A stretch of 64,000 nucleotides of DNA from Pseudoflavonifractor sp. MSJ-37 (lineage in GTDB: Bacteria > Bacillota > Clostridia > Oscillospirales > Oscillospiraceae). The notes under the pieces are model-generated. The model worked only from the letters and a program-made list of their open reading frames with translations, was not told where the DNA came from and did not search any database. A program made the translations under genes and the position numbers. The stretch covers positions 1,054,001-1,118,000 of the forward strand of contig NZ_JAHLPP010000001.1 in assembly GCF_018917965.1 (NCBI RefSeq), read 5' to 3'. Of the stretch, positions 1 to 64,000 are shown in pieces (the stretch's first letter is position 1; each line of letters opens with the position of its first letter).

Positions 1-47
1 GCCGAACTGTTCATCGGTCATCCGTCAGACTGATGTCTGAGGATCCC

Positions 48-3000
48 TCAGTCCTTCCAGTCAGGCGCGGCGGTCAGCTTCGTCCAGGTCTCGTGGATCT
101 CGCCCTTCCGCTGGAAATCGTGGCTGTTGGTGGCCTCTTGGACCGCCAGATGATACCAGGCGCCGGCGGGATTGTCGGGCCAGACGGTCATGCCGTCCAG
201 CAGGTCCTCCGCCGTCTCCGGCATCCGGCACAGCACATGGTTTATCAGCGTCATGGCCTCGGCCCGGGTGATGAGGTCATCCGGGCGGAAGGTCCCATCG
301 GAGCCGCTGTTGATCCAGCCCAGAGAGGCGGCCCGGACGATCTCGCTCTCCGCCCAGTGGCCGGAGATGTCCGTGAAAGCCGTCTGGCTCCCCTCCACCG
401 TGCTGGTGTCGAAGCGGGCGCAGATCGCGGCGAACTCCGCCCGGGTGATCGCGGCGTCGGGGTCGAAGCTCGCCGCACTGCGGCCCTTGATCACGCCCAG
501 CCGTGCCATAGTGGAGACCGCCGTATTGCACCAGTCCCCGGTGACCACGTCCTGGAAGCTGTTCCAGGCGGTCTCGTTCGCATCCCGGACCTCGCTCGTG
601 AGGAGCCGGTAGAAGATGGCCGCCGTCTCGGCCCGGCTGATGTTGGCCAGAGGCCGTACTGTTCCATCGGAGTAGCCCACCACATAGGCGAAGTGGTCGT
701 CTCCGTTCAGGCCGCTGGGCACCTGAGTGGCCTTCCAGCCGGCGTAGACGGTCCAGTTCCGGGTCATCTTGAGCTCGGTGACCTTCTTGGTCAGGTCCTT
801 GTCGGTGTACCAGCCAGTGAAGGTATAGCCGTCCCGGATGGGCAGCTTATCCAGCTTCACAGTGGTGGACTCCCGATAGCGCTCCTTCTCATACTCGGTG
901 CCGCCGTTGGACACATAGGTCAGATCGTAGCGGTCCGGCCGGTCATCGTCCCGGTCAGAGCCGGAGGGACGGGTGGTGGGTCGAGGGGTAGGCGTCGGTG
1001 TGGGGGTCGGTGTGGGAGTAGGAGTAGGCGTGGGCGTCGGAGTCGGAGTCGGGGTCGGGGTCGGAGTGGGCTCCGGGTCCTTATCCCCCACGACGGCCAC
1101 GAAATACAGGGTCGCCTGATCGTCCACCCAGTCCTCAGGGGTGGTCATCCGATCCAGCTCGGCGTACCCATAGGCGGTGTCCACCTTCAGGCAGACGCCC
1201 GTCTCCACCACATAGATCTGTTCCCAGCCCTTCAGCTCCTGACCAGTCGGCAGAGGCTTCAGGAGCGCCTCGTCCGGGGTGGTGATGGTCTTGGCATCAT
1301 CGTCCGAGGTCAGGGAGGCGGTGTAGACCTCCTCCATCTTCCCCATCTCCCCGGTCTCATAGAAGACAGTGGTGATGGTCTTTCGCGCTTCCTCCACCTT
1401 TTCGAAGGTATAGGTATAGGTGGCGTAGTCGTTCTGGGGGCGGGTCATAGCCTCTTCATCGTCCCAGGAGCCGCCCTGCCAGCCCTCAGCGGCCACAGGG
1501 TCAGGGATCTCCTTGGTGCCCATGGTAGCGCCCTTCCGGACGACGACCCGGCGGGTGGTCGAGCCATCCTCGAAGGTACCGCCGATCACCTGGAAGGTGA
1601 TCAGCACGGTCTCCACATCCTCACCGGAGCCGCACTTCACCTTAAAGGTGTCGATGCTTGTGGCGGCGGGGGCCTCCCAACGCTCCTTCGCTTCGTTCCA
1701 GGTCAGGTCATACTTCACATCGGCGATGGTGATGGGATGGTCGGTACCGGTCTCCTTGTTGTAGGCCATGGCGTACACATAGCCGTACATGGTCACTTCG
1801 CAGGTATAGGTACCATTCTTCTCTTCGACTTCGCCGATCTCATAGCTGTCCGGCAGGATACCGAAGGACTTCCTCTCATGGCCGGAGCCCTCGGTGACGC
1901 ACTCCACCACATAGCTGGTGGCCAGTTCCGTGTCCACAGGGGGTCTGGGGGCCTCTTTCTTGGGGAAGGTATAGATATAGGTCACATTCTCCGTCAGCGG
2001 GGTCTTCGTGTCCGGTTCCTTATTCCAGCTGCCAGGGGCAGTCGCTCCATCCGCAGGTGTCATACCATACGGTACCTTCGTAGCGGGCAGAGTCTCGCCT
2101 TCCGTCAGGGTCACGGTCTTATCGTCGCTGGTATCATCGGACCAGGTGCCGTTCACGATCTTGAAGGTGACGGTGATGGTCTTGGCAGGGGGCTCCGCAT
2201 CGAAGGTGTAGGTATAGGTGGTGTCCTTGGTCAGCGCCGTATCGGCCTTTGGCTCCACCTTCCACTTACCGGTGGTCTGGGCGTAGCCTTTCTCCGCCGT
2301 CATGCCAGAGGGGATCTGGCCGTCGGTCAGCTTGCCGTCCAGCACTGTCACGGCTTTGTCGGTGCTCGTTCCATCCGCCCACTTACCGTACTTGATCTGG
2401 AAGGTGGCGGTCCAGGCGGTCAGGCCCACGCTGGGAGACTCGTCCAGCAGGGTGCTGGTATCCCGACCGTCCTTCTTGTAGCCGGTCAGACCAGCCTTGC
2501 TGTCGGCAGTATCATTGGTGGGATAGATGTTGGTGCCGGACTGCCAGCCGGTATAGCTGGTATCAGGCTTGATGGGGATGGTGACGATCAGCTTCTTGCC
2601 GGAGTAGGTCGTCTCTCCATCTTCCGTTTTCGTGGTGACGGCGTTGGCGCTGTGATCGAAGCCGGTGACGGTCACCGTTTTGCCGTTCTTAAAGGCCGTC
2701 AGGCCTGCATCTTTCGGCTCGTCCCAAGAATAGTTTCCATCCGTATCCTTGCCCGTGACATCTGCGGTCTGCACGGTCACGTCCCCATCCCCAAACTGGA
2801 AGTACTCGGACAGGGTATCGGTGAGGACCGTCTTAGCACCGGCCTCCACGGTGTTCCCGGTGATCTCATTCGAGATCGTCTCGAACACGTTCCGGAGCTC
2901 CGCCGCGTCGGCGGCGGTCATGTAGTAGGCGCCATTTCCAGCAGGGTCCCCATACTTATCCATGCTCTCCGCCCCAGGGTAGTTGGAGGACACATAGTTC

Positions 3001-4040
3001 ATGTAGCTGGTCGTGTCTTTGCCCGGATTGCCGCCGAACACGCCTACCGTGAACACCTTGGTCCCGGCAGCCTTCATGCCCTTGGCGGCCTTGATCGCCG
3101 CATTTGCGACTTCATTTTCAAATTGGTCCCCGCTGGTGGGTACGCCGTCCGTGAACATCACGACGACCTTGCCGACGTTCTCATCCTCACGGCCTTTTCC
3201 CGTGAGCTGACTTTGGGCCAGCTCCATGCCCTTATCAGACTGGGTAGCGCCTGCCGGTCCGAGGGCATCGACCGCATCCTTCAGTGCTTTCTGGCCGGTC
3301 TTGGCGTTGGTCAGCTCCTTCACGACCTGGGAGTAGTTGTAGGTGTATATCATATCCCGGTAGGTATCGCTGCCGACTTTATCCGTCTTTTTTCCGGCGA
3401 ACTTCACGATGCTGATATCATGTTCCACCGTGTCCGTGGCCTTGCCCGCCACGCTGTCGATGAAGCCCTTGACCGCCGTTTTCAGGGCCGCCAGCTTCTT
3501 CTCCGTGGTCTTGACGTACAGAGTCCCAGTATAGGCCGTGTCAGAGGAACTCTTGACCTTATCGCCCAGCTGCTTCCACTGCCTCCCCTGGCCAGTCCAG
3601 TACCACAGGTAGTAGTCCGGATCGGACCATCCATCCTTTCCCGTCCGGACCTGACGATAAACGTTATCGCTGATCTGATAGTAATATTCCTTACCTCTGA
3701 CGTCATCATAGCTCCACGTCGTCTTGTTGGAGACGGCCGTATAGCTGGTGATGTTCTCGTCCATGGACCCGGACACGTCCAGTACCAACACGATGTCCAG
3801 CGGCTTCGTGCCGGAGGTGACGGTCACGTCCTTCGTCACATAGGCCTCCATGGTGAGGGCATAGTCCCCATTCTCATCCTGGGAGACCGATTTCGTGATA
3901 TGGACCGGTCCGTCATCCTTGATGACGTCACGCACGGCCTGAGACGCAGGCGTCTCGTCCGTGGCCGCCGCCAGGGGCGCCGGTGTCATGGTCAGCAGCA
4001 TACTCAGAGAAAGCGCCGCTGACAGCAAGCGTTTTTTCAT
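48..4040 (-). CDS. Large exported surface protein: VWA domain, repeated beta modules, Pro-Thr linker, three C-terminal SLH domains
   Basis: This 1330-residue protein is probably a cell-wall-anchored adhesin-like protein. A signal peptide occupies about residues 1-26 (MKK, hydrophobic core, AAA). A von Willebrand factor A domain follows, with the MIDAS motif DVSGS at residues 88-92 and a later FTDG strand. Several related modules of about 65 residues (each ending in a TYxYTF-like strand) cover roughly 550-950 and resemble SHIRT/Listeria-Bacteroides-repeat adhesin modules. A long Pro-Thr linker near 1010-1045 leads to one Listeria-Bacteroides-type repeat (GYTFTGWYTD) and then three SLH motifs, which bind secondary cell-wall polymer. 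The start has an AAGGAGG site. It lies 93 bp downstream of the degenerate recombinase with no visible promoter of its own, so expression probably depends on the invertible promoter at about 5.07 kb. The ligand is unknown. Confidence 0.9.
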   Translation of the reverse strand: MKKRLLSAALSLSMLLTMTPAPLAAATDETPASQAVRDVIKDDGPVHITKSVSQDENGDYALTMEAYVTKDVTVTSGTKPLDIVLVLDVSGSMDENITSYTAVSNKTTWSYDDVRGKEYYYQISDNVYRQVRTGKDGWSDPDYYLWYWTGQGRQWKQLGDKVKSSSDTAYTGTLYVKTTEKKLAALKTAVKGFIDSVAGKATDTVEHDISIVKFAGKKTDKVGSDTYRDMIYTYNYSQVVKELTNAKTGQKALKDAVDALGPAGATQSDKGMELAQSQLTGKGREDENVGKVVVMFTDGVPTSGDQFENEVANAAIKAAKGMKAAGTKVFTVGVFGGNPGKDTTSYMNYVSSNYPGAESMDKYGDPAGNGAYYMTAADAAELRNVFETISNEITGNTVEAGAKTVLTDTLSEYFQFGDGDVTVQTADVTGKDTDGNYSWDEPKDAGLTAFKNGKTVTVTGFDHSANAVTTKTEDGETTYSGKKLIVTIPIKPDTSYTGWQSGTNIYPTNDTADSKAGLTGYKKDGRDTSTLLDESPSVGLTAWTATFQIKYGKWADGTSTDKAVTVLDGKLTDGQIPSGMTAEKGYAQTTGKWKVEPKADTALTKDTTYTYTFDAEPPAKTITVTFKIVNGTWSDDTSDDKTVTLTEGETLPATKVPYGMTPADGATAPGSWNKEPDTKTPLTENVTYIYTFPKKEAPRPPVDTELATSYVVECVTEGSGHERKSFGILPDSYEIGEVEEKNGTYTCEVTMYGYVYAMAYNKETGTDHPITIADVKYDLTWNEAKERWEAPAATSIDTFKVKCGSGEDVETVLITFQVIGGTFEDGSTTRRVVVRKGATMGTKEIPDPVAAEGWQGGSWDDEEAMTRPQNDYATYTYTFEKVEEARKTITTVFYETGEMGKMEEVYTASLTSDDDAKTITTPDEALLKPLPTGQELKGWEQIYVVETGVCLKVDTAYGYAELDRMTTPEDWVDDQATLYFVAVVGDKDPEPTPTPTPTPTPTPTPTPTPTPTPTPTPTPRPTTRPSGSDRDDDRPDRYDLTYVSNGGTEYEKERYRESTTVKLDKLPIRDGYTFTGWYTDKDLTKKVTELKMTRNWTVYAGWKATQVPSGLNGDDHFAYVVGYSDGTVRPLANISRAETAAIFYRLLTSEVRDANETAWNSFQDVVTGDWCNTAVSTMARLGVIKGRSAASFDPDAAITRAEFAAICARFDTSTVEGSQTAFTDISGHWAESEIVRAASLGWINSGSDGTFRPDDLITRAEAMTLINHVLCRMPETAEDLLDGMTVWPDNPAGAWYHLAVQEATNSHDFQRKGEIHETWTKLTAAPDWKD
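985..1070 (-). repeat. Pro-Thr coding tandem repeat
   Basis: This is a 6-bp-period, purine/pyrimidine-biased repeat that encodes (PT)n in the surface protein. It forms the linker between the adhesive modules and the wall-binding end. Its perfect short period makes it prone to length variation by slippage, which stays in frame only in steps of three bases. Confidence 0.85.
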
Positions 4041-4133
4041 GTTCCTTCCTCCTTGTTTCGGTATTCCACGTGAGATCTGCGGCCCGGGGACATCTCCGCC
4101 GGACGGCCGGCCGCGCCGCCGTCTGCGGGTGGT

Positions 4134-4985
4134 TCATAGGGCGCTCACCCCCTTTCCGCCGTGGCTCTCCCAGCCCACGAGTTGCTGTTCCCGCTCCAGC
4201 ATCCGGTCGTAGCTCCGCTCCACCAGGATGGAGATGTCCTCCCAGATGCCGTCCCGGGTGCTCTGGCAGAGCTTCCGCAGACAGCGGGGCGTGGCCTTCT
4301 CCGGGTCCACCCGGGCGTCCCGGCACAGGGTCTGGATCGCGGCGGTCACATGGGAGCGGTTCATGGGCCGTCCGCTCCGGGTGATGAACACGGGGCCGCT
4401 CAGCACCCCTTCCCGCTGGATATAATCCACCAGCTCTGCCTGGAGGCAGGCCGGGATCCTCCGTTCCACGCCGGCGGCGGACACCCGGCCCGCCGCCACG
4501 GCCTCCGCGGTCAGCAGAGGCAGGTCCAGCAGGTTCAGCCCCAGCACGCCGAACACCTTGATCAGCAGATAGGGCTTCTCCCGTTCCAGCGCCTTGGCCG
4601 TGGAGAGGAGCCGCAGGTATTCCCGCCGCTCCAGCTCCGGCTGGACAGCGCTCTCCCCTTTCAGCCGACTGTCGATCTGGAGCTCCCGGTGGCCGTGATG
4701 CTCCAGATAGGTGTTGGCCGCGGCCAGATAGCTGTTCACCGTGCCCGGCGTATAGCCGTCCTCCAGCAGGGCCCGCTGGATCCGCTCCAGGGTCCCCCGC
4801 CGGATCCGCTCCCCCTCCGGGAGCAGGCGGCAGATCTTGTTCAGGCTCCGCCGGTAGGTCCGGATGGTCTCTTCCGTGCGGCCCTTCTCCTCCAGGTCCC
4901 GCAGGAACGCCTCGATCCGCTCCGGAGAGAGGGCGACGCCGCCGGTCTCCGCTGGACGCTCCGCTATAGCCTGTCCTACTGACAT
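4134..4985 (-). CDS. Degenerate tyrosine-recombinase-like protein (catalytic residues lost)
   Basis: This 283-residue protein has the tyrosine-recombinase layout: an N-terminal SAM-like core-binding domain (about 20-105) and a C-terminal catalytic-like domain. The box-I arginine expected in GLRxSEL is Asn151 (GLNLLDL). In box II, where HxLRH is expected, it reads R-C-L-R-K (234-238), so His is gone and only one Arg remains. A Tyr at 259 is not in a convincing catalytic setting. It is probably a non-catalytic paralogue, perhaps a directionality or regulatory partner of the intact recombinase at 5425-6270. The start at 4985 has GGAGGG 7 bases upstream, and the left inverted repeat of the switch lies directly beyond that site. 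It is the first gene read from the invertible promoter. Confidence 0.75.
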   Translation of the reverse strand: MSVGQAIAERPAETGGVALSPERIEAFLRDLEEKGRTEETIRTYRRSLNKICRLLPEGERIRRGTLERIQRALLEDGYTPGTVNSYLAAANTYLEHHGHRELQIDSRLKGESAVQPELERREYLRLLSTAKALEREKPYLLIKVFGVLGLNLLDLPLLTAEAVAAGRVSAAGVERRIPACLQAELVDYIQREGVLSGPVFITRSGRPMNRSHVTAAIQTLCRDARVDPEKATPRCLRKLCQSTRDGIWEDISILVERSYDRMLEREQQLVGWESHGGKGVSAL

Positions 4986-5001
4986 CTCGATCCCTCCAGT
5001 C

Positions 5002-5018
5002 ACCAAATCAACATTTCG
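5002..5018 (+). repeat. Left inverted repeat of the switch
   Basis: The sequence ACCAAATCAACATTTCG is the exact reverse complement of 5402-5418. It has internal dyad symmetry (AAAT-CAAC-ATTT), as expected for a tyrosine-recombinase core site with two binding arms. It lies in the 5' leader of the degenerate recombinase gene, just upstream of its ribosome binding site. Confidence 0.85.
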
Positions 5019-5066
5019 ACGTAAAAGGCCGCCGGAAGGACGGCTGTGGCCCCGTTACATATCCTT

Positions 5067-5095
5067 ATTTTAACAGGATCTATATGGAAATGCAA
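5067..5095 (-). promoter_or_regulatory. Promoter inside the invertible segment, facing the surface-protein operon
   Basis: On the minus strand this reads TTGCAT, 17 bases, TAAAAT. Transcription would start near 5060, cross the left inverted repeat and enter the gene starting at 4985. If the segment inverted, the promoter would point right, antisense to the recombinase at 5425-6270. Confidence 0.7.
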
Positions 5096-5130
5096 GGAGG
5101 ATCTGATCCTCAGGGCATACGGAGACAGAC

Positions 5131-5154
5131 CGCAAAAAAAGACGATTTTTTGCG
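5131..5154. other. A/T-rich hairpin in the invertible segment
   Basis: CGCAAAAAA and TTTTTTGCG form a 9-bp perfect dyad around a 6-base loop. It could be part of a terminator or a protein-binding site; the sequence does not decide. Confidence 0.4.
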
Positions 5155-5166
5155 GCCCGGCTTTTT

Positions 5167-5211
5167 GCGGCCTTTCGGCCCCGGGGACGGGGACGGAGGG
5201 CCGCTTTTTTT
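5167..5211 (+). terminator. Possible rho-independent terminator in the invertible segment
   Basis: GCGGCC (5167-5172) can pair with GGCCGC (5199-5204), followed by seven T. It faces right, opposite to the promoter at 5067-5095. After inversion it would face the surface-protein operon and could block read-through from the recombinase gene. The stem is short and the loop long. Confidence 0.4.
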
Positions 5212-5401
5212 ATCCCGGCGATCTCTGCCTGAACGTGCCGATATCGGTCATATACCGAAAAAATCGGACGTCATCGACGGAAAAAGTGCCTATGAAACTT
5301 CGAATATCCATATCCTGGAAATCATAGACTATACAGACGGTACAGGCCGGGCCGGGTCCGGTCCCATGCCGCCCGGGCCCATAGTACGAGCGAGACCGGG
5401 A

Positions 5402-5418
5402 CGAAATGTTGATTTGGT
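5402..5418 (-). repeat. Right inverted repeat of the switch
   Basis: The sequence CGAAATGTTGATTTGGT is the exact inverted copy of 5002-5018. It lies 6 bp beyond the stop codon of the intact tyrosine recombinase. Confidence 0.85.
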
Positions 5419-5424
5419 CCGCCT

Positions 5425-6270
5425 CTAGGACACCAGCTCCAGACGGTCCAGCTGTCTGGCATGCTCCCGTCCAGAGCCGATCAGGTAGATCCGGGTGGTC
5501 TCGATGCTGGAGTGGCCCAGCACATCGGCCAACTTCACGATGTCCCGGCTGGCCCGGTAGAACGTGGCGGCGAACAGGTGCCGCAGGTTATGGGGGAACA
5601 CCCGGCTGGGCTCCACCCCCGCGTGACGGCACAGGCCCTTCATCTCCGCCCAGATCTGGCGGCGTCCCAAGCGTTTCCCGCTTCCGGTGAGGAATATCTC
5701 GCCGGAAGCGGTCTTTTGTTTTTTGGCGTATTTCAGGAGCTTGCGGCAGAGCTTCCCCGGCAGGAGGATCGTGCGGACCTTGCCCTTCAGCACGATCTCC
5801 GCACGGCCCTCCCGGGCGGCCTCTACCGGGATATAGCGGGCCTCGCTCACCCGGATCCCGGCGGAGCAGAGGGTCTCCATCACCAGAGCCAGCCGCTCCC
5901 GGCCCAGGGCCCGGGCGGTCTCCACCAGACGCCGGTATCCGGCCCGGTCCAGCTCCCGGCCGGGCTCCCGGAACATCCGCCGCTGGATGCGCAGGTAGTG
6001 GACCCGGCAGTCCGTCCATCCCAGCCAGGCGAACAGGCTGTGGACCGCCGCCAGCATGGAATTGACCGTCACGGCGGCATGGCCCTCCTCCCGGAGCTGG
6101 TCCTTCCAGCGGGACACCGCCTCCCGGTCCACCGGCCGGCCGCCCAGCCATCCGTAGAACCGTTCCGTATCCCGCAGATATTTCTCGATGGTACCGGGGC
6201 TGCGTTCCTCCCGGTGCAGATAAGCGCGGAACCCTGTCATCTGAACACGCGTCAGCTGATGCATCTCCAT
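5425..6270 (-). CDS. Tyrosine recombinase (probable invertase of the adjacent switch)
   Basis: This 281-residue protein has all catalytic residues of the tyrosine recombinase family: Arg140 (SAGIRVSE), Lys164 in the beta-hairpin (LKGKVR), His227 and Arg230 in PHNLRH, His253 (LGHSS) and Tyr262 (TTRIY). The N-terminal SAM-like domain covers about 5-90. The start at 6270 was chosen because AAGGAG precedes it by 7 bases; an upstream in-frame extension looks non-coding. The size suits stand-alone invertases of the XerC/D-like class, which lack an arm-binding domain. Its position next to the 17-bp inverted repeats argues that it flips the 383-bp segment. It has a paralogue with degraded catalytic residues on the other side of the element. 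Confidence 0.88.
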   Translation of the reverse strand: MEMHQLTRVQMTGFRAYLHREERSPGTIEKYLRDTERFYGWLGGRPVDREAVSRWKDQLREEGHAAVTVNSMLAAVHSLFAWLGWTDCRVHYLRIQRRMFREPGRELDRAGYRRLVETARALGRERLALVMETLCSAGIRVSEARYIPVEAAREGRAEIVLKGKVRTILLPGKLCRKLLKYAKKQKTASGEIFLTGSGKRLGRRQIWAEMKGLCRHAGVEPSRVFPHNLRHLFAATFYRASRDIVKLADVLGHSSIETTRIYLIGSGREHARQLDRLELVS

Positions 6271-6294
6271 GATCGAACTCCTTGTCTTATTGTG

Positions 6295-6310
6295 CGGACC
6301 ATATCGTCCG
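6295..6310. promoter_or_regulatory. Short dyad upstream of the recombinase gene
   Basis: CGGAC and GTCCG form an interrupted palindrome about 25 bp upstream of the recombinase start. It could be an operator or leader hairpin. Nothing else supports a role. Confidence 0.25.
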
Positions 6311-6421
6311 CCGGTGGCGGGTGCTGTCATCGTAGTATGGCACCGTGGGCGGGGATCGTATCCATCCGTCCCTGTCCGCGGGAGGGACGGGACGGCTCCA
6401 GCCTCAAAAAACGCAAAAAGC

Positions 6422-6454
6422 GCCCGGATATGCCAAACAACAGCATATCCGGGC
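6422..6454 (-). terminator. Strong hairpin downstream of the GuaA-like gene
   Basis: A 12-bp perfect stem (GCCCGGATATGC with GCATATCCGGGC, 9-base loop) is followed on the minus strand by T-rich sequence. It separates the GuaA-like gene from the recombinase gene. Confidence 0.75.
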
Positions 6455-6487
6455 ACTTGCCGGAGATCGTATGACGTCGCACAAATG

Positions 6488-6527
6488 AAAACGGACGCGG
6501 CCGCTCGATGCGCGGCGCGTCCGTTTT
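6488..6527 (-). terminator. Terminator of the GuaA-like gene
   Basis: The arms AAAACGGACGCG and CGCGTCCGTTTT pair perfectly. It sits about 45 bp past the stop codon at 6570, so it is the first of two terminators in tandem. Confidence 0.75.
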
Positions 6528-6569
6528 TGCTCCCCGCTGATAACGGGACCGGGGCCGTCCCTATGAAGG

Positions 6570-6917
6570 TCAGGCGCACGGCTCCGCGCCGCAGATCCCC
6601 AGCACGAAATTGGCCAGGGTCTGGCGGCGCTCCTCCGGGTCCTCCGGCCAGGGCAGGTCCCCCCTGTGGTCCGCCAGGAGCACCGGGACCGGGGCGTTAT
6701 AGACCTCATCGGCCACATCCATCTCCACGCCGTCCACCATCCGGTCCGGGCCGCCGTTGACGATCACGCCCTTCACGTCCGGGATGGCGGCCAGCTCCTC
6801 TGCCGTGATGGTGTGGGGGCGGAGCAAACAGGCCACCCCCAGCGCCCCGATCTCGTCCAGCAGGCGCTGGTTCTCCCGGCTGCCCAGGTCCAGTACTACG
6901 ATCGTATCCCGCTTCAT
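6570..6917 (-). CDS. Short GMP-synthase glutamine-amidotransferase-like protein, catalytic centre missing
   Basis: This 115-residue protein begins like the GATase domain of GuaA (VVLDLGSRENQ, then RPHTITAEEL and VIVNGGPDRM). It ends like that domain's last helix (LANFVLGICG matches the LKNFVFGVC region). The roughly 80-100 residues that carry the nucleophile Cys and the His/Glu pair are absent. It therefore cannot be a normal amidotransferase. The ribosome binding site (GGAGGAG) and terminators are intact, so it may be a conserved shortened family, or a gene that suffered an in-frame deletion. Confidence 0.65.
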   Translation of the reverse strand: MKRDTIVVLDLGSRENQRLLDEIGALGVACLLRPHTITAEELAAIPDVKGVIVNGGPDRMVDGVEMDVADEVYNAPVPVLLADHRGDLPWPEDPEERRQTLANFVLGICGAEPCA

Positions 6918-6988
6918 CTCGTCTCCTCCATTCCGATATGTTCCGGCATCATCTTACCATACTTCTCCCCTCCCCCGCAAGGCGGGGC

Positions 6989-7017
6989 TTGCGCCAGTCG
7001 GAAAGAACTGGTATGCT
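6989..7017 (+). promoter_or_regulatory. Promoter of the DUF2130 gene
   Basis: The sequence is TTGCGC, 17 bases, TATGCT, ending about 50 bp upstream of the start codon at 7067. Confidence 0.6.
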
Positions 7018-7066
7018 CTACCTATATGCGATCGATCGATAAAACAGATGAGGAAGGATGAGCGTC

Positions 7067-8446
7067 ATGCAGGAGATCCGCTGTCCCAACTGCGGTCAGG
7101 TGTTCCAGGTGGATGAGTCCGGCTATGCCAAGATCGCCCAGCAGGTGCGGGACGAGGAGTTCCGGAAGGAGCTCTCCCACCGGGAGGAAGCTCTGGCCGA
7201 GGCTCTGAAGAGCCGTCTGGAGCTGGCCAAGACCGTCCAGGAGAAGGAATATCAGGAGGCCCTTTCCCAAAAGGACGCGGCCCTCTCCGCTTTGAAGGCG
7301 CAGATCGTACAGCTCCAGGCCCAGATCGACGGCGGCCGGACCGAGAAAGACCTGGCCGTCTCCGAGGCCGTCCGGACCCAGGAGCAGATCCGGGAGAAGG
7401 CCGTCCGCCAGAAGGACGACGAGCTGGCCCAGCGGGACCGCACCATCCAACAGCTCCGCTCCCAGATCGACAACAGCCAGACCGCCCAGGCTCTGGCGGT
7501 CTCTCAGGCCGTTCAGGCCAAGGAGCGGGAGCTGGCCGACGGCCGCACCGAGATCACCGCCCTCCAGGGCCGTCTGTCCGCCGCCGAGGCCGAGCGCCAG
7601 CTCCAGGAGACGGCCCTCCGGGAGCAGTACGAGGAGAAGCTCAGGAGCAAGGACGAGCAGATCGGATACTACAAGGACTTCAAGGCCCGCCAGTCCACCA
7701 AGATGATCGGCGAGAGCCTGGAACAGCACTGCCTGACCGAGTTCAACACGATCCGTATGGCGGCCTTCCCCGCCGCCTACTTCGAAAAGGACAACGACGC
7801 CCGCACCGGCAGCAAGGGCGACTTCATCTTCCGGGAGTCCGCCCCCGACGGCACGGAATTCATCTCCATCATGTTCGAGATGAAGAACGAGGCCGACCAG
7901 ACCGCCACCAAACACAAGAACGAGGACTTCTTCAAAGAGCTGGACAAGGACCGCCGGGAGAAGAAGTGCGAGTATGCCGTGCTGGTCTCCCTGCTGGAGA
8001 TCGACAATGACTTGTACAACAACGGCATCGTGGACGTGTCCTACCGGTATGAGAAGATGTACGTCATCCGGCCCCAGTTCTTCATCCCGATCATCACCCT
8101 CCTGCGCAACGCGGCTCTGAACTCCCTCCAGTACCGGCAGGAGCTCCAGGCCGTCCGGGAACAGCAGCTGGACGTGCTCCACTTCGAGGAGAACATGAAC
8201 GCCTTCAAGGATGGCTTCGCCCGGAACTTCCGGATCGCCAGCGACCGCTTCCATACGGCGATCGACGAGATCGACAAGACCATCCAGCACCTGCAAAAGA
8301 CCAAGGACGCCCTGCTCTCCTCGGAGAACAACCTCCGTCTGGCCAACAACAAGGCCGACGACCTGACCATCAAGAAGCTGACCAAGAACGCGCCCTCTGT
8401 CCGGACCCTGCTGGAAGAACAGCGGGCGAAGCGGGACGGCGAATGA
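7067..8446 (+). CDS. DUF2130 family protein (zinc ribbon, coiled coil, nuclease-like core)
   Basis: This 459-residue protein starts with a zinc-ribbon half (CPNCGQVF). A long Glu/Gln/Arg-rich coiled coil covers about 30-200. The conserved DUF2130 core follows (KMIGESLEQHCLTEF, then GDFIFRE and FISIMFEMKNEAD). That family has been linked to the PD-(D/E)XK nuclease fold, and the D...E-x-K pattern (GDFIF / FEMKNE) is visible. The true role is unknown. The ATG at 7067 was preferred over 7058 because AGGAAGG ends 9 bases before it. It is monocistronic, with its own promoter and terminator. Confidence 0.88.
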   Translation: MQEIRCPNCGQVFQVDESGYAKIAQQVRDEEFRKELSHREEALAEALKSRLELAKTVQEKEYQEALSQKDAALSALKAQIVQLQAQIDGGRTEKDLAVSEAVRTQEQIREKAVRQKDDELAQRDRTIQQLRSQIDNSQTAQALAVSQAVQAKERELADGRTEITALQGRLSAAEAERQLQETALREQYEEKLRSKDEQIGYYKDFKARQSTKMIGESLEQHCLTEFNTIRMAAFPAAYFEKDNDARTGSKGDFIFRESAPDGTEFISIMFEMKNEADQTATKHKNEDFFKELDKDRREKKCEYAVLVSLLEIDNDLYNNGIVDVSYRYEKMYVIRPQFFIPIITLLRNAALNSLQYRQELQAVREQQLDVLHFEENMNAFKDGFARNFRIASDRFHTAIDEIDKTIQHLQKTKDALLSSENNLRLANNKADDLTIKKLTKNAPSVRTLLEEQRAKRDGE

Positions 8447-8455
8447 ACACACGAA

Positions 8456-8491
8456 GGCCCCCGGCGGGAGTCTGCGCTCCCGCCGGGGGCC
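8456..8491 (+). terminator. Terminator of the DUF2130 gene
   Basis: A 15-bp perfect GC stem with a 6-base loop begins 10 bases after the stop codon. Confidence 0.85.
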
Positions 8492-8532
8492 GTTTGCCTT
8501 ACGGCTATCGTAGGGTCCTGGGCGCCGGAGGA

Positions 8533-8679
8533 TCAGCAGCAGCTATTGCCGCACCCGTTCCCGCAGCCATTGCCGCAGCCACAGCCGCCCCAGCTCCCGC
8601 CGCACCCGCAGCAGCAGCACAGGACGATGATGATGAGGATGATCCACAGACAGCCGTTGTTCCCGTTGTTGCACCCCAT
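8533..8679 (-). CDS. Cysteine-rich membrane microprotein
   Basis: This 48-residue protein has one hydrophobic stretch (LWIILIIIVL, about 11-20) followed by four consecutive Cys. Its C-terminal half is almost only Gly, Cys and Asn (repeats of the form CGNG), with 14 Cys in total. The start has GGAGGT 7 bases upstream. It resembles the small high-cysteine proteins (often mis-named chorion class high-cysteine) seen in Oscillospiraceae. The role is unknown; metal binding or a disulfide-linked surface structure is possible. It is too short for most gene finders, and longer overlapping frames here lack ribosome binding sites. Confidence 0.75.
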   Translation of the reverse strand: MGCNNGNNGCLWIILIIIVLCCCCGCGGSWGGCGCGNGCGNGCGNSCC

Positions 8680-8792
8680 AATGATACCTCCCGATCGAAC
8701 TGATGCCGGCCCGGGACCGCTGTCCCCCGCCGGTCACAGTCCATCCTATGCGGGCGGGGCAGATGGGTGCGGACGGTCCGCGCCGCCTAAAC

Positions 8793-8830
8793 AGGAAAGG
8801 GCCGCCTCCGGTCGGAGACGGCTCTTTCCT
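8793..8830. terminator. Terminator downstream of the SLH-like gene
   Basis: AGGAAAG...CTCC pairs with GGAG...CTTTCCT with two internal mismatches. It is read on the minus strand after the stop at 8847 and lies before the microprotein gene. Confidence 0.6.
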
Positions 8831-8846
8831 CTTTGATATCGTTTTC

Positions 8847-9989
8847 TCACACGATCCGGGAGACTTTGACACTGTTCCGCACGACGCCCACTTGGTCCCC
8901 ATCCAGCGCGCCAGAGGCGCTGAGGGCGGCCAGGAGGGTGTTCCCGCCCCGGCATGGGGCGTCCAGGCCGAAATAGGACAGATACGCCACATGGGCCCGC
9001 CGGAACGTGCTGTCCGTCAGGGTCGCATACTCTCCGGAGGTGATGACACCCCATCCGGCGGCCTTGGGCAGAGCGGTCTGCCAGGTGAAGTCCGGTGCAT
9101 CGCCGCTGTCCGTATAGCCCAGCGCCCGCAGGAGGAAGGTCATGTACTCCGCCGCCCCGACCGTCCGGGCGGGCGCGAAGGCCTGCCCGCCGGCGGCGGC
9201 AGGGCCCACTCCGGCGGTGTAGCCCTTCTGCGCCGCATAGGCGGCGTACTTCTGGGCCCACTCCGGCACATCGGCGAAGGGACAGGCCCCGGTATAGGCC
9301 GCCGCGGCCTGCTCCTCCCCCATCAGGCGGAGGAACATGATGAGGCCCTCGATCCGGGTGGGGGCCTTTTCCAAATCGTAGCCGGAGCCGTAGGCCGTCC
9401 CGGTGCCGGAGAACAGCCCCATCTTCTGGAGGGCCGCCGCCAGCGCGTTGTAGTCCGTGGAGGAGCTGAGGGTCGCGGAGGTGTCCCCCTCCACCTCCAA
9501 CACAGCGGTCTCGGAGGTCACGGTGACGACGGCCCCGTTCCCTTCCGCCGCCAGATAGCGGTGGACCGCCGTCATAGCCTGCCCGGAGGCGGCGGTGGTC
9601 CCCGCCGTCACGTCCACCACCGCGCCGCCGGAGAAGCTGAGCTTGGCAGAGCCCGCCAGGAGCATGGCTCCGGAGCCGGAGGACAGCCGGATGGCGTCCC
9701 CCTGCTTGTACCGGCCGTCGGCGAGGCCCCCGCCGCCGGACTGGCCGGCGGCCAGGTCGGCCTGATAGGCGCTGGTCAGGGCGCTGAGGGCCGCGTCGTA
9801 AGTCTGCTTCGTTTTGGCGTCCATCCGGTCCCCCGCCTGCGCCACGGCGCCGGGCAGGAAGGTGTCCGTCAGATAGCTCAGGGAGATCAGCGGATCGTCC
9901 GCGCTCCCCCCGGCCGCGCTGGCCAGCCCCGCGCCCGCCAGAGCCGCGCCTGCCAGCAGGACGGCGCATACACGTCCCGCCCGTCTCAT
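8847..9989 (-). CDS. Exported protein with C-terminal SLH-like modules
   Basis: This 380-residue protein has a signal peptide (about 1-26, MRRAG then an Ala/Leu core). A middle region is rich in Gly, Ala, Ser and Val and predicts as beta strands. From about residue 205 there are two to three SLH-like modules (FADVPEWAQKYAAYAAQKGYTAG and later repeats). It is probably attached to the cell wall polymer. Its start codon overlaps the rex stop (ATGA) with GGAGGA inside rex, so the two are translationally coupled and share the rex promoter. Pairing of rex with a surface protein is unusual and gives no clear functional clue. Confidence 0.8.
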   Translation of the reverse strand: MRRAGRVCAVLLAGAALAGAGLASAAGGSADDPLISLSYLTDTFLPGAVAQAGDRMDAKTKQTYDAALSALTSAYQADLAAGQSGGGGLADGRYKQGDAIRLSSGSGAMLLAGSAKLSFSGGAVVDVTAGTTAASGQAMTAVHRYLAAEGNGAVVTVTSETAVLEVEGDTSATLSSSTDYNALAAALQKMGLFSGTGTAYGSGYDLEKAPTRIEGLIMFLRLMGEEQAAAAYTGACPFADVPEWAQKYAAYAAQKGYTAGVGPAAAGGQAFAPARTVGAAEYMTFLLRALGYTDSGDAPDFTWQTALPKAAGWGVITSGEYATLTDSTFRRAHVAYLSYFGLDAPCRGGNTLLAALSASGALDGDQVGVVRNSVKVSRIV

Positions 9990-10666
9990 GCTTCCTCCGA
10001 GATCAGATAGCTCAGGGTCTGGAGGCTGTCGGAGAAATGGACGTCCTCCACCACGATCCCCGGCTCATGGATGTTCAGGTCCATGTTGGTAAAGTTCCAG
10101 ATGCCCTTGACCTGACTGCGGATCATCCGCTCCGCCGTCTCGACCGCGATCGAGCGGGGCACGGTCAGGACGCCTACGCTGGCCGGATGCTCCTTCAAGT
10201 AGTTCTCCAGCTGGTCCACATGGAAGATCGGCGTGCCGGCGATGATCTGGCCCACGATCTCCGGCCGCACGTCGAAGGCGGCCTTGAGCTGGAAGCCGCT
10301 CCAGGTGAAATCGAAGTTCTCGATCAGGGCCCGGCCCAGGTTGCCCACGCCCGCCAGCACGGCGGTGTGTCCCCGGTCCATGCCCAAGATCTCCATCACC
10401 TCCCGCAGGAGGGTCCCTACATTATAGCCATAGCCCTGTTGGCCGAACTCGCCGAAGCAGGAGAGGTCCTGCCGGATCTGGGACGCAGTCAGCCCCATGG
10501 ACCGCCCCAGAGCGCTGGAGGAGATCCTCACCATACCGGCCCTGTCCAGCTCGTTCAAATGCCGGTAATACCGGGGGAGACGGCGGATCACGGCCGTTGA
10601 TACGTTCTGCTTTCGCATCTCTTCGATCACACTCTCTATATCGATGTCGCGTTTGATGATATCCAT
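9986..10666 (-). CDS. rex: Redox-sensing transcriptional repressor Rex
   Basis: Rex is a dimeric repressor that senses NADH/NAD+ and controls fermentation and redox genes. The N-terminal winged helix is clear (STAVIRRLPRYYRHL, then LTASQIRQDLSCFGEFGQQGYGYN). The Rossmann domain has GVGNLGRAL and a C-terminal swapped helix (DSLQTLSYLI). The start used here is the ATG at 10666 (226 aa). An ATG at 10618 would give a more typical 210-residue protein, and 10696 lies almost at the predicted transcript start; none has a strong ribosome binding site. It overlaps the downstream SLH-like gene by 4 bp. Confidence 0.95.
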   Translation of the reverse strand: MDIIKRDIDIESVIEEMRKQNVSTAVIRRLPRYYRHLNELDRAGMVRISSSALGRSMGLTASQIRQDLSCFGEFGQQGYGYNVGTLLREVMEILGMDRGHTAVLAGVGNLGRALIENFDFTWSGFQLKAAFDVRPEIVGQIIAGTPIFHVDQLENYLKEHPASVGVLTVPRSIAVETAERMIRSQVKGIWNFTNMDLNIHEPGIVVEDVHFSDSLQTLSYLISEEA

Positions 10667-10704
10667 GCAGTCCAGCCGCCGCGGGCGGACCGCCATTTCT
10701 GTTT

Positions 10705-10733
10705 AGTATATCATGTTCCGCCCTATTCTGCAA
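10705..10733 (-). promoter_or_regulatory. Promoter of rex
   Basis: On the minus strand it reads TTGCAG, 17 bases, TATACT. Transcription would begin near 10698. Confidence 0.7.
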
Positions 10734-10897
10734 TTCTATTTGTCTTTCGAAATTTCAGGAGCGGACATCTCCGCCAGATCGTACAAGATCGTTCCCGGCG
10801 GATCCACCGCGTTTCATGCGCAACTGCTCTTGATTTTTGCCCCCGGCTTCTTTATCCTTTCTATATCTTCCGTGAACGAGAAAGGCAGGCCGTCTCT

Positions 10898-12067
10898 ATG
10901 TCCCGTCCCATGTCCCCGCGGCAGTGGCTCCCGCTGATTGGGATGACTCTCTCCGCCTTCATCTTCAATACCTCCGAGTTCATGCCTGTGGGCCTGCTCA
11001 CCAACATCGCCGCGGAATTCCGGATCGGCGAGGCCGCCGCCGGGATGCTCATCTCGGTGTATGCCTGGGCCGTCATGCTCCTCTCCCTCCCCCTGATGGT
11101 CTTGGTATGCCGGATGGACTTCCGGCGGCTCCTGCTGGCCGTCACGGGCCTCTTCGCCGTATGCCAGTTCCTGTCCGCCGCGTCGCCCAGCTATCCGATG
11201 CTGATGCTCTCCCGGATCGGCGTGGCCTGCGCCCACGCGGTGTTCTGGTCCATCGCCTCCCCGGCGGCAGTCCAGGTCGCCGATGAGGAACACCGCTCCA
11301 TGGCCATGAGCATGATCGTCACCGGGACCTCGGTCGCCATGATCTTCGGCCTCCCGCTGGGGCGGATGGTGGGTCTCTATGTGGGCTGGCGCATGACCTT
11401 CGCCCTCATGGGGGGCGCGGCGCTGGTGGTGCTGGCCTATCTGGCGGGGGTGTTCCCCCGCCTCCCCGGCGCTGAGTCCTTCTCCTGGAAGGACATGGGC
11501 CGGATCGTGAAGGACCCGCCCCTCATGGGGCTCTATCTCCTGGCCCTCCTGTTCGCTACGGCCTATTACACCGGCTACGGCTACATCGAGCCCTTCCTGA
11601 AGCAGGTGGCGGGCATGGCAGACGGCGCCGTCACCGCCGCCCTGACGGTCTTTGGGGCCTGCGGCCTGATCGGCAGCTTCCTCTTCTCCAAATTCTATGA
11701 GCGGGACCGGTGGCGTTTCCTCCGGATCGCCGCCGGCGGCGTGGGGATCGCGCTCCTGCTCCTGCGCCCCGCCGCCGTGAGCCCTGTCGCAGTGTTCCTG
11801 CTGTGCGCCTTCTGGGGCATCGCCGCGACCCTGTTCAACGTGACCTTCCAGTTCGAGGTCATCCGGTGCGCCCCGGAGGGCGTCACCACCGTGGCCATGT
11901 CCATCTACTCCGGGATCTACAACCTGGGGATCGGATGCGGCACCTGGCTGGGCGGCCTCGTCTGCACCTACGCCTCCATCGGGGACATCGGCTTCGTGGG
12001 CGGCGCGCTGGGCCTCCTGACGGGCCTCTACTGCGCCCTGCGCCTGATCCGGCTCATGAAGGTGTGA
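10898..12067 (+). CDS. MFS transporter, sugar-efflux (SotB/AraJ-like, DHA1) type
   Basis: This 389-residue protein has 12 predicted membrane helices. The first helix reads FIFNTSEFMPVGLL, the hallmark of the SotB/YdeA-like drug:H+ antiporter-1 subfamily. The motif-A-like loop between helices 2 and 3 is CRMDFRR. The substrate cannot be told from sequence; sugar, amino-acid or drug export are all possible. It is monocistronic, closed by a palindromic terminator. An alternative ATG lies at 10910. Confidence 0.85.
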   Translation: MSRPMSPRQWLPLIGMTLSAFIFNTSEFMPVGLLTNIAAEFRIGEAAAGMLISVYAWAVMLLSLPLMVLVCRMDFRRLLLAVTGLFAVCQFLSAASPSYPMLMLSRIGVACAHAVFWSIASPAAVQVADEEHRSMAMSMIVTGTSVAMIFGLPLGRMVGLYVGWRMTFALMGGAALVVLAYLAGVFPRLPGAESFSWKDMGRIVKDPPLMGLYLLALLFATAYYTGYGYIEPFLKQVAGMADGAVTAALTVFGACGLIGSFLFSKFYERDRWRFLRIAAGGVGIALLLLRPAAVSPVAVFLLCAFWGIAATLFNVTFQFEVIRCAPEGVTTVAMSIYSGIYNLGIGCGTWLGGLVCTYASIGDIGFVGGALGLLTGLYCALRLIRLMKV

Positions 12068-12082
12068 TCCGCCGTTCAACAG

Positions 12083-12114
12083 GGGACGGACCGTTCGATC
12101 GAACGGTCCGTCCC
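12083..12114. terminator. Perfect 32-bp palindrome, bidirectional terminator
   Basis: The 16-base half GGGACGGACCGTTCGA is followed directly by its reverse complement. It stands between convergent genes (MFS and GNAT) with TTGTT after it. A related GGGGACGGACC core occurs in the terminator at 38268. Confidence 0.7.
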
Positions 12115-12137
12115 TTGTTCCATATTCTGTCAAGCTA

Positions 12138-12626
12138 TCAGCCGATCCGCTTATCGAACGCGGTCCGGGGCGTGCCGTCGGGGGCGTAGATGATGCCGCA
12201 CTCCAAGAATCCGTACCGTCGAATGGCGTCCTGCATGGGCCGGTTGTCCGCGTGGGTATCGACCCGCAGGTGGTCCATCCGTCCGGCGCAGAAGTTGAAG
12301 CAGGCCCGGGCCACGCCGGGGACCTTCCCGGAGGAGGCCAGCCGGTGGATGGTGCCGTAGGGCACGCCGTCCCAGTGCCACGCCCCCTCGATGGTCTGAT
12401 AAGTGGGATCGTCCCCCAGCAGGAAGGCGAAGGTCCCCACGATCTCCCCGCCCTCCAGACAGACGAAGTGGCCCCCCGCCGCCATGTCCCGCCGGATCGT
12501 CTCCTCCGTGGGATGACCGGGAGCCCACTGGGTGGGGTTCCCCCTGGCGATCATGAACGCTCTGGCCCGGTCATAGAGCTCCCGGAGGTTGGGCAGATCC
12601 TCCGGCCGTGTGGCTCGGATCTCCAC
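12138..12626 (-). CDS. GNAT family N-acetyltransferase
   Basis: This 162-residue protein has the acetyl-CoA-binding GNAT fold. It shows MEIRATRPEDLPNLRELY at the N-terminus, a central strand GGEIVGTFAFL, and the C-terminal DTHADNRPMQDAIRRYGFLECGII, which is typical of the N-x-x-M..Y/F-GF region. The acceptor substrate is unknown. It begins 3 bp after the hydroxyacid dehydrogenase stop, so the two form an operon. Confidence 0.88.
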   Translation of the reverse strand: MEIRATRPEDLPNLRELYDRARAFMIARGNPTQWAPGHPTEETIRRDMAAGGHFVCLEGGEIVGTFAFLLGDDPTYQTIEGAWHWDGVPYGTIHRLASSGKVPGVARACFNFCAGRMDHLRVDTHADNRPMQDAIRRYGFLECGIIYAPDGTPRTAFDKRIG

Positions 12627-12629
12627 GGC

Positions 12630-13586
12630 TCAGCCCTCCACCACGTGGATGGGCTTCCCGGCCAGGAAGGCCCGCAGGCTGTCCGCCACGATGCCCATGA
12701 GCCGGGCCCGGGTCTCCCGGGGGAGCCAGGACTGGTGCGGCGTGATGATGCAGTTGGGCGCGCCGATCAGCACACTGCCGGACCGGGGCGGCTCCTCGGT
12801 GAGCACGTCCAGAGCCGCGCCGCCCACCTTTCCGGAACAGAGGGCCTCATAGAGGGCCGGCTCGTCGATCAGCGGGCCCCGGGCGGTGTTGATGAGGAGC
12901 ACGCCGTCCCGCATCTTCCCGATGGTCTTCCGATCGATGAAGCCCCGGCGCTCCTCCGTGAGGGGGCAGTGGAGGGACAGCACATGGCTCTCCGCCAGCA
13001 CCCGCTCCAGCGGGGCGGCGTGGATGTGCTCCGTCTCCCGGATCTGGTGGGAGGAGCTGACCAGCACCTCCATGCCGAAGGCCTCGGCCCGCCGGGCTGC
13101 GGCCTGCCCGATACGGCCATAGCCTACGATGCCGAAGGTCTTGCCGAAGAGCTCCATCATCGGGGCCTCCCAGTAGCAGAAATCCGGGGCGGACTGCCAC
13201 TTCCCCGCCCGGACGCTGTCGCTGTGGAGGCCCACATGGTCGGTGAGCTCCAGCAGGAGGGCGAACACATGCTGGGCCACGGCCTCGGTGCTGTACGCGG
13301 GGACGTTCGTGACCACTACGCCGTGTTCCTTCGCGGCGGCCAGGTCCACCACATTGTAGCCCGTGGCGGTGACGCCCACATAGCGGATGCCGGGGCAGGC
13401 CTCGAACACGGCCCGGTCGAGGACGGTCTTGTTGGTCAGCACCAGCTCCGCGGTACCGATCCGCTCCGCCGTCTGCTCCGGTGGGGTCCGGTCATAGACC
13501 GTCAGCTCCGCCAGCTCCTCCAGCGGCCCCCAGGACAGATCGCCAGGGTCCATGGTATAGCCGTCCAACATCACGCAGTGCATCAT
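12630..13586 (-). CDS. D-2-hydroxyacid dehydrogenase (NAD-dependent)
   Basis: This 318-residue enzyme interconverts 2-keto acids and D-2-hydroxy acids. The Rossmann motif GIVGYGRIGQ is present, as are the catalytic Arg (NTARGPL), Glu (LDVLTEEPP) and His (TPHQSW). It is closest in style to glycerate/hydroxypyruvate-reductase-like members. The start at 13586 has GGAGAGG 6 bases upstream; the upstream in-frame extension overlaps the promoter and is rejected. It leads a two-gene operon with the GNAT gene. Confidence 0.9.
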   Translation of the reverse strand: MMHCVMLDGYTMDPGDLSWGPLEELAELTVYDRTPPEQTAERIGTAELVLTNKTVLDRAVFEACPGIRYVGVTATGYNVVDLAAAKEHGVVVTNVPAYSTEAVAQHVFALLLELTDHVGLHSDSVRAGKWQSAPDFCYWEAPMMELFGKTFGIVGYGRIGQAAARRAEAFGMEVLVSSSHQIRETEHIHAAPLERVLAESHVLSLHCPLTEERRGFIDRKTIGKMRDGVLLINTARGPLIDEPALYEALCSGKVGGAALDVLTEEPPRSGSVLIGAPNCIITPHQSWLPRETRARLMGIVADSLRAFLAGKPIHVVEG

Positions 13587-13617
13587 CGAGATCCTCTCCC
13601 TTTTTGTGGATGAGGGG

Positions 13618-13646
13618 ATCATACCATATTTGCGGGTAGCGCGCAA
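13618..13646 (-). promoter_or_regulatory. Promoter of the hydroxyacid dehydrogenase-GNAT operon
   Basis: On the minus strand it reads TTGCGC, 17 bases, TATGAT, about 30 bp from the start codon. Confidence 0.75.
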
Positions 13647-13672
13647 CGCATTTTTCGTCCAGTCTTTCATCT

Positions 13673-13774
13673 CGATCCTACATCTATCATGAAGTCATGC
13701 TGATCGACGACGGCATCACCAGCGACAGCGGAGAGTTCGTCACCGAGATCCGCATCCCCGCGGCGGAGCGCTGA
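13673..13774 (+). pseudogene. 3' remnant of a lost gene, possibly a GyrI-like effector-binding domain
   Basis: An open stretch of 33 codons without start ends in EFVTEIRIPAAER and a stop. The ending TEIRIP is like the last strand of GyrI/AraC effector-binding domains. Upstream of it lies the divergent promoter, so the rest of the gene is missing. The assignment is weak. Confidence 0.35.
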
Positions 13775-13808
13775 GGTCGAAAAAACGCTCCGATCGGCGG
13801 GGATCCCA

Positions 13809-13838
13809 TTGACAAGCACGTCTATCCGGTGATACCAT
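13809..13838 (+). promoter_or_regulatory. Promoter of the riboswitch-controlled cbiK operon
   Basis: The sequence is TTGACA, 18 bases, TACCAT. It lies about 30 bp upstream of the cobalamin riboswitch. Confidence 0.7.
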
Positions 13839-13869
13839 AGGGGACATCTGGATCGAATATAGAATTGTA

Positions 13870-14035
13870 GCGCGAAGGTGCCCGCCCCTTTCTGTCGAGG
13901 CGCGGGTGAAAAGGGAATCCGGTGGGAATCCGGAGCGATGCAGTCACTGTGTACGGGAGCCTCTCCATCCATGCTCACTGGGAGACCGGGAAGAGCGGAG
14001 CGGCGATGAACGAAGCCAGGAGACCTGCCTCCGCG
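13870..14035 (+). promoter_or_regulatory. Cobalamin (B12) riboswitch
   Basis: Conserved landmarks appear in order: AAGGTG (13875), GAAAAGGGAATCCGGTG (13908-13924), GAATCCGGAGC, GCAGTCACTGT (about 13940-13951) and the B12 box GCCAGGAGACCTGCC (14015-14029). The aptamer binds adenosylcobalamin or another corrinoid and represses the downstream operon. The expression platform contains the terminator at 14134-14158. Confidence 0.93.
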
Positions 14036-14133
14036 TGGGATCTCGGCTCTGCTGTCCACGGACCGACCTCCCGGCAATATGCACCACTCGATGGATCTTC
14101 TGAGAGACGATGCAAGGATGCCTGTGGAGGAGG

Positions 14134-14158
14134 CCGCAATGTCTTGCGGTCCTTTTTT
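14134..14158 (+). terminator. Riboswitch expression-platform terminator
   Basis: CCGCAA pairs with TTGCGG across a 4-base loop, followed by six T, about 45 bp before the cbiK start. It is probably formed when corrinoid is bound. Confidence 0.75.
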
Positions 14159-14202
14159 ATGTTCTTTCAGAAATACATCCAACTAAAGAGAGGATCCATA
14201 CG

Positions 14203-15414
14203 ATGAACAAGAAGACTACCGCTCTGCTCCTGACCTCCTGCATGGTCTTGGGCACCCTGTCCGCCTGCGGCGGCCAGAGCTCCAATGCCGCGCAGCAGCC
14301 CTCCGCCTCCCCCGCTGTCACGGCGGATCAGGGCGACGCCGACCAGGCCGCCGCCGATCATGTGGCTTCCCTGATCGACGCCATCTACGTCCAGGAGCGC
14401 ACCGCCGATACCGACGCCCAGTGCAAGGCCGCCAAGGAGGCTTGGGACGCCCTGACCGACGCCCAGAAGGCTCTGGTGGAGGGCGAGAACGCCGACCCCG
14501 ACTACTTCGGCCGCGACACCGGCGACGCCTCTCTGGACGATCCCCGGAACCAGGATGAGATCGGCGAGAAGGAGCTCCTGGTCGTGAGCTTCGGCACCTC
14601 CTTCAACGACAGCCGCGCCGCCGACATCAAGGGCATCGAGGACGCCCTCCAGGCCGCCTATCCCGACTGGTCCGTCCGCCGCGCCTTCACCGCGCAGATC
14701 ATCATCAACCACGTCCAGGCCCGGGACGGCGAGGCCATCGACAATATGCAGCAGGCTCTGGACCGGGCCGTGGCCAACGGCGTCAAGCAGCTGGTCGTCC
14801 AGCCCACCCATCTGATGCACGGCGCGGAGTACGATGAGATGGTGGAGACCATCAACGAGTACGCCGACAAGTTCGAGTCCGTCCAGGTCGCCGAGCCCCT
14901 GCTGGGCGAGGTGGGCTCCGACGCCTCCGTCGTCAACGAGGACAAGGCCGCCGTGGCGCAGGACATCACCGCCGAGGCCGTGAAGGAGGCCGGCTATGAC
15001 AGCCTGGACGCCGCCAAGGCTGACGGCACCGCCTTCGTGTTCATGGGCCACGGTACCGCCCATGTGGCCAAGGTCACCTACAGCCAGATGCAGACCCAGA
15101 TGCAGGATCTGGGCTACGACAACGTGTTCATCGGCACTGTGGAGGGCGAGCCCGAGGAGACCGCCTGTGAGAACGTGATCGCCGCCGTGAAGGCCGCCGG
15201 TTACGACAAGGTGGTCCTCCGTCCTCTGATGGTGGTGGCCGGCGACCACGCCAACAACGACATGGCCGGGGATGACGACGACTCCTGGAAGAGCCAGTTC
15301 GAGGCCGCCGGCGGTCTCACTGTCACCTGCCAGATCTCCGGTCTGGGCCGCATCCAGGGCATCGAGGACCTGTACATCGCCCACACCAAGGCCGCTATCG
15401 ACGCCATCGGCTGA
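14203..15414 (+). CDS. cbiK: Secreted lipoprotein sirohydrochlorin cobaltochelatase CbiK
   Basis: This 403-residue protein carries a lipoprotein signal (lipobox LSAC, Cys about 22). After a linker with a short helical module comes a full CbiK-type class II chelatase domain from about residue 120: ELLVVSFGTSFNDSR, then QPTHLMHGAEYD with a metal-binding His, and VFMGHGTAH with the catalytic His. CbiK normally inserts Co2+ into sirohydrochlorin in the cytoplasm, but exported forms are known. Placed under a B12 riboswitch with a BtuFCD-like importer, it probably acts in corrinoid or other tetrapyrrole capture at the surface. The ATG at 14203 follows AGAGAGG. Confidence 0.9.
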   Translation: MNKKTTALLLTSCMVLGTLSACGGQSSNAAQQPSASPAVTADQGDADQAAADHVASLIDAIYVQERTADTDAQCKAAKEAWDALTDAQKALVEGENADPDYFGRDTGDASLDDPRNQDEIGEKELLVVSFGTSFNDSRAADIKGIEDALQAAYPDWSVRRAFTAQIIINHVQARDGEAIDNMQQALDRAVANGVKQLVVQPTHLMHGAEYDEMVETINEYADKFESVQVAEPLLGEVGSDASVVNEDKAAVAQDITAEAVKEAGYDSLDAAKADGTAFVFMGHGTAHVAKVTYSQMQTQMQDLGYDNVFIGTVEGEPEETACENVIAAVKAAGYDKVVLRPLMVVAGDHANNDMAGDDDDSWKSQFEAAGGLTVTCQISGLGRIQGIEDLYIAHTKAAIDAIG

Positions 15415-15439
15415 TCGGCGTCCCCCCATATCGTTCGAT

Positions 15440-15477
15440 ACGCTCCTGGCCGGAGGAACGCCTCTGGCCAGGAGCGT
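15440..15477 (+). terminator. Hairpin between cbiK and the next gene
   Basis: A 12-bp stem (ACGCTCCTGGCC with GGCCAGGAGCGT) is followed by CTTGATAG, a poor T tract. It probably attenuates rather than stops, so the first gene is expressed more than those downstream, or it protects mRNA ends. Confidence 0.55.
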
Positions 15478-15520
15478 CTTGATAGTCCCCGCTCATCACT
15501 TCTGACACGCAAAGGATGAA

Positions 15521-16396
15521 ATGACTATGAAACGCATCTTCGTACCCATGGGGAGCCTGCTCCTCGCCTCCGCTCTGCTGGCCGGCTGCGGCCAGACCGC
15601 CTCCCCTGCCGTCTCTACGGCTCCCACCGCCTCGGAGGCTCCAGCGCCCACCCCCTCTTCCTCCACCGAGGCCGCCCTCCCAGACGGCGTCTATGAGGCC
15701 AAATTCGACACCGACAGCTCCATGTTCCATGTGAACGAGGCCTGTGAGGGCAAGGGCACGCTCACTGTGGCGGACGGCAAGATGACCATCCATGTGAGCC
15801 TGACCTCCAAGAACATCGTGAACCTTTTCCCCGGTCTGGCCGAGGACGCTCAGAAGGACGGTGCGGAGCTCCTCCAGCCCACCGTGGACACCGTCACTTA
15901 CAGTGACGGCCTCTCCGAGGAGGTCAACGGCTTCGATGTGCCCGTCCCCGCTCTGGATCAGGAGTTCGACCTGGCCCTCCTCGGCAAGAAGGGCACCTGG
16001 TACGACCACAAGGTCAGCGTCTCCGATCCCCAGCCCATCCAGTCCGAGGGCAAGACCGCCGCGGACCTCGGGCTGACCGATGGCAGCTACACGGCGGACA
16101 TCGCTCTGGAGGGCGGCTCCGGCCGGGCCTCCATCCAGTCCCCCTGCGCCGTCACCGTGGCCGGAGATCAGGTCACCGCCACTCTGATTTGGAGCAGTGA
16201 CAAATATGACTATATGCTGGTGGACGGCGTCCGCTATGAACCCACCACCCTGGAGGGCGGCTCTACCTTCGAGATCCCCGTGGCGGCCTTCGACACCAAG
16301 CTGGACGTGACCGCCGATACCACCGCCATGAGCACCCCCCACGAGGTGGAGTACACCATCCAGCTGGACTCCGCCTCCCTCTCCCCCGCCGCATGA
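15521..16396 (+). CDS. Lipoprotein with two tandem beta domains, probable tetrapyrrole/corrinoid-binding surface protein
   Basis: This 291-residue protein has a lipobox (LAGC) and a Thr/Pro/Ala/Ser linker. Two homologous domains of about 115 residues follow: DGVYEAKFDTDSSMF... and DGSYTADIALEGGSG.... Each contains a TSKN/WSS(D)-Y-type segment and ends in FDVPV or FEIPV followed by the next strands. The layout and the YDYMLVDGVRY segment recall NEAT-like haem-binding modules, but I cannot confirm that family. It lies between cbiK and the importer genes, so cargo delivery to the substrate-binding protein is the natural role. The second ATG (15527) is an equally good start. Its stop overlaps the next start (ATGA). 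Confidence 0.75.
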   Translation: MTMKRIFVPMGSLLLASALLAGCGQTASPAVSTAPTASEAPAPTPSSSTEAALPDGVYEAKFDTDSSMFHVNEACEGKGTLTVADGKMTIHVSLTSKNIVNLFPGLAEDAQKDGAELLQPTVDTVTYSDGLSEEVNGFDVPVPALDQEFDLALLGKKGTWYDHKVSVSDPQPIQSEGKTAADLGLTDGSYTADIALEGGSGRASIQSPCAVTVAGDQVTATLIWSSDKYDYMLVDGVRYEPTTLEGGSTFEIPVAAFDTKLDVTADTTAMSTPHEVEYTIQLDSASLSPAA

Positions 16397-17556
16397 GGCG
16401 GACGGTCGGTCTCCCGGCGGCCGCGCTGATCCTGACGGTCCTCCTCGGCGCCTGCGGCGGAGAGACCGCCACCTCCTCCGCTCCGCCGGCGGCGACCGCT
16501 CCGAACTGGTCGGATCTGTCCTTCGACCGGACCATGGAGCTGGACTATGCCCAGGAGTTCTCGGTCCGCTACTGCGGAGAGGACTATAAGCTGATCGGCA
16601 TCGACGGGGAGGACCAGCGGTTGCTGGTGGTCGCTGAGGGCGCGCCGGTGCCGGCGGGGCTGGAGGAGGACATCACCGTCCTGCAGCAGCCGCTGGACCA
16701 GATCTATCTGGCAGCCACCGCCGGCATGGACTACTTCCGTCAGCTGGGCGCCATCGGGGACATCACCCTCAGCAGCCAGAAAGAGTCCGGCTGGTACATC
16801 CCGGAGGCCCGGGACGCCATGGAGGCCGGGACCATGCAGTACGCAGGCAAGTACTCCGCCCCGGACTATGAGCGGATCCTCTCTCAGGGCTGCGATCTGG
16901 TCATCGAGAACACCATGATCTACCACACTCCCGAGGTGAAGGAACAGCTGGAGGAGCTGGGCATCCCCGTCCTGGTGGAGCGCTCCAGCTATGAGAGCGA
17001 CCCGCTGGGACGCATGGAGTGGCTCAAATTCTTCGCCGCTCTGGTGGACGAGGAGGACCAGGCCGACGCCTATTTCGATCAGCTCACGGACGAGTTGTCC
17101 GGCGTGATCGGTCAGGCCCCGGCGGACCGGACCGTGGCCTTCTTCTATGTCACCTCCAACGGGGCGGTGAACGTCCGCCGGTCCGGGGACTATGTGGCCA
17201 AGTCCATCGCCCTGGCGGGCGGGACCTATCTCTCCTTCGACGATCTGGAGGACGGGGATGCCCGCTCCACCATGACCATCCAGATGGAGACCTTCTATGC
17301 CGGGGCCCAGGACGCGGACCTCCTGATCTACAACAGCACCATCGACGGGGAACTCCAGAGCCTGGACCAGCTTCTGGCCAAAAGCCCCCTCCTGGCGGAC
17401 CTGAAGGCCGTCCAGGCCGGGAACGTATGGTGCGTGTCCAAGAATTTCTATCAGGAGTCGCTAGAGCTGGGCGATATGATCCTGGACGTCCACGCCATCC
17501 TGACCGATCCGGCGGTGGACGACAGCCAGCTCCACTTCCTCTACCGGCTCACATGA
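16393..17556 (+). CDS. ABC importer substrate-binding lipoprotein, BtuF/FhuD (iron-complex/corrinoid) family
   Basis: This 387-residue protein has a lipobox (LGAC, Cys about 20). It shows the two-lobe, single-helix-hinge architecture of cluster-A-II binding proteins: MDYFRQLGAIGDI, DLVIENTMIYHTPEVKEQLEELGIPVLVERSS in lobe 1, and the C-terminal lobe ending in NVWCVSKNFYQ. Start and stop of the upstream gene overlap by 4 bp. With the permease and ATPase downstream it forms a complete importer; riboswitch control suggests corrinoids. Confidence 0.85.
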   Translation: MRRTVGLPAAALILTVLLGACGGETATSSAPPAATAPNWSDLSFDRTMELDYAQEFSVRYCGEDYKLIGIDGEDQRLLVVAEGAPVPAGLEEDITVLQQPLDQIYLAATAGMDYFRQLGAIGDITLSSQKESGWYIPEARDAMEAGTMQYAGKYSAPDYERILSQGCDLVIENTMIYHTPEVKEQLEELGIPVLVERSSYESDPLGRMEWLKFFAALVDEEDQADAYFDQLTDELSGVIGQAPADRTVAFFYVTSNGAVNVRRSGDYVAKSIALAGGTYLSFDDLEDGDARSTMTIQMETFYAGAQDADLLIYNSTIDGELQSLDQLLAKSPLLADLKAVQAGNVWCVSKNFYQESLELGDMILDVHAILTDPAVDDSQLHFLYRLT

Positions 17557-17594
17557 GCTTCCGCCATACGGCAAAATATGAAAGGGGTGGGTCT

Positions 17595-18617
17595 ATGAGA
17601 CTGGACCGTCGGACGGGACGGGCGGTGGGCGGCTTCTGCCTCCTGCTGATCCTCTCCCTCCTGCTGTTGGTCTGGAACATCAACGCTGGGAGCGTCTCCG
17701 TCCCTGTGGACCGGGTCCTCCAGATCCTGCTGGGCGGCGGGGATCCCACAGAACGGAAGATCGTCTGGTCCATCCGCCTCCCCCGGATCGCGGCGGCGGC
17801 CCTGCTGGGCGGCGCCCTGTCCGTATCCGGCTTCCTGCTCCAGACCTTCTTCCACAACCCGATCGCCGGGCCTTTCGTGCTGGGCATCTCCAGCGGGGCC
17901 AAGCTGACCGTCTCCCTGTGCATGATCTTCCTGTTGAGCCGGGGGGTGGTCTCCACCTCCGGCGTGCTGATCGGGGCGGCCTTTCTGGGGGCCATGCTGT
18001 CCATGGGCTTCGTCCTGCTCCTCTCCCAGCGGGTGAAGCGCATGAGCCTGCTGGTGGTGTGCGGCGTGATGATCGGCTACATCTGTTCCGCCCTCACCGA
18101 CTTCTTCGTGACGTTCGCGGAGGACTCCAACATCGTGAACCTCCACAACTGGTCCATGGGCTCCTTCTCCGGCATCGGCTGGGAGCAGGTGCGGACCGCC
18201 GCCGTCTGCTGCGGCGGAGCTCTGGTCCTGTCCTTCCTCCTGTCCAAGCCCATGGGGGCTTACCAGCTGGGGGAGGGCTATGCCCAGAACATGGGCGTGG
18301 ACATCAAGGCGTTCCGGGCGGCGCTGATCCTGCTGTCCAGTGTGCTGTCCGCCTGTGTCACTGCCTTCGCCGGCCCGATCTCCTTCGTGGGGATCGCAGT
18401 GCCCCACCTGATGAAGTCCCTCTTCGGGACGGCCAAGCCGATCCTGATGATCCCGGCCTGCTTTCTGGGCGGCACGGTGTCGTGCCTGCTCTGCGACCTG
18501 ATCGCCCGAACGGCCTTTGCCCCCACGGAGGTCAGCATCAGCTCCGTCACCGCCGTGTTCGGCGCGCCGATCGTCCTCTATATGATGGTCCACCGGAAGG
18601 CAGGTGAGGCCGCATGA
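17595..18617 (+). CDS. ABC importer permease, FecCD/BtuC family
   Basis: This 340-residue protein has about ten membrane helices. Conserved FecCD landmarks are IRLPRIAAAALLGGALSVSGFLLQTFFHNPIAGPFVLGISSGA (in parts), the cytoplasmic ATPase-contact loop near AFAGPISFVGIAVPHLMKSLFG, and a C-terminal PTEVSISSVTAVFGAP. The ATG at 17595 follows AAAGGGGTGG. Its stop overlaps the ATPase start (ATGA). A decayed paralogue lies at 25629-25988. Confidence 0.92.
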   Translation: MRLDRRTGRAVGGFCLLLILSLLLLVWNINAGSVSVPVDRVLQILLGGGDPTERKIVWSIRLPRIAAAALLGGALSVSGFLLQTFFHNPIAGPFVLGISSGAKLTVSLCMIFLLSRGVVSTSGVLIGAAFLGAMLSMGFVLLLSQRVKRMSLLVVCGVMIGYICSALTDFFVTFAEDSNIVNLHNWSMGSFSGIGWEQVRTAAVCCGGALVLSFLLSKPMGAYQLGEGYAQNMGVDIKAFRAALILLSSVLSACVTAFAGPISFVGIAVPHLMKSLFGTAKPILMIPACFLGGTVSCLLCDLIARTAFAPTEVSISSVTAVFGAPIVLYMMVHRKAGEAA

Positions 18618-19390
18618 CACAGGACGACCGCATCCGGACCGAGGGCCTCTCCGTAGGCTATGGGGACACGCCTCTCATCCGGGCGATCTCGCTCCGAGTC
18701 CAGCCCGGGCAGGTGGTGACGCTGATCGGGCCCAACGGCTCCGGCAAGTCCACGATCCTGAAGAGCATCGTGGGCCAGCTCAGGCATCTGGCCGGGACCG
18801 TCCTGCTGGACGGCACCGACATGGCCCGCCGAAGCCCCAACGAGGTGGCCCGCCGCATGTCCATCCTCATGACGGAGCGGATCCGTCCGGAGCTCATGAC
18901 CTGCCGGGATCTGGTGAGCACCGGACGATATCCCTACACCGGGCGTCTGGGTCTGCTGGGTCCGGAGGACCGCCGGATCGTGGAAGAGTCCCTCCGGCAG
19001 GTGGACGGTCTCGCTCTGGCAGAACGCCCTTTCTCCGCCATCAGCGATGGACAGCGCCAGCGGATCCTGCTGGCCCGGGCCTTATGCCAGCAGCCGGAGG
19101 TCATCGTTTTGGACGAGCCCACCTCCTTCCTGGATATCCGCTACAAGCTGGAGCTCCTGTCGATCATCAAGCGTCTGGTCCGGGAGGAGGGCTTGGCGGT
19201 GCTCATGTCCCTCCACGAGCTGGATCTGGCGGAACGGGTCTCCGATCTGGTGGTCTGTGTGGCCGGGGACCGGATCGACCGGATCGCTCCCCCGGCGGAG
19301 GTGTTCACCAAGGAGTATATCGCCCAGCTCTACCACATGGAGCATGGCCGGTACGACCCCTGCTTCGACTCACTGGAGTTCGTTCCGTGA
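18614..19390 (+). CDS. ABC importer ATPase, FecE/BtuD family
   Basis: This 258-residue protein has Walker A GPNGSGKST, signature AISDGQRQR (SDGQ in place of the usual SGGQ), Walker B VIVLDEPTSFLD and the H-loop His in LMSLHELD. It powers uptake through the permease encoded just upstream and is the last gene of the riboswitch operon. Confidence 0.93.
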   Translation: MTQDDRIRTEGLSVGYGDTPLIRAISLRVQPGQVVTLIGPNGSGKSTILKSIVGQLRHLAGTVLLDGTDMARRSPNEVARRMSILMTERIRPELMTCRDLVSTGRYPYTGRLGLLGPEDRRIVEESLRQVDGLALAERPFSAISDGQRQRILLARALCQQPEVIVLDEPTSFLDIRYKLELLSIIKRLVREEGLAVLMSLHELDLAERVSDLVVCVAGDRIDRIAPPAEVFTKEYIAQLYHMEHGRYDPCFDSLEFVP

Positions 19391-19396
19391 CCAAAC

Positions 19397-19438
19397 AACG
19401 ATGGGCCCCGCACAGGACGCTGTGCGGGGCCCATCGTT
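19397..19438. terminator. Bidirectional terminator of the uptake operon and the convergent gene
   Basis: A 19-bp perfect stem (from AACGATGGG to CCCATCGTT) with a 4-base loop is followed by ATTTTTG on the plus strand. Its right arm overlaps the stop codon of the convergent gene. Confidence 0.9.
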
Positions 19439-19814
19439 ATTTTTGTGCCGCCATCCGTTCGCCCAGCTCTTCCACGGCGGCCTCCGCCAGAGCCAGCACG
19501 GCGGCGATGCCATCCGGGCTCAGGCCGTCGATGTGGATGCCGCCGCTGACCAGCACCGCGCAGTCCAGCCGTTTGGCCAGGCGCTCGGCCGCCCGCTTCA
19601 CCAGTCCGTCCTCCTTGTGGCTGGGCAGGACCAGCACCGACGCGCTGGCTCCGATGCGGCCGTCCGGGTGACGGTAGGGCGTGCCCAGGGCCGCCGCTCC
19701 CAGATGGGGCACCTCTCCGCCGGTGATCGTCACGTTCCAGTCCGCCCCCATGGGCTGGGCGGTGAGGCTCAGGGCCACGCCGCGCTCCTCCTTCTCCAGG
19801 GTCAGCATCCTCAT
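19437..19814 (-). CDS. LpdD-like (prenylated-flavin chaperone-type) domain protein
   Basis: This 125-residue single-domain protein shows WNVTITGGEVPHLGAAALG, then LVLPSHKEDGLVKRAAERLAKRL and VSGGIHIDGLSPDGI. That pattern (ITGG, GHKE/SHKE, GIHxDxxS) matches the small LpdD-like family linked to prenylated-FMN decarboxylases. No UbiD-type decarboxylase is in the window, so the client is unknown. The start at 19814 has AAGGAGG and overlaps the cca stop by 4 bp, so the two are translationally coupled. The family call is from memory. Confidence 0.6.
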   Translation of the reverse strand: MRMLTLEKEERGVALSLTAQPMGADWNVTITGGEVPHLGAAALGTPYRHPDGRIGASASVLVLPSHKEDGLVKRAAERLAKRLDCAVLVSGGIHIDGLSPDGIAAVLALAEAAVEELGERMAAQK

Positions 19815-20989
19815 TTCGTTCGTTCCTCCTTTTTCCATCTCTCCAACAGGGCCAGCAGATGATCCCGCCGGGCATCCTCCGGGCGTTCCAGCACATGGTC
19901 CAGCAGACGGCGCTGGACCGCTCCGATGGCCGGACCGTTCCACCCCAGGGCCGCCAGCTCTCCACCGGTCACAGGCAGATCTTTCACCGACCGGCATCCG
20001 CCCTGCGCGATCGTCCGCTCCAGCTCGTCCCGCCGGTCCTCTCCGGCTGTGAAGGCCATCCAGACGGCCGCGCGGACCGCCTCGGTCCCCTGATCCGCCA
20101 AAGCCCGCCGCCAGTCGGCCGGATGCTCCGGCAGCCCGGCCCTCCAGATCCGAAAGCCCCCGCCGCAGGCCCGGACGATCCGCCCCTCCAGCCGCAGAGC
20201 GGTCAGGAAGGGCTCCGGATCCCGGTCCAGCGCTCCGCAGAGGCCCGCCCAGCGGGCCAGCGGCTCTGCCGGAAGCCGTCCCAGTCCCTCCAGCGGCCGG
20301 ACCGGTCCTGGGCCGTACCGCTCCAGCAGGCCCAGATAGAACAGGGCCTCCGCTCCGCCGGGGCGGGGCGAGCAGATCGTCTTTTCCAGCTCGGTCCGCA
20401 CCCGCTCGGCGGAGAGGGCCGCCGCCCGGGGCGCCAGCCTCCCGACTGCCCGGACCAGCCCCGGCTCCATCCGGAAGCCCAGCTGGGCGGCGAAGCGCAC
20501 TGCCCGGAGCATCCGCAGGGCGTCCTCGGAAAAGCGCTCCTCCGGGTCCCCCACACAGCGGATCCGCCCCACCGCCAGGTCTGCCTGCCCGCCGAACGGA
20601 TCCACGACCGTCCCGTCCCGGTCCAGAGCCATGGCGTTGACCGTGAAGTCCCGCCGGGCCAGGTCCTCCTCCAGTGTGGCGTCGAAGGCCACCGCGTCCG
20701 GGTGGCGGCTGTCGGAGTAGCCCCCCTCCCGGCGGAACGTGGTGACCTCCACCGGGCCGATGCCTGTGAGCACCGTCACGGTCCCGTGCTTCAGCCCCGT
20801 GGGCACCGTGCGGCGGAAGAGGGCCATGACCTCTTCCGGCCGGGCGGCGGTGGTCATATCATAGTCCCCCGGCGTCCGGCCAAGGAGCTGGTCCCGGACG
20901 CAGCCGCCCACCGGGTAGGCAGGCCGTCCCGCTGCCCAGAGCGTGTCCCGTACCTGTCCGATCTCCGGCGGGATCTCCAAATGTCCCAT
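19811..20989 (-). CDS. cca: CCA tRNA nucleotidyltransferase
   Basis: This 392-residue enzyme adds or repairs the 3'-CCA of tRNAs. Class II polymerase-beta-superfamily signatures are YPVGGCVRDQLLGRTPGDYDMTT (GG...RD...G and the DxD metal site), RRDFTVNAMA, the DPFGGQADL loop and ERFSEDALRMLRAVRFAAQLGF. It is on the minus strand with GGGGAGG upstream, divergent from murC, and leads an operon with the LpdD-like gene. Confidence 0.93.
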   Translation of the reverse strand: MGHLEIPPEIGQVRDTLWAAGRPAYPVGGCVRDQLLGRTPGDYDMTTAARPEEVMALFRRTVPTGLKHGTVTVLTGIGPVEVTTFRREGGYSDSRHPDAVAFDATLEEDLARRDFTVNAMALDRDGTVVDPFGGQADLAVGRIRCVGDPEERFSEDALRMLRAVRFAAQLGFRMEPGLVRAVGRLAPRAAALSAERVRTELEKTICSPRPGGAEALFYLGLLERYGPGPVRPLEGLGRLPAEPLARWAGLCGALDRDPEPFLTALRLEGRIVRACGGGFRIWRAGLPEHPADWRRALADQGTEAVRAAVWMAFTAGEDRRDELERTIAQGGCRSVKDLPVTGGELAALGWNGPAIGAVQRRLLDHVLERPEDARRDHLLALLERWKKEERTK

Positions 20990-21036
20990 GCCCGTCCTCC
21001 CCTTCTCTTCTGTGTGCGGACGGTCCGATCTGCCTC

Positions 21037-21066
21037 TTGTGGAACCACTGTCCGTTGGTATATAAT
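21037..21066 (+). promoter_or_regulatory. Promoter of murC
   Basis: The sequence is TTGTGG, 18 bases, TATAAT (consensus -10), about 70 bp upstream of the murC start. Confidence 0.65.
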
Positions 21067-21137
21067 GAGGTGTTGACGGCGGGTCGTCCCGCCGGTCTCC
21101 GTTCCATTATAGACTTTCGGAAAGGGTGTGTAAACCC

Positions 21138-22514
21138 ATGGTTTCTTCAAATATCCATGACTATCTCCGACCCGGACGCCGGGCCCATCTGATCGGCATC
21201 GGCGGCGTGTCCATGTCCCCGCTGGCGGAGGTCCTCCATCGGGCCGGCATGGTCATCACCGGTTCCGATATGAAAGAAAGCGCCGCGGTGGACCACCTCC
21301 GCTCGCTCGGCATCCATGTGGACATCGGCCACCGGGCGGAAAACGTCCACGGGGCCGAGCTGATCGTCCGCACCGCCGCCGTCCACGACTCCAACCCGGA
21401 GATCGCAGAGGCCCACGCGCTTGGGATCCCCGTCTTTGAGCGGGCCCAGGCCTGGGGCTCCATCATGCGGAGCTACAAGAACGCGCTGTGCGTGGCGGGC
21501 ACCCACGGCAAGACCACCACAACCTCTATGTGTACCCACATCGCCATGGCCGCCGCCGCGGACCCCACCGTCATGATCGGCGGGACCCTTCCCCTGCTTG
21601 GCTCCGGCTTCCGGGTGGGACACGGAGACACTATCATTTTGGAGAGCTGTGAGTACTGCAACTCCTTCCTCTCCTTCTTCCCCACCGTGGCCGTGATCCT
21701 CAATATCGAGGCTGACCATCTGGACTTTTTCAAGGACCTGGCCGATGTGGAGCGCTCCTTCCGGTCCTTTGCCGACCGGGTGCCGGAGGACGGCCTCATC
21801 ATCGCCGACGGGGACGACGCCAACACCATGCATACGCTGGCGGGCGAGACCCGTCCCATGTGGACCTTTGGCCTGGAGCAGGGCGACGTTCACGCGGCAG
21901 ACCTGACTTGGGAGAACGGGCTCCCCTCCTTCGATGTGATCCACCATGGTACGAAGTTCGCCCATGTGGAGCTCCAGGTCCCCGGCCTCCACAATGTCCG
22001 AAACGCTCTGGCCGCCTCTGCCGCCGCGATCGCGCTGGGCTTCCCCGCCTCCGCCGTGGAGGAAGGGCTGAGCGCCTTCCACGGGGCGGGCCGCCGCTTC
22101 GAGCACAAGGGCACCTACCACGGGGCGGAGGTCTATGATGACTATGCCCACCACCCCGGCGAGCTCCAGGCCCTCTTCGACGCAGTGAAGAAGCTGGGCT
22201 ACGAGCGGATCGTCTGCGCCTTCCAGCCCCATACCTACAGCCGGACCAAGGCCCTCTTCGATGATTTCGTGAAGGTGCTCCGGGAGGCCGACGTGGCTGT
22301 GCTGGCCGAGATCTATGCCGCCCGGGAGACCAACGACATCGGCATCTCCTCCAGGGATCTGGCCGATCAGATCCCCGGCAGCCGCTACTGCGCCACACTC
22401 TCCGAAGTGACTCAGACGCTGAAGGAGCTGGCCCAGCCCGGCGACCTGCTCCTCACGGTGGGCGCCGGCGACATCTATACCGCCGGTGAGGCCCTGCTCA
22501 AAGCACAGGACTGA
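21138..22514 (+). CDS. murC: UDP-N-acetylmuramate--L-alanine ligase MurC
   Basis: This 458-residue Mur ligase catalyses the ATP-dependent addition of L-Ala to UDP-MurNAc in peptidoglycan precursor synthesis. Domain 1 has HLIGIGGVSMSPLA and GSDMKES. The ATP P-loop is GTHGKTTTTSM. The central domain has ILNIEADHLD, and the C-terminal domain has the typical YDDYAHHPGE. The ATG at 21138 is preferred to the GTG at 21126. It is monocistronic between its own promoter and terminator. Confidence 0.95.
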   Translation: MVSSNIHDYLRPGRRAHLIGIGGVSMSPLAEVLHRAGMVITGSDMKESAAVDHLRSLGIHVDIGHRAENVHGAELIVRTAAVHDSNPEIAEAHALGIPVFERAQAWGSIMRSYKNALCVAGTHGKTTTTSMCTHIAMAAAADPTVMIGGTLPLLGSGFRVGHGDTIILESCEYCNSFLSFFPTVAVILNIEADHLDFFKDLADVERSFRSFADRVPEDGLIIADGDDANTMHTLAGETRPMWTFGLEQGDVHAADLTWENGLPSFDVIHHGTKFAHVELQVPGLHNVRNALAASAAAIALGFPASAVEEGLSAFHGAGRRFEHKGTYHGAEVYDDYAHHPGELQALFDAVKKLGYERIVCAFQPHTYSRTKALFDDFVKVLREADVAVLAEIYAARETNDIGISSRDLADQIPGSRYCATLSEVTQTLKELAQPGDLLLTVGAGDIYTAGEALLKAQD

Positions 22515-22540
22515 ACGCGCCTCTTCCCCCCTCAAAACGG

Positions 22541-22577
22541 CACAGGCATCGCTCCGCTGCACGGGGCGATGCCTGTG
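22541..22577 (+). terminator. Terminator of murC
   Basis: A 12-bp stem (CACAGGCATCGC with GCGATGCCTGTG) is followed by TTTCG. Confidence 0.8.
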
Positions 22578-22605
22578 TTTCGTCTCCACCTCCGGAGAGG
22601 GCGGG

Positions 22606-22944
22606 TCAGCTCTCCTCCGACTGCTGTTCCGCTTCCGCCTGTTTCTTCGCCACGGCCGCGTCCCGCATGGCGATGGTCTCCTCCAGTGTGCGGGCGGGTC
22701 GGGCTCCGATCTGGGCTGCCCAGTCCGTGACCCAGGCCCGGATGGCCTCCAGGCCTTCCTCGCTCATGGGGAACGTCCTGGTCTCCTCCACGGTACTGAA
22801 CGCATAGCTCCAGGGGCCCTCCCAGACCTCCGCCGTCAGGGAATCGTCCTTCGGGACCACCCGATAGCGCATCCGGCCGGCGCTGGCCGTCCAGAAATTC
22901 TCGTTTTGGAAATGGGACAGGACAGGCAGGAAACACTCCTCCAT
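22606..22944 (-). CDS. Small conserved hypothetical protein
   Basis: This 112-residue soluble protein contains LPVLSHFQNENFWTASAG, MRYRVVP and EVWEGPWSYAFS, then an acidic Ala/Gln-rich tail. It has no signal peptide or membrane helix. The start at 22944 has AAGGAGG 8 bases upstream and replaces a longer frame. It has its own promoter and is monocistronic. I do not recognise a function. Confidence 0.7.
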   Translation of the reverse strand: MEECFLPVLSHFQNENFWTASAGRMRYRVVPKDDSLTAEVWEGPWSYAFSTVEETRTFPMSEEGLEAIRAWVTDWAAQIGARPARTLEETIAMRDAAVAKKQAEAEQQSEES

Positions 22945-22985
22945 ATGCCGTTCCTCCTTCTCTCTCGACTGCTTTTTCACTTCTT

Positions 22986-23014
22986 ATGATAGCATAATCG
23001 CGCCAAATGGAAAA
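22986..23014 (-). promoter_or_regulatory. Promoter of the small hypothetical gene
   Basis: On the minus strand it has an extended -10 (TGCTATCAT), with TTTTCC 17 bases upstream. The -35 region overlaps the terminator of the preceding operon. Confidence 0.55.
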
Positions 23015-23054
23015 GCCCCCGGAGGCCGGACCGATATCCGTCTCCGTGGGCTTT
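23012..23054 (-). terminator. Terminator of the amino-acid importer operon
   Basis: AAAGCCC(A/C)CGGAG pairs with CTCCG(T)GGGCTTT with one mismatch. On the minus strand CTTTTCC follows. Confidence 0.7.
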
Positions 23055-23061
23055 CTGTATG

Positions 23062-23850
23062 TCAGGGCTGTTCCGCGTAGCGGGACAGGAACTGCCGGGT
23101 GCGCTCCTGCGTGGGGTGCTCGATGACCTCTCGGGCGGGCCCCTGCTCCACGATCACGCCGCCGTCCATGAAGATGACCTGATCTGCCACGTCCCGGGCA
23201 AAGGCCATCTCATGGGTGACGATGACCATCGTGGTCTTTTTCTCCGCCAATCCCCGGATCACCCGCAGGACCTCGCCGGTGAGCTCCGGATCCAGAGCGG
23301 AGGTCGGCTCGTCGAAGCAGAGCACGTCGGGCCGGAGGGCCAGCGCCCGGGCGATGGCCACCCGCTGCTGCTGTCCGCCGGAGAGCTGGTGGGGATAGTG
23401 CTCCGCCCGCTCCTTCAGGCCCATCATCTCCAGCAGGGCCATGCCCTGCCCGTCGATCTCGGTCAGGAGCTCCCGCCTGCGCGTTTTATAGTCGGGACGC
23501 TCCCGGGCGCTGAGCTTCAGGGCCAGCGTCACGTTCTCCAGCGCCGTGTACTGGGGGAACAGGTTGAAGGATTGGAACACCATGCCAAAGTGGAGCCGCT
23601 TCCGGCGGATCTCTCTCTCCTTCTGGGTGGTCGGGTCCGCCGCGTCGAACAGGAGCTCGTCCTTCACCCTGATGGTGCCGGAGTCGGGAGTCTCCAGGAA
23701 ATTCAAGCACCGCAGGAGGGTGGTCTTTCCGGAGCCGGAGGAGCCGATGATGGCCAGCGCCTGCCCCTCCTCCAGCGAGAAGCTGATGCCCTTCAGGACC
23801 GTGGTGGGACCGAAGTCCTTCTTGATGCCGTCTACCTCTAAGATCGCCAT
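23062..23850 (-). CDS. Polar amino-acid ABC importer ATPase (GlnQ/HisP type)
   Basis: This 262-residue protein has Walker A GSSGSGKTT, Q-loop FQSFNLFPQ, signature LSGGQQQRVAIARAL, Walker B LCFDEPTSALD and H-loop VTHE. The short EREIRRKRLHFGM segment before the Q-loop is usual in the GlnQ group. It lies 12 bp downstream of the permease gene. Confidence 0.92.
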   Translation of the reverse strand: MAILEVDGIKKDFGPTTVLKGISFSLEEGQALAIIGSSGSGKTTLLRCLNFLETPDSGTIRVKDELLFDAADPTTQKEREIRRKRLHFGMVFQSFNLFPQYTALENVTLALKLSARERPDYKTRRRELLTEIDGQGMALLEMMGLKERAEHYPHQLSGGQQQRVAIARALALRPDVLCFDEPTSALDPELTGEVLRVIRGLAEKKTTMVIVTHEMAFARDVADQVIFMDGGVIVEQGPAREVIEHPTQERTRQFLSRYAEQP

Positions 23851-23862
23851 ATCACGTCCTCC

Positions 23863-24510
23863 TTACACCCGGAAATAGCTCAGCTTCTTCTCCGCCAGGT
23901 TCAGCAGCAGAGTGACGATGCCGTTGAACACCAGGAAAAAGACGCCCGCATAGAACAGGGGCCAGATCATCGCCTTGTTGCCGAAGTCCTTGGCGATCTT
24001 GATGATCTCCGCCACCATGATGAAGTTGGCCAGAGAGGTGTCCTTCACCAGCGTGATGATCTCATTGCCCATGGGGGGCACGATGCGCTTGATGACCTGG
24101 AGCAGGGTGATCCGGAAGAAGATCTGGGTCTTGGTCAGGCCCAGGACCTGTCCGGCCTCCCGCTGGCCGGCGGGCACGCCCTGGATTCCGCCCCGGAAGA
24201 TCTCCGAGAAATAGGCGGCATAGTTGAGCACGAACGCCACCGCGGCCGCCCCCATCCGGGAGAGGGAGTGGCCCGGCCCCAGCAGGATGCCCGGCATATA
24301 GAACACGATGGCCAGCTGGAGCATCAGGGGGGTCGAACGCATGATGTAGACGTAGAACCGGACCAGCCAGCTCAGGGGTTTGAAGGGGCTCATGGTGCCG
24401 AAGGACACCACCAGTCCAAGGGGCAGGGCCAGGATCAGCGTGACCGCGAAGAGCTCGCAGTTATAGCGGAACCCCTCCAGCAACATCATCGTCACGGTCT
24501 GGAATGACAT
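23863..24510 (-). CDS. Polar amino-acid ABC importer permease
   Basis: This 215-residue protein has five membrane helices. It contains YIMRSTPLMLQL (His/Glu/Gln permease signature) and the EAA loop GGIQGVPAGQREAGQVLGLTKTQIFFRITLLQ. It pairs with the ATPase and the substrate-binding protein on either side. Confidence 0.92.
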   Translation of the reverse strand: MSFQTVTMMLLEGFRYNCELFAVTLILALPLGLVVSFGTMSPFKPLSWLVRFYVYIMRSTPLMLQLAIVFYMPGILLGPGHSLSRMGAAAVAFVLNYAAYFSEIFRGGIQGVPAGQREAGQVLGLTKTQIFFRITLLQVIKRIVPPMGNEIITLVKDTSLANFIMVAEIIKIAKDFGNKAMIWPLFYAGVFFLVFNGIVTLLLNLAEKKLSYFRV

Positions 24511-24543
24511 AGTCTTTCTCCTCCGTCCATGTCGATAAGCAAG

Positions 24544-24577
24544 CGAAGGGCAGGAGGTATCGGCCTCCTGCCTTTCG
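24544..24577 (-). terminator. Partial terminator between binding protein and permease genes
   Basis: GCGAAGGGCAGGAGG pairs with CCTCCTGCCTTTCGC, one mismatch, 6-base loop, with no long T tract. It probably lets the binding protein be made in excess over the membrane parts. Confidence 0.6.
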
Positions 24578-24602
24578 CGCTCTCGTCTTGTGGTCTTGTC
24601 TC

Positions 24603-25472
24603 TTACTTCTGGTTGGCCAGGAGCAGGTCGCCCAGCTCATACTTCACAGCCAAATCGTTCAGGGTGCCGTCATCGATCAGCTCCTGCATGGCCTCGTTCA
24701 CCTTCTCCGTGACGTCGGAGCCCTTGCGGAAGCCGATGCCATACTCCTCCACGGACAGCTCCAGGTCGGGGATGACGGTCAGGTCGGAGTAGTCGCCGGT
24801 GCCGGCCAGAGCGTTGGCCAAGACGAAGTCCATGACGGCGGCGTCCGCGGCGCCGCTCTTGACCTCCAGCAGAGCGTCGGTCTGCTTCAGCACGGAGGTG
24901 TAGCTGGCCTGGCTCAGGTCCGCATCGTCCTGGATGGCGGCCTCACCGGCGGAACCGGCCTCGGCCTCCAGGTTCGCGCCGGACAGAGAGGCGGTGTCGG
25001 TGTACTTGTCCGCGTCGGCGGAGCGGATCACCACCACCTGATAGTTCTTGATGTAGGGATCGGAGATGGACAGGGCCTCCTCCAGCTCGGGGGTGATGGT
25101 CATGCCATTCCAGATGCAGTCGATGTTCTTGGACTCCAGCTCCAGGACCTTGGAGTCCCAATTGATCTCCACGAACTCTGGCTCCACGCCCAGCTTGGCG
25201 CAGACGGCCTGGGCAAACTCGGTCTCGAAGCCGGTGAGCTGGCCGTCCTCCCCGATGTAGTTCATGGGCTCGAACAGCGTGTAGCCGATCTTCAGGGTGC
25301 CGTTGCCGCTGACATAGCTCCAGTCGCTGTCCGCAGAGGCGGTCTCAGCGGGAGCAGAGGCGGCGGGCGCCGTGCTGGCCGCGGGGGTGGAGCTGGCGGA
25401 GCCGCCGGAGCAGGCGGTGAGAGACAGGCCCAGCGCGGTCGCCAAGGCCAGAGAGAAGAGCTGCTTTTTCAT
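24603..25472 (-). CDS. Polar amino-acid ABC importer substrate-binding lipoprotein
   Basis: This 289-residue protein has a lipobox (LTAC). The family-3 solute-binding fold shows KIGYTLFEPMNYIGEDGQLTGFE in parts, the WDSKVLELESKNIDCIWNGMTITPE region, and IGFRKGSDVTEKVNEAMQEL near the end. The ligand is probably a polar amino acid such as cystine, glutamine or histidine. It leads the three-gene operon. Confidence 0.92.
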   Translation of the reverse strand: MKKQLFSLALATALGLSLTACSGGSASSTPAASTAPAASAPAETASADSDWSYVSGNGTLKIGYTLFEPMNYIGEDGQLTGFETEFAQAVCAKLGVEPEFVEINWDSKVLELESKNIDCIWNGMTITPELEEALSISDPYIKNYQVVVIRSADADKYTDTASLSGANLEAEAGSAGEAAIQDDADLSQASYTSVLKQTDALLEVKSGAADAAVMDFVLANALAGTGDYSDLTVIPDLELSVEEYGIGFRKGSDVTEKVNEAMQELIDDGTLNDLAVKYELGDLLLANQK

Positions 25473-25546
25473 TTCCAGGTTCCTCCAAAGTCATGATGTG
25501 ATCGTACCGGGCAGGCTCCGTAGGAGCGCCGGCCCCTCATTGCTTT

Positions 25547-25552
25547 AGTATA
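25547..25552 (-). promoter_or_regulatory. -10 element upstream of the amino-acid importer operon
   Basis: TATACT on the minus strand lies about 75 bp from the start codon of the binding protein. No convincing -35 hexamer is visible. Confidence 0.35.
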
Positions 25553-25628
25553 GTAACACAATAAAGTAGTTTTGGGAAGGGGGTAAATGAAAAAATTTTG
25601 TGGACCCGCTCCGCGCTCCTCCCCCCGG

Positions 25629-25988
25629 TCAGGGCAGCGCTACACAGCAGCGCACCGTCTGTCCGCCGCAGGATCCGGTCAGGATCCCGAGCGGGACCTC
25701 TACCGCGAACACACACCTGGCGATGTCGTCCATGAGCACCAGGAACACCGCGCCCACCAGGGCGGAGGTGGGGATCAGCCGCTGATAGTTGGAGCCGCAG
25801 AGGGCCCGAGCCACATGGGGGATCACCAGCCCCACCCAGCCCACCAGAGCGGCCGCCGCGATCCGCGGCAGGCGGATATCGAACAGAGCCACCTCCGTAT
25901 TGGCTGCCCAGGCGGCCATCGTCCCGATCAGGACCAGGATCAGCACCGGATAGAGCGCTCCGCTCCGGATCTGTCTGTTCGGTCTCAT
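25629..25988 (-). pseudogene. FecCD permease remnant with internal deletion
   Basis: The 119-codon frame begins like a FecCD permease (first helix, then IRLPRIAAAALVG). It jumps directly to the C-terminal third (GLVIPHVARALCGSNYQRLIPTSALVGAVF, then EVPLGILTG). About 190 residues, including most membrane helices, are missing, and the last residues (GGQTVRCCVALP) no longer match the family. It cannot form a transporter. A substrate-binding-protein remnant lies upstream at 27139-27333, so this was once a complete importer locus. Confidence 0.8.
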
Positions 25989-26025
25989 CTCACTACCGCG
26001 CTCCTCTTCTCATGTTCGACACAAA

Positions 26026-26069
26026 GCACGGCTCTCCGCCCCGCTACGTGCGGAGACGGAGGGCCGTGC
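26026..26069 (-). terminator. Hairpin downstream of the radical SAM gene
   Basis: GCACGGC pairs with GCCGTGC, with a second inner stem (CTCCG with CGGAG). On the minus strand CTTTGTG follows. Confidence 0.5.
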
Positions 26070-26088
26070 CAGATCCACAGGGCCGTCG

Positions 26089-27138
26089 TCAATAATAGAT
26101 CTCCATGCCCTGCTCCTTGTAGTACTGCTCCACCTGAGCGATCGTGTTGCGGAACTCCATGCCGTCCCGATACTCGAAGCCCTCCTCCCGGGCGGCCTTC
26201 TCTGTGTCGATATAGCCGGGGGTCCGGTCGATATGGATGCCCAGGGCGCTGTTCCCGCCGCCAGCCTCCAGCGAGGTGGGGCCGCCCTTGGTGGCCCACC
26301 AGCCCTGGGCCCCTCCGATGTCGATCTCGGGCAGGACCAGCCGGGCGACGGCCACCACCCGGCCGGCCTCCCGCGCGGAGCAGGCCGGCCGATCCTTCAG
26401 GAGGATGCCGTTGAAGGGATAGAACTTGCTCACATACAGACTCTTGAGCCGAGGATATCCCTTGATCTGGAACAGGAAGTCCACATAGTCCTCATACTTG
26501 GTCTCCTGAGGGCTGAGGCCCGCCAGGATCCCGGTGCCGAAGCCGATCCCCGCGTCACAGATGTCCTGGGCGAAGCGCTTTTTGGCCTCCAGGCTGTCGC
26601 CGGGCTTCATCCGGGCGAACACCTTGGGGTTTAGCGTCTCAAAGACCGAGCGGACCATCTTCACCCGGAGCTCCTTCAGCTCCAGCAGGGTGTCCAGGGA
26701 CATGGCGGCGCCGCAGTTCACGTCGATCTCCACGTCGTGGAAGCCGGCCTTGTCGATGGCCCGGACGATCGCCAGGATGTCCGCGCCGTCGCTCCCCAGG
26801 GTGGTCCCGCCGCTGAGGTGGAAGTCCCGGATGCCGTGGGACGTGATATACTCCACCGCCTTCAGGATCTCATCGATGGAGAGCGGGTCCTTCCCCAGCT
26901 CCCTCCAATAGGGACAGTAGATGCAGTTGGGCTTCAGATCGCAGCGCAGGACCGAGGCGATGCCGCCAGTCATCCGGATCCGGCGGCCCTTCACCTTGTC
27001 CCGGACGGCCCGGGCCGCGGCGAAGAGGGCGGCGGCTTCCTCGTCCCCCTCCGTATGCCGGAAGAGGAACAGGGCCTCCTCCCGACCGATGGGGCGCTCC
27101 TTGGCCCGCTCCAGCACCTGGATCAGTTCATCATCCAT
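26089..27138 (-). CDS. Radical SAM protein, BioB-like, with CX5CX2C cluster motif
   Basis: This 349-residue protein begins with a BioB-type helical leader (DDELIQVLERAKERPIGREEALFLF). The [4Fe-4S]/SAM site follows as C-DLKPN-C-IY-C, that is CX5CX2C rather than the classic CX3CX2C; the same spacing is known in HmdB-type enzymes. Further features are FHLSGGTTLG (SAM contact), DVEIDVNCGAA, GFGTGILAGLSPQE and a C-terminal BATS-like region. The start at 27138 has GAGGAGGAGG 8 bases upstream. The frame continues upstream into a binding-protein remnant, so a 414-residue fusion starting at a GTG (27333) is possible. The substrate is unknown; its neighbours suggest a metal or cofactor role. Confidence 0.8.
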   Translation of the reverse strand: MDDELIQVLERAKERPIGREEALFLFRHTEGDEEAAALFAAARAVRDKVKGRRIRMTGGIASVLRCDLKPNCIYCPYWRELGKDPLSIDEILKAVEYITSHGIRDFHLSGGTTLGSDGADILAIVRAIDKAGFHDVEIDVNCGAAMSLDTLLELKELRVKMVRSVFETLNPKVFARMKPGDSLEAKKRFAQDICDAGIGFGTGILAGLSPQETKYEDYVDFLFQIKGYPRLKSLYVSKFYPFNGILLKDRPACSAREAGRVVAVARLVLPEIDIGGAQGWWATKGGPTSLEAGGGNSALGIHIDRTPGYIDTEKAAREEGFEYRDGMEFRNTIAQVEQYYKEQGMEIYY

Positions 27139-27333
27139 CTTTCTTTCCTCCTCCTCGGCATAGCCATCCAAGGCGTCCTTGGACACGGAGACCACGGGGA
27201 TGCCCAGCTGGTCCGTATACTCACTGAGATGGGGGGGCTTGCTCATGCTGATGATGTAGTCGAGGGCCAGATCCGGGATGGCCTCCGAGTCCACGCCCTT
27301 GAAGAACACGTTGGTCTCCGGCAAGGCCGCCAC
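27139..27333 (-). pseudogene. Substrate-binding-protein fragment fused in frame to the radical SAM gene
   Basis: These 65 codons resemble part of lobe 1 of an FecB/BtuF binding protein (NVFFKGVDSEAIPDLALDYIISMS, then LGIPVVSVS). Signal peptide and all other regions are missing. It runs without a stop into the radical SAM frame. A GTG with AAGGGGAG upstream could still start translation here. Together with the FecCD remnant it marks a decayed importer. Confidence 0.6.
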
Positions 27334-27392
27334 CTTCTCCCCTTACGTTCATTTCGCGGAAACGAATCATTTTTTAAAACATCACGCATGGA

Positions 27393-27421
27393 AGTATAGC
27401 ACAAACGTCTTATGATGTCTA
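27393..27421 (-). promoter_or_regulatory. Promoter of the radical SAM locus
   Basis: On the minus strand it reads TAGACA, 17 bases, TATACT, with an extended TGC before the -10. Confidence 0.75.
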
Positions 27422-27454
27422 TACCTGTATCCATATTTTCAGGGGTCCGGTCGA

Positions 27455-27481
27455 TAAAAAAGGAGCGGCTCTCACCGCTCC
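27455..27481 (-). terminator. Terminator of mobA
   Basis: GGAGCGG pairs with CCGCTCC around a 6-base loop, with seven T on the minus strand. It overlaps the mobA stop codon. Confidence 0.75.
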
Positions 27482-28092
27482 TCCGTGCGCCGAAGCTCCG
27501 GCAGGTCTTCCATCATGCTCCGGGCCTGGTCCCACTCCGCCGGGTCGTTGGCGTTGAAAAGGCTCCGCTCCACATCGAACCCGGCCAGCTCCTCCTCCCC
27601 CACTTCCCGGACAGCCACATAGGGGAACAGACCCCGGGTGAAGGCCATCCGGCCTCCGGCGATGCTCCTCGCCACCACCGGGAGACAGCTTTTTCGGTAC
27701 AGGGCGAACAGAGGTTCCAGGCGGCCGCCGCTCCGCCGGATGAGGCACACGTCGGCCTCCCCCGCCTGCCCGGCCAGCCGCCGGGCCATGGCCGGGTCGC
27801 TGAAGGGCATATCCACCGCGGTCAGGAACACCGCGTCGGTGTCCAGCGCCGCCAGAGCCGCCTCCAGCCCCGCCATGGGGCCGGAGCCCGGATGGAGGTC
27901 CCGGATGCCGGCCACGCCCACCGGGAGGGCCCGCCCGGTCTCCCCCAGCGAGACGGCCACGCCGTCGAACACGCCGGTCCACCGGCGGATCGTCCGCTCC
28001 AGCAGGGTCTCTCCATCCAGAGACAGGCTCCCCTTGTCCTGCCCCATCCGGCTGGAACGGCCCCCGGTCAAGATCACGGTCATGATGCGCAT
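27472..28092 (-). CDS. mobA: Molybdenum cofactor guanylyltransferase MobA
   Basis: This 206-residue enzyme would attach GMP to molybdopterin. The nucleotide-binding N-terminus is LTGGRSSRMGQDKGSL. Further motifs are DLHPGSGPMAGLEAAL, FLTAVDMPF (metal-binding Asp) and FNANDPAEW near the end. The ATG at 28092 is favoured by AAGGG 8 bases upstream. No other molybdenum cofactor genes lie in the window. A related nucleotidyltransferase role cannot be excluded. Confidence 0.85.
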   Translation of the reverse strand: MRIMTVILTGGRSSRMGQDKGSLSLDGETLLERTIRRWTGVFDGVAVSLGETGRALPVGVAGIRDLHPGSGPMAGLEAALAALDTDAVFLTAVDMPFSDPAMARRLAGQAGEADVCLIRRSGGRLEPLFALYRKSCLPVVARSIAGGRMAFTRGLFPYVAVREVGEEELAGFDVERSLFNANDPAEWDQARSMMEDLPELRRTEER

Positions 28093-28242
28093 AGACTCCA
28101 CCCTTTTCGCTCGATGTATCGCCTATGATTGTACCAGTTTTCCCGGATGCTGACAAGCGATCCCGCTGTCATAAGGGCCGCCGGCCAGCCGTATCCTGTC
28201 CTTGTAGACGATCCGCTCCCAAGTGCGAATGGAGGTAGTGCC

Positions 28243-29382
28243 ATGAAAAAATTGGCCGCGGCCCTGCTGGCCGCTTCTCTGCTGCTCCTTCCGGCCGCGG
28301 CGGCGCCCGGCGTGCCTCAGGTGGAGGCCAAGGCCTCCGTCCTCATGGAGAAGGAGACCGGGACCCTGCTCTGCGCGTCCCATGCCCACGATAAGCTGGA
28401 GCCGGCCAGCGTCACGAAGGTCATGACCATGCTTTTGGTGATGGAGGCCCTCGACGACGGACGTCTCTCCCCGGAGGAGCCGGTGACGGTCTCGGCCCAC
28501 GCCGCATCCATGGGCGGCTCCCAGATCTATCTGAAGGAACACGAGCAGATGACGGTCCATGACCTGCTCAAGGCGGTAGCAGTAGTCTCCGGCAACGACG
28601 CGGCGGTGGCCCTGGCAGAGCATCTGGCCGGCACCGAGGAGGCCTTCGTGGAACAGATGGATCGGCGAGCCGCTGAACTGGGCATGGAGGACACCCATTT
28701 CGTCAATTGCACCGGCCTCCCGGCCGCGGGGCACGTGACCTCTGCCTATGACATCGCCCTCATGTCCCGGGCCCTGATCCAGCACCCGTCCATTCGGGAC
28801 TACACCACCATCTGGATGGACTCCATCCGGGACGGGGCCTTCCAGCTCTCCAACACCAACCGGCTGATCCGCTTCTACCAGGGAGCCACCGGCCTCAAGA
28901 CCGGCTCTACCGACCAGGCGGGCTACTGCCTTTCCGCCACCGCCGAGCGGGATGGTATGGAGCTGATCGCCGTCGTGCTCGGCGCCCCTACCTCCGCCAA
29001 GCGCTTCGACGGAGCCAAGGCCCTGCTGGACTATGGCTTCGCCAGCTATGGACTCGTACCGGTCCAGCCGGAGCAGGCGCTGCCCCCGGTGCCCGTCCAG
29101 TTGGGAGATCAGGACTGCGTCCAGCCGGAGCTCTCCCTCCCCCGCCAGATCCTGGTACGGAAGGACCAGGCCGGTCAGATCTCCACCGAGCTGGAGCTGG
29201 CCGATCAGGTGGAGGCCCCAGTGGAGCAGGGTCAGATCCTTGGCTGGCTGACCGTGCGGGTAGCCGGAGAAGAGCGGGAGCGCCTCCCGATCACCGCTGC
29301 CCGGCCGGTGGCGCGGCTCACCCTCCCCCAGATCTTCCTCGGCCTCCTGAGCGGCCTCTTCCTGGCCGGTCAGGCTGGGTGA
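28243..29382 (+). CDS. dacF: D-alanyl-D-alanine carboxypeptidase (DacF/PBP5-type, S11)
   Basis: This 379-residue exported enzyme trims the terminal D-Ala from peptidoglycan stem peptides. The signal peptide is at 1-22. The active-site motifs of the S11 family are all present: SxxK as SVTK (about residue 56), SGN (VSGNDAA) and KTG (LKTGST). A C-terminal beta domain is followed by a hydrophobic helix that could anchor it. The start at 28243 has GGAGGT upstream and replaces a longer frame. Confidence 0.92.
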   Translation: MKKLAAALLAASLLLLPAAAAPGVPQVEAKASVLMEKETGTLLCASHAHDKLEPASVTKVMTMLLVMEALDDGRLSPEEPVTVSAHAASMGGSQIYLKEHEQMTVHDLLKAVAVVSGNDAAVALAEHLAGTEEAFVEQMDRRAAELGMEDTHFVNCTGLPAAGHVTSAYDIALMSRALIQHPSIRDYTTIWMDSIRDGAFQLSNTNRLIRFYQGATGLKTGSTDQAGYCLSATAERDGMELIAVVLGAPTSAKRFDGAKALLDYGFASYGLVPVQPEQALPPVPVQLGDQDCVQPELSLPRQILVRKDQAGQISTELELADQVEAPVEQGQILGWLTVRVAGEERERLPITAARPVARLTLPQIFLGLLSGLFLAGQAG

Positions 29383-29409
29383 CAAGACCGGTCTCCGCCG
29401 TCCATACGG

Positions 29410-29443
29410 CGGGACACCGTCATTTTGGACCGTGTCCCGTTTT
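29410..29443 (+). terminator. Terminator of the carboxypeptidase gene
   Basis: CGGGACAC pairs with GTGTCCCG, followed by TTTT. Confidence 0.7.
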
Positions 29444-29505
29444 CCCGTTGTTTCGGCAGATCGTTTCCTGTAAGATAGTTTTTACAAAAGCAAAGCCCCA
29501 TGGAC

Positions 29506-29534
29506 TTGACGCTCATGCGTTTGTGTTGTATGAT
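29506..29534 (+). promoter_or_regulatory. Promoter of the glycogen operon
   Basis: The sequence is TTGACG, 17 bases, TATGAT, followed by a leader of about 100 bases before glgB. It is the only convincing promoter for the five glg genes. Confidence 0.85.
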
Positions 29535-29644
29535 TTTTACAGATCGTGGCCTACGTTTTTGGTGAGCCGTCATCATTCCAACGGCACTTCTGAACTTGTC
29601 AGGTCAATTTTTGGATGTTTGATGTACGAAGGAGCGATCCTCAT

Positions 29645-31633
29645 ATGAAGCATGCCGCGAACCGCGAACCAGCGCTGTCCGCGTTCCTGGAGGGCAAGGC
29701 CGTCCGGGCGCAGCAGTATCTGGGTTCGCACGCCGAAACGAGAGACGGCGCGGACGGCTATGTGTTCCGCGTCTGGGCCCCTCATGCCGAAGCCGTGGCC
29801 GTCATGGGCGACTTCAACGGCTGGAGCGACTCGGACCATCCCATGGTGCCCCTGGGCGGTGGCGTCTGGGAGACGTTCATCCCCGGTCTGGCCCGCTATG
29901 ACACCTATAAGTACGCGGTCCATACCAGAGACGGCCGGGTGCTGGCCAAGGCTGACCCCTACGCCTTCCATGCGGAGACCCGTCCCGGGACCGCCTCCAA
30001 GCTCTACGAGCTGGGGGACTATGTCTGGGGCGATGACGCCTGGCTGGCCCACCGGAGGAAGGCGCTGGTCTATGACCGGCCCCTGAACATCTATGAGCTC
30101 CATCTGGGCTCCTGGCGGCGCACCGGGGACGACCAGTTCCTCAGCTACCGGGACATCACCCGCTATCTGGTGCCCTATGTGAAGGAGATGGGCTTCACCC
30201 ATGTGGAGCTGCTCCCCGTGACGGAGTTCCCGCTGGACGACTCCTGGGGCTATCAGTGTACCGGATACTTCGCCGCCACCAGCCGGTACGGCACCCCTGA
30301 CGACTTCATGTATCTGGTGGACCAGCTCCATCAGGCGGGAGTCGGCGTCATCCTGGACTGGGTGCCCGCCCACTTCCCCAAGGACGCCTTCGGCCTCTAT
30401 GAGTTCGACGGCCGTCCCTGCTATGAGTACGAGGACCCCAAGAAGGGGGAACACGCCGACTGGGGCACCCGGGTGTTCGACTACGGCCGGAACGAGGTCC
30501 GCTCGTTCCTCTACTCCTCCGCTCTTTTCTGGCTGGAGGAGTTCCATATCGACGGCCTGCGGGTGGACGCAGTGGCCTCCATGCTCTATCTGGACTACGG
30601 CCGGGGGCCCGGCCAGTGGACGCCCAACGCCTTCGGCGGACACGAGGACCTGGATGCGGTGGAGTTCCTCCAGGCGCTCAACTCCCATGTGTTCCAGGAC
30701 CACCCCGACGTGCTCATGATCGCGGAGGAGTCCACGGCGTGGCCCCGTGTCTCCCACCCGGTGGGGCCGGGCGGCCTGGAGGGCGGACTGGGCTTCAACC
30801 TCAAGTGGAACATGGGCTGGATGAACGACATCTGCCACTACATGAAGATGGACCCCTATTTCCGGCAGTTCAACCACAAGGACATCACCTTCTCCCTGAT
30901 GTACGCCTTCTCGGAGAACTTCGTCCTCCCCCTCTCCCACGATGAGGTGGTCCACATGAAGGGTTCCCTCATCAACAAGATGCCGGGGCCGGACGAGGAG
31001 AAATTCGCCGGGGTCCGGGTCTTTTATACCTATATGCTCACCCATCCGGGGAAGAAGCTCCTCTTCATGGGGGCGGAGTTCGGGCAGTTCAATGAGTGGC
31101 ATTTCGAGCACTCTCTGGATTGGCACCTGCTGGAGCAGGAGCGTCATCAGCAGCTCCAGACCTTCTTCAAAGCCGCCAACGAGTTCTATCTGGAGCGGCC
31201 GGAGCTGTGGGAGCTGGACTTCTCTTGGGAGGGCTTCCAGTGGCTCTGCGCCGACGACGCTCAGGGCAACTGCGCCGCCTTCCTGCGGAAGGACAAGAAG
31301 GGCCGGAGCCTGCTGGTCCTGTGCAACTTCTCCCCGGTCCACCGGGCGGGCTATCGGCTGGGCGTCCCCTGTCCCGGCCGGTATGAAGTCTGCTTCGATA
31401 CCGACGATCCCGCCTTCGGCGGCTCTGGCCTGGGGGACCACGCGCCCCTCAAGTCGGAATACGTCCCCTGCCATGGGCAGGAGCAGTCCATCTCCGTGGA
31501 TCTCCCCCCCATGGGGGCCGTGATCCTGCGGTGTACCAAAAAATTCCCGCCCCGCCGGAAGAGAGCGGAGCTCCATCCGGCGGCCAAGCCGGTCCCGAAG
31601 CGCCGTCCCCGGGCCAGCCGGTCCGAGGGCTGA
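29645..31633 (+). CDS. glgB: 1,4-alpha-glucan branching enzyme GlgB
   Basis: This 662-residue GH13 enzyme makes alpha-1,6 branches in glycogen. An N-terminal CBM48 domain is visible ([24 protein letters not shown], in parts). The catalytic barrel carries [22 protein letters not shown], the nucleophile Asp in [13 protein letters not shown], the acid Glu in MIAEEST and the transition-state Asp in [13 protein letters not shown] basic C-terminal tail follows. The ATG at 29645 has GAAGGAG upstream. Confidence 0.96.
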
Positions 31634-31707
31634 TCCGACGGATATCCCAAGCACGTCCCGGATCGGCCGGGACATCTCAGAACAGCAACGCGAGAGGTGA
31701 ATCTGTC

Positions 31708-32925
31708 ATGAAAAAGGAATGTGTCGCTATGCTCCTGGCTGGCGGACAGGGCAGCCGTCTCCATGCCCTGACCAGCCATGTGGCGAAGCCCGCCGTCCCC
31801 TTCGGCGGAAAGTACCGCATCATCGACTTCCCCCTGTCCAACTGCATCAACTCCGGCATCGACACCGTGGGCGTGCTCACCCAGTACCGCCCGCTGGAGC
31901 TGAACGCCTATCTGGGCAACGGTCAGCCCTGGGATCTGGACCGCAGTGACGGCGGCGTACATATCCTCCCCCCTTATATGCGGGAGGGCGAGAAGGGCAC
32001 CTGGTACAAGGGCACCGCCAACGCGATCTTCCAGAACATGGGCTTCATCGAGCTCTACGATCCCGACTATGTGCTGATCCTGTCCGGCGATCATATCTAC
32101 AAGATGGACTACGCCAAGATGCTCTCCTTCCACAAGGCCAGCGGCGCCGCCTGCACCATCTCCGTGCTGGAGGTCCCCATGAAGGAGGCCTCTCGTTTCG
32201 GCATCATGAACGTGGACGAGCACGACCAGGTCTATGAGTTTGAGGAGAAGCCCAAGCATCCCAAGAGCGATCTGGCCTCCATGGGCATCTACATCTTCAC
32301 CTGGTCCAAACTTAAGGAGTACCTGATGGCCGACGAGGCCGACGAGAAGAGTTCCAACGATTTCGGCAAGAACATCATCCCCGCCATGCTGGCCCGCCAG
32401 GAGAAGATGATGGCCTACCGCTTCCAGGGCTACTGGAAGGATGTGGGCACCATCGACTCCCTGTGGGACGCCAACATGGACATGCTCTCCCCGGAGAACG
32501 GCATGGACCTCTACGACACGGAGTGGCCCATCTATGCCCGCACCCCCACCAAGCCCCCCCACTATACCGGCAAAGACGCGGTCGTGGCGCACTCCATGCT
32601 CACCGGCGGCTGTGAGGTCTATGGCACCGTGGAGAACTCGGTGCTCTTCCACTCGGTCCGGGTGGAAGAGGGCGCGCGGGTGTCCTACTCCATCCTCATG
32701 CCCGGCACGGTCGTGAAAGCCGGCGCTGTGGTGGAATACGCCATCATCGCCGAGAACACCGTCATCGGCCAGAACGCCAAGGTGGGCACGCCCCCGCCAG
32801 AGGACGTTCCCCGTGACGACTGGGGCATCGCCGTGGTGGCCCAGAACCTGAAGGTCGGCGACCGGGCTGTGGTCCCCGCCAAGGCCATGATCACCCGCAA
32901 CGTGAAAGGAGGGAAGGAGAAATGA
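31708..32925 (+). CDS. glgC: Glucose-1-phosphate adenylyltransferase GlgC
   Basis: This 405-residue enzyme makes ADP-glucose, the committed step of glycogen synthesis. It has the pyrophosphorylase motif [14 protein letters not shown], the binding-site regions [16 protein letters not shown] and [19 protein letters not shown] and a C-terminal left-handed beta helix. It is the catalytic partner of GlgD encoded immediately downstream with a 4-bp overlap. Confidence 0.96.
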
Positions 32926-34043
32926 TCAACAAGCTCCACGGGATCATCTTCGCTTACCGCTCCAATCCCAACCTGCGTGAGCTGACCCAGCACCGAAACA
33001 CCTGCTCCATCCCCTATGGCGGACGCTACCGCGTGGTGGATTTCATGCTCTCCAACTTCGTCAACGCCGGCATCTCCGACGTGGGCCTGATCGTACACGC
33101 CAACTATCAATCCCTGCTGGACCATGTGGGCTCCGGCAAAGATTGGGACCTGTCCCGCAAGCACGGCGGCCTGCGGATCCTGCCCCCCTTCGGCTACGCC
33201 AACAAGCGGGGCGACGGGAACAACTACCACGGCCGCATGGACGCCCTGGCCGGGGTCTACTCCTATATCAAGCGCATCCGGCAGGAGTATGTGATCCTGG
33301 CCGGCGGCGATCTGGCTGTGAACCTGCCCATCGCGGAAATCTTCCAGTCCCACATCGACAGCGGCGCCGACCTGACCGCCGTGTGTACCTCCAAGCTCAA
33401 CGGCGATCCCCGGAGCTGTGACTACTTCACCATGGGCCCGGACGGCTTCGCCTCTGATGTGGCGGTGCGCCCCATCGCCCCCGTCGGCATGGAGTCTCTG
33501 GAGGTCTACATCCTTTCCAAGGAGTTCCTGCTGTCCCTGGTGGACTACTGCGTGGCCCACAACATCTCCTCCTTCGGCGAGGGCGTCCTGCTGAACATCA
33601 TCGGCAGGAAGAAGATCAATATCTACCCCTTCGACGGCTACGCCGCCCGCCTCCAGTCCGTGCCCGGCTACTTCGCCCGGAGCATGGAGCTGCTGGACCC
33701 GGAGGTCCGCCGGGAGCTCTTCGTCCCCGAACGGCCTATCAAGACCAAGGACCAGTCCAACCCCTCTACCTACTACGGCCCCGACGCCCGGAGCGCAGAC
33801 TCTCTGGTGGCCGACGGCTGCATCATCGAGGGTGAGGTGGAAGACTGCATCCTTTTCCGCGGCGTCAAGGTGGAGAAGGGCGCCCGGGTGTCCCACTGTG
33901 TGCTGATGCAGGGCAGCGTCATCCGATCGGACGCGGTACTCAAGTACGTCATCACCGACAAGAACGTCACCGTCAGCCCCGGCCGGATGCTGATGGGGCA
34001 CTCCAGCTATCCTCTGGCCATCGCCAAAAACGAGACCGTGTGA
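32922..34043 (+). CDS. glgD: GlgD, regulatory/non-catalytic ADP-glucose pyrophosphorylase subunit
   Basis: This 373-residue GlgC paralogue lacks the GGxGxRL pyrophosphorylase loop; the N-terminus is [29 protein letters not shown] (in parts). In Firmicutes GlgD associates with GlgC and raises its activity. It retains the beta-helix domain. Translational coupling with glgC (ATGA) fits fixed stoichiometry. Confidence 0.94.
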
Positions 34044-34158
34044 TCCTTCCGGCGGGATGGGAGAGGCGGCGGACGTGTCTGCGTCTCCCCTTCTCCTGTT
34101 CCGGCCGGTCGTTCTGTCCTTAAAGGACGGTCCTTACAGAAAGGAGCCTCATCCGATC

Positions 34159-35757
34159 ATGAACATCCTATTCGCTTCCTCCGAGGCAGCCCCCTTCATC
34201 AAGACCGGCGGCCTGGCCGATGTGGCCGGGAGCCTCCCCAAGGCGCTGGCCGCTCTGGGACATGACATCCGCGTCATCCTTCCCCTCTACGAGGGCATCG
34301 GGCCGGAATGGCGGAGCCAGATGGAGCACCTCTTCCACTTCCACGCCACGCTGGCCTGGCGGAAGCCCTACTGCGGCATCTTCCAGCTCAAGCGGGATGG
34401 TGTGACCTACTACTTCGTGGACAACGAGTACTATTTCAAGCGCTCCGGCATCTACGGACACTATGACGACGCGGAGCGCTTTGCCTTCCTGTGCCGGGCC
34501 GTGGTGGAGCTCCCCACCCATCTGGACTGGCATCCCGACGTGATCCACGCCAATGACTGGCAGACCGCCCTGGTCCCCATCTATCTGCTGGAGGAGCGGG
34601 AGCGGGTGCCTCAGCTCCACGGCACCAAGTCGGTGTTCACCATCCACAACATCGAGTATCAGGGCCGCTACGGCCGGGAGCTGATCGAGGACGTGTTCGG
34701 CCTGGATGGCAGCTACTTCCACGAGCACATGCTGGCCTTCCACGGGGATGTGGATCTGATGAAGGGCGCGGTCTACGCCTGCGACTACCTGACCACTGTG
34801 TCCCCCTCCTATGCTGACGAGCTCCGCTACCCCTTCTACGCCCACGGGTTGGAGGGCGTCATCGCCGACAACCGCCACAAGCTCTGTGGCATCCTGAACG
34901 GGATCGATATGGACCTGTACGATCCCTCCTCCGACCCCGGACTGGCCGCCCCTTTCTCCGCCGACGACCTGACCGGGAAGGCGGCCTGCAAGGCGGCGCT
35001 CCAGCAGGCGGTTGGCCTGCGGCAGGATCCGGACATCCCCATCGTCGCCTGTGTCTCCCGTCTGGTGAAGCACAAGGGCTTCGAGATGGTGGCCGCCTCC
35101 ATCCATGAGATCATGGCCATGGACGTGCAGATGGTGGTGCTGGGCACCGGCGAGTGGGGCTTCGAGGAGGCCTTCCGGCAGGCGCAGGCCATGTACCCCG
35201 GCCGTTTCTCTGCCAACATCCTCTACTCCGCCTCCCTCTCCACCGCCGTGTACGGCGGCGCGGATCTGTTCCTCATGCCCAGCATCGCGGAGCCCTGTGG
35301 TCTGAGCCAGATGATCGCCATGCGCTACGGCACCCTGCCCGTGGTCCGGGAGACCGGCGGCCTCCGGGACAGCGTCCGGCCCTACGGCACGGAAGGGGCC
35401 AACGGCTTCTCCTTCGCCGACATCAACGCCCATGACATGACCTGGGTCCTGCGGGAGGCGGTCAATCTCTACCACGACGACAAGCCCGCCTGGAAGGCGC
35501 TCCAGCACAGTGCCATGACCGCCGACTTCTCCTGGAAGCAGTCCGCCCGGGACTACCTCCAGGTCTATCAGTGGGCCACCGGTCTCCCGCTCCCTCAGGA
35601 GGAGTCTGCCTCCCCGGCCGCAGAGACGGCCCCGGAGCCCGATGCCCCCGCCGTCGAGACGTCCGTGTCCGCAGAGCCCGCCGAGGCCCCTGCCCCCAAG
35701 CGCGGCCGTTCCACTGGGCGGAAGTCCGGCGGACGGAAGGGCCGCTCCGGGCGCTGA
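34159..35757 (+). CDS. glgA: Glycogen synthase GlgA with basic C-terminal tail
   Basis: This 532-residue GT5 enzyme extends glycogen from ADP-glucose. The N-terminal signature is SSEAAPFIKTGGLADV. Further motifs are HANDWQTAL, FTIHNIEYQG and the C-terminal PSIAEPCGLSQMIAMRYGTLPVVRETGGL. The core ends near residue 480. The last 50 residues are an Ala/Pro/Glu-rich linker ending in a very basic Arg/Lys/Gly tail that is not part of the family core. The start at 34159 has AAAGGAG 12 bases upstream. Confidence 0.95.
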   Translation: MNILFASSEAAPFIKTGGLADVAGSLPKALAALGHDIRVILPLYEGIGPEWRSQMEHLFHFHATLAWRKPYCGIFQLKRDGVTYYFVDNEYYFKRSGIYGHYDDAERFAFLCRAVVELPTHLDWHPDVIHANDWQTALVPIYLLEERERVPQLHGTKSVFTIHNIEYQGRYGRELIEDVFGLDGSYFHEHMLAFHGDVDLMKGAVYACDYLTTVSPSYADELRYPFYAHGLEGVIADNRHKLCGILNGIDMDLYDPSSDPGLAAPFSADDLTGKAACKAALQQAVGLRQDPDIPIVACVSRLVKHKGFEMVAASIHEIMAMDVQMVVLGTGEWGFEEAFRQAQAMYPGRFSANILYSASLSTAVYGGADLFLMPSIAEPCGLSQMIAMRYGTLPVVRETGGLRDSVRPYGTEGANGFSFADINAHDMTWVLREAVNLYHDDKPAWKALQHSAMTADFSWKQSARDYLQVYQWATGLPLPQEESASPAAETAPEPDAPAVETSVSAEPAEAPAPKRGRSTGRKSGGRKGRSGR

Positions 35758-35807
35758 TCCGTCTGCCCCTATCATCGTACATCGCACACATTCGGGAGGA
35801 AGAGCCT

Positions 35808-38252
35808 ATGCACCCCTATACCAAAAAAGAAATGATGGATCTCATCACCGGCAAGCTCCGCCGCAACTTCGGCCGGGACGTGGACGAGGCCACCAGTCTC
35901 CATATGTTCAAGGCCTGCGCCCTGGTGATCCGAGACATGATGTCCGAGCGGAACATCAAGACCCAGGACAAGCTGGCCAAGAGCCACGCCCGTCAGGTCC
36001 ACTATCTCTCTCTGGAGTTCCTGATGGGCCGCTCCCTCATGAAGAACGCCTATAACTTAGGCGTCCTGGAGCCGCTGAAGGAGGCCATCGAGGGGCTGGG
36101 CTTCTCCGCCGCCGACCTTTTCGAGTCGGAGCCGGATGCCGGTCTGGGCAACGGCGGCCTGGGCCGTCTGGCCGCCTGCTATCTGGACTCCATGACCACG
36201 CTGGACATCCCCGCCACCGGCTACTCCATCTGCTATGAGCTGGGCATCTTCAAGCAGAAGATCGTGGACGGCCAGCAGGTGGAGGTCCCCGATAACTGGC
36301 TGGGTATGGGCGACGCCTGGCTCATCCCCAAGATGGACGAGATCGAAGAAGTCCGCTTCGGCGGCCATGTGGAGGACGTGTGGGACTGCCACGGGAACCA
36401 CTCCGTGAAGCACACCGGCTATGACTCCGTGCTGGCCGTGCCCAAGGACATGGAGATCGCGGGCTACGGCACAGAGCAGGGCAACACCCTCCGCCTGTGG
36501 GACGCCAAGAGCCCCCAGCCTGTGGATATGTCCCTCTTCTCCCGGGGCGAGTATCTGAAGGCCGTGGAGCGTCAGGCCATGGCCGAGACCATCTCCAAGA
36601 TCCTCTACCCAGAGGACAACCACTATGAGGGCAAGTCTCTGCGCCTCAAGCAGCAGTACTTCTTCGTCTCCGCCACGATCCAGTCCATCGTCCACAAGCA
36701 CCGGGCAGAGTACGGCACCCTGCGAAACTTCCACGAGAAGCACGTGATCCAGATCAACGACACCCATCCCACGCTGGCGATCCCTGAGCTCATGCGGATC
36801 CTGTTGGATGAGGAGGGATACAGCTGGGACGACGCCTGGCACATCGTGACCCACACCGTGGCCTACACCAACCACACCGTGCTGGCCGAGGCGCTGGAGC
36901 GCTGGCCTCAGCAGCTGGTGATCGATCTGCTCCCCCGCATCTGGCAGATCATCGTGGAGATCAGCAACCGCTACCAAGCAGAGCTGACCGCCTATTTCCA
37001 CGGGGACATGGCCACCGTGGAGAAGATGGCGATCGTCTGGGGCGGCGACGTGCGTATGGCCAACCTGTGCGTCTGCGCCTGCTTCGCCGTCAACGGTGTG
37101 TCCGCCCTCCACTCGGGTATCCTGAAAAAAGAGGTGTTCCACAACGCCTGGCTCCGTACCCCGGAGAAGTTCAAAAATGTGACCAACGGCATCGACCATC
37201 GCCGCTGGCTCTCCGAGTGCGATCCCAAGCTGGACGCCCTGATCCGGGACTGCTGCGGCGGGGACCGGTACCTCCTCCAGCCGGAAGCCCTGCGGGATCT
37301 GGAGAAGTATCAGGACGACGCCTCCGTGCTGGAGCGTCTGGACGCCATCAAGCAGGAGAACAAGCGCTCCTTCGCCGCCTGGCTCTCCCGGGAGAGCGGC
37401 ATCGTCCTCAACACCGACGCCATGTTCGACGTACAGGTGAAGCGTCTCCATGAGTATAAGCGCCAGCTCCTGAACGTCCTGCACATCATCTCTGACTACC
37501 AGCATCTGCGGGAGGACCCCGGCTATCTGGCGGTGCCCAAGGTCTACCTCTTCGGCGCCAAGGCCGCGCCGGGCTATCAGGTGGCCAAGCGGATCATCCA
37601 TCTGATCAACTCTCTGGCCGACACGGTCAACAGCGACCCGATCTGCAAAGACAAGCTCCAGGTAGTCTTTTTGGAGAACTACCGGGTCTCTCTGGCCGAG
37701 AAGCTCATGCCCGCCAGCGAGCTCTCCGAGCAGATCTCCACCGCCGGCAAGGAGGCCAGCGGCACCGGCAACATGAAGTTCATGATGAACGGCGCCCTGT
37801 CCATCGGCACGCTGGACGGCGCGAACGTGGAGATGCACGAGGTCTTGGGCGACGAGAACATCTTCCTCTTCGGCCTCCGGGCCAACGAGGTCAGCGAGCT
37901 CAAGGCCAAGGGTTATCGCTCCTACGAGTACTACATGCACGACAGCGAGATCCGCTCCGTGGTGGATGCCCTGTCCCGCGGGTTCCGCGACGGCGTGAGT
38001 TACGACGATCTGACCAAGCGGCTCCTCTTCGGCAATGGCTGTCCCCCCGACGAGTATCTGCTGCTGGCAGACTTCTCCAGTTATCGTGCCGCCCAGAAGC
38101 GTGCCTCCGAGACCTATCTGGACCGGAAGCGCTGGAACCAGATGGCCCTGCACAATGTGGCCCGCTCCGGCATCTTCGCCGCTGACCGTTCTATCCGGGA
38201 CTACGCCCGGGACATCTGGAACGTGCCTGTGCGGACCATCGGAGAGGATTGA
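35808..38252 (+). CDS. glgP: Glycogen/starch phosphorylase GlgP
   Basis: This 814-residue GT35 enzyme releases glucose-1-phosphate from glycogen. It has SLEFLMGR near the start, AACYLDSMTTLDIPATGYSI, QINDTHPTLAIPELMR, the central VTNGIDHRRWL, VKRLHEYKRQ and the PLP site EASGTGNMKFMMNG (pyridoxal-binding Lys). It closes the operon, so synthesis and breakdown enzymes are co-transcribed. GGGAGGA precedes the ATG at 35808. Confidence 0.96.
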   Translation: MHPYTKKEMMDLITGKLRRNFGRDVDEATSLHMFKACALVIRDMMSERNIKTQDKLAKSHARQVHYLSLEFLMGRSLMKNAYNLGVLEPLKEAIEGLGFSAADLFESEPDAGLGNGGLGRLAACYLDSMTTLDIPATGYSICYELGIFKQKIVDGQQVEVPDNWLGMGDAWLIPKMDEIEEVRFGGHVEDVWDCHGNHSVKHTGYDSVLAVPKDMEIAGYGTEQGNTLRLWDAKSPQPVDMSLFSRGEYLKAVERQAMAETISKILYPEDNHYEGKSLRLKQQYFFVSATIQSIVHKHRAEYGTLRNFHEKHVIQINDTHPTLAIPELMRILLDEEGYSWDDAWHIVTHTVAYTNHTVLAEALERWPQQLVIDLLPRIWQIIVEISNRYQAELTAYFHGDMATVEKMAIVWGGDVRMANLCVCACFAVNGVSALHSGILKKEVFHNAWLRTPEKFKNVTNGIDHRRWLSECDPKLDALIRDCCGGDRYLLQPEALRDLEKYQDDASVLERLDAIKQENKRSFAAWLSRESGIVLNTDAMFDVQVKRLHEYKRQLLNVLHIISDYQHLREDPGYLAVPKVYLFGAKAAPGYQVAKRIIHLINSLADTVNSDPICKDKLQVVFLENYRVSLAEKLMPASELSEQISTAGKEASGTGNMKFMMNGALSIGTLDGANVEMHEVLGDENIFLFGLRANEVSELKAKGYRSYEYYMHDSEIRSVVDALSRGFRDGVSYDDLTKRLLFGNGCPPDEYLLLADFSSYRAAQKRASETYLDRKRWNQMALHNVARSGIFAADRSIRDYARDIWNVPVRTIGED

Positions 38253-38267
38253 CCCCCAAAGATCCAC

Positions 38268-38305
38268 GACAGGGGACGGACCGACCAGTCTGTCCCCTGT
38301 CATTT
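38268..38305 (+). terminator. Terminator of the glycogen operon
   Basis: GACAGGGGAC pairs with GTCCCCTGTC, followed by ATTTTA. The core resembles the palindrome at 12083-12114. Confidence 0.8.
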
Positions 38306-38379
38306 TACACAATGACGACCCATTTTCCCCCCTTTCTCTTCATCTTTTTTCCATTCCTCTCTCTTTTGGAAAATATCCC

Positions 38380-38407
38380 TTGACTTTCCTCTAAAAGAGC
38401 GTATAAT
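38380..38407 (+). promoter_or_regulatory. Promoter of tRNA-Gln
   Basis: The sequence is TTGACT, 16 bases, TATAAT, ending 25 bp before the tRNA. Confidence 0.8.
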
Positions 38408-38431
38408 AAACGATGTTGTTTCGAATGAGAT

Positions 38432-38505
38432 AGCGGGTTTGTGTAAGGGTAGCACAGCAGACTCTGACTCTGTATGTGAGGGTTCGAATCCTTCACCCGC
38501 TGCCA
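38432..38505 (+). tRNA. tRNA-Gln (anticodon CTG)
   Basis: The acceptor stem AGCGGGT pairs with ACCCGCT, followed by discriminator G and encoded CCA. The anticodon stem GCAGA/TCTGT holds loop CTCTGAC (anticodon CTG). The T arm GAGGGTTCGAATCCTTC is typical. Confidence 0.93.
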
Positions 38506-38507
38506 TG

Positions 38508-38544
38508 ATGACCGTCTGTGACGATATCTGTCTCAGACGGTCAT
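38508..38544 (+). terminator. Terminator of tRNA-Gln
   Basis: ATGACCGTCTG pairs with CAGACGGTCAT, followed by TTATTTTA. Confidence 0.75.
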
Positions 38545-38598
38545 TTATTTTACAGATCGAGCATCCGACATCCACACCCGATCCATTTCCGACCGCAG

Positions 38599-38638
38599 AA
38601 CGAGGGCATCCCACCGGTGAGCGTGGGATGCCCTCGTT
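38599..38638. terminator. Strong bidirectional terminator
   Basis: A 16-bp perfect stem (AACGAGGGCATCCCAC with its complement, 8-base loop) has T tracts on the plus strand. On the minus strand it ends the Cthe_2159-like gene. Confidence 0.85.
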
Positions 38639-38654
38639 TTTTGATCTTGTCCGA

Positions 38655-40418
38655 TCAGGATGCCCCGGCTTCTCCTTCCGTCTGCGGCCGGCCGGACGGA
38701 GCAGCCCCCCCCTCCGGGGGATCGCCCTGGGGACGCTGGCCGCCGGGTCCTCCCCTGCCGGGGCCGCCGCCCATCTCGTCTGTGCCGTTCTCTGACCCAT
38801 CATTGGTGGTCACATCGCCGCCGTTGTTGGTGTAGGTCCCGTCTATATCGATGGCGGTATTGCCGTTGCCATTGCAGGTCAGCTCTAGCGTGCCGCCGTT
38901 GACGGTCAGACTGCCGTTGGAGTCGATGCTGTCTCCGTCGGAGACGATGGTGATGCTCCCGCCGTTGATGGTGATGACGCAGGACTCGTCTGCCTGTCCA
39001 GGGGCATTGCCGGAGTCCTTCGCGGCGGCGTTGATGCCGTCGTCACAGGACGTGATGTCGAAGGTACCGCCGTCGATGGTGACGGTCCGGCCCTCGATGC
39101 CCTCATCGCAATACGGGATAGCGAAGGCGCCGCCCCCGATCCATACGCCGGCATCGGAGTGGATACCGTCATCGCCGGCGCGGATGGTCCAGTCCCCTCC
39201 GCCGATCGTCACGTCGCCGCCGGCATGGACGCTGTCGTCCTCCGTGTCCAGAGAGAAGGTCCCTGCCGTCACCAGCAGAGCGCCATCGGACTTGATGCCC
39301 TTCCGACTGGTGCTGTCCGCGGCCTCTTCGGCGGTCTCCGCGGTCTCCCCTTCCGTGGCTAGATCGTCGTCCACGGGCTGGGTCTGGCCGGGCCCTTCCG
39401 GCGGTTGCTGGGCATCCTCCGGACTCTGGGGCGCACCGGTGGGAGGCGTGCCCGCCGTGCCGTCCATCTGGGGCCGCTGGCCGCCGGGGCCGCCGCCCAT
39501 ACCGGGATCCATCCGGTCCCCCGTCTTCATGTCAGCCGCCGCGCTCCCTCCGCCGGTGACGATGGTGGACTCGCCCCCGTCGATCTGAAGGTCTCCGGAG
39601 GCGCTGAGGCCGTCGCCCTGAGCAGTGAGGTCGAAGGCTCCGTCCGCGATGTAGAGGAAGCCCTTGTCCGTGTCCTCCCCGTGATCGGCGTGGATCGCGT
39701 CCTTGCCGGAGATGATCGTGAAGCTCCCTCCGGCAATGGCCACGTCATCCTTCCCGGCGAGACCGTGGGAGGCCGCTGTGACGGCGTAGGTCCCTCCGCC
39801 GACGGTCAGCTCGTCCTTGGACACGATCCCGTGTCCCGCGGGACTGTCCACCGTCAGGCTCCCGGAGCCGTTCAGCGTCAGGTCGCACTTGGAGAACACC
39901 ACCGCGTCGATGTCGTTCTCATCGATGGCCTCGAAGGTCCCGCCGTTGGAGAGATGGTCCTCCGTGCCCTCCGCCGTGGTCAGGAATACCTTATCGGCAC
40001 TCTTGCAGTAGATGGCGGCCGAGGAGGCGCTGGTGATGTCGGCGCCGTCCAGCACCAGCTGGACCTTGTCCTCCTCCCCGGCGTCCACGATCACCTGCCC
40101 TTCCGTCAGGATCCCGGAGAGGAGGTAGGTCCCCTCCTCCCGAATCGTGATCCGGCCGCCCTCGATGATCACAGCGTCCGACGCGCAGGAGGCCGTGGTC
40201 CCTTCCAGCGTCACCGTCACCGCCACCGCGGTCTCCGCGTCATAACTCGGGTCCAGATCCCGGTCGCTGAACAAGTCAGCGGTGTCGATGAGGGACGTCA
40301 CCGTCTCCATCCCGGCCCCGTCCGCCGGGACATCCACGGCGGCGGTGGTCTGACATCCGGCCAGCAGGACGGCGGCGCAGAGGGCCGCCGACAGGCCGGC
40401 TTCCGTTCGTTTCTTCAT
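38655..40418 (-). CDS. Cthe_2159-like (carbohydrate-binding beta-helix) lipoprotein
   Basis: This 587-residue lipoprotein (lipobox LAGC) is built of repeated short beta-helix turns with phrases such as KSDGALLVTAGTFSLDTEDDSVHAGGDVTI and DDGINAAAK. That pattern is typical of the Cthe_2159 family, originally described as acidic-polysaccharide binding. A Gly/Pro/Met/Gln-rich low-complexity insertion sits in the middle (about 300-370) and another ends the protein. Such genes commonly neighbour DUF4956 and two-component genes, as here. The start at 40418 gives the best signal peptide (MKKRTE...); ATGs at 40427 and 40448 are alternatives. Confidence 0.82.
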   Translation of the reverse strand: MKKRTEAGLSAALCAAVLLAGCQTTAAVDVPADGAGMETVTSLIDTADLFSDRDLDPSYDAETAVAVTVTLEGTTASCASDAVIIEGGRITIREEGTYLLSGILTEGQVIVDAGEEDKVQLVLDGADITSASSAAIYCKSADKVFLTTAEGTEDHLSNGGTFEAIDENDIDAVVFSKCDLTLNGSGSLTVDSPAGHGIVSKDELTVGGGTYAVTAASHGLAGKDDVAIAGGSFTIISGKDAIHADHGEDTDKGFLYIADGAFDLTAQGDGLSASGDLQIDGGESTIVTGGGSAAADMKTGDRMDPGMGGGPGGQRPQMDGTAGTPPTGAPQSPEDAQQPPEGPGQTQPVDDDLATEGETAETAEEAADSTSRKGIKSDGALLVTAGTFSLDTEDDSVHAGGDVTIGGGDWTIRAGDDGIHSDAGVWIGGGAFAIPYCDEGIEGRTVTIDGGTFDITSCDDGINAAAKDSGNAPGQADESCVITINGGSITIVSDGDSIDSNGSLTVNGGTLELTCNGNGNTAIDIDGTYTNNGGDVTTNDGSENGTDEMGGGPGRGGPGGQRPQGDPPEGGAAPSGRPQTEGEAGAS

Positions 40419-40450
40419 GGCTTCCATATTCCTTTCAGGGCGTTTCATGT

Positions 40451-40785
40451 TTACAGTCCGGCGGACACGGTCTCCTGCTGGGCGAGGGAGAGCTCCAGAT
40501 TCCCGTTCCGCAGGCGCAGGTCATCCAGGAACGCCTTCTCCCGGGCAGGGTCCCGGAGCGTCAGGTCGTAGGTCAGCTTGAACAGGCTGCCCATGTTGGT
40601 GGTGCGCACCTGCTTGAGTTCATAGTGGGACGCATAGCGCTCCAGCACCGGGTCGAACACGCCGGTATAGTCCAGATCCTCCGGGACGGTGATATGGAGG
40701 GTCCGGCAGCCCCGCCGCTCCCCCATCCGCAGGGCGATGTAGAGCATGGACATCCCGCCCAGCACCAGCGTGAACAGCACCGCAT
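40451..40785 (-). pseudogene. DUF4956 membrane protein, 3' part only
   Basis: The remaining frame begins inside the family's last membrane helix (YAVLFTLVLGGMSMLYIALRMGERRG). It continues with the conserved cytosolic tail (LHITVPEDLDYTGVFDPVLERYASHYELKQVRTTNMGSLFKLTYDL in parts, then LRLRNGNLELSL). The N-terminal half with the other helices is absent. At about 40785 the sequence switches to a response-regulator gene on the other strand. A possible short frame beginning at 40831 would only read antisense regulator sequence. Confidence 0.8.
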
Positions 40786-40891
40786 ATGGGTGTACATCTC
40801 CTATCTCCGCAAGAAGCTGACCGCCCTCCACGCGGACATCCAGATCAAGGCCACCCGGAACGCAGGGTATTCCCTGGAGGAGCTCTCATGA
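40786..40891 (+). pseudogene. OmpR/PhoB-type response regulator, last 35 codons only
   Basis: The frame WVYISYLRKKLTALHADIQIKATRNAGYSLEELS (in parts) is the C-terminal winged-helix end of an OmpR-family regulator. The receiver domain with its phospho-Asp and the first part of the DNA-binding domain are lost at the junction with the DUF4956 remnant. Its stop overlaps the start of the histidine kinase (ATGA), so the original regulator-kinase operon structure is still visible. Confidence 0.85.
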
Positions 40892-42177
40892 TCCAGAAGC
40901 TCCGCCGGCGCTTCATCGCCGCCTCTATGCTCTCTCTGGCCGCTGTGCTCCTGGTCATCCTGGGGGGCGTCAACTGTATGAACTACCACCGTCTGATGGA
41001 GGACTCCGACACCATCCTCTCCGTACTGGCCGAGAACGGCGGGGCCTTCCCCAAGGCGGAGCCCGCGGACGGGAAAAAGGGCCCGGGCGAGAAGCCCTCA
41101 GACGCCCCCGGCGGCCAGAAGTCTCCGGACACGGATCCCCTGCAGCGGCATGGCTTCTCTCCGGAGACTCCCTATGAGTCCCGGTTCTTCTCCGTCCTAT
41201 TGGCCGGAGACGGGACAGTCCTCTCCACCGACACCGGACGAATCGCCGCGGTGGACGAGGAGACCGCCCAGACCTATGCTCAGGCCATCGCGTCCACCGG
41301 ACGGACCTCCGGGATCTATGGCCGCTACCGCTTCCTGGTGAGCCCTGAGGCAGAGGGCGACCGGGTCATCTTTCTGGACTGTGGCCGGAGCCTCACCAGC
41401 TTCCGCACCACGCTGGCCGCCAGCGTCACCGTCTCTCTGACGGGGCTGGGGGCGGTGCTGGTCCTGCTGATCGTCTGCTCCAGACGGATCGTCCGCCCGG
41501 TGGCGGAGAGCTATGAGAAGCAGAAGCGCTTCATCACCGACGCCGGGCATGAGATCAAGACCCCCCTCACCGTCATCGGCGCTGACGCGGATCTGCTGGA
41601 GCTGGACGTGGGCGAGAACGAGTGGCTCACTGACATCCGGCGGCAGGCCGCCCGCCTCACCGGTCTCACCAACGACCTCATCTACCTCTCCCGGATGGAT
41701 GAGGAACAGCCCAGGCTCCAGCCGATCGAGTTCCCCCTGTCCGATCTGGCGGAGGAGCTGTGCCAGTCGTTCCAGGGACTGGCTCTGGCCCAGAAAAAGA
41801 CGCTGACCGCCTCCATCCCCCCGGTGGTGTCCTGCACCGGAGATGAGAAGGCCATCCGCCAGCTCCTCTCCATCCTGCTGGACAACGCGGTGAAATATGC
41901 CCCGGAGGGCGGCTCCATCCAGGTGGCTCTGGAACAGAAGGACCGGGGCGTCCGCCTCTCCGTCTCCAATGATACGGCCCAGCCCGTGGACAAGCGCCAT
42001 CTGGACGCCCTGTTCGACCGCTTCTATCGGGCCGACCAGTCCAGGAGCTCCGACACCGGCGGCTATGGTCTGGGCCTGGCGATCGCCCGGAGCATCGTCA
42101 CGGCCCACAAGGGCAAGATCCGGGCGGAGCGCTCCGATCCTCACCGGCTGACCATCCTGGTGAGCCTGCCCGGATGA
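40888..42177 (+). CDS. Orphan sensor histidine kinase
   Basis: This 429-residue membrane kinase has an N-terminal helix (about 13-33), an extracytoplasmic sensor of about 150 residues rich in Pro, Lys and Asp, and a second helix (about 180-205). HisKA with phospho-acceptor His (TDAGHEIKTPL) and HATPase_c (LLDNAVKYA, FDRFYRAD, GGYGLGLAIA) complete the family core. Its cognate regulator is truncated immediately upstream, and the normal promoter is probably gone too. Expression and output are therefore doubtful, though cross-talk is possible. Confidence 0.9.
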   Translation: MIQKLRRRFIAASMLSLAAVLLVILGGVNCMNYHRLMEDSDTILSVLAENGGAFPKAEPADGKKGPGEKPSDAPGGQKSPDTDPLQRHGFSPETPYESRFFSVLLAGDGTVLSTDTGRIAAVDEETAQTYAQAIASTGRTSGIYGRYRFLVSPEAEGDRVIFLDCGRSLTSFRTTLAASVTVSLTGLGAVLVLLIVCSRRIVRPVAESYEKQKRFITDAGHEIKTPLTVIGADADLLELDVGENEWLTDIRRQAARLTGLTNDLIYLSRMDEEQPRLQPIEFPLSDLAEELCQSFQGLALAQKKTLTASIPPVVSCTGDEKAIRQLLSILLDNAVKYAPEGGSIQVALEQKDRGVRLSVSNDTAQPVDKRHLDALFDRFYRADQSRSSDTGGYGLGLAIARSIVTAHKGKIRAERSDPHRLTILVSLPG

Positions 42178-42201
42178 TCCCACCAGCCTCTAAAAAAGTA
42201 A

Positions 42202-42242
42202 GACCGCGGCGCAGTCCCCCCAAAATGGACTGCGCCGCGGTC
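42202..42242. terminator. Bidirectional terminator between kinase and DUF4186 genes
   Basis: A 16-bp perfect stem (GACCGCGGCGCAGTCC and its complement) has TTACTTTTTTAG following it on the minus strand. Confidence 0.85.
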
Positions 42243-42244
42243 GT

Positions 42245-42619
42245 TCATGTCCGGTCCGATCCGGCGGCATCCAGCTCCCGGCGGAGCCAGGCCATCAGAA
42301 GCCGGACGATCCTCCTCTGCTGGTCCTCCGTCAGGGGACGTCCCCGCGGGACCCGGTACCACTTCTCCAGACATCCCCGGCAGCAGCAGGCACAGGCGTG
42401 CTGGGCCAGGAACACCGGGTGGCCCCGCATGGGCGTCTGTCTCCCGTCGTTGGCCGGGACAGCCGGGGCCAGGCGGGCGGCGATGAACCGCTCCGCATGG
42501 GCCTGGATCGTATCCAGCCCCTTGCCCTGGATGTAGGCGATGTCCTTGGCGGACAGGTGGAATTTGGACCGGAAGGGAGACCTCCGGAGCTTCTCCAACG
42601 CCTGATCGATGGTCTGCAT
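42245..42619 (-). CDS. DUF4186 family protein
   Basis: This 124-residue soluble protein shows KFHLSAKDIAYIQGKGLDTIQAHAERFIAARLAPA (in parts), then QTPMRGHPVFLAQHACACCCRGCLEKWY. The cluster of Cys and His in the second half suggests metal binding. The fold and function are unknown in the literature I recall. The start at 42619 has GGAGAG upstream. Confidence 0.85.
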   Translation of the reverse strand: MQTIDQALEKLRRSPFRSKFHLSAKDIAYIQGKGLDTIQAHAERFIAARLAPAVPANDGRQTPMRGHPVFLAQHACACCCRGCLEKWYRVPRGRPLTEDQQRRIVRLLMAWLRRELDAAGSDRT

Positions 42620-42742
42620 GGCGCGCTCTCCTCTCTTTCCAGATGGTCCCTCTTCGCGGGGATGACAGGATCTGCCGGGACCCACACGCGCGCTCTCCTC
42701 CCGGCAGGGATCTGACCTTATAAAATATCTGCGAGCTGGGTA

Positions 42743-42770
42743 TTCCAATGGAGCCAGGATGCGTCATAAT
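42743..42770 (+). promoter_or_regulatory. Possible promoter of the ECF S-component gene
   Basis: The sequence is TTCCAA, 16 bases, CATAAT, about 35 bp before the start codon. Confidence 0.4.
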
Positions 42771-42806
42771 AGAGCGCAAGAGAAATGAAGAGGAGGTCCT
42801 TCCATC

Positions 42807-43328
42807 ATGTCATCCCGTGATACCCGTTCCGGTCTCCAGCTCCGCTGGCTGGTCACCGCCGCCATGTTCGCCGCGCTCATCTGTCTGGTGACGGCTTCCT
42901 TCCTGCACATCCCCTTCCCCGGCGGATACATCCACCTGGGCGATACCCTGATCTACTTTGCCGCCTGCCTGCTCCCCCTGCCCTATGCGGTGGCGGCCTC
43001 CGCCATCGGCGCGGCCATGGCCGATGTGCTGACCTATCCCTCCTGGGCGCTGGCCACGCTGATCATCAAGAGCCTCGTGGCCCTGATGTTCTCCTCCCAG
43101 GCCGACAAGCTGATGACCCGCCGCAACATCGGCGCCGCTCTGGCCGCCTGTCTGGTGTCCCCCACTGCCTACGCCATCGCCGCCGTCATCATGAGCGGCT
43201 CCATCTACAGCTTCCCCACCCAGTTCCTCGGGACGCTGATCCAGGCGGTGTGCAGTACGGTGCTCTTCCTGGTCCTGGCCCCGCTCTTCGACAAGTGCGG
43301 CCTCAAACACCAGCTCCTCCACGCCTGA
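42807..43328 (+). CDS. ECF transporter S component (TIGR04002-like)
   Basis: This 173-residue protein has five to six membrane helices. The N-terminal FAALICLVTASFLHIPFPGGYIHLGDTLIYFAACLLPLPYA (in parts) is the pattern of ECF substrate-binding subunits, with a conserved short ligand loop. Such proteins pair with a shared EcfA/A'/T module encoded elsewhere. The vitamin cannot be assigned. AGGAGGT precedes the start. Confidence 0.82.
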   Translation: MSSRDTRSGLQLRWLVTAAMFAALICLVTASFLHIPFPGGYIHLGDTLIYFAACLLPLPYAVAASAIGAAMADVLTYPSWALATLIIKSLVALMFSSQADKLMTRRNIGAALAACLVSPTAYAIAAVIMSGSIYSFPTQFLGTLIQAVCSTVLFLVLAPLFDKCGLKHQLLHA

Positions 43329-43352
43329 TCCCATTCTTTTCAGACAGATGAC

Positions 43353-43382
43353 GGCGGATACGCTCTTGGGAGCGTATCCGCC
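43353..43382 (+). terminator. Terminator of the ECF S-component gene
   Basis: A 13-bp perfect stem (GGCGGATACGCTC with GAGCGTATCCGCC) is followed by GCTTTTCG. Confidence 0.85.
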
Positions 43383-43398
43383 GCTTTTCGCGCTCGCT

Positions 43399-45237
43399 CT
43401 ATTTGATGGAAACTGCCTTCAAATGGCGCGGGAGGGAGCCCACGACGATCAACTTGTTCCTGTCATCATGGAGGAAGTAGATCCGGAGCAGGTTCTCCGG
43501 GGCGTTTCCTACCCCCAGATGATAGTCCAGCGGGCTCTCCACCGGCACGCCGGTATGTCCGGGGAAATATTTGATCTTATACTGGGCCGGAGTGAACTCC
43601 ACCGTGGCCGTCCCGGTGGGCTTGATCTCGAAGGGGCGGCCGTATTTCTCCGAGCACCGGGTGAGCATCTCCGCCTCGGAGATCTTGGCGTACCGGCGGT
43701 CCCAGTAGTCCGTGGCCAGGAAATCCAGCGCGTCGCAGATCAGCGCCGCGTCCACGCCCTGGGCTGAGCGGTCAGCCAGGAGCGCCACCGCCTTGGGGTG
43801 GAGATACAGCCGGTCCCGGAAGTGCCGCTCCACCCAGGCCGCGATTTCTCCGTGGAGCGCGGGGCGGTCCATCCGCCGCTTGAGATAGGCGTTCTCCTCC
43901 CGCTCCTCTTCCAGCTCCTGGCAGAGTTTGGCCTTCTCCCGCTCGGACTCGGCCCGCAGCTCCTCCTTCTCCCGCTCCAGCCGGAGCTGGAACTGCTTCT
44001 GCCGGTCCAGCTTATCCAGGAGGGCCTGCCGCTCCCCTGCCAGCTGAGCCAGCTCGGCCTTATGGGCCGCCTCCATCTGCTCCAGCTTCTCCCGCCACTG
44101 GGCCTCGATCTGCTGAGCGGCGGCCTCCGCCTCCGCCGTGCGGCTCAGGAGGCTCTCCCGGGCATCTGAGAGGAACTTGATGGACCCGAAGGTCACCGCT
44201 TTCTCCCGGGGATAGGTCAGGCACCACTCCTTCAGCTCCGCCATGCGCTCGTTCTGCCGGACGGCAGAGGGACGGTAGCGGTCCACCCGGCAGGCCCCGC
44301 CGAAGCACATAGGCTCCAGCCGGACGATATCTCCGGCGCCGATCTCCGCCCCCGTCAGCTCCGCCAGCTTTTTCCGCAGCCCCTCCTCCACCAGATAGCA
44401 CCGGCAGAAGGCGGCGGCGCTCCGGGCCAGTCCATCCATGTCATAGGGCGGGTCCACCGGGGCCCCGTTCTGCTGAGGGACCATCAAGGGATGTTCCTTA
44501 TCGAATGGGACGAATGTGGACTGGGGCAGGAAGCTCTTGATCCGCTGATCCACCTTCAGCGGCGCCTTCTCCGGACAGAGCTGGGTGAAGAGCACCAGCG
44601 GGAGCTGGCCCCGCTTGTCCCGCCAGAGCCGCGCCACGGCCTTGAGCTGTTCCACGGTCCCGATCCGCTCTACCTGCTCTCGGAGAGGCGCGATCTGCCG
44701 CAGGCCGAAGGCAGGATCCCGAAGGAGCGGACGGATGAAGGCCAGCCGGTAGACCTCCGCCTTCTCCTGACTGCCGTCCGGATCAGAGATCCGCGTCTGG
44801 AAGCCGCACTCCAGCCCCTCACTGGTGATGCGGAAAGCCACGTTGGTCTCCAGCACCCGGCCGGGGACGGCTGGACGGGCCTGACCCTCGTTCCCCGGGT
44901 CGGAGCCCAGGTCCGGCTCTGTGATCTGCAGGGACCACATCCCCTGCTCCGGCGCGGACACCAGGTCGATCACGAAGCCCTCGTTCATATGGAGCGAGCA
45001 TAGACAGCTGTCGTCTGTATCCAGATAGTCCGCCGGATCCGGAGCCTGTTCCAGCTCTGCCGGAGCGGCGGGCCCCAGCCGGTCCCGGAGCCACCGCATG
45101 ACGGTGAGGGCCCCCAGCCGCAGACCCGCCTGAGGGGATGTCTTCCGCTCCCCCATCACCGCGAAGAGCTGATAGGTGGGATATACATGGTTCTTCAACA
45201 GTCGTACCGTATGATAAGAAGTGGTCGTCTCAGACAT
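43399..45237 (-). CDS. Large uncharacterised protein with central coiled coil
   Basis: This 612-residue protein has no signal peptide or membrane segment. The N-terminal half is globular (TVRLLKNHVYPTYQLFAVMGERKTSPQAGLRLGALTVMRWL in parts). Residues about 360-470 form a coiled coil of Glu, Gln, Arg, Lys and Ala. The last 100 residues form a separate domain (ATVEFTPAQYKIKYFPGH, then LLRIYFLHDDRNKLIVVGSLPRHL) whose strand pattern recalls RelE-like small folds, but that is only a resemblance. The start at 45237 has GGAGGG 7 bases upstream. It has its own promoter. I do not recognise the function. Confidence 0.75.
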   Translation of the reverse strand: MSETTTSYHTVRLLKNHVYPTYQLFAVMGERKTSPQAGLRLGALTVMRWLRDRLGPAAPAELEQAPDPADYLDTDDSCLCSLHMNEGFVIDLVSAPEQGMWSLQITEPDLGSDPGNEGQARPAVPGRVLETNVAFRITSEGLECGFQTRISDPDGSQEKAEVYRLAFIRPLLRDPAFGLRQIAPLREQVERIGTVEQLKAVARLWRDKRGQLPLVLFTQLCPEKAPLKVDQRIKSFLPQSTFVPFDKEHPLMVPQQNGAPVDPPYDMDGLARSAAAFCRCYLVEEGLRKKLAELTGAEIGAGDIVRLEPMCFGGACRVDRYRPSAVRQNERMAELKEWCLTYPREKAVTFGSIKFLSDARESLLSRTAEAEAAAQQIEAQWREKLEQMEAAHKAELAQLAGERQALLDKLDRQKQFQLRLEREKEELRAESEREKAKLCQELEEEREENAYLKRRMDRPALHGEIAAWVERHFRDRLYLHPKAVALLADRSAQGVDAALICDALDFLATDYWDRRYAKISEAEMLTRCSEKYGRPFEIKPTGTATVEFTPAQYKIKYFPGHTGVPVESPLDYHLGVGNAPENLLRIYFLHDDRNKLIVVGSLPRHLKAVSIK

Positions 45238-45297
45238 TTCAGGTCCCTCCAACGTGTCGCCTCGGCCTCATTTCTCCATCCTTCGTTTCGTCCGTTC

Positions 45298-45326
45298 ATT
45301 ATATCATATAGAGGTGATATTGGAAA
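45298..45326 (-). promoter_or_regulatory. Promoter of the coiled-coil protein gene
   Basis: On the minus strand it reads TTTCCA, 17 bases, TATAAT. Confidence 0.6.
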
Positions 45327-45344
45327 GGCGGGCGGGCCGTAAAA

Positions 45345-45383
45345 ACAGCTCCTCCGGACGGTCCATTCGTCCGGAGGAGCTGT
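45345..45383 (-). terminator. Terminator of the symporter gene
   Basis: A 16-bp perfect stem (ACAGCTCCTCCGGACG and its complement) has five T after it on the minus strand. Confidence 0.85.
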
Positions 45384-45457
45384 CGTTCACGCAGAGGCCT
45401 GGGATCACTTCTCGTAGGGCTTGGCGAGGCCCGAACGTCTTATGCTCTTCTATCCGG

Positions 45458-46702
45458 TCAGCGCTCCGGACGGCCTTTCCGGGCGGCCCGGCGGTCCTCC
45501 ATCTTAGAGACTACCACAGCGCAGGCGGCATCGCCAGTGATATTGATCGTGGTGCGGCCCATGTCGAACAGACGGTCGATGCCCGCCACCAGCGCGATGC
45601 CTTCCACCGGGATGTTCACGCTCTGGAGCACCATGGCCAGCATGACCATGCCGGCGCCTGGCACACCGGCGGTCCCGATAGAGGCCAGCGTGGCGGTGAG
45701 GATGATCGTCACCATATCGCTCAGGCCCAGCTGGACCCCGTAGCAGGCGGCGATGAACACAGCGCACACGCCCTGATAGATCGCGGTGCCGTCCATATTG
45801 ATGGTAGCGCCCAGAGGCAGGACGAAGGAAGCCACCTCACGCCGGGCCCCCAGCCGCTCCGAACACTCCAGCGTGAAAGGCAGAGTGCCCATGGAGGAGG
45901 CCGAGGAGAACGCCATCATCATGGCGGGGGCCATCTTCCGGAAGAAGGTCAGGGGGCTCACCCCGGCCAGAGCCCGCATCGCGGTGGAATAGACCAACAA
46001 CGCGTGGATGAAGTAGCCCACATAGGCCACCAGCAGGACCATCGCCAGCTTGCCCAGCACTTCGGGGCCATTCTCCGCCACCACCGGGCAGATCAGACAG
46101 GCCACGCCCACCGGGGAGAGACGGATGATCAGGTCCATGATTCGCTGGAACACCTCGCTGAAGCTCTCCACCACCCGTCCGGCGGTCTCGCCCTTCTCTC
46201 CGGCCAGCAGGATCCCGAATCCAAGGAACAGAGCGATCACGATGACCTGGAGCATATTGGCCTCCGCCATCGGCGACACTGCGTTGGAGGGGAAGATGTT
46301 CACGATGGTGTCCATGAGGCTCTGGCTCTCCGGCGGCGTGTACTCCAGACCAGTGGTGGCCAGAGGCGTGAACAGACGCAGGGCCTGCGCCCCGCTGGCC
46401 AGCAGGAGGGCGATCGCGATCGCGAAGGCGGTGGTACACAGATAGAATACCACCGTCTTGCCGCCCACGGAACCCACCTTGCTGATGTCGCCCATGGAGA
46501 TGACCCCGGCGGCGATGGAGAACAGCACGATGGGGACCACTACGAATTTCAACAAGTTCAGGAAGATGGTGCCGAAGGGCTTGACATATCCCTTCGCGAT
46601 ATCGACACCTCCGGGCACCGCCATCAGGACGACGCCTCCCAGGACGCCCACACACAGGCCGGCAAAGATCCAGAACGCCAGCGGTAATTTCTTTTTTGTC
46701 AA
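45458..46702 (-). CDS. Dicarboxylate/amino acid:cation symporter (DAACS family)
   Basis: This 414-residue transporter has eight membrane helices and two re-entrant loops. Family marks are the first loop SSASSMGTLP (Ser-rich HP1), NMDGTAIYQGV in helix 7 (sodium site), TASIGTAGVPGAG-like HP2 (TLASIGTAGVPGAGM) and the substrate-binding helix 8 with Asp and Asn (RTTINITGDA). Glutamate, aspartate, serine or C4-dicarboxylates are likely substrates. It is monocistronic. Between its start and the next gene (46703-46964) I see nothing clear beyond overlapping -10-like TATGAT/TATCAT motifs. Confidence 0.92.
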   Translation of the reverse strand: MTKKKLPLAFWIFAGLCVGVLGGVVLMAVPGGVDIAKGYVKPFGTIFLNLLKFVVVPIVLFSIAAGVISMGDISKVGSVGGKTVVFYLCTTAFAIAIALLLASGAQALRLFTPLATTGLEYTPPESQSLMDTIVNIFPSNAVSPMAEANMLQVIVIALFLGFGILLAGEKGETAGRVVESFSEVFQRIMDLIIRLSPVGVACLICPVVAENGPEVLGKLAMVLLVAYVGYFIHALLVYSTAMRALAGVSPLTFFRKMAPAMMMAFSSASSMGTLPFTLECSERLGARREVASFVLPLGATINMDGTAIYQGVCAVFIAACYGVQLGLSDMVTIILTATLASIGTAGVPGAGMVMLAMVLQSVNIPVEGIALVAGIDRLFDMGRTTINITGDAACAVVVSKMEDRRAARKGRPER

Positions 46703-46964
46703 AACGATCGCTCCTCAGGAAATGGGATGATGAGATCGATATCGGCTCGATCTCTCGGCCAGCCATATATCATATCATAGGATGATAGCCGTTTCCATTC
46801 GGAAAGATCGCCGACATTTCCTTACGAACATCACTGTCCTTCGGCAGATCTGCCACTCATGTCCGTTCTTCCGTCCTTCTTTTCTGTAAAGCAGTTTCAC
46901 TATCCATTGCAAAGAGGACGCGATCTGTTCTTTTCTCTTGTCATCCTATGCCTGTAATGTGCTT

Positions 46965-48497
46965 CTACTTTCCATCCTTTCCGCATCGTCCGGGCAGGAT
47001 CCGCAGGACTGAGCGGGTCTTTTCCGGCGGCCAGCGGGTCTCCGGATGGTCACTGACATAGACCGTGAGCACCAGGCCCTGCCGCAGTGTGCTGCCATAA
47101 GGGACCTCTACCCAGTCCCCCGGCCGGACCGGCAGATCCTCCGTGGAATAGGTACAGCTGTGCGGTCCGGGGCCAGTCCGGACCACGCACCAGCGGTACC
47201 AGTCGGATGCCGGGGCTGGAGTCTCCGTCTCGTCAGGAGGGATGGACGCCCTCTCCTCCCCTTTCGGCGTATCCCATGAGAGCAGATCCAACATGAAGTC
47301 ATTGAAGTCCTCGTCTGTGGGATCCGCCTTGGACTCGATCCGTCCCCAGAGCGATCCGACCAACTCATCCTTTCCCTCCCGGTGGAGGGCTTTCAGGAGA
47401 TCCAATTGAGGCAGGTCCACATAGGCAGACTTGCCAAAGAGCTGTTCGGTGAACCGCTCTGACCCGTCCATCTCCGTCAGGATCGGCCGGAGGAGCATCG
47501 GGTCCTTCTCCCCATCCAGCCAGATCTCCCACAGCCAGTCCCCGATCAGCTCCTCTGCGGTCTCACGGTCGCCCAGATGAGCCTCCTCCGTATCCAGCAG
47601 GAGCCGCCACATGGCGATGGCCAGCGCCGGATCCTCCCGGTAGATCTCCGGCAGGATGTCCCCCGGGTCCATGTCCCGCAGATCTTCCTCCGGCCACCGG
47701 TCTGCCAGTTGGGGCCAGACCGCCACCAGCAGGTCCCGCTCCGCCCACTCATAGACCGAGAAGTCCCGGTCCCGGACCAATGGCAGGAGCTTCTCCCGGT
47801 CCGGCGTCAGGACCGTCATCTCCTCCCAGCGCCGAGGCAGGGCGTCCGCGTCCATCAGTTCATCATAGAGCGTACCGCGCTCCTCCGCATCCCGGAAGCG
47901 GTCGTCCAGCTTCGACAGATCCAAACACATCCCCACCAGACCGTCGACTTCCGGGAGGGCCCCACCGTAAAAGGGCGGCAGGACCTCCCGGATCAGTCCG
48001 GTCCAGAAGGTCCCCAGCGTGTCCGCCGGCCCGATATGGAACTGCTCATCATACAGGACTGTCCCCGCCTGGACCGTCTGGAGGACGCCGCGCCTCTCTC
48101 CCGGACATCCCTCGAACAGGCCCTGGAGGCGTTCCAGATCCTCCTCAGTGGCCGGATGCTCCCGGAACGCACGGCTGGCGAGATGCGCCGTCATCCGCCA
48201 GGAGATCTCCTCTCCCCGGTCCCCCAAAAGCTTCCTCATATCGGTCTGGAGCTGGTCCCGGACCCGGCAGAGCACTTCGACCCGTTCCTTCTTCCGTTCC
48301 GCCTCCCGTCGGGCCTTGTCGAGGGCGGCGCTGGCCTCTTCCCGCGCCCTTTGGGCCGCTCTCAACTCCCCCTGCCGGCGGGCTTCCCGGAGGCGTGCCT
48401 TCCGTTCCTGCTCCTCCCGCTCGGTGACAGAGAGGAAATAGTACCATCGGCTCCGCTCGATGCGGCCCAGTGTCCCCTCCTGAAAGAGTTCCCCCAT
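46965..48497 (-). CDS. Uncharacterised protein with N-terminal coiled coil
   Basis: This 510-residue cytosolic protein has a charged coiled coil at about 25-95 (EREEQERKARLREARRQGE and on). A long acidic alpha-helical middle follows, and then a C-terminal beta domain (DWYRWCVVRTGPGPH, then DLPVRPGDWVEVPYG and VLTVYVS). That last domain has the outline of a small SH3-like barrel seen at the ends of other hypothetical proteins. The start at 48497 (ATG) is preferred to the GTG at 48500 because GGAGGG is 8 bases upstream. I cannot assign a function. Confidence 0.7.
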   Translation of the reverse strand: MGELFQEGTLGRIERSRWYYFLSVTEREEQERKARLREARRQGELRAAQRAREEASAALDKARREAERKKERVEVLCRVRDQLQTDMRKLLGDRGEEISWRMTAHLASRAFREHPATEEDLERLQGLFEGCPGERRGVLQTVQAGTVLYDEQFHIGPADTLGTFWTGLIREVLPPFYGGALPEVDGLVGMCLDLSKLDDRFRDAEERGTLYDELMDADALPRRWEEMTVLTPDREKLLPLVRDRDFSVYEWAERDLLVAVWPQLADRWPEEDLRDMDPGDILPEIYREDPALAIAMWRLLLDTEEAHLGDRETAEELIGDWLWEIWLDGEKDPMLLRPILTEMDGSERFTEQLFGKSAYVDLPQLDLLKALHREGKDELVGSLWGRIESKADPTDEDFNDFMLDLLSWDTPKGEERASIPPDETETPAPASDWYRWCVVRTGPGPHSCTYSTEDLPVRPGDWVEVPYGSTLRQGLVLTVYVSDHPETRWPPEKTRSVLRILPGRCGKDGK

Positions 48498-48584
48498 CAC
48501 GTGCTCCCTCCCACGTTTTCTTTTTTCCTATGATATCATATCAGGCCGCAAAAAGATATCGCTCCGGCCCTCATGCTCTGGAAT

Positions 48585-48601
48585 TTATGAGCCGCTCATA
48601 A
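48585..48601. promoter_or_regulatory. Operator-like inverted repeat
   Basis: TTATGAG and CTCATAA form a 7-bp dyad separated by CCG, just upstream of the promoter of the PNPOx-like pseudogene. Its spacing suits a dimeric regulator. This is only suggestive. Confidence 0.35.
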
Positions 48602-48614
48602 GTTGACGGACCTC

Positions 48615-48643
48615 TTGTCCTGACCGAGCGGACCTATTACGAT
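48615..48643 (+). promoter_or_regulatory. Promoter of the PNPOx-like pseudogene
   Basis: The sequence is TTGTCC, 17 bases, TACGAT. Confidence 0.5.
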
Positions 48644-48674
48644 AGGGACACCCTGATGAATGGAGTTGACTATC

Positions 48675-48864
48675 ATGCTGAACGAGAACGTGAAAAAGCT
48701 TCTGAGTGAGCAGATGTGGGATCTCTCTACCTGCGCCGGCGGGCAGCCCAACGTGGTGCCCGCCGGCCTTCAAGGACGTGACCCCCGAGGGCCGTCTGGT
48801 GGTGGGCGACGTGTTCCTGGACACCACGCTGAAGGACCTGACGACCAACAAGAAGGTCCTGTGA
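48675..48864 (+). pseudogene. Frameshifted pyridoxamine-5'-phosphate-oxidase-like (FMN split-barrel) gene
   Basis: Frame 1 reads MLNENVKKLLSEQMWDLSTCAGGQPNVVP. A single-base shift near 48765 then moves the continuation to another frame: FKDVTPEGRLVVGDVFLDTT, then LKDLTTNKKVL and a stop. Joined, they match the N-terminal half of small FMN-binding split-barrel proteins. The rest is absent, so the gene is both frameshifted and shortened. Confidence 0.75.
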
Positions 48865-48898
48865 GCGGGACTAGCCCCCCTCATCCTCTCTTTCTCCG

Positions 48899-48933
48899 GA
48901 ACAGGCGTAGGCCATACAGGTCTGCGCCTGTTC
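48899..48933 (+). terminator. Terminator upstream of the UvrA-like gene
   Basis: GAACAGGCG pairs with CGCCTGTTC, followed by TTCTC. Confidence 0.65.
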
Positions 48934-48957
48934 TTCTCACGGACCATCGTGCCTCCA

Positions 48958-48987
48958 TTGGACGATCTCCGCCGATCGTGCTATGCT
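48958..48987 (+). promoter_or_regulatory. Promoter of the UvrA-like gene
   Basis: The sequence is TTGGAC, 18 bases, TATGCT, about 35 bp before the start codon. Confidence 0.6.
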
Positions 48988-49021
48988 GTTTGGGAGAATG
49001 TCAGACAGGATGGGATTGCAT

Positions 49022-51499
49022 ATGATCGACAAGATACAGATCCGCGGCGCGCGGGTCCACAACCTGAAAAACATCGATGTGGATGTCCCTCTGGGCAAGA
49101 TCGTTGGCATCGCCGGCGTGTCCGGCTCCGGCAAGTCCTCGCTGGCCCTCGGTGTCCTCTACGCGGAGGGCTCCCGGCGGTATCTGGAGTCTCTGTCCAC
49201 CTACACCCGCCGTCGGATGGGACAGGCCGCCAAGGCCCAGGTGGACGAGGTCCTCCATGTCCCCGCCGCTCTGGCCCTCCACCAGCGGCCCGGCGTCCCC
49301 GGCATCCGCAGCACCTTCGGCACCGGGACCGAGAGCCTGAACAGCCTCCGGCTCATGTTCTCCCGGCTGGCCAGCCACCGCTGTCCCAACGGGCACTATG
49401 TCCCCCCTTCCCTGGCGGTGGCCGCCGGGCAGGCGCTCACCTGTCCGGAGTGCGGGGAGACCTTCTTCGCCCCCTCTGCCGAGGAGCTGGCCTTCAACAG
49501 TCAGGGGGCCTGCCGGACCTGTGACGGCACTGGTCTGGTGCGGACCGTGGACCGGTCTACGCTGGTGCCCGACGAGTCCCTGACCATCGACGAGGGGGCG
49601 GTGGCCCCCTGGAACTCTCTCATGTGGTCCCTCATGACCAATGTGTGCCGGGCCATGGGCGTCCGCACCGACGTGCCCTTCCGGGACCTCACCGAACAGG
49701 AGAAGCAGATTGTCTACGAGGGCCCCGCTGTGAAGAAGAGAATCTTCTATCACGCCAAGAGCTCTCAGCAGGCGGGTGAGCTGGACTTCACCTACTACAA
49801 CGCGGTCTACACCGTGGAGAACGCGCTGGCCAAGGTCAAGGATGAAAAGGGCATGAAGCGGGTGGAGAAGTTCCTCCGTCAGGACGTCTGCCCGGACTGC
49901 GGCGGCTCCCGGCTGTCTGAGGCCGCCCGGGCCCCCCGGCTCCGGGGGATCGGTCTGGACGAGGCCTGCCGGATGACGCTCCACACGCTGGTCCGGTGGG
50001 TGGACGGCGTCCCTGCCAGCCTGCCGGAAGAGATGCGCCCCATGGCAGAGAGCATCCGCGCCTCCTTCCAGACCGTGGCCAAGCGCCTCATGGAGCTGGG
50101 GCTGGGCTATCTGACGCTGGACCGGGCTTCCGCCACCCTCTCCACCGGTGAACGCCAGCGGATGCAGCTGGCCCGGGCCGTGCGTGACCGGACCACCGGC
50201 GTTCTCTACGTACTGGACGAACCCTCCATCGGCCTGCACCCCGCCAACATCGCGGGCCTCACCGGAGTGATAGACGACCTGATCCGGGACGGCAACTCGG
50301 TAATCCTGGTGGACCACGATACCCAGATCCTCTCTAGGGCCGACTGGCTCATCGAGATGGGCCCCGGGGCCGGGGCCGGAGGCGGACGAGTGATCGCGCA
50401 GGGCACCATCCCGGCGGTCGAAGCAGATCCAACTTCTCAGATCGGTCCGTTCTTGGCGGGGAACGCGGCCGGTATCCCCCGGCCCGTCTGCCCGGAGGAG
50501 GCCCTTTTCGCCCTGGGCCGGATCCACCTCTCCACCGGGCCGATCCATACGGTGAAGCCTCTGGAGGCTGACATCCCCAAGGGACGGCTCACCGTCATCA
50601 CCGGCGTGTCCGGCTCCGGCAAGACCACGCTGGTGCTGGAGAGCCTGATCCCCGGCCTCACCGCCGCCATCCAGGGCGGCAGGCTCCCGGAGCACGTCCG
50701 GGCCGTGGACCCCGCCGGGATCGGCCAGGTGAAGCTGATCGACGCCGCCCCGATCGGCATCAACGTCCGCTCTACCGTGGCCACCTACGCCAATGTCCAC
50801 GACGAGCTGCGGAAGATCTTTGCCCGCACGCCCGACGCCAAGGCCCTGGGCTATAAGGCCGGCGACTTCTCCTACAATACTGGGAAGCTCCGCTGTCCCG
50901 TCTGCGACGGCACCGGGCAGATCAGTCTGGACGTGCAGTTCCTGCCCGACGTGGACATCCCCTGTCCCCAGTGCCGGGGCTCCCGGTACGGAAAGGACAC
51001 GGGCCGGATCGTCTGCCGCACCAAGAGCGGCCGGGCCTGCACTCTGCCGGAGCTGATGGACATGGACGTCTCCTCCGCGCTGGAGGTCTGCGCCGACTGG
51101 AAGCTGATCCGCCAGCGGCTCCAGGTGCTGAAGGATCTGGGGCTTGGCTACCTGACGCTGGGCGAGGAGACGCCCAGCCTCTCCGGCGGCGAGGCCCAGC
51201 GGCTCAAGCTGGCCAGTGAGATGGGCCGGAGCCAGTCCGACTCCCTCTTCGTGTTCGACGAGCCCACCATCGGCCTGCACCCGCTGGACGTGCGGACCCT
51301 GCTGGGGGTGTTCCAGACCCTCATCGACAACGGGGCCACCGTGCTGGTGATCGAACACGATCTGGACGTGATCCGCAGTGCCGACTACCTGATCGACATG
51401 GGCCCCGGCGGCGGAGAGGAAGGCGGCCGCATCGTGGCGGCGGGGACGCCGGACCAGATCCGCCGGACCCCGGAGAGCCTGACTGGGCGGTATCTCTAA
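49022..51499 (+). CDS. UvrA-like ABC ATPase (UvrA2 class)
   Basis: This 825-residue protein has the two interdigitated ABC cassettes of UvrA: Walker [10 protein letters not shown] (about 28) and GVSGSGKTT (about 530), signatures LSTGERQR and LSGGEAQR, Walker [15 protein letters not shown] and [12 protein letters not shown]. Zinc-finger modules [16 protein letters not shown] and [16 protein letters not shown] are present. It is about 110 residues shorter than UvrA and I see no clear UvrB-binding domain, which marks UvrA2-type paralogues linked to resistance to DNA-binding compounds. A canonical uvrA probably lies elsewhere. The start at 49022 follows AGGATGGG. Confidence 0.88.
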
Positions 51500-51500
51500 G

Positions 51501-51707
51501 CTTCTCCCGGAGCAGATCCCGGACATCCAGCCGGGGGACTTCCGCCGGACGTCCACCCTGCTGGAGAAGGCCGTCTATGGCGGGACCCCGCTGGAGCCCT
51601 CTGAGGAACAGACCGTCATCAGCCTCCTGTGGAAGCTGGCCGACCCCCGCCCCGGCGGCCGCCGCTTCCGCCGCCGGGCGCGGTACGGCTGGATGTTCCG
51701 GCGGTGA
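51501..51707 (+). pseudogene. 3' remnant, possibly of a transglutaminase/DUF4129-type membrane protein
   Basis: A 68-codon open stretch without a start follows directly after the UvrA-like stop. It reads DFRRTSTLLEKAVYGGTPLEP, then EEQTVISLLWKLADP and a basic end. The LLEKAxYGxxPL pattern recalls the C-terminal DUF4129 region of TgpA-like proteins. No start codon or ribosome binding site is present. Confidence 0.4.
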
Positions 51708-51721
51708 TCCCATAAAAATAT

Positions 51722-51766
51722 ACGCGCGTATGCGGAGGAGACCGAGGCCCCTCTGCATACGCGCGT
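51722..51766. terminator. Terminator of the pilT operon
   Basis: A 12-bp stem (ACGCGCGTATGC with GCATACGCGCGT) encloses a smaller inner dyad. It has ATATTTTTATG following it on the minus strand. Confidence 0.7.
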
Positions 51767-51786
51767 GTTTCTTGTTCCGGCTCCGG

Positions 51787-52836
51787 TCAGAAGCAGGCCC
51801 GGTGGAGGGCCTCCGGGTCGCTGGCCTTCTCCATAGCGTCCATCAGATCCACTTCACCGGAGCGGACCAGCTCCGCCAGAGCGTCGTCCAGGAGCATCAT
51901 GCCCTTGCTCCGGCCGGTCTGGATCGTGCTGACCAGCTGGAAGGACTTGTTCTGCCGGATGAGGCTCCGCACAGCGGAGTCCCCCGTCATGATCTCGAAC
52001 GCCGCCACCCGGCCTCCGCCCTTTCGGGGCAGGAGGGTCTGGCAGATGACGCACTCCAGCACATCGGCCAGCTGGATCCGAATCTGCTCCTGCTGGCCCG
52101 CCGGGAACACATCGATCATACGGTCCACGGTGCTGGCCGCGCCCTTGGTGTGCAGGGTGCCGAACACCAGATGGCCGGTCTCCGCGGCGGTGATGGCCGT
52201 GGCGATCGTCTCCAGATCCCGCATCTCGCCCACCAAGATCACATCCGGGTCCTGCCGCAGGGCGGCCCGGAGGCCGGCGGCGAAGCTCTTGGTGTCCCGG
52301 CCGATCTCCCGCTGGTCGATCACCGAGTGGATCCGGGGATGGACATACTCGATGGGGTCCTCCAGCGTGATGATGTGCCGCCGGGAGGTCCGGTTGATGT
52401 GGTCCATCATGGCCGCCAAAGTGGAGCTCTTGCCGGAGCCGGTGGGCCCGGTGACGATCACCAGTCCCCGGGGCTTCTCCGCCTGCCGGATGATGATCTG
52501 AGGCAGACGGAGTTGCTGGGCCGTGGGGATCGTCCCCGGCAGGAGGCGGAGCGCCAAGGCCGTGTGCCCCTGCTGATGGTAGATGTTGCACCGCATCCGG
52601 GCATCTCCGCCGATGGTGACGGCGAGATCCGTTTCGCCCACCTGTTCCAGCTCCGCCATCTGACGCTCGGTGGCCAGCTGACGGGCGATCCCGCCGACAT
52701 CCTCTTCGGTCAGGGGTGCATCCCCCCACTCGGTGAGCTTGCCGTCGATCCGCAGGATCGGCGGGAGGCCGACGGTCAGATGGACGTCCGAGGCGTGCCG
52801 GGCCGATGCGGTCTCGATGAGTTCCTGTATCTCCAT
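51787..52836 (-). CDS. pilT: PilT-type type IV pilus retraction ATPase
   Basis: This 349-residue hexameric secretion ATPase has an N-terminal PAS-like domain (ASDVHLTVGLPPILRIDGKL, in parts). Further motifs are Walker A GPTGSGKSST, the Asp box TLEDPIEYVH, Walker B DPDVILVGEMRD, the His box GHLVFGTLHT and the C-terminal AIRNLIR-like segment (AVRSLIRQNK). No other pilus genes lie in the window, so partners must be elsewhere. AAAGGAA precedes the ATG. It follows a truncated flavoprotein gene and probably shares its promoter. Confidence 0.92.
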   Translation of the reverse strand: MEIQELIETASARHASDVHLTVGLPPILRIDGKLTEWGDAPLTEEDVGGIARQLATERQMAELEQVGETDLAVTIGGDARMRCNIYHQQGHTALALRLLPGTIPTAQQLRLPQIIIRQAEKPRGLVIVTGPTGSGKSSTLAAMMDHINRTSRRHIITLEDPIEYVHPRIHSVIDQREIGRDTKSFAAGLRAALRQDPDVILVGEMRDLETIATAITAAETGHLVFGTLHTKGAASTVDRMIDVFPAGQQEQIRIQLADVLECVICQTLLPRKGGGRVAAFEIMTGDSAVRSLIRQNKSFQLVSTIQTGRSKGMMLLDDALAELVRSGEVDLMDAMEKASDPEALHRACF

Positions 52837-52865
52837 AGTTTCGTTCCTTTCCAACGTGGTCCGGC

Positions 52866-53204
52866 TCAGGACCGCCCGTCCAGGGCCTCTGCCTCTGCCA
52901 GTGCCGGAGACTGGGCCATGCTGCCCTTCTCTGTCATATCGGAGGCCAGAACGATGCCCATGTCCTCCCACTTCAGATAGGCGGTCATGGCCTTGAGCAC
53001 CCGCTCCATATCGTCCCTCTGGATACACCGGCCGCCATGACTGTAACACCAGCGGCGTCCCATACAGCCTCTGATGTCCATATGGGCCACATCCTGGATC
53101 TGGACCTCGTGTCCCTTCCCCTCCGCGCCCTTGGCGAAGGCCTCTGCCATGAGCGCTGTGCTGCCGCCTTTCCGGGGGCTTCCGCTCCGTACGACGCTCT
53201 TCAT
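52866..53204 (-). pseudogene. NADPH-dependent FMN reductase/flavodoxin-like gene with internal deletion
   Basis: The 112-codon frame begins as the family does (SGSPRKGGSTALMAEAFAKGAE, then GCMGRRWCYSHGGRCIQRDDM). It jumps to the family's C-terminus (YLKWEDMGIVLASDMTEKG, then ALAEAEAL). About 65-75 residues of the flavodoxin core between them are missing. Start, GGAGGA site and promoter are intact, so a short protein may still be made. Without the core it should not bind FMN normally. Confidence 0.7.
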
Positions 53205-53286
53205 CGTTCTCGTTCCTCCGGTGCGATCCTTCTCCTCTGGGCGCTATGGACTCAGCCGCAGCCAGTCGGAGGGGACCTGTCCTTCG

Positions 53287-53315
53287 ATCATACCCCACTC
53301 CCCCGCCGCCGTCAA
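53287..53315 (-). promoter_or_regulatory. Promoter of the flavoprotein remnant and pilT
   Basis: On the minus strand it reads TTGACG, 17 bases, TATGAT. It is near consensus, and transcription would run through to pilT. From 53316 to 53535 I see no convincing gene. Confidence 0.75.
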
Positions 53316-53535
53316 CCGGAAATCGGCATTTCCCGTCCAAAAGGAGCGATATCTTACGGCACTGTCTTTGGGATGGGACATATGGCCCCCTCCCCTACGG
53401 CGCTCATGACTCAGTACTGCCAGACCTATCTCCTGCCGGAGGAGCTCCCCAAGCTGATGTCCTGGCTCTCCATCGAACCCTCATGGCGGCCCCGGAGGCG
53501 TTCCCCCAAAGCCGCTCTTTTCCATCGCTTCGCAC

Positions 53536-54915
53536 TCACGCATCTTCTTTCCGGGTCCGGCTCACCGTCCTCATGACGCGGATCAGGATCAGCACCGTCA
53601 CCGCGCAGGACACCACGTCCGCGATGGGCGCGGACCACAGGGCGCCGGTCACGCCCAGATAACGGGGCAGGAGGACCGCCAGCGGCACGCTCAGCACGAT
53701 CTCCCGCAGGAGGGACAGGCACATGGACTCCGCCGGCCGGCCCAGCGCCTGGAGGAAGATGCTCCCCGCCTTCTGGACACAGCACAGGGGGATCGTACAC
53801 AGGAAGATCCGGAAGGACAGCATCGCGAACTCCTCATAGAGGGCGTCGCCAGAGCCGAAGAGGGCCGTGATCTGGACCGGGAACACCTGGAAGCACAGGA
53901 GGGCGATGAGGCCCACCACGACCTCGGCCCACATCATGGTCCTGAGGATCGCCTTCACCCGGTCGATCCGTCCGGCGCCGAAATTGAAGCCCACCAGAGG
54001 CTGGCTCCCCGCGGCGATGCCCACCACCAGCGCGATCACGATCTGGAACACCTTCATGACGATGCCCACCACCGTCAGAGGGATATCCGCGCCGTAGACG
54101 GACCGGGCCCCATAGCGCACCAGCACATTGTTCATGGCCGCCATGATGACCACGATCGCCACCTGGGTGATGAAGCTGCTGATGCCCAGCGGCAGGAAGC
54201 GGCCCAGGAGCCTGACGTCCGGCCGGAAGCTCTTCCCGCTCAGGTGGAAAGACTTGCTCTTTCGGGCCAGATACCACACTGCCAGCAGTGCGGTGACGAT
54301 CTGTCCGCTGATGGTCGCCAGAGCCGCGCCCATCATGCCCAGCCCCAGCCCAAAGATCGCGATCGGGTCCAGGATCACGTTCATGACGCATCCGATCAGC
54401 GTAGAGCCCATGGCAAAGGCCGGAGAACCATCCGCCCGGATCACCGAGTTCATGGCATTGCCGAACACATAGAAGGGGATGCCGGGCAGGAGATAGGCGA
54501 AATACTCCAGCGCATAGGACCGGTTGGCGTCCGTGGCGCCGAAGGCCGTCAGCACACTATCTCGTCCCACGCCGAAGATCAGCGTCAGGAGCAGTCCGGC
54601 GGCTACCGCCGCCAGCACCGCGTTCCCTACGCTCCGGTGGGCCTTCTCCGTGTCGCCCTGTCCCTGACAGATCGACAGGAATGCCGCACAGCCGTCGCCG
54701 ATCATCAGGGCGAAGGCCAGCGCGATCACCGTGATGGGATACACCACGTTCGTGGCGCCATTGCCCAGATAGCCTACGCCCCGGCCGATGAAGATCTGAT
54801 CCACGATGTTGTACAGCGCGGAGACCAGCAGGGAAAGGATGCAGGGGATGGCAAAGCGCAGCATCAGTTTCCCGACCGGAGCCTGCCCCAGCTCCTGGTT
54901 CGCAGTTTCGTTCAT
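53536..54915 (-). CDS. MATE family efflux transporter
   Basis: This 459-residue protein has 12 membrane helices. It begins LGQAPVGKLMLRFAIPCILSLLVSALYNIVDQIFIGRG (in parts) and shows the repeated halves of MATE exporters, including GSQPLVGFNFGAGR and the C-terminal LGVTGALWSAPIAD. It resembles the DinF/NorM-like Clostridial branch; substrates may be drugs or cationic metabolites. The start at 54915 has GGAGG 7 bases upstream; an in-frame upstream region of low hydrophobicity is rejected. Confidence 0.92.
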   Translation of the reverse strand: MNETANQELGQAPVGKLMLRFAIPCILSLLVSALYNIVDQIFIGRGVGYLGNGATNVVYPITVIALAFALMIGDGCAAFLSICQGQGDTEKAHRSVGNAVLAAVAAGLLLTLIFGVGRDSVLTAFGATDANRSYALEYFAYLLPGIPFYVFGNAMNSVIRADGSPAFAMGSTLIGCVMNVILDPIAIFGLGLGMMGAALATISGQIVTALLAVWYLARKSKSFHLSGKSFRPDVRLLGRFLPLGISSFITQVAIVVIMAAMNNVLVRYGARSVYGADIPLTVVGIVMKVFQIVIALVVGIAAGSQPLVGFNFGAGRIDRVKAILRTMMWAEVVVGLIALLCFQVFPVQITALFGSGDALYEEFAMLSFRIFLCTIPLCCVQKAGSIFLQALGRPAESMCLSLLREIVLSVPLAVLLPRYLGVTGALWSAPIADVVSCAVTVLILIRVMRTVSRTRKEDA

Positions 54916-55189
54916 ACCCATACCTCCAAGCATAAAAATGGTAAAAAAAGAAAACGGCATGGAGCTGTACCTACCAGTAGATGCTGTCCGAAAAAAGCTT
55001 CGGCCTTCACAGACAGCTACAGCCATGTCGTTTTGTTGTTTTTATCTTACCACAGATCCATCTCGGCGGTGTGTACGAAAAGCAGGGCATTTTCCGCCGA
55101 TTGGAGTCAGGATCTTGCACAAGACCGCCCACCCTGGTGCGGATGGCCGGAGTGGACGGAACGTGTCAGATCAGGTAGGACAGGCTCAC

Positions 55190-55375
55190 CAGCAAAGCAA
55201 TGACTCGCTTACGACATCGGACAAGCTGTTACAGCGCAAGGCCGCTTTTCGCTCCATGGACTGCGCGGATCTGGACGAATACGACCAGAAACTTGGTCGT
55301 TGCGTGCCCCGCTGCATTTTCGCCTGTGACGAGGTGGCGGAACCGCTTGATAAGACCAGAACCGACAATGTATGA
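55190..55375 (+). pseudogene. Unidentified coding remnant
   Basis: Between the MATE gene and the AT-rich patch (54916-55419) the only coding-like stretch is SNDSLTTSDKLLQRKAAFRS, then DCADLDEYDQKLGRCVPRCIF and a stop at 55375. It has amphipathic, charged composition but no start or ribosome binding site. The parent gene is not recognised. A hairpin follows directly. Confidence 0.3.
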
Positions 55376-55379
55376 CAGA

Positions 55380-55409
55380 GGCGGGAACATCTTGACCGAT
55401 GCTCCCGCC
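55380..55409 (+). terminator. Hairpin after the coding remnant
   Basis: GGCGGGA pairs with TCCCGCC, followed by TTGTATTTG. It also lies just past the stop of the convergent gene at 55420. Confidence 0.55.
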
Positions 55410-55419
55410 TTGTATTTGC

Positions 55420-55863
55420 TCAAATCTTGGTTTGGTTGTTTGAATTCGATTCCTTATCAATATATCCTGTAATTTTGCGCTCAATGCCTATGCTATAAAA
55501 AACGGAGATCGTGAGCACGATCACGAAGCAAACGGCGATCCAAATAGGAATGATAACATCAAATACAAATCTTATAAATAGAGTTATAACGAAGAAACTG
55601 CCTGTAATGACCCAAGGTAAGTTTGTTTTGATCATCACATATTTCCCGAAAAGTTTCTGTGATACCCCTTGGTAGTTCTTTTCTATTCTTTCTTGCCGTT
55701 CGTTTTCCGATTTTGAAAGGCTAACGGATAAATACTTTATAGAAATGCCAATAGAAAGCAGCCATTGCCACCAATCGGCTTTTATGCTACCAAACACAAA
55801 CAAAGGCAGAGGAGCAAGGAAAATAATACCCCATATAAAATATTTGACGTTGTATATTTTCAT
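55420..55863 (-). CDS. AT-rich hypothetical membrane protein
   Basis: This 147-residue protein has two pairs of membrane helices (about 5-28 and 32-47, then 84-105 and 108-128). A charged cytosolic loop (KSENERQERIEKNYQG) lies between the pairs, and a polar tail ends in NSNNQTKI. Codon use is much more AT-rich than in the flanking chromosome, which suggests recent acquisition. The start at 55863 has GGAGGT 5 bases upstream. It is not recognised as a known family. Confidence 0.65.
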   Translation of the reverse strand: MKIYNVKYFIWGIIFLAPLPLFVFGSIKADWWQWLLSIGISIKYLSVSLSKSENERQERIEKNYQGVSQKLFGKYVMIKTNLPWVITGSFFVITLFIRFVFDVIIPIWIAVCFVIVLTISVFYSIGIERKITGYIDKESNSNNQTKI

Positions 55864-56349
55864 ATCGCACCTCCACAAGCCGAAATCATCGGAGCAGTTT
55901 AGGTGATCAAAATATAGCACAAAGCAAAGAAAATGACAAGTGCGGGAGAATTTCTCCCGCACTTTTTCTTCAAAGCATATTGTCGACAGAAATGATAGAT
56001 CCGAACACATTACCGGCTTGGATAATGTAGTTCGGATCATCATCACTTGCCTTGTGTTGACAGAAAAGATGCATTGCCCGCCAATCACGTCCCACCAAAT
56101 CGAAGCCCAGCGTAAGCGGGTTCGATTTGGAAGCGAGGAGCAGCGGAGCGAGCGCACGATGAGTTTTTTTGAAAGCAAAAAACTCGTCACAAGCGATACG
56201 GAGCTTACGGCGAGCTGGTCGGAGTGTAATTATAGGATCTCAAAAAACACAGATATATCAACGGTTTGCTGGTAGTCGGCAAGAGGTATTCATTCTGCAT
56301 TTAGATTATGCACTACAGGTTGATAGCAGGTTTCGTCCTTTTATTTTTC
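55864..56349. other. AT-rich intergenic region with two hairpins
   Basis: I see no gene with support here. Two perfect dyads stand out: AAGTGCGGGAGA with TCTCCCGCACTT (55938-55964) and GAGTTTTTT with AAAAAACTC (56161-56185). The stretch at 56100-56230 is more GC-rich than its surroundings and looks like non-coding backbone of a mobile element, but I cannot prove that. Confidence 0.4.
55938..55964. terminator. Perfect hairpin, possible bidirectional terminator
   Basis: 12-bp arms with a 3-base loop are followed by T-rich sequence on the plus strand. Confidence 0.5.
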
Positions 56350-56940
56350 CTAGCATTCCTTGATTGTTACATCATACTGACTTTTGATCATATTTTTTAC
56401 GCTATCCCGTTTTCCCCACAGATCATTAATCAAATACTTAAATGTGGCCATAGATATCCAGCAATAGTCCCCAACCCGTTCATTGAGATTAACTGGGCAT
56501 GTAATAACGCATAAGGCTAATCCCCAAATAAAGCTTGGAGAAATGTTTAGATTTTGATCTTTATCGATAGCAAGTGGAACATTAGTGTTCCAAATAATTT
56601 TACTTTCTTCACCAGTTCCGTGTATTAAACCGCAACGCATAACATGATAAATAATCTGCTCCAAAGTGCAATACCCTTCGTAATCAGATTTAATATCCTT
56701 ATGCGTAAAGGGAAGCTTAACAGCTTCTGTGATTAGTGATCCCATTCCGGTTACAACAATCATCCATATGTTTTCTTTAAGAAAACGTTTGTAACAAGAG
56801 GCAGAAGAATTTGGTTCGTTGTAATACTTTTGAGATGTTATATCTATTGCGATACAAATATCAGAAAGTGCCAATTCAATCTCGCCTTTTGACATGTGGT
56901 CTATCATCGATTGGACCCGTTGCCCAACAGAAACTGACAT
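56350..56940 (-). CDS. AT-rich hypothetical protein
   Basis: This 196-residue protein is largely alpha-helical. It opens with VGQRVQSMIDHMSKGEIELALSDICIAIDITSQ (in parts) and contains a central CTLEQIIYHVMRCGLIHGTGEE. The HG/R-H-containing helix is faintly like HEPN-type proteins found near defence genes, but no motif is firm. Codon use is AT-rich. AAAGGAG lies 8 bases before the start. It sits between two tRNA-linked variable segments. Confidence 0.6.
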   Translation of the reverse strand: MSVSVGQRVQSMIDHMSKGEIELALSDICIAIDITSQKYYNEPNSSASCYKRFLKENIWMIVVTGMGSLITEAVKLPFTHKDIKSDYEGYCTLEQIIYHVMRCGLIHGTGEESKIIWNTNVPLAIDKDQNLNISPSFIWGLALCVITCPVNLNERVGDYCWISMATFKYLINDLWGKRDSVKNMIKSQYDVTIKEC

Positions 56941-57053
56941 ACTTTACACTCCTTTGCAACTTTACGAAGATGAAGATATTATATAGCAAAGTATGAATTT
57001 TGTCATCCTATTTGTTAGAAAACTGGCGGTTTTTGAAGAAAAATATAAAATAA

Positions 57054-57086
57054 AAAGTCCCGAAACCTTACGGTTTCAGGACTTTT
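57054..57086 (-). terminator. Terminator of tRNA-Pro(CGG)
   Basis: AGTCCTGAAACC pairs with GGTTTCGGGACT with one mismatch and a 4-base loop, then TTTTTATTTTAT on the minus strand. Confidence 0.8.
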
Positions 57087-57087
57087 T

Positions 57088-57163
57088 TGGTCCGAGTGGC
57101 GGGATTTGAACCCACGGCCTCATGGACCCGAACCATGCGCGCTACCAACTGCGCTACACCCGG
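57088..57163 (-). tRNA. tRNA-Pro (anticodon CGG)
   Basis: The acceptor stem CCGGGTG pairs with CACTCGG (one G-T pair), followed by discriminator A and encoded CCA. The D arm is GCGCAGTTGGTAGCGC. The anticodon stem CATGG/CCATG holds loop TTCGGGT. The T arm GTGGGTTCAAATCCCGC is typical. Confidence 0.93.
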
Positions 57164-57178
57164 ATGGACCGATTCCTA

Positions 57179-57207
57179 ATTATAGACAAGGAAGCCATAT
57201 TTGTCAA
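57179..57207 (-). promoter_or_regulatory. Promoter of tRNA-Pro(CGG)
   Basis: On the minus strand it reads TTGACA, 17 bases, TATAAT, which is full consensus. Confidence 0.92.
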
Positions 57208-57244
57208 GCATTTTTTCGGCAGCCGCCGCCTCCTCACGTTTGAC

Positions 57245-57273
57245 TTGCTTTTTCGCCCGGATATCGGTATGAT
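57245..57273 (+). promoter_or_regulatory. Promoter of the SWIM-domain gene
   Basis: The sequence is TTGCTT, 17 bases, TATGAT. Confidence 0.65.
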
Positions 57274-57314
57274 CTTATCAAGAGCCGTCCAGCTGTTATC
57301 ATAAGGAGGAGACG

Positions 57315-57767
57315 ATGAGCCTTTTGACTTCCGCCAGCGCGGCATCCCGCTGGCGTGGATACGAATATTTCAAAGAGGGTCGTGTATCGGCCCTGGAGGA
57401 TCTGGGAAGTTCCCGCTTCCGCGCTTTGGTCGCCGGGCATCAGAGCAGACCATATGCAGTCACGATCGATCTGGCCCATCTCCGGCAGTCCTCCTGTACC
57501 TGCCCCCATGCCGCAGGCAGGAAGGTCATCTGCAAGCATATGGTCGCGGTGTTCTTCACCGTGTTCCCGGAAGAGGCCGCCCGATTCTATGCAGATGTCC
57601 TGCGGGAAGAACAGGAATGGGAGGAGGCGCAGGCCGACCGTGCAGACAAGCTGATCCAGTATGTCCGCCGCCTCAAAAAGAAGGACGCACAGGATCGTCT
57701 GCTGGAGGTCCTGGAGATCGGTCCTGACTGGCTCTGGGACCGCTTCCTTCGGGACTATGTAGAGTGA
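57315..57767 (+). CDS. SWIM zinc-finger domain protein
   Basis: This 150-residue protein has the SWIM pattern CxCx(n)CxH in SSCTCPHAAGRKVICKHMVA (about residues 61-80). It is preceded by a strand-rich part (SRFRALVAGHQSRPYAVTIDL) and followed by an acidic and then basic helical tail. SWIM domains bind DNA, RNA or protein partners. Here it stands alone, without the helicase or ATPase that often accompanies it. AAGGAGGAG precedes the start. Confidence 0.85.
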   Translation: MSLLTSASAASRWRGYEYFKEGRVSALEDLGSSRFRALVAGHQSRPYAVTIDLAHLRQSSCTCPHAAGRKVICKHMVAVFFTVFPEEAARFYADVLREEQEWEEAQADRADKLIQYVRRLKKKDAQDRLLEVLEIGPDWLWDRFLRDYVE

Positions 57768-57780
57768 ACCACAAACATAT

Positions 57781-57816
57781 ATCCCCTGACGCTGACATAG
57801 CTTTGCGCCAGGGGAT
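57781..57816. terminator. Hairpin between SWIM and Na/Pi genes
   Basis: ATCCCCTG pairs with CAGGGGAT. There is no strong T tract on either side. Confidence 0.5.
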
Positions 57817-57845
57817 GTCTCGTTCTTGGCCCGCCGCTCCTGTCC

Positions 57846-59456
57846 TCACGCCTCCGGGCAGAGGGCCTCTACGATATTGAGCATATGGTCCAGCATCCGC
57901 TCGATGTCGGTGAGGATCTCGCTGTACAGGATGCTCAACTCCGGGTCCACATGCCCCTCCCGCATTCGGCGGATCTGGGCGGCGCGGTACTGACGATTCT
58001 TCTCGTCGCTGTCCGCCTCCAGGATCGCCACGGTGTCCAGAGCCCGCTTCCGCTTCTTCCCGTCCTCGTCCTCGAAGTCGATCGCCAGGAAGGCATGGGT
58101 CACCAGTGTGCGCAGATTGTACAGCTCCTGCATGGTATCCGCATCCATATGGATGTGGCGCTTCTTCAGGGGCGCCAGATACTCCGCCATGTTCATGGCA
58201 TGGTCGCCGATCCGCTCGATGTTCCCACAGACGATCAGCATCCGGTCGAACCGCTCGGAGTCGGCCTCCGGCATCTCGTGGGACGAGGTGTGTCCGATGA
58301 TCCGGGTGATCTCCGCGTTGTACAGGTCGATCTGGTCCTCCTGCTCGGTCACCTTCTCCAGCTTGCTCTCATCCCGCTCTAGGAGGGCGTCGAAGGCCAG
58401 GGCCACATTCTCCCGGGCCAGCGCGAACATGGCGCTCTCCCGCTTCTGCACGGTAGAGAGGGCGATCGCGGTGGAGCCGATGCCGTGGTCGATCACATAG
58501 CGTTCGCTCTCCCCCGCCTCCTGATCCGGCAGGATCCGGCAGGCCGCCTTGGCCATCCAGTCGCCAAAGGGGAACAGTACCACCGTGGTCACCACGTTGA
58601 AGATCATGTGAGTGGCCGCGATCTGCCCCGGCACGTTGCTGGGGATCCAACTCTGGACCGCGCTGACGAAGGGCGTCGCCATACAGATCACCGTGAAGAG
58701 TGCCGCGCCCATCACGTTGAACATCAGGTGGATGAGCGTGGTCCGCTTGGCGGCGCGGTTGCCATTCAGGCTGGCCAGCACGGCGGTGACGCAGGTGCCG
58801 ATGTTCTGTCCGAACAGGACATAGACCGCATTGTCCAGGCCGATGACTCCGCTCAGGGCCAGCGCCTGGAGGATGCCGATGCTGGCAGAGGAGCTCTGGA
58901 TCACAGCGGTGAATACCAAGCCGGCCAGGATACCGAGCAGGGGGTTTGAGAAGCTGGTCAGCAGGTCGATGAAGGGCTGGTAGTCCCGGAGCGGCATCAT
59001 AGAGGAGCTCATCATCTCCATGCCCAAAAAGAGGATGCCCAGGCCTGCCACGATCTGGCCCACACAGTTGACGTTCTGCCGCTTGACCATGGTGATCATC
59101 ACCACGCCCACGAAGGCCAGCAGGGGTGCGATCAGGCTCACATCCAGAGCGATGAGCAGGCTGGTCATCGTCGTGCCCACGTTGGCGCCCATGATGACGC
59201 CCACTGCCTGCTGGAGGGTCATGAGACCGGAATTGACGAATCCCACTACCATGACCGTGGTGGCGGAAGAGCTCTGGATGATGGCGGTGATGCCCGCACC
59301 CACCAGCACGCCCAGGATCCGCTTGGAGGTCAACATCTCCAGGATGGATTTGAGCCGGTCACCGGCGGCGGCCTCCAGTCCGGTACTCATGATATGCATC
59401 CCGTACAGGAACAGGGCCAGTCCGCCAAAGAGGCTGAAAATATCTGCCAACTGCAT
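57846..59456 (-). CDS. Na+/phosphate cotransporter with PhoU-like domain
   Basis: This 536-residue protein has the Na/Pi cotransporter membrane part with the paired repeats QSSSATTVMVVGFVNSGLM and QSSSASIGILQALALSG, followed by GQNIGTC. From about residue 340 a cytosolic PhoU-like helical domain follows (VALAFDALLERDESKLEKV, then HAMNMAEYL). Low-affinity phosphate uptake or export is likely. AAAGGAG precedes the start. Confidence 0.92.
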   Translation of the reverse strand: MQLADIFSLFGGLALFLYGMHIMSTGLEAAAGDRLKSILEMLTSKRILGVLVGAGITAIIQSSSATTVMVVGFVNSGLMTLQQAVGVIMGANVGTTMTSLLIALDVSLIAPLLAFVGVVMITMVKRQNVNCVGQIVAGLGILFLGMEMMSSSMMPLRDYQPFIDLLTSFSNPLLGILAGLVFTAVIQSSSASIGILQALALSGVIGLDNAVYVLFGQNIGTCVTAVLASLNGNRAAKRTTLIHLMFNVMGAALFTVICMATPFVSAVQSWIPSNVPGQIAATHMIFNVVTTVVLFPFGDWMAKAACRILPDQEAGESERYVIDHGIGSTAIALSTVQKRESAMFALARENVALAFDALLERDESKLEKVTEQEDQIDLYNAEITRIIGHTSSHEMPEADSERFDRMLIVCGNIERIGDHAMNMAEYLAPLKKRHIHMDADTMQELYNLRTLVTHAFLAIDFEDEDGKKRKRALDTVAILEADSDEKNRQYRAAQIRRMREGHVDPELSILYSEILTDIERMLDHMLNIVEALCPEA

Positions 59457-59660
59457 ATTCGTTTTTCTCCTTTTGTCCGCGGCACCCGCCGCGCTCGTAC
59501 TCTACTTTTACATTCCGCACTTTATTATGACAAAAGGATCCCGGATCTTCAAGGATATTCTCTGTCTTTTTACGTGATTTTACATGTTCTTTACATTCGA
59601 TCGCAGGACTGTCCTTCTCTGCCCGTTCCGTCCATATGGCAGGCCGTCTCCGGAAAGCGG

Positions 59661-60392
59661 TCAGTCGGCCTCGTCTTGAGGCTCCGTCTCCCCTTCCCCG
59701 CCGTGCGGCTTGTCCAGCGGATCGATCCAGCGGTCCATCTCCGCCGGAAGGGGCCCCATCGTGCCTACGCATCGATCGATGGGGATCCCCATCTGGTGGA
59801 ACTTCTCCTCATAGTCGGTCATCACGCCGCAGATACCATTGGCGTGGAGGTCCCGGGTCACCTCGGACAGGGCGAAGCCCGCCTTGGGGAACTGGAACAG
59901 GGACCACTCGAACAGATCCTTATTATCGGTCTTGAAATGGATCTGGCCCTGGTCCCGCAGGACCTGACGGTAGCGCATCAGAAAATCCGTATGGGTCAGG
60001 CGGCGCTTGCTGTGGCGGTTGGAGGGCCATGGATCGCTGAAATTCAGGTAGATCATGTCCACCTCGCCAGGGGCGAAGTACTCCCGCAGGCGGGCGGCGT
60101 CACAGTCCACGAACCAAACGTTGCGCAGGCCCATCTGCTCGGCCCGCTCCATGGCGATGACCATGGCGTCCGGGACCCGCTCGATGGCCACGAACATACA
60201 GTCCGGGTGCTGAGCCGCCGTCTCTACCGTGAACCGTCCCTTGCCGCAGCCCACTTCCAGGCGGAGCTCCTTTGCCTCCGGCATAAGGTCGCGCCAATGG
60301 CCCCGCTGTTCCTCAGGGCGCTCGATCAGGACAGAAGCACAGCGCTCCATCCGGGTACCCAGATTGGGTTTTTTCCGCATTCTCAAAATCAT
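59661..60392 (-). CDS. trmB: tRNA (guanine-N7-)-methyltransferase TrmB
   Basis: This 243-residue SAM-dependent enzyme methylates G46 of tRNAs. It has LEVGCGKGRFT (SAM loop), AIERVPDAMV, DMIYLNFSDPWPSNRHSKRRLTHTDFL (in parts, the catalytic/tRNA-binding segment) and TDYEEKF near the end. The C-terminal 30 residues are a loosely conserved acidic tail. The start at 60392 has GGAG 10 bases upstream; ATG at 60380 is also possible. It is divergent from the tRNA-Pro promoter. Confidence 0.95.
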   Translation of the reverse strand: MILRMRKKPNLGTRMERCASVLIERPEEQRGHWRDLMPEAKELRLEVGCGKGRFTVETAAQHPDCMFVAIERVPDAMVIAMERAEQMGLRNVWFVDCDAARLREYFAPGEVDMIYLNFSDPWPSNRHSKRRLTHTDFLMRYRQVLRDQGQIHFKTDNKDLFEWSLFQFPKAGFALSEVTRDLHANGICGVMTDYEEKFHQMGIPIDRCVGTMGPLPAEMDRWIDPLDKPHGGEGETEPQDEAD

Positions 60393-60429
60393 TCACCTCG
60401 CGCTCCATCATAACATATGGAATTTCCCC

Positions 60430-60458
60430 TTGCAATCTTTTGTGGAATCGTTTATAGT
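60430..60458 (+). promoter_or_regulatory. tRNA promoter
   Basis: The sequence is TTGCAA, 17 bases, TATAGT, 16 bp before the broken tRNA-Pro. I see no other promoter before the intact tRNA-Pro at 60667, so this one probably drives both. Confidence 0.65.
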
Positions 60459-60474
60459 ATAAGTCAGTCTGTAG

Positions 60475-60520
60475 CTGGGTGTAGCGCAGTTGGTAGCACA
60501 CCTGCTTTGGGAGCGGGTCG
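60475..60520 (+). pseudogene. Broken tRNA-Pro: 5' half only
   Basis: The acceptor 5' strand, D arm (GCGCAGTTGGTAGCAC) and anticodon arm (CCTGC-TTTGGGA-GCGGG, anticodon TGG) are present. The sequence then departs (TCGCTCCCCCTTC), with no T arm or matching acceptor 3' strand. Between 60521 and 60666 is unmatched sequence with no supported gene. Confidence 0.8.
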
Positions 60521-60666
60521 CTCCCCCTTCAAGCCGGAAAATGCTATGTCCGCAATCCCTTGATACGCCTACGATAAAGTCACTTTCCCCGCAAGTCGAG
60601 GTGGTCAAAAAAACCGCCTGACCACATGTTTGACCACATCTGGAGCAAAACTGAATACCCAAAAAT

Positions 60667-60742
60667 CCGGGATTAGCGCAGTTGGTAGCGCGCTTGCTTT
60701 GGGAGCAAGATGTCGGGAGTTCGAGTCTCCCATCTCGGACCA
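60667..60742 (+). tRNA. tRNA-Pro (anticodon TGG)
   Basis: The acceptor CCGGGAT pairs with ATCTCGG, followed by A and encoded CCA. The anticodon stem CTTGC/GCAAG holds loop TTTGGGA. The T arm GGGAGTTCGAGTCTCCC is perfect. Its 5' half is nearly identical to the broken copy 190 bp upstream. Confidence 0.93.
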
Positions 60743-60750
60743 TTATAGAC

Positions 60751-60785
60751 AAAACCTGCGTGTAACATAGTTATACGCAGGTTTT
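60751..60785 (+). terminator. Terminator of tRNA-Pro(TGG)
   Basis: AAAACCTGCGT pairs with ACGCAGGTTTT, 13-base loop, followed by GCTGTCTC. Confidence 0.7.
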
Positions 60786-60926
60786 GCTGTCTCTTGTCTA
60801 GATTGCATCAAAACAGAGGTTAAAATCAGGATTCCATATCTCCTGTGTCTATAAAGTGCCTCAAAATGCGCGGGAATCTTATATGCCAAAGTCTGATAAG
60901 ACTGTATTTCACAATAGATTGAAAAA

Positions 60927-62147
60927 TTAGCAATACCAGGATTCAAGCAACTCACGGACTTCTTCGGAATGGATTCTCTCCTTCCAGCAGCCTATCTCCC
61001 GCTCAATGCGTTGCTTCTGTTTCAAATACTTTATGCCAGATACAAGGGGAAGAAGAGAACGCAAGTACTCAATGCGTTCCTGCATATCCGGAATCATACT
61101 GCCGATTCCGCCCCAATGGGACGGTTCTAAGGATAGTCGCTCAAAAACATCCGGATCGGCATTGAGAGCTAAGAACTTCTCCACTGCTTTTCTCCGCCGC
61201 TCACAAGATAATTCTTCTATCGCAGTAAACAGTAGGCACATCCGGTCCTCATCATGGCCATATTTTTCAATGATGTGTTGCATCCAAAGATCTTGCTTTA
61301 CAACAATCTCCCAACGAGATGCTTCATGGTGCAATCCAGAAAGCTCATTTGCATCATCAACAAGAACCAGATAATTTTTTCCCTCTTCAATTGCAGATAC
61401 CAGATCTTCATACAGCTGCAAGTTGTTGTTTTTTATGACAAACACAGTGTAACCATTTTTCTCTGCTAATTGCCGACATAATTCCAGCGCAAATCTGGTC
61501 TTTCCGACACCGGCAGGCCCAGCAATCAGCAAGACATCGTTATCGCGCAGAGCAGCCTTAGCTTTTTCCAATTCCTTTTCTCGAAGAAGGAATTCTGTTC
61601 CCAACGGAGCGGACATCTTGTTTGCATCATGCTTCGCCACAAACATTTCTAATGACAGGATTTGGCCTGAGTCGATGCTAATCCCCAAAAAATCCCTGGC
61701 TAAAATTGGGCACTCACGGAAGATATCATTTCCCAATTGATCCAGACCAATTAATGTCAGTACGACACCACGCTTTTCGCAGTATTCTCTAAGATATTGA
61801 TCATCACCAGGCCCTAAGCGGCCATATGTATGGCAATATATAAGCTCTGCAATGTCTTCTTTAGAAACACCCGTCTTTTTTGAATCAAAGCATTTATCAA
61901 TATCTTCAATTACTTTATTTAAAAAATTCGTTTTTTGTGTCGTATACATCACAAAGACATACTTATTTTCTGCGGTCAAAAAATAAGTATCAGGATTTCC
62001 CTTGGCTGTTTTATCTGTACCTGTATACATACCCAACGAATAAGCATTTTTATATCCTTTATAACTTAGATAGGCATCGCAAAGATTTTGGAATGCGCCT
62101 CCATCCATTTGATTGATTCGACTCTTGATATCTGTTAGCTTCGACAT
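60927..62147 (-). CDS. Nuclease-like domain plus STAND-type NTPase, candidate anti-phage gene
   Basis: This 406-residue AT-rich gene has an N-terminal domain (about 1-165: GGAFQNLCDAYLSYKGYKN, then KGNPDTYF and YVFVMYTTQKT). It looks like the restriction-endonuclease-like domain of Avs-type STAND proteins. The NTPase core from about 185 has Walker A AGPAGVGKTRF and Walker B-like YLVLVDDANEL, as in nSTAND3. Known antiviral STAND proteins carry a long C-terminal sensor; here the protein ends near residue 406, so it is either a compact type or truncated. The start at 62147 has GGGGGA 5 bases upstream. Position beside tRNA-Pro and an integrase fits a mobile defence cargo. Confidence 0.65.
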   Translation of the reverse strand: MSKLTDIKSRINQMDGGAFQNLCDAYLSYKGYKNAYSLGMYTGTDKTAKGNPDTYFLTAENKYVFVMYTTQKTNFLNKVIEDIDKCFDSKKTGVSKEDIAELIYCHTYGRLGPGDDQYLREYCEKRGVVLTLIGLDQLGNDIFRECPILARDFLGISIDSGQILSLEMFVAKHDANKMSAPLGTEFLLREKELEKAKAALRDNDVLLIAGPAGVGKTRFALELCRQLAEKNGYTVFVIKNNNLQLYEDLVSAIEEGKNYLVLVDDANELSGLHHEASRWEIVVKQDLWMQHIIEKYGHDEDRMCLLFTAIEELSCERRRKAVEKFLALNADPDVFERLSLEPSHWGGIGSMIPDMQERIEYLRSLLPLVSGIKYLKQKQRIEREIGCWKERIHSEEVRELLESWYC

Positions 62148-62333
62148 TGTTGTCCCCCACAAGCAAAATGGTTATAGCCGTTAGTTTTTAAGGTTCGATT
62201 CCATTTTAGCATTCCTTTTCATGACATGCAATTGTATGCCCTTTGGATTCGAAAATGATTTGAGGGTAACGAGCAATACAAACGGTTCGTTTTCTGAGCG
62301 GATCATTAACATCGAATCTTTTGGTAGAACATA

Positions 62334-62525
62334 ACTGGAGTTTCCATTATTGATTTTACTCCAGATGAAGTTTATTTATACGGTATTGACTATTGGAAGG
62401 ATGCACTGAAATACTCGGAAATGCTCATTTATGTAAATGTAGCTATACAGTCTGGACTAAAATCCGTCATAGAAGATAAACTGAAAAAAATCTTTCTGTC
62501 TGAAAATAGAGCTACATCTTATTAA
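62334..62525 (+). pseudogene. AT-rich coding remnant
   Basis: In the 62148-62583 gap, one open stretch without start reads VSIIDFTPDEVYLYGIDYWK, then DALKYSEMLIYVNVAIQSGL and ends at a stop at 62525. A stop codon interrupts the frame just upstream. It looks like the 3' end of a lost gene; its family is not recognised. Nothing else is supported in the gap. Confidence 0.4.
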
Positions 62526-62583
62526 ATAATGGTTTTACCCTGTACTCAATCATTGCGCACAGGGCAATATTTACCTTTATCGT

Positions 62584-63990
62584 TTACGCTCTCCCCAGCA
62601 TCGCCGCCACCATCCCATAGTGCTTCTTCACGGTATTTCTTGCCAGGCCGGTTCGTTTAGCGATGGTCGAGAACTCCGTGACCTCCGGGTGGAGGCGCAT
62701 ATAGTCCCACAGCTTGCGCTGCTTCTTTGTCAGCTTTTCCGGTGAGGCGATGCCCGCAAGCTGCTCCTTGAGATTTTTGCGTTCCTCGTTCATCTCCACG
62801 ATCAGCGTCTTGAGCTTTTCCTCGCACTCCTCACGGGTATGGGCGTAGATGTTGCAGGAATGCTGTGTCCCGTCCGGCCATATAGGAGAATAGCGTCCCT
62901 CAAACAGGTGGTCATTAATCTCCGTGACGCAGCCGGTACCGGGCTTTCTTTTCTTCCCCACATAGGGCTGGAAGTCCACGATGCCTTTCCGCTCCGGCTC
63001 CGCTTCTTCCTGCGGTTCTGCCTTGCCGATGCTTCGGTCGATGCTGGCGGCGGCTGCCCGCTGCATATCGCCGGTGATGTGGGTGTAGATGTCCAGCGTT
63101 GTCACCGCGGACACATGGCCCAGCATGGCGGAGAGGGTTTTCACGTCCATGCCGTTCTCCAGCGCCAGTGTCGCGAAGGTGTGGCGCAGATCATGAAATC
63201 TGACACGCTTGCAGTCTGCCCGCTCCAGTATCGTCTGAAGCCGCTTGCGTGCCACGCCGGGCGTGATCGGTCGATCCGCCTTCACCGGGGACGGAAACAT
63301 CCAGCGGGAGTCCACCGTCTTTTTGTACTCCCGCAGCACGGCCAGCACCGCAGGCGGCAGCACCAGTTTTCGCATGGACGCCTTGGTTTTGGGCGGGATG
63401 ATCTGCAATTCGCCGTTTACCGTGTACGCCTGCTTATTGACGGTCAGCACACCGGTTTCAAAGTTCAGGTCGTCCCATTGAAGCGCTATCAGTTCGCCAC
63501 GCCGCAGACCGGTGCAGAGATCCAGCAGGAACAGTTCGTAGTACCCGTCCGCCTGCGCCTGAATGAGAAATTTCTGCAATTCCTCCCGGTCAAGCACCTG
63601 CATTTCCTTTGACTTTTTCGGCGGCAGCTTGCAGCCGATGGCGGGGTTTGTACGGAGCAGGTCATCCCGCACGGCCCGTTCCAAGGCGGAGCGGCAGACC
63701 GCGTGGCACATCCGCACCATGCGGTCGGAAAGGCCCGCGCCGTATTGCTCCGTCAGACGCTTGCGGCCATTCTTTTTCAGCCGCCCGTAGAACTGCTGCA
63801 AATCATTCTGCGACAATTTGTTCAGCGGGATCTTCCCAATCTCCGGCAGGACATGGTTGTGGATGACGTTTTCGTAGTTGTTCTGTGTGGAGGCAAGGAG
63901 CGTCGGCTTGCTGTGGTTTTCGTACCAGTAGCACAGCCAGTCCCCGAACAGCATATCCGACTTAACTTTTCGGTCATTTCGCCCCACCAT
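62584..63990 (-). CDS. Tyrosine-type site-specific integrase with C-terminal extension (5' end at window edge)
   Basis: At least 468 residues. The N-terminal SAM-like core-binding domain opens with FGDWLCYWYENHSKPTL. The catalytic domain has Arg in CTGLRRGELIAL, Lys near VNKQAYTV, HDLRHTFATLALENG, GHVSAVTTLDIYTH with His and Tyr. Beyond the usual end (about 310) there is a module (CVTEINDHLFEGRYSPIWPDG, in parts) and a C-terminal HTH-like segment (SPEKLTKKQRKLWDYMRLHP, then ARNTVKKHYG). The frame stays open to the window edge, so the true start may lie beyond 64000. It is typical of phage or ICE integrases. Confidence 0.88.
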   Translation of the reverse strand: MVGRNDRKVKSDMLFGDWLCYWYENHSKPTLLASTQNNYENVIHNHVLPEIGKIPLNKLSQNDLQQFYGRLKKNGRKRLTEQYGAGLSDRMVRMCHAVCRSALERAVRDDLLRTNPAIGCKLPPKKSKEMQVLDREELQKFLIQAQADGYYELFLLDLCTGLRRGELIALQWDDLNFETGVLTVNKQAYTVNGELQIIPPKTKASMRKLVLPPAVLAVLREYKKTVDSRWMFPSPVKADRPITPGVARKRLQTILERADCKRVRFHDLRHTFATLALENGMDVKTLSAMLGHVSAVTTLDIYTHITGDMQRAAAASIDRSIGKAEPQEEAEPERKGIVDFQPYVGKKRKPGTGCVTEINDHLFEGRYSPIWPDGTQHSCNIYAHTREECEEKLKTLIVEMNEERKNLKEQLAGIASPEKLTKKQRKLWDYMRLHPEVTEFSTIAKRTGLARNTVKKHYGMVAAMLGRA

Positions 63991-64000
63991 GCTTTCGGTG

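Follow-up and report, generated by a model that had tools for sequence, protein, structure and literature searches.

The window, i.e., the whole 64,000-nt stretch of DNA that was analyzed, very probably contains a recombinase-operated invertible promoter (a phase switch) in front of a surface-protein operon, and the first gene of that operon codes for a catalytically dead relative of the recombinase. An invertible promoter controlling this operon had been put forward as putative in the initial annotation, and it is now supported by a family of loci that carry it at exactly this place and in both orientations. In the proposed mechanism, the recombinase encoded at 5425-6270 would recognize palindromic sites in both arms of an inverted repeat and would invert the 383-nt segment between them. 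In the ON orientation, the promoter would read over the arm at 5002-5018 into the operon of the dead paralog and the SLH-anchored VWA protein; in the OFF orientation, the inverted promoter would instead face the 3' end of the recombinase gene, leaving the operon silent. We infer that the window copy flips in living cells, that this recombinase flips it and that expression follows orientation. The features are collected in Table 1.

Table 1. Coordinates of the switch, its recombinase and the switched operon in the window
Feature	Position	Strand	Remarks
Secreted surface protein, 1330 aa	48..4040	-	VWA, InlB-type repeat, SLH; second gene of the operon
Conserved catalytically dead recombinase paralog, 283 aa	4134..4985	-	First gene of the switched operon
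Second arm	5002..5018	+	Immediately precedes the operon's ribosome-binding site
Putative invertible segment, 383 nt	5019..5401	.	Homologous segments inverted between relatives
Promoter TTGCAT-17-TAAAAT	5068..5096	-	48 nt inside the arm, toward the operon (ON)
G+C-rich hairpin, then TTTTTTTA	5167..5204	+	Intrinsic-terminator-like, directed away from the promoter
Recombinase-proximal inverted-repeat arm	5402..5418	-	Extended site GGACCAAATCAACATTTCGTCC at 5399-5420, a near-palindrome
Active tyrosine recombinase, 281 aa, likely invertase	5425..6270	-	Pfam PF02899 and PF00589; catalytic residues present

The individual elements that had been read from the letters alone were borne out. The 17-bp inverted repeat, described as perfect and spaced by 383 bp, is ACCAAATCAACATTTCG, with its copies at 5002-5018 and 5402-5418. 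Allowing up to 3 mismatches, two matches were seen in the window against 0.10 expected by chance, and nowhere in the 2.58-Mb genome was there a third copy with 2 or fewer mismatches. Read along the minus strand, the recombinase is followed by 6 nt, an arm, the segment, the other arm, GACT, GGAGGG, six further bases and the ATG at 4985. The recombinase stop codon, which ends at 5425, lies 6 nt from one arm, and the GGAGGG ribosome-binding site starts 4 nt past the other, both in agreement with the earlier description. An intact tyrosine recombinase does adjoin the segment, as is characteristic of a phase switch, with the domains Phage_int_SAM_1 and Phage_integrase and an unbroken R/K/HxxR/H/Y set, and the 1330-aa protein has the domains VWA, Flg_new (InlB-type) and SLH. 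The single promoter reported between the copies was confirmed on the minus strand (TTGCAT at 5096-5091, a spacer of 17 nt and TAAAAT at 5073-5068), so that inverted repeats surround a promoter upstream of a gene, another characteristic of such switches. Because a strict sigma-70 scan did not include this promoter in its list, the call rests on its conservation in the family. It points at the operon, and the present orientation was thus correctly read as ON for the recombinase-like gene and the 1330-residue VWA/SLH protein. One orientation probably dominated in the window genome, because the genome was assembled across the switch without a break. Upstream of the recombinase, a 115-aa open reading frame (window:6570-6917) resembles residues 1-74 of the GMP synthase GuaA, and a full-length GuaA-type gene is located elsewhere in the genome (C1:528190).

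Searching the genus revealed a second copy in the same genome and copies in other genus members, and in each genus copy with intact flanks the recombinase stop is immediately followed by a perfect repeat. With a profile of four recombinases, 80 loci were obtained from public genomes; recombinase matches were present in 79 of 300 sampled family genomes, with up to 8 copies per genome, and the relatives carrying such loci are Clostridia. In the first set, 46 of 65 loci had a perfect repeat of 14 bp or more near the recombinase stop, compared with 5 of 1239 random positions. In the enlarged set, it followed the stop at 103 of the 147 loci with enough downstream sequence, and no perfect repeat was found at 28 of the 147. 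One recombinase of a genus relative (L011:331-1110) appears frameshifted next to a still perfect inverted repeat, either by recent loss or by sequencing error. The family arms are about 14-20 nt long and share the palindromic site GACAAAATnnnnATTTTGTC; the gap is typically near 230 nt (quartiles 223, 233 and 255 nt in the 147 loci), and the gap of the window is longer than this interquartile range of 223-255 nt. When a site model was derived from other loci, without the arms of the window and of its own-genome paralog, the two window arms ranked best (19.9 bits) and second best (16.7 bits) in the 64 kb, with the next match at 13.6 bits. The conserved linkage suggests that the recombinase at 5425-6270 is likely cognate to the arms. 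If the module were a relic, once invertible and now fixed ON to serve as a normal constitutive promoter, some drift would be expected, but the arms are identical over 17 bp, both are the window's best matches to the family site, and the recombinase retains all of its catalytic residues. We regard such a locked copy as quite improbable, although its unusually long segment and the assembly of a single orientation on a 1.22-Mb contig would fit it.

Promoters were called by a simple rule, a TTGNNN/TANNAT pair 30-65 nt inside one arm, which was made slightly looser for the enlarged set. They were found in 39 of 61 segments, as opposed to a mean of 1.6 (maximum 5) in shuffled sequences, and were not found by the rule at 26 of the 147 loci of the enlarged set. 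The family promoter lies about 48 nt from one arm and is directed, depending on the locus, toward the downstream gene or toward the recombinase: 10 segments were ON, 29 OFF and none both among the 61, and the corresponding numbers in the enlarged set were 28, 64 and 1. Between the close relatives L032 and L074, the flanks align plus/plus at 84-91% identity and the 464-nt segment aligns plus/minus at 89%; the inverted portion includes the arms and the flanks are collinear. The pairs L052/L062 and L061/L073 show the same inversion. Comparing orientation in related genomes, a check that had been suggested at the outset, therefore uncovered both orientations, with inversion in three locus pairs, and together with the mixed promoter directions this is the family-wide behavior of a phase switch. 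Comparison across loci shows site, promoter and recombinase to be a conserved module at the sequence level, with both orientations among relatives. Neither the inverted segments nor the mixed promoter directions are predicted if the repeats serve as operators, at which the recombinase or the dead paralog would regulate transcription without recombination. That reading, to which a promoter flanked by palindromic sites and the DNA-clamp-like predicted fold of the dead paralog lend some appeal, is barely plausible.

Assembly breaks were also found at these loci. At 17 of 180 loci, the contig breaks off no more than 130 nt past the recombinase stop, at several of them exactly at the arm, and no contig was seen to end on the 5' side of the recombinase when the contig coordinates of the same loci were read by eye. 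In the genus relative G006, the segment is missing, and the same arm (inner edges) forms the start of contig C101 and the end of contig C62. Such breaks are as expected from a population of mixed orientation; they could have other causes, and we take them as supporting evidence only.

The second copy in the own genome, at C3:164.5 kb, is built in the same way: a recombinase, the repeat CGAAATCTGCATTTCG 1 nt after its stop and then an SLH/InlB/LRR surface protein. Its promoter (TTGCAT-17-TATGAT) has the direction opposite to that in the window, i.e., OFF. This locus (L010:7381-7702) contains three sites: the recombinase-side arm occurs twice in direct orientation, at a distance of 53 nt, and once inverted. 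Such an arrangement would allow inversion in two different ways, or loss of the small piece by excision. At L035 the arm is similarly doubled, and a hairpin lies between its copies. Orientation-dependent read-through of a recombinase gene has been discussed for fimE. As a general rule for the present family, read-through governed by terminator direction was rejected: among orientation-called loci, a terminator was found in the recombinase sense alone at 10, in the promoter sense alone at 7, in both at 3 and in neither at 26, and the rule fits only the window and its own-genome paralog.

The gene at 4134-4985 had been taken for a degenerate recombinase, and here the initial annotation needs correction. 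The gene does lack the residues of an active tyrosine recombinase (R, K, HxxR, H/W and the nucleophilic Tyr), with Asn for the first Arg, RCLR for HxxR, Asp for H/W and Leu for Tyr. But a recombinase-like gene follows the segment at 20 of 83 loci, and at 28 of 147 in the enlarged set. All dead paralogs with a complete aligned region lack both the Tyr and the His of the second box; some retain the first Arg and others have lost it, and the family has invariant residues of its own, PRCL and EQ..GW. In a tree rooted on the Xer-like enzyme of the own genome, the dead paralogs form one clade (support 1.0) beside the active clade (0.74). Their closest pair has a dN of 0.135 and a dS of 0.438 (dN/dS about 0.31, compared with about 0.20 for the active gene), a substitution pattern that shows purifying selection on the family. 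In the search of 300 genomes, 29 dead genes could be told apart from active recombinases (E at most 1e-69); 20 of the dead genes lie on the same strand as an active recombinase and at most 4.2 kb downstream of it, and intact genes of the dead clade are found in many genera. The predicted fold of the window protein (pLDDT 88.6, pTM 0.59) keeps two domains and resembles lambda integrase on DNA (TM about 0.6), with a single long helix predicted for the C-terminus in place of the Tyr region. In genomes G298 and G222, some dead paralogs are part of longer open frames (459-557 aa) that contain a portion of the same domain a second time.

On these sequence data, the protein is a member of a conserved monophyletic family of dead recombinases and not debris. 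A functionless duplicate that decays while being carried in the operon would account for the missing second-box His, H/W and Tyr, and also for the lack of any visible latch effect, since orientation did not differ with the dead paralog (6 ON and 9 OFF) and without it (22 ON and 55 OFF). We nevertheless consider such decay unlikely in view of the single clade of intact genes across genera, the invariant residues, the dN/dS ratio and the position of most copies behind an active recombinase. The same counts led us to reject a latch model based on orientation bias, as ON was not significantly commoner with the dead paralog (6/15 compared with 22/77, p=0.38).

Two features of the repeats set the loci with a dead paralog apart, both uncorrected for relatedness: perfect repeats are rarer (17 of 28 loci compared with 102 of 119, p=0.006) and the sites are less palindromic (Mann-Whitney p=0.0004). 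Because of these two differences, together with its kinship and linkage to the active recombinase, we tentatively suggest that the dead paralog works on the switch itself, e.g., through feedback. In one possible version, the protein would be produced mostly while the switch is ON and would bind the sites that the recombinase uses, either by itself or mixed with the active enzyme, thereby altering the readiness to flip back. More speculatively, the switch may encode its own brake, in that the dead recombinase expressed in ON would occupy the sites or join the active enzyme and thereby set how long ON lasts; if true, this brake would be a built-in and widely conserved feedback loop in gut Clostridia. 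Alternatively, the dead paralog could act away from the switch, e.g., on the long downstream operon as a transcription factor or antiterminator, like UpxY, which works in this way as the first gene of Bacteroides capsule operons. Its place ahead of long surface-protein or polysaccharide operons at many loci would suit that role, but its relatedness to the switch's own recombinase, beside which it is found, does not, and the less palindromic sites, with the above reservation on relatedness, hint at action on the sites; we regard this role as doubtful. Feedback on DNA inversion can be tested directly, since the operon under the switch itself carries a conserved dead recombinase.

Other recombinase-operated switches offer partial parallels. 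The fim switch of Escherichia coli has the recombinase gene pair FimB/FimE beside its inverted promoter, and a recombinase gene pair likewise adjoins the promoter here; in fim both recombinases are active, whereas here one of the two is dead and encoded within the operon that is switched. In Clostridioides difficile, a single RecV serves several switches, of which cwpV and flg are thought to act on the transcript and not via a promoter flip, whereas each switch of the present family has its own adjacent recombinase. In the sources drawn on here, the RecV switches (cwpV, flg and others) resemble ours in that a site-specific recombinase inverts a short stretch of DNA ahead of genes for motility or the cell surface (PMC2784873, PMC7446863). 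The Mpi/tyrosine-type invertase cluster 3b of Bacteroides is described in the part of the literature used here as having invertible promoters before surface polysaccharide operons, similar to those of our family (PMC11892184). Bacteroides belong to another phylum, and the first gene there is UpxY, in contrast to the recombinase paralog found here.

The closest precedent is in the inverton catalog of Jin et al. (2025), which, in the portion used here, gives 33 read-supported members of inverton group 139, 32 of them in Clostridia, and links this group to tyrosine recombinase (invertase) group 35 by statistical association only (PMC11892184). Its example in Intestinimonas butyriciproducens DSM 26588 has 14-nt arms, a 227-nt gap (383 nt in the window) and reads in both orientations (PMC11892184). 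By size, host class and gene context, our switch closely matches this pairing, with a Clostridia host, a tyrosine recombinase within 5 kb and a similar inverton size in the family; to judge from that portion of the catalog, it is a new member of an already catalogued kind (PMC11892184). The earlier annotation, in which no description of this specific switch was known, thus needs amending as to the kind, Clostridia invertons with a tyrosine recombinase; a dead paralog is not described for group 139/35 in the same portion (PMC11892184). No inactive recombinase paralogs in inversion systems were found in the open-licence literature searched and, as far as these searches reach, a dead paralog inside the switched operon is new.

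The switches are placed ahead of S-layer-type surface proteins, polysaccharide operons and regulators. The genes behind them, or behind the dead paralog, code for SLH/VWA/InlB surface proteins, polysaccharide functions and BTAD regulators (the latter two named partly from reading N-terminal sequences), and further for treble-clef zinc finger proteins (DUF4379), a helicase and GGDEF/EAL domains. Such switches can be found from assemblies alone, by locating the recombinase, then GACAAAATnnnnATTTTGTC just past its stop codon and then the direction of the promoter. In at least 7 loci (L027, L052, L057, L065, L069, L077 and L100), the switch is directly followed by a gene for a member of a short cysteine-rich protein family (DLTGQRFGKLTV...CRCDCG), with no Pfam match in the single member scanned alone (L027). 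In three other loci (L043:7529-8797, L051:7539-8816 and L099:7075-8421), the first gene after the switch matches an integrase catalytic domain, followed in L043 by winged-helix domains, and these genes are possibly another kind of recombinase-derived regulator.
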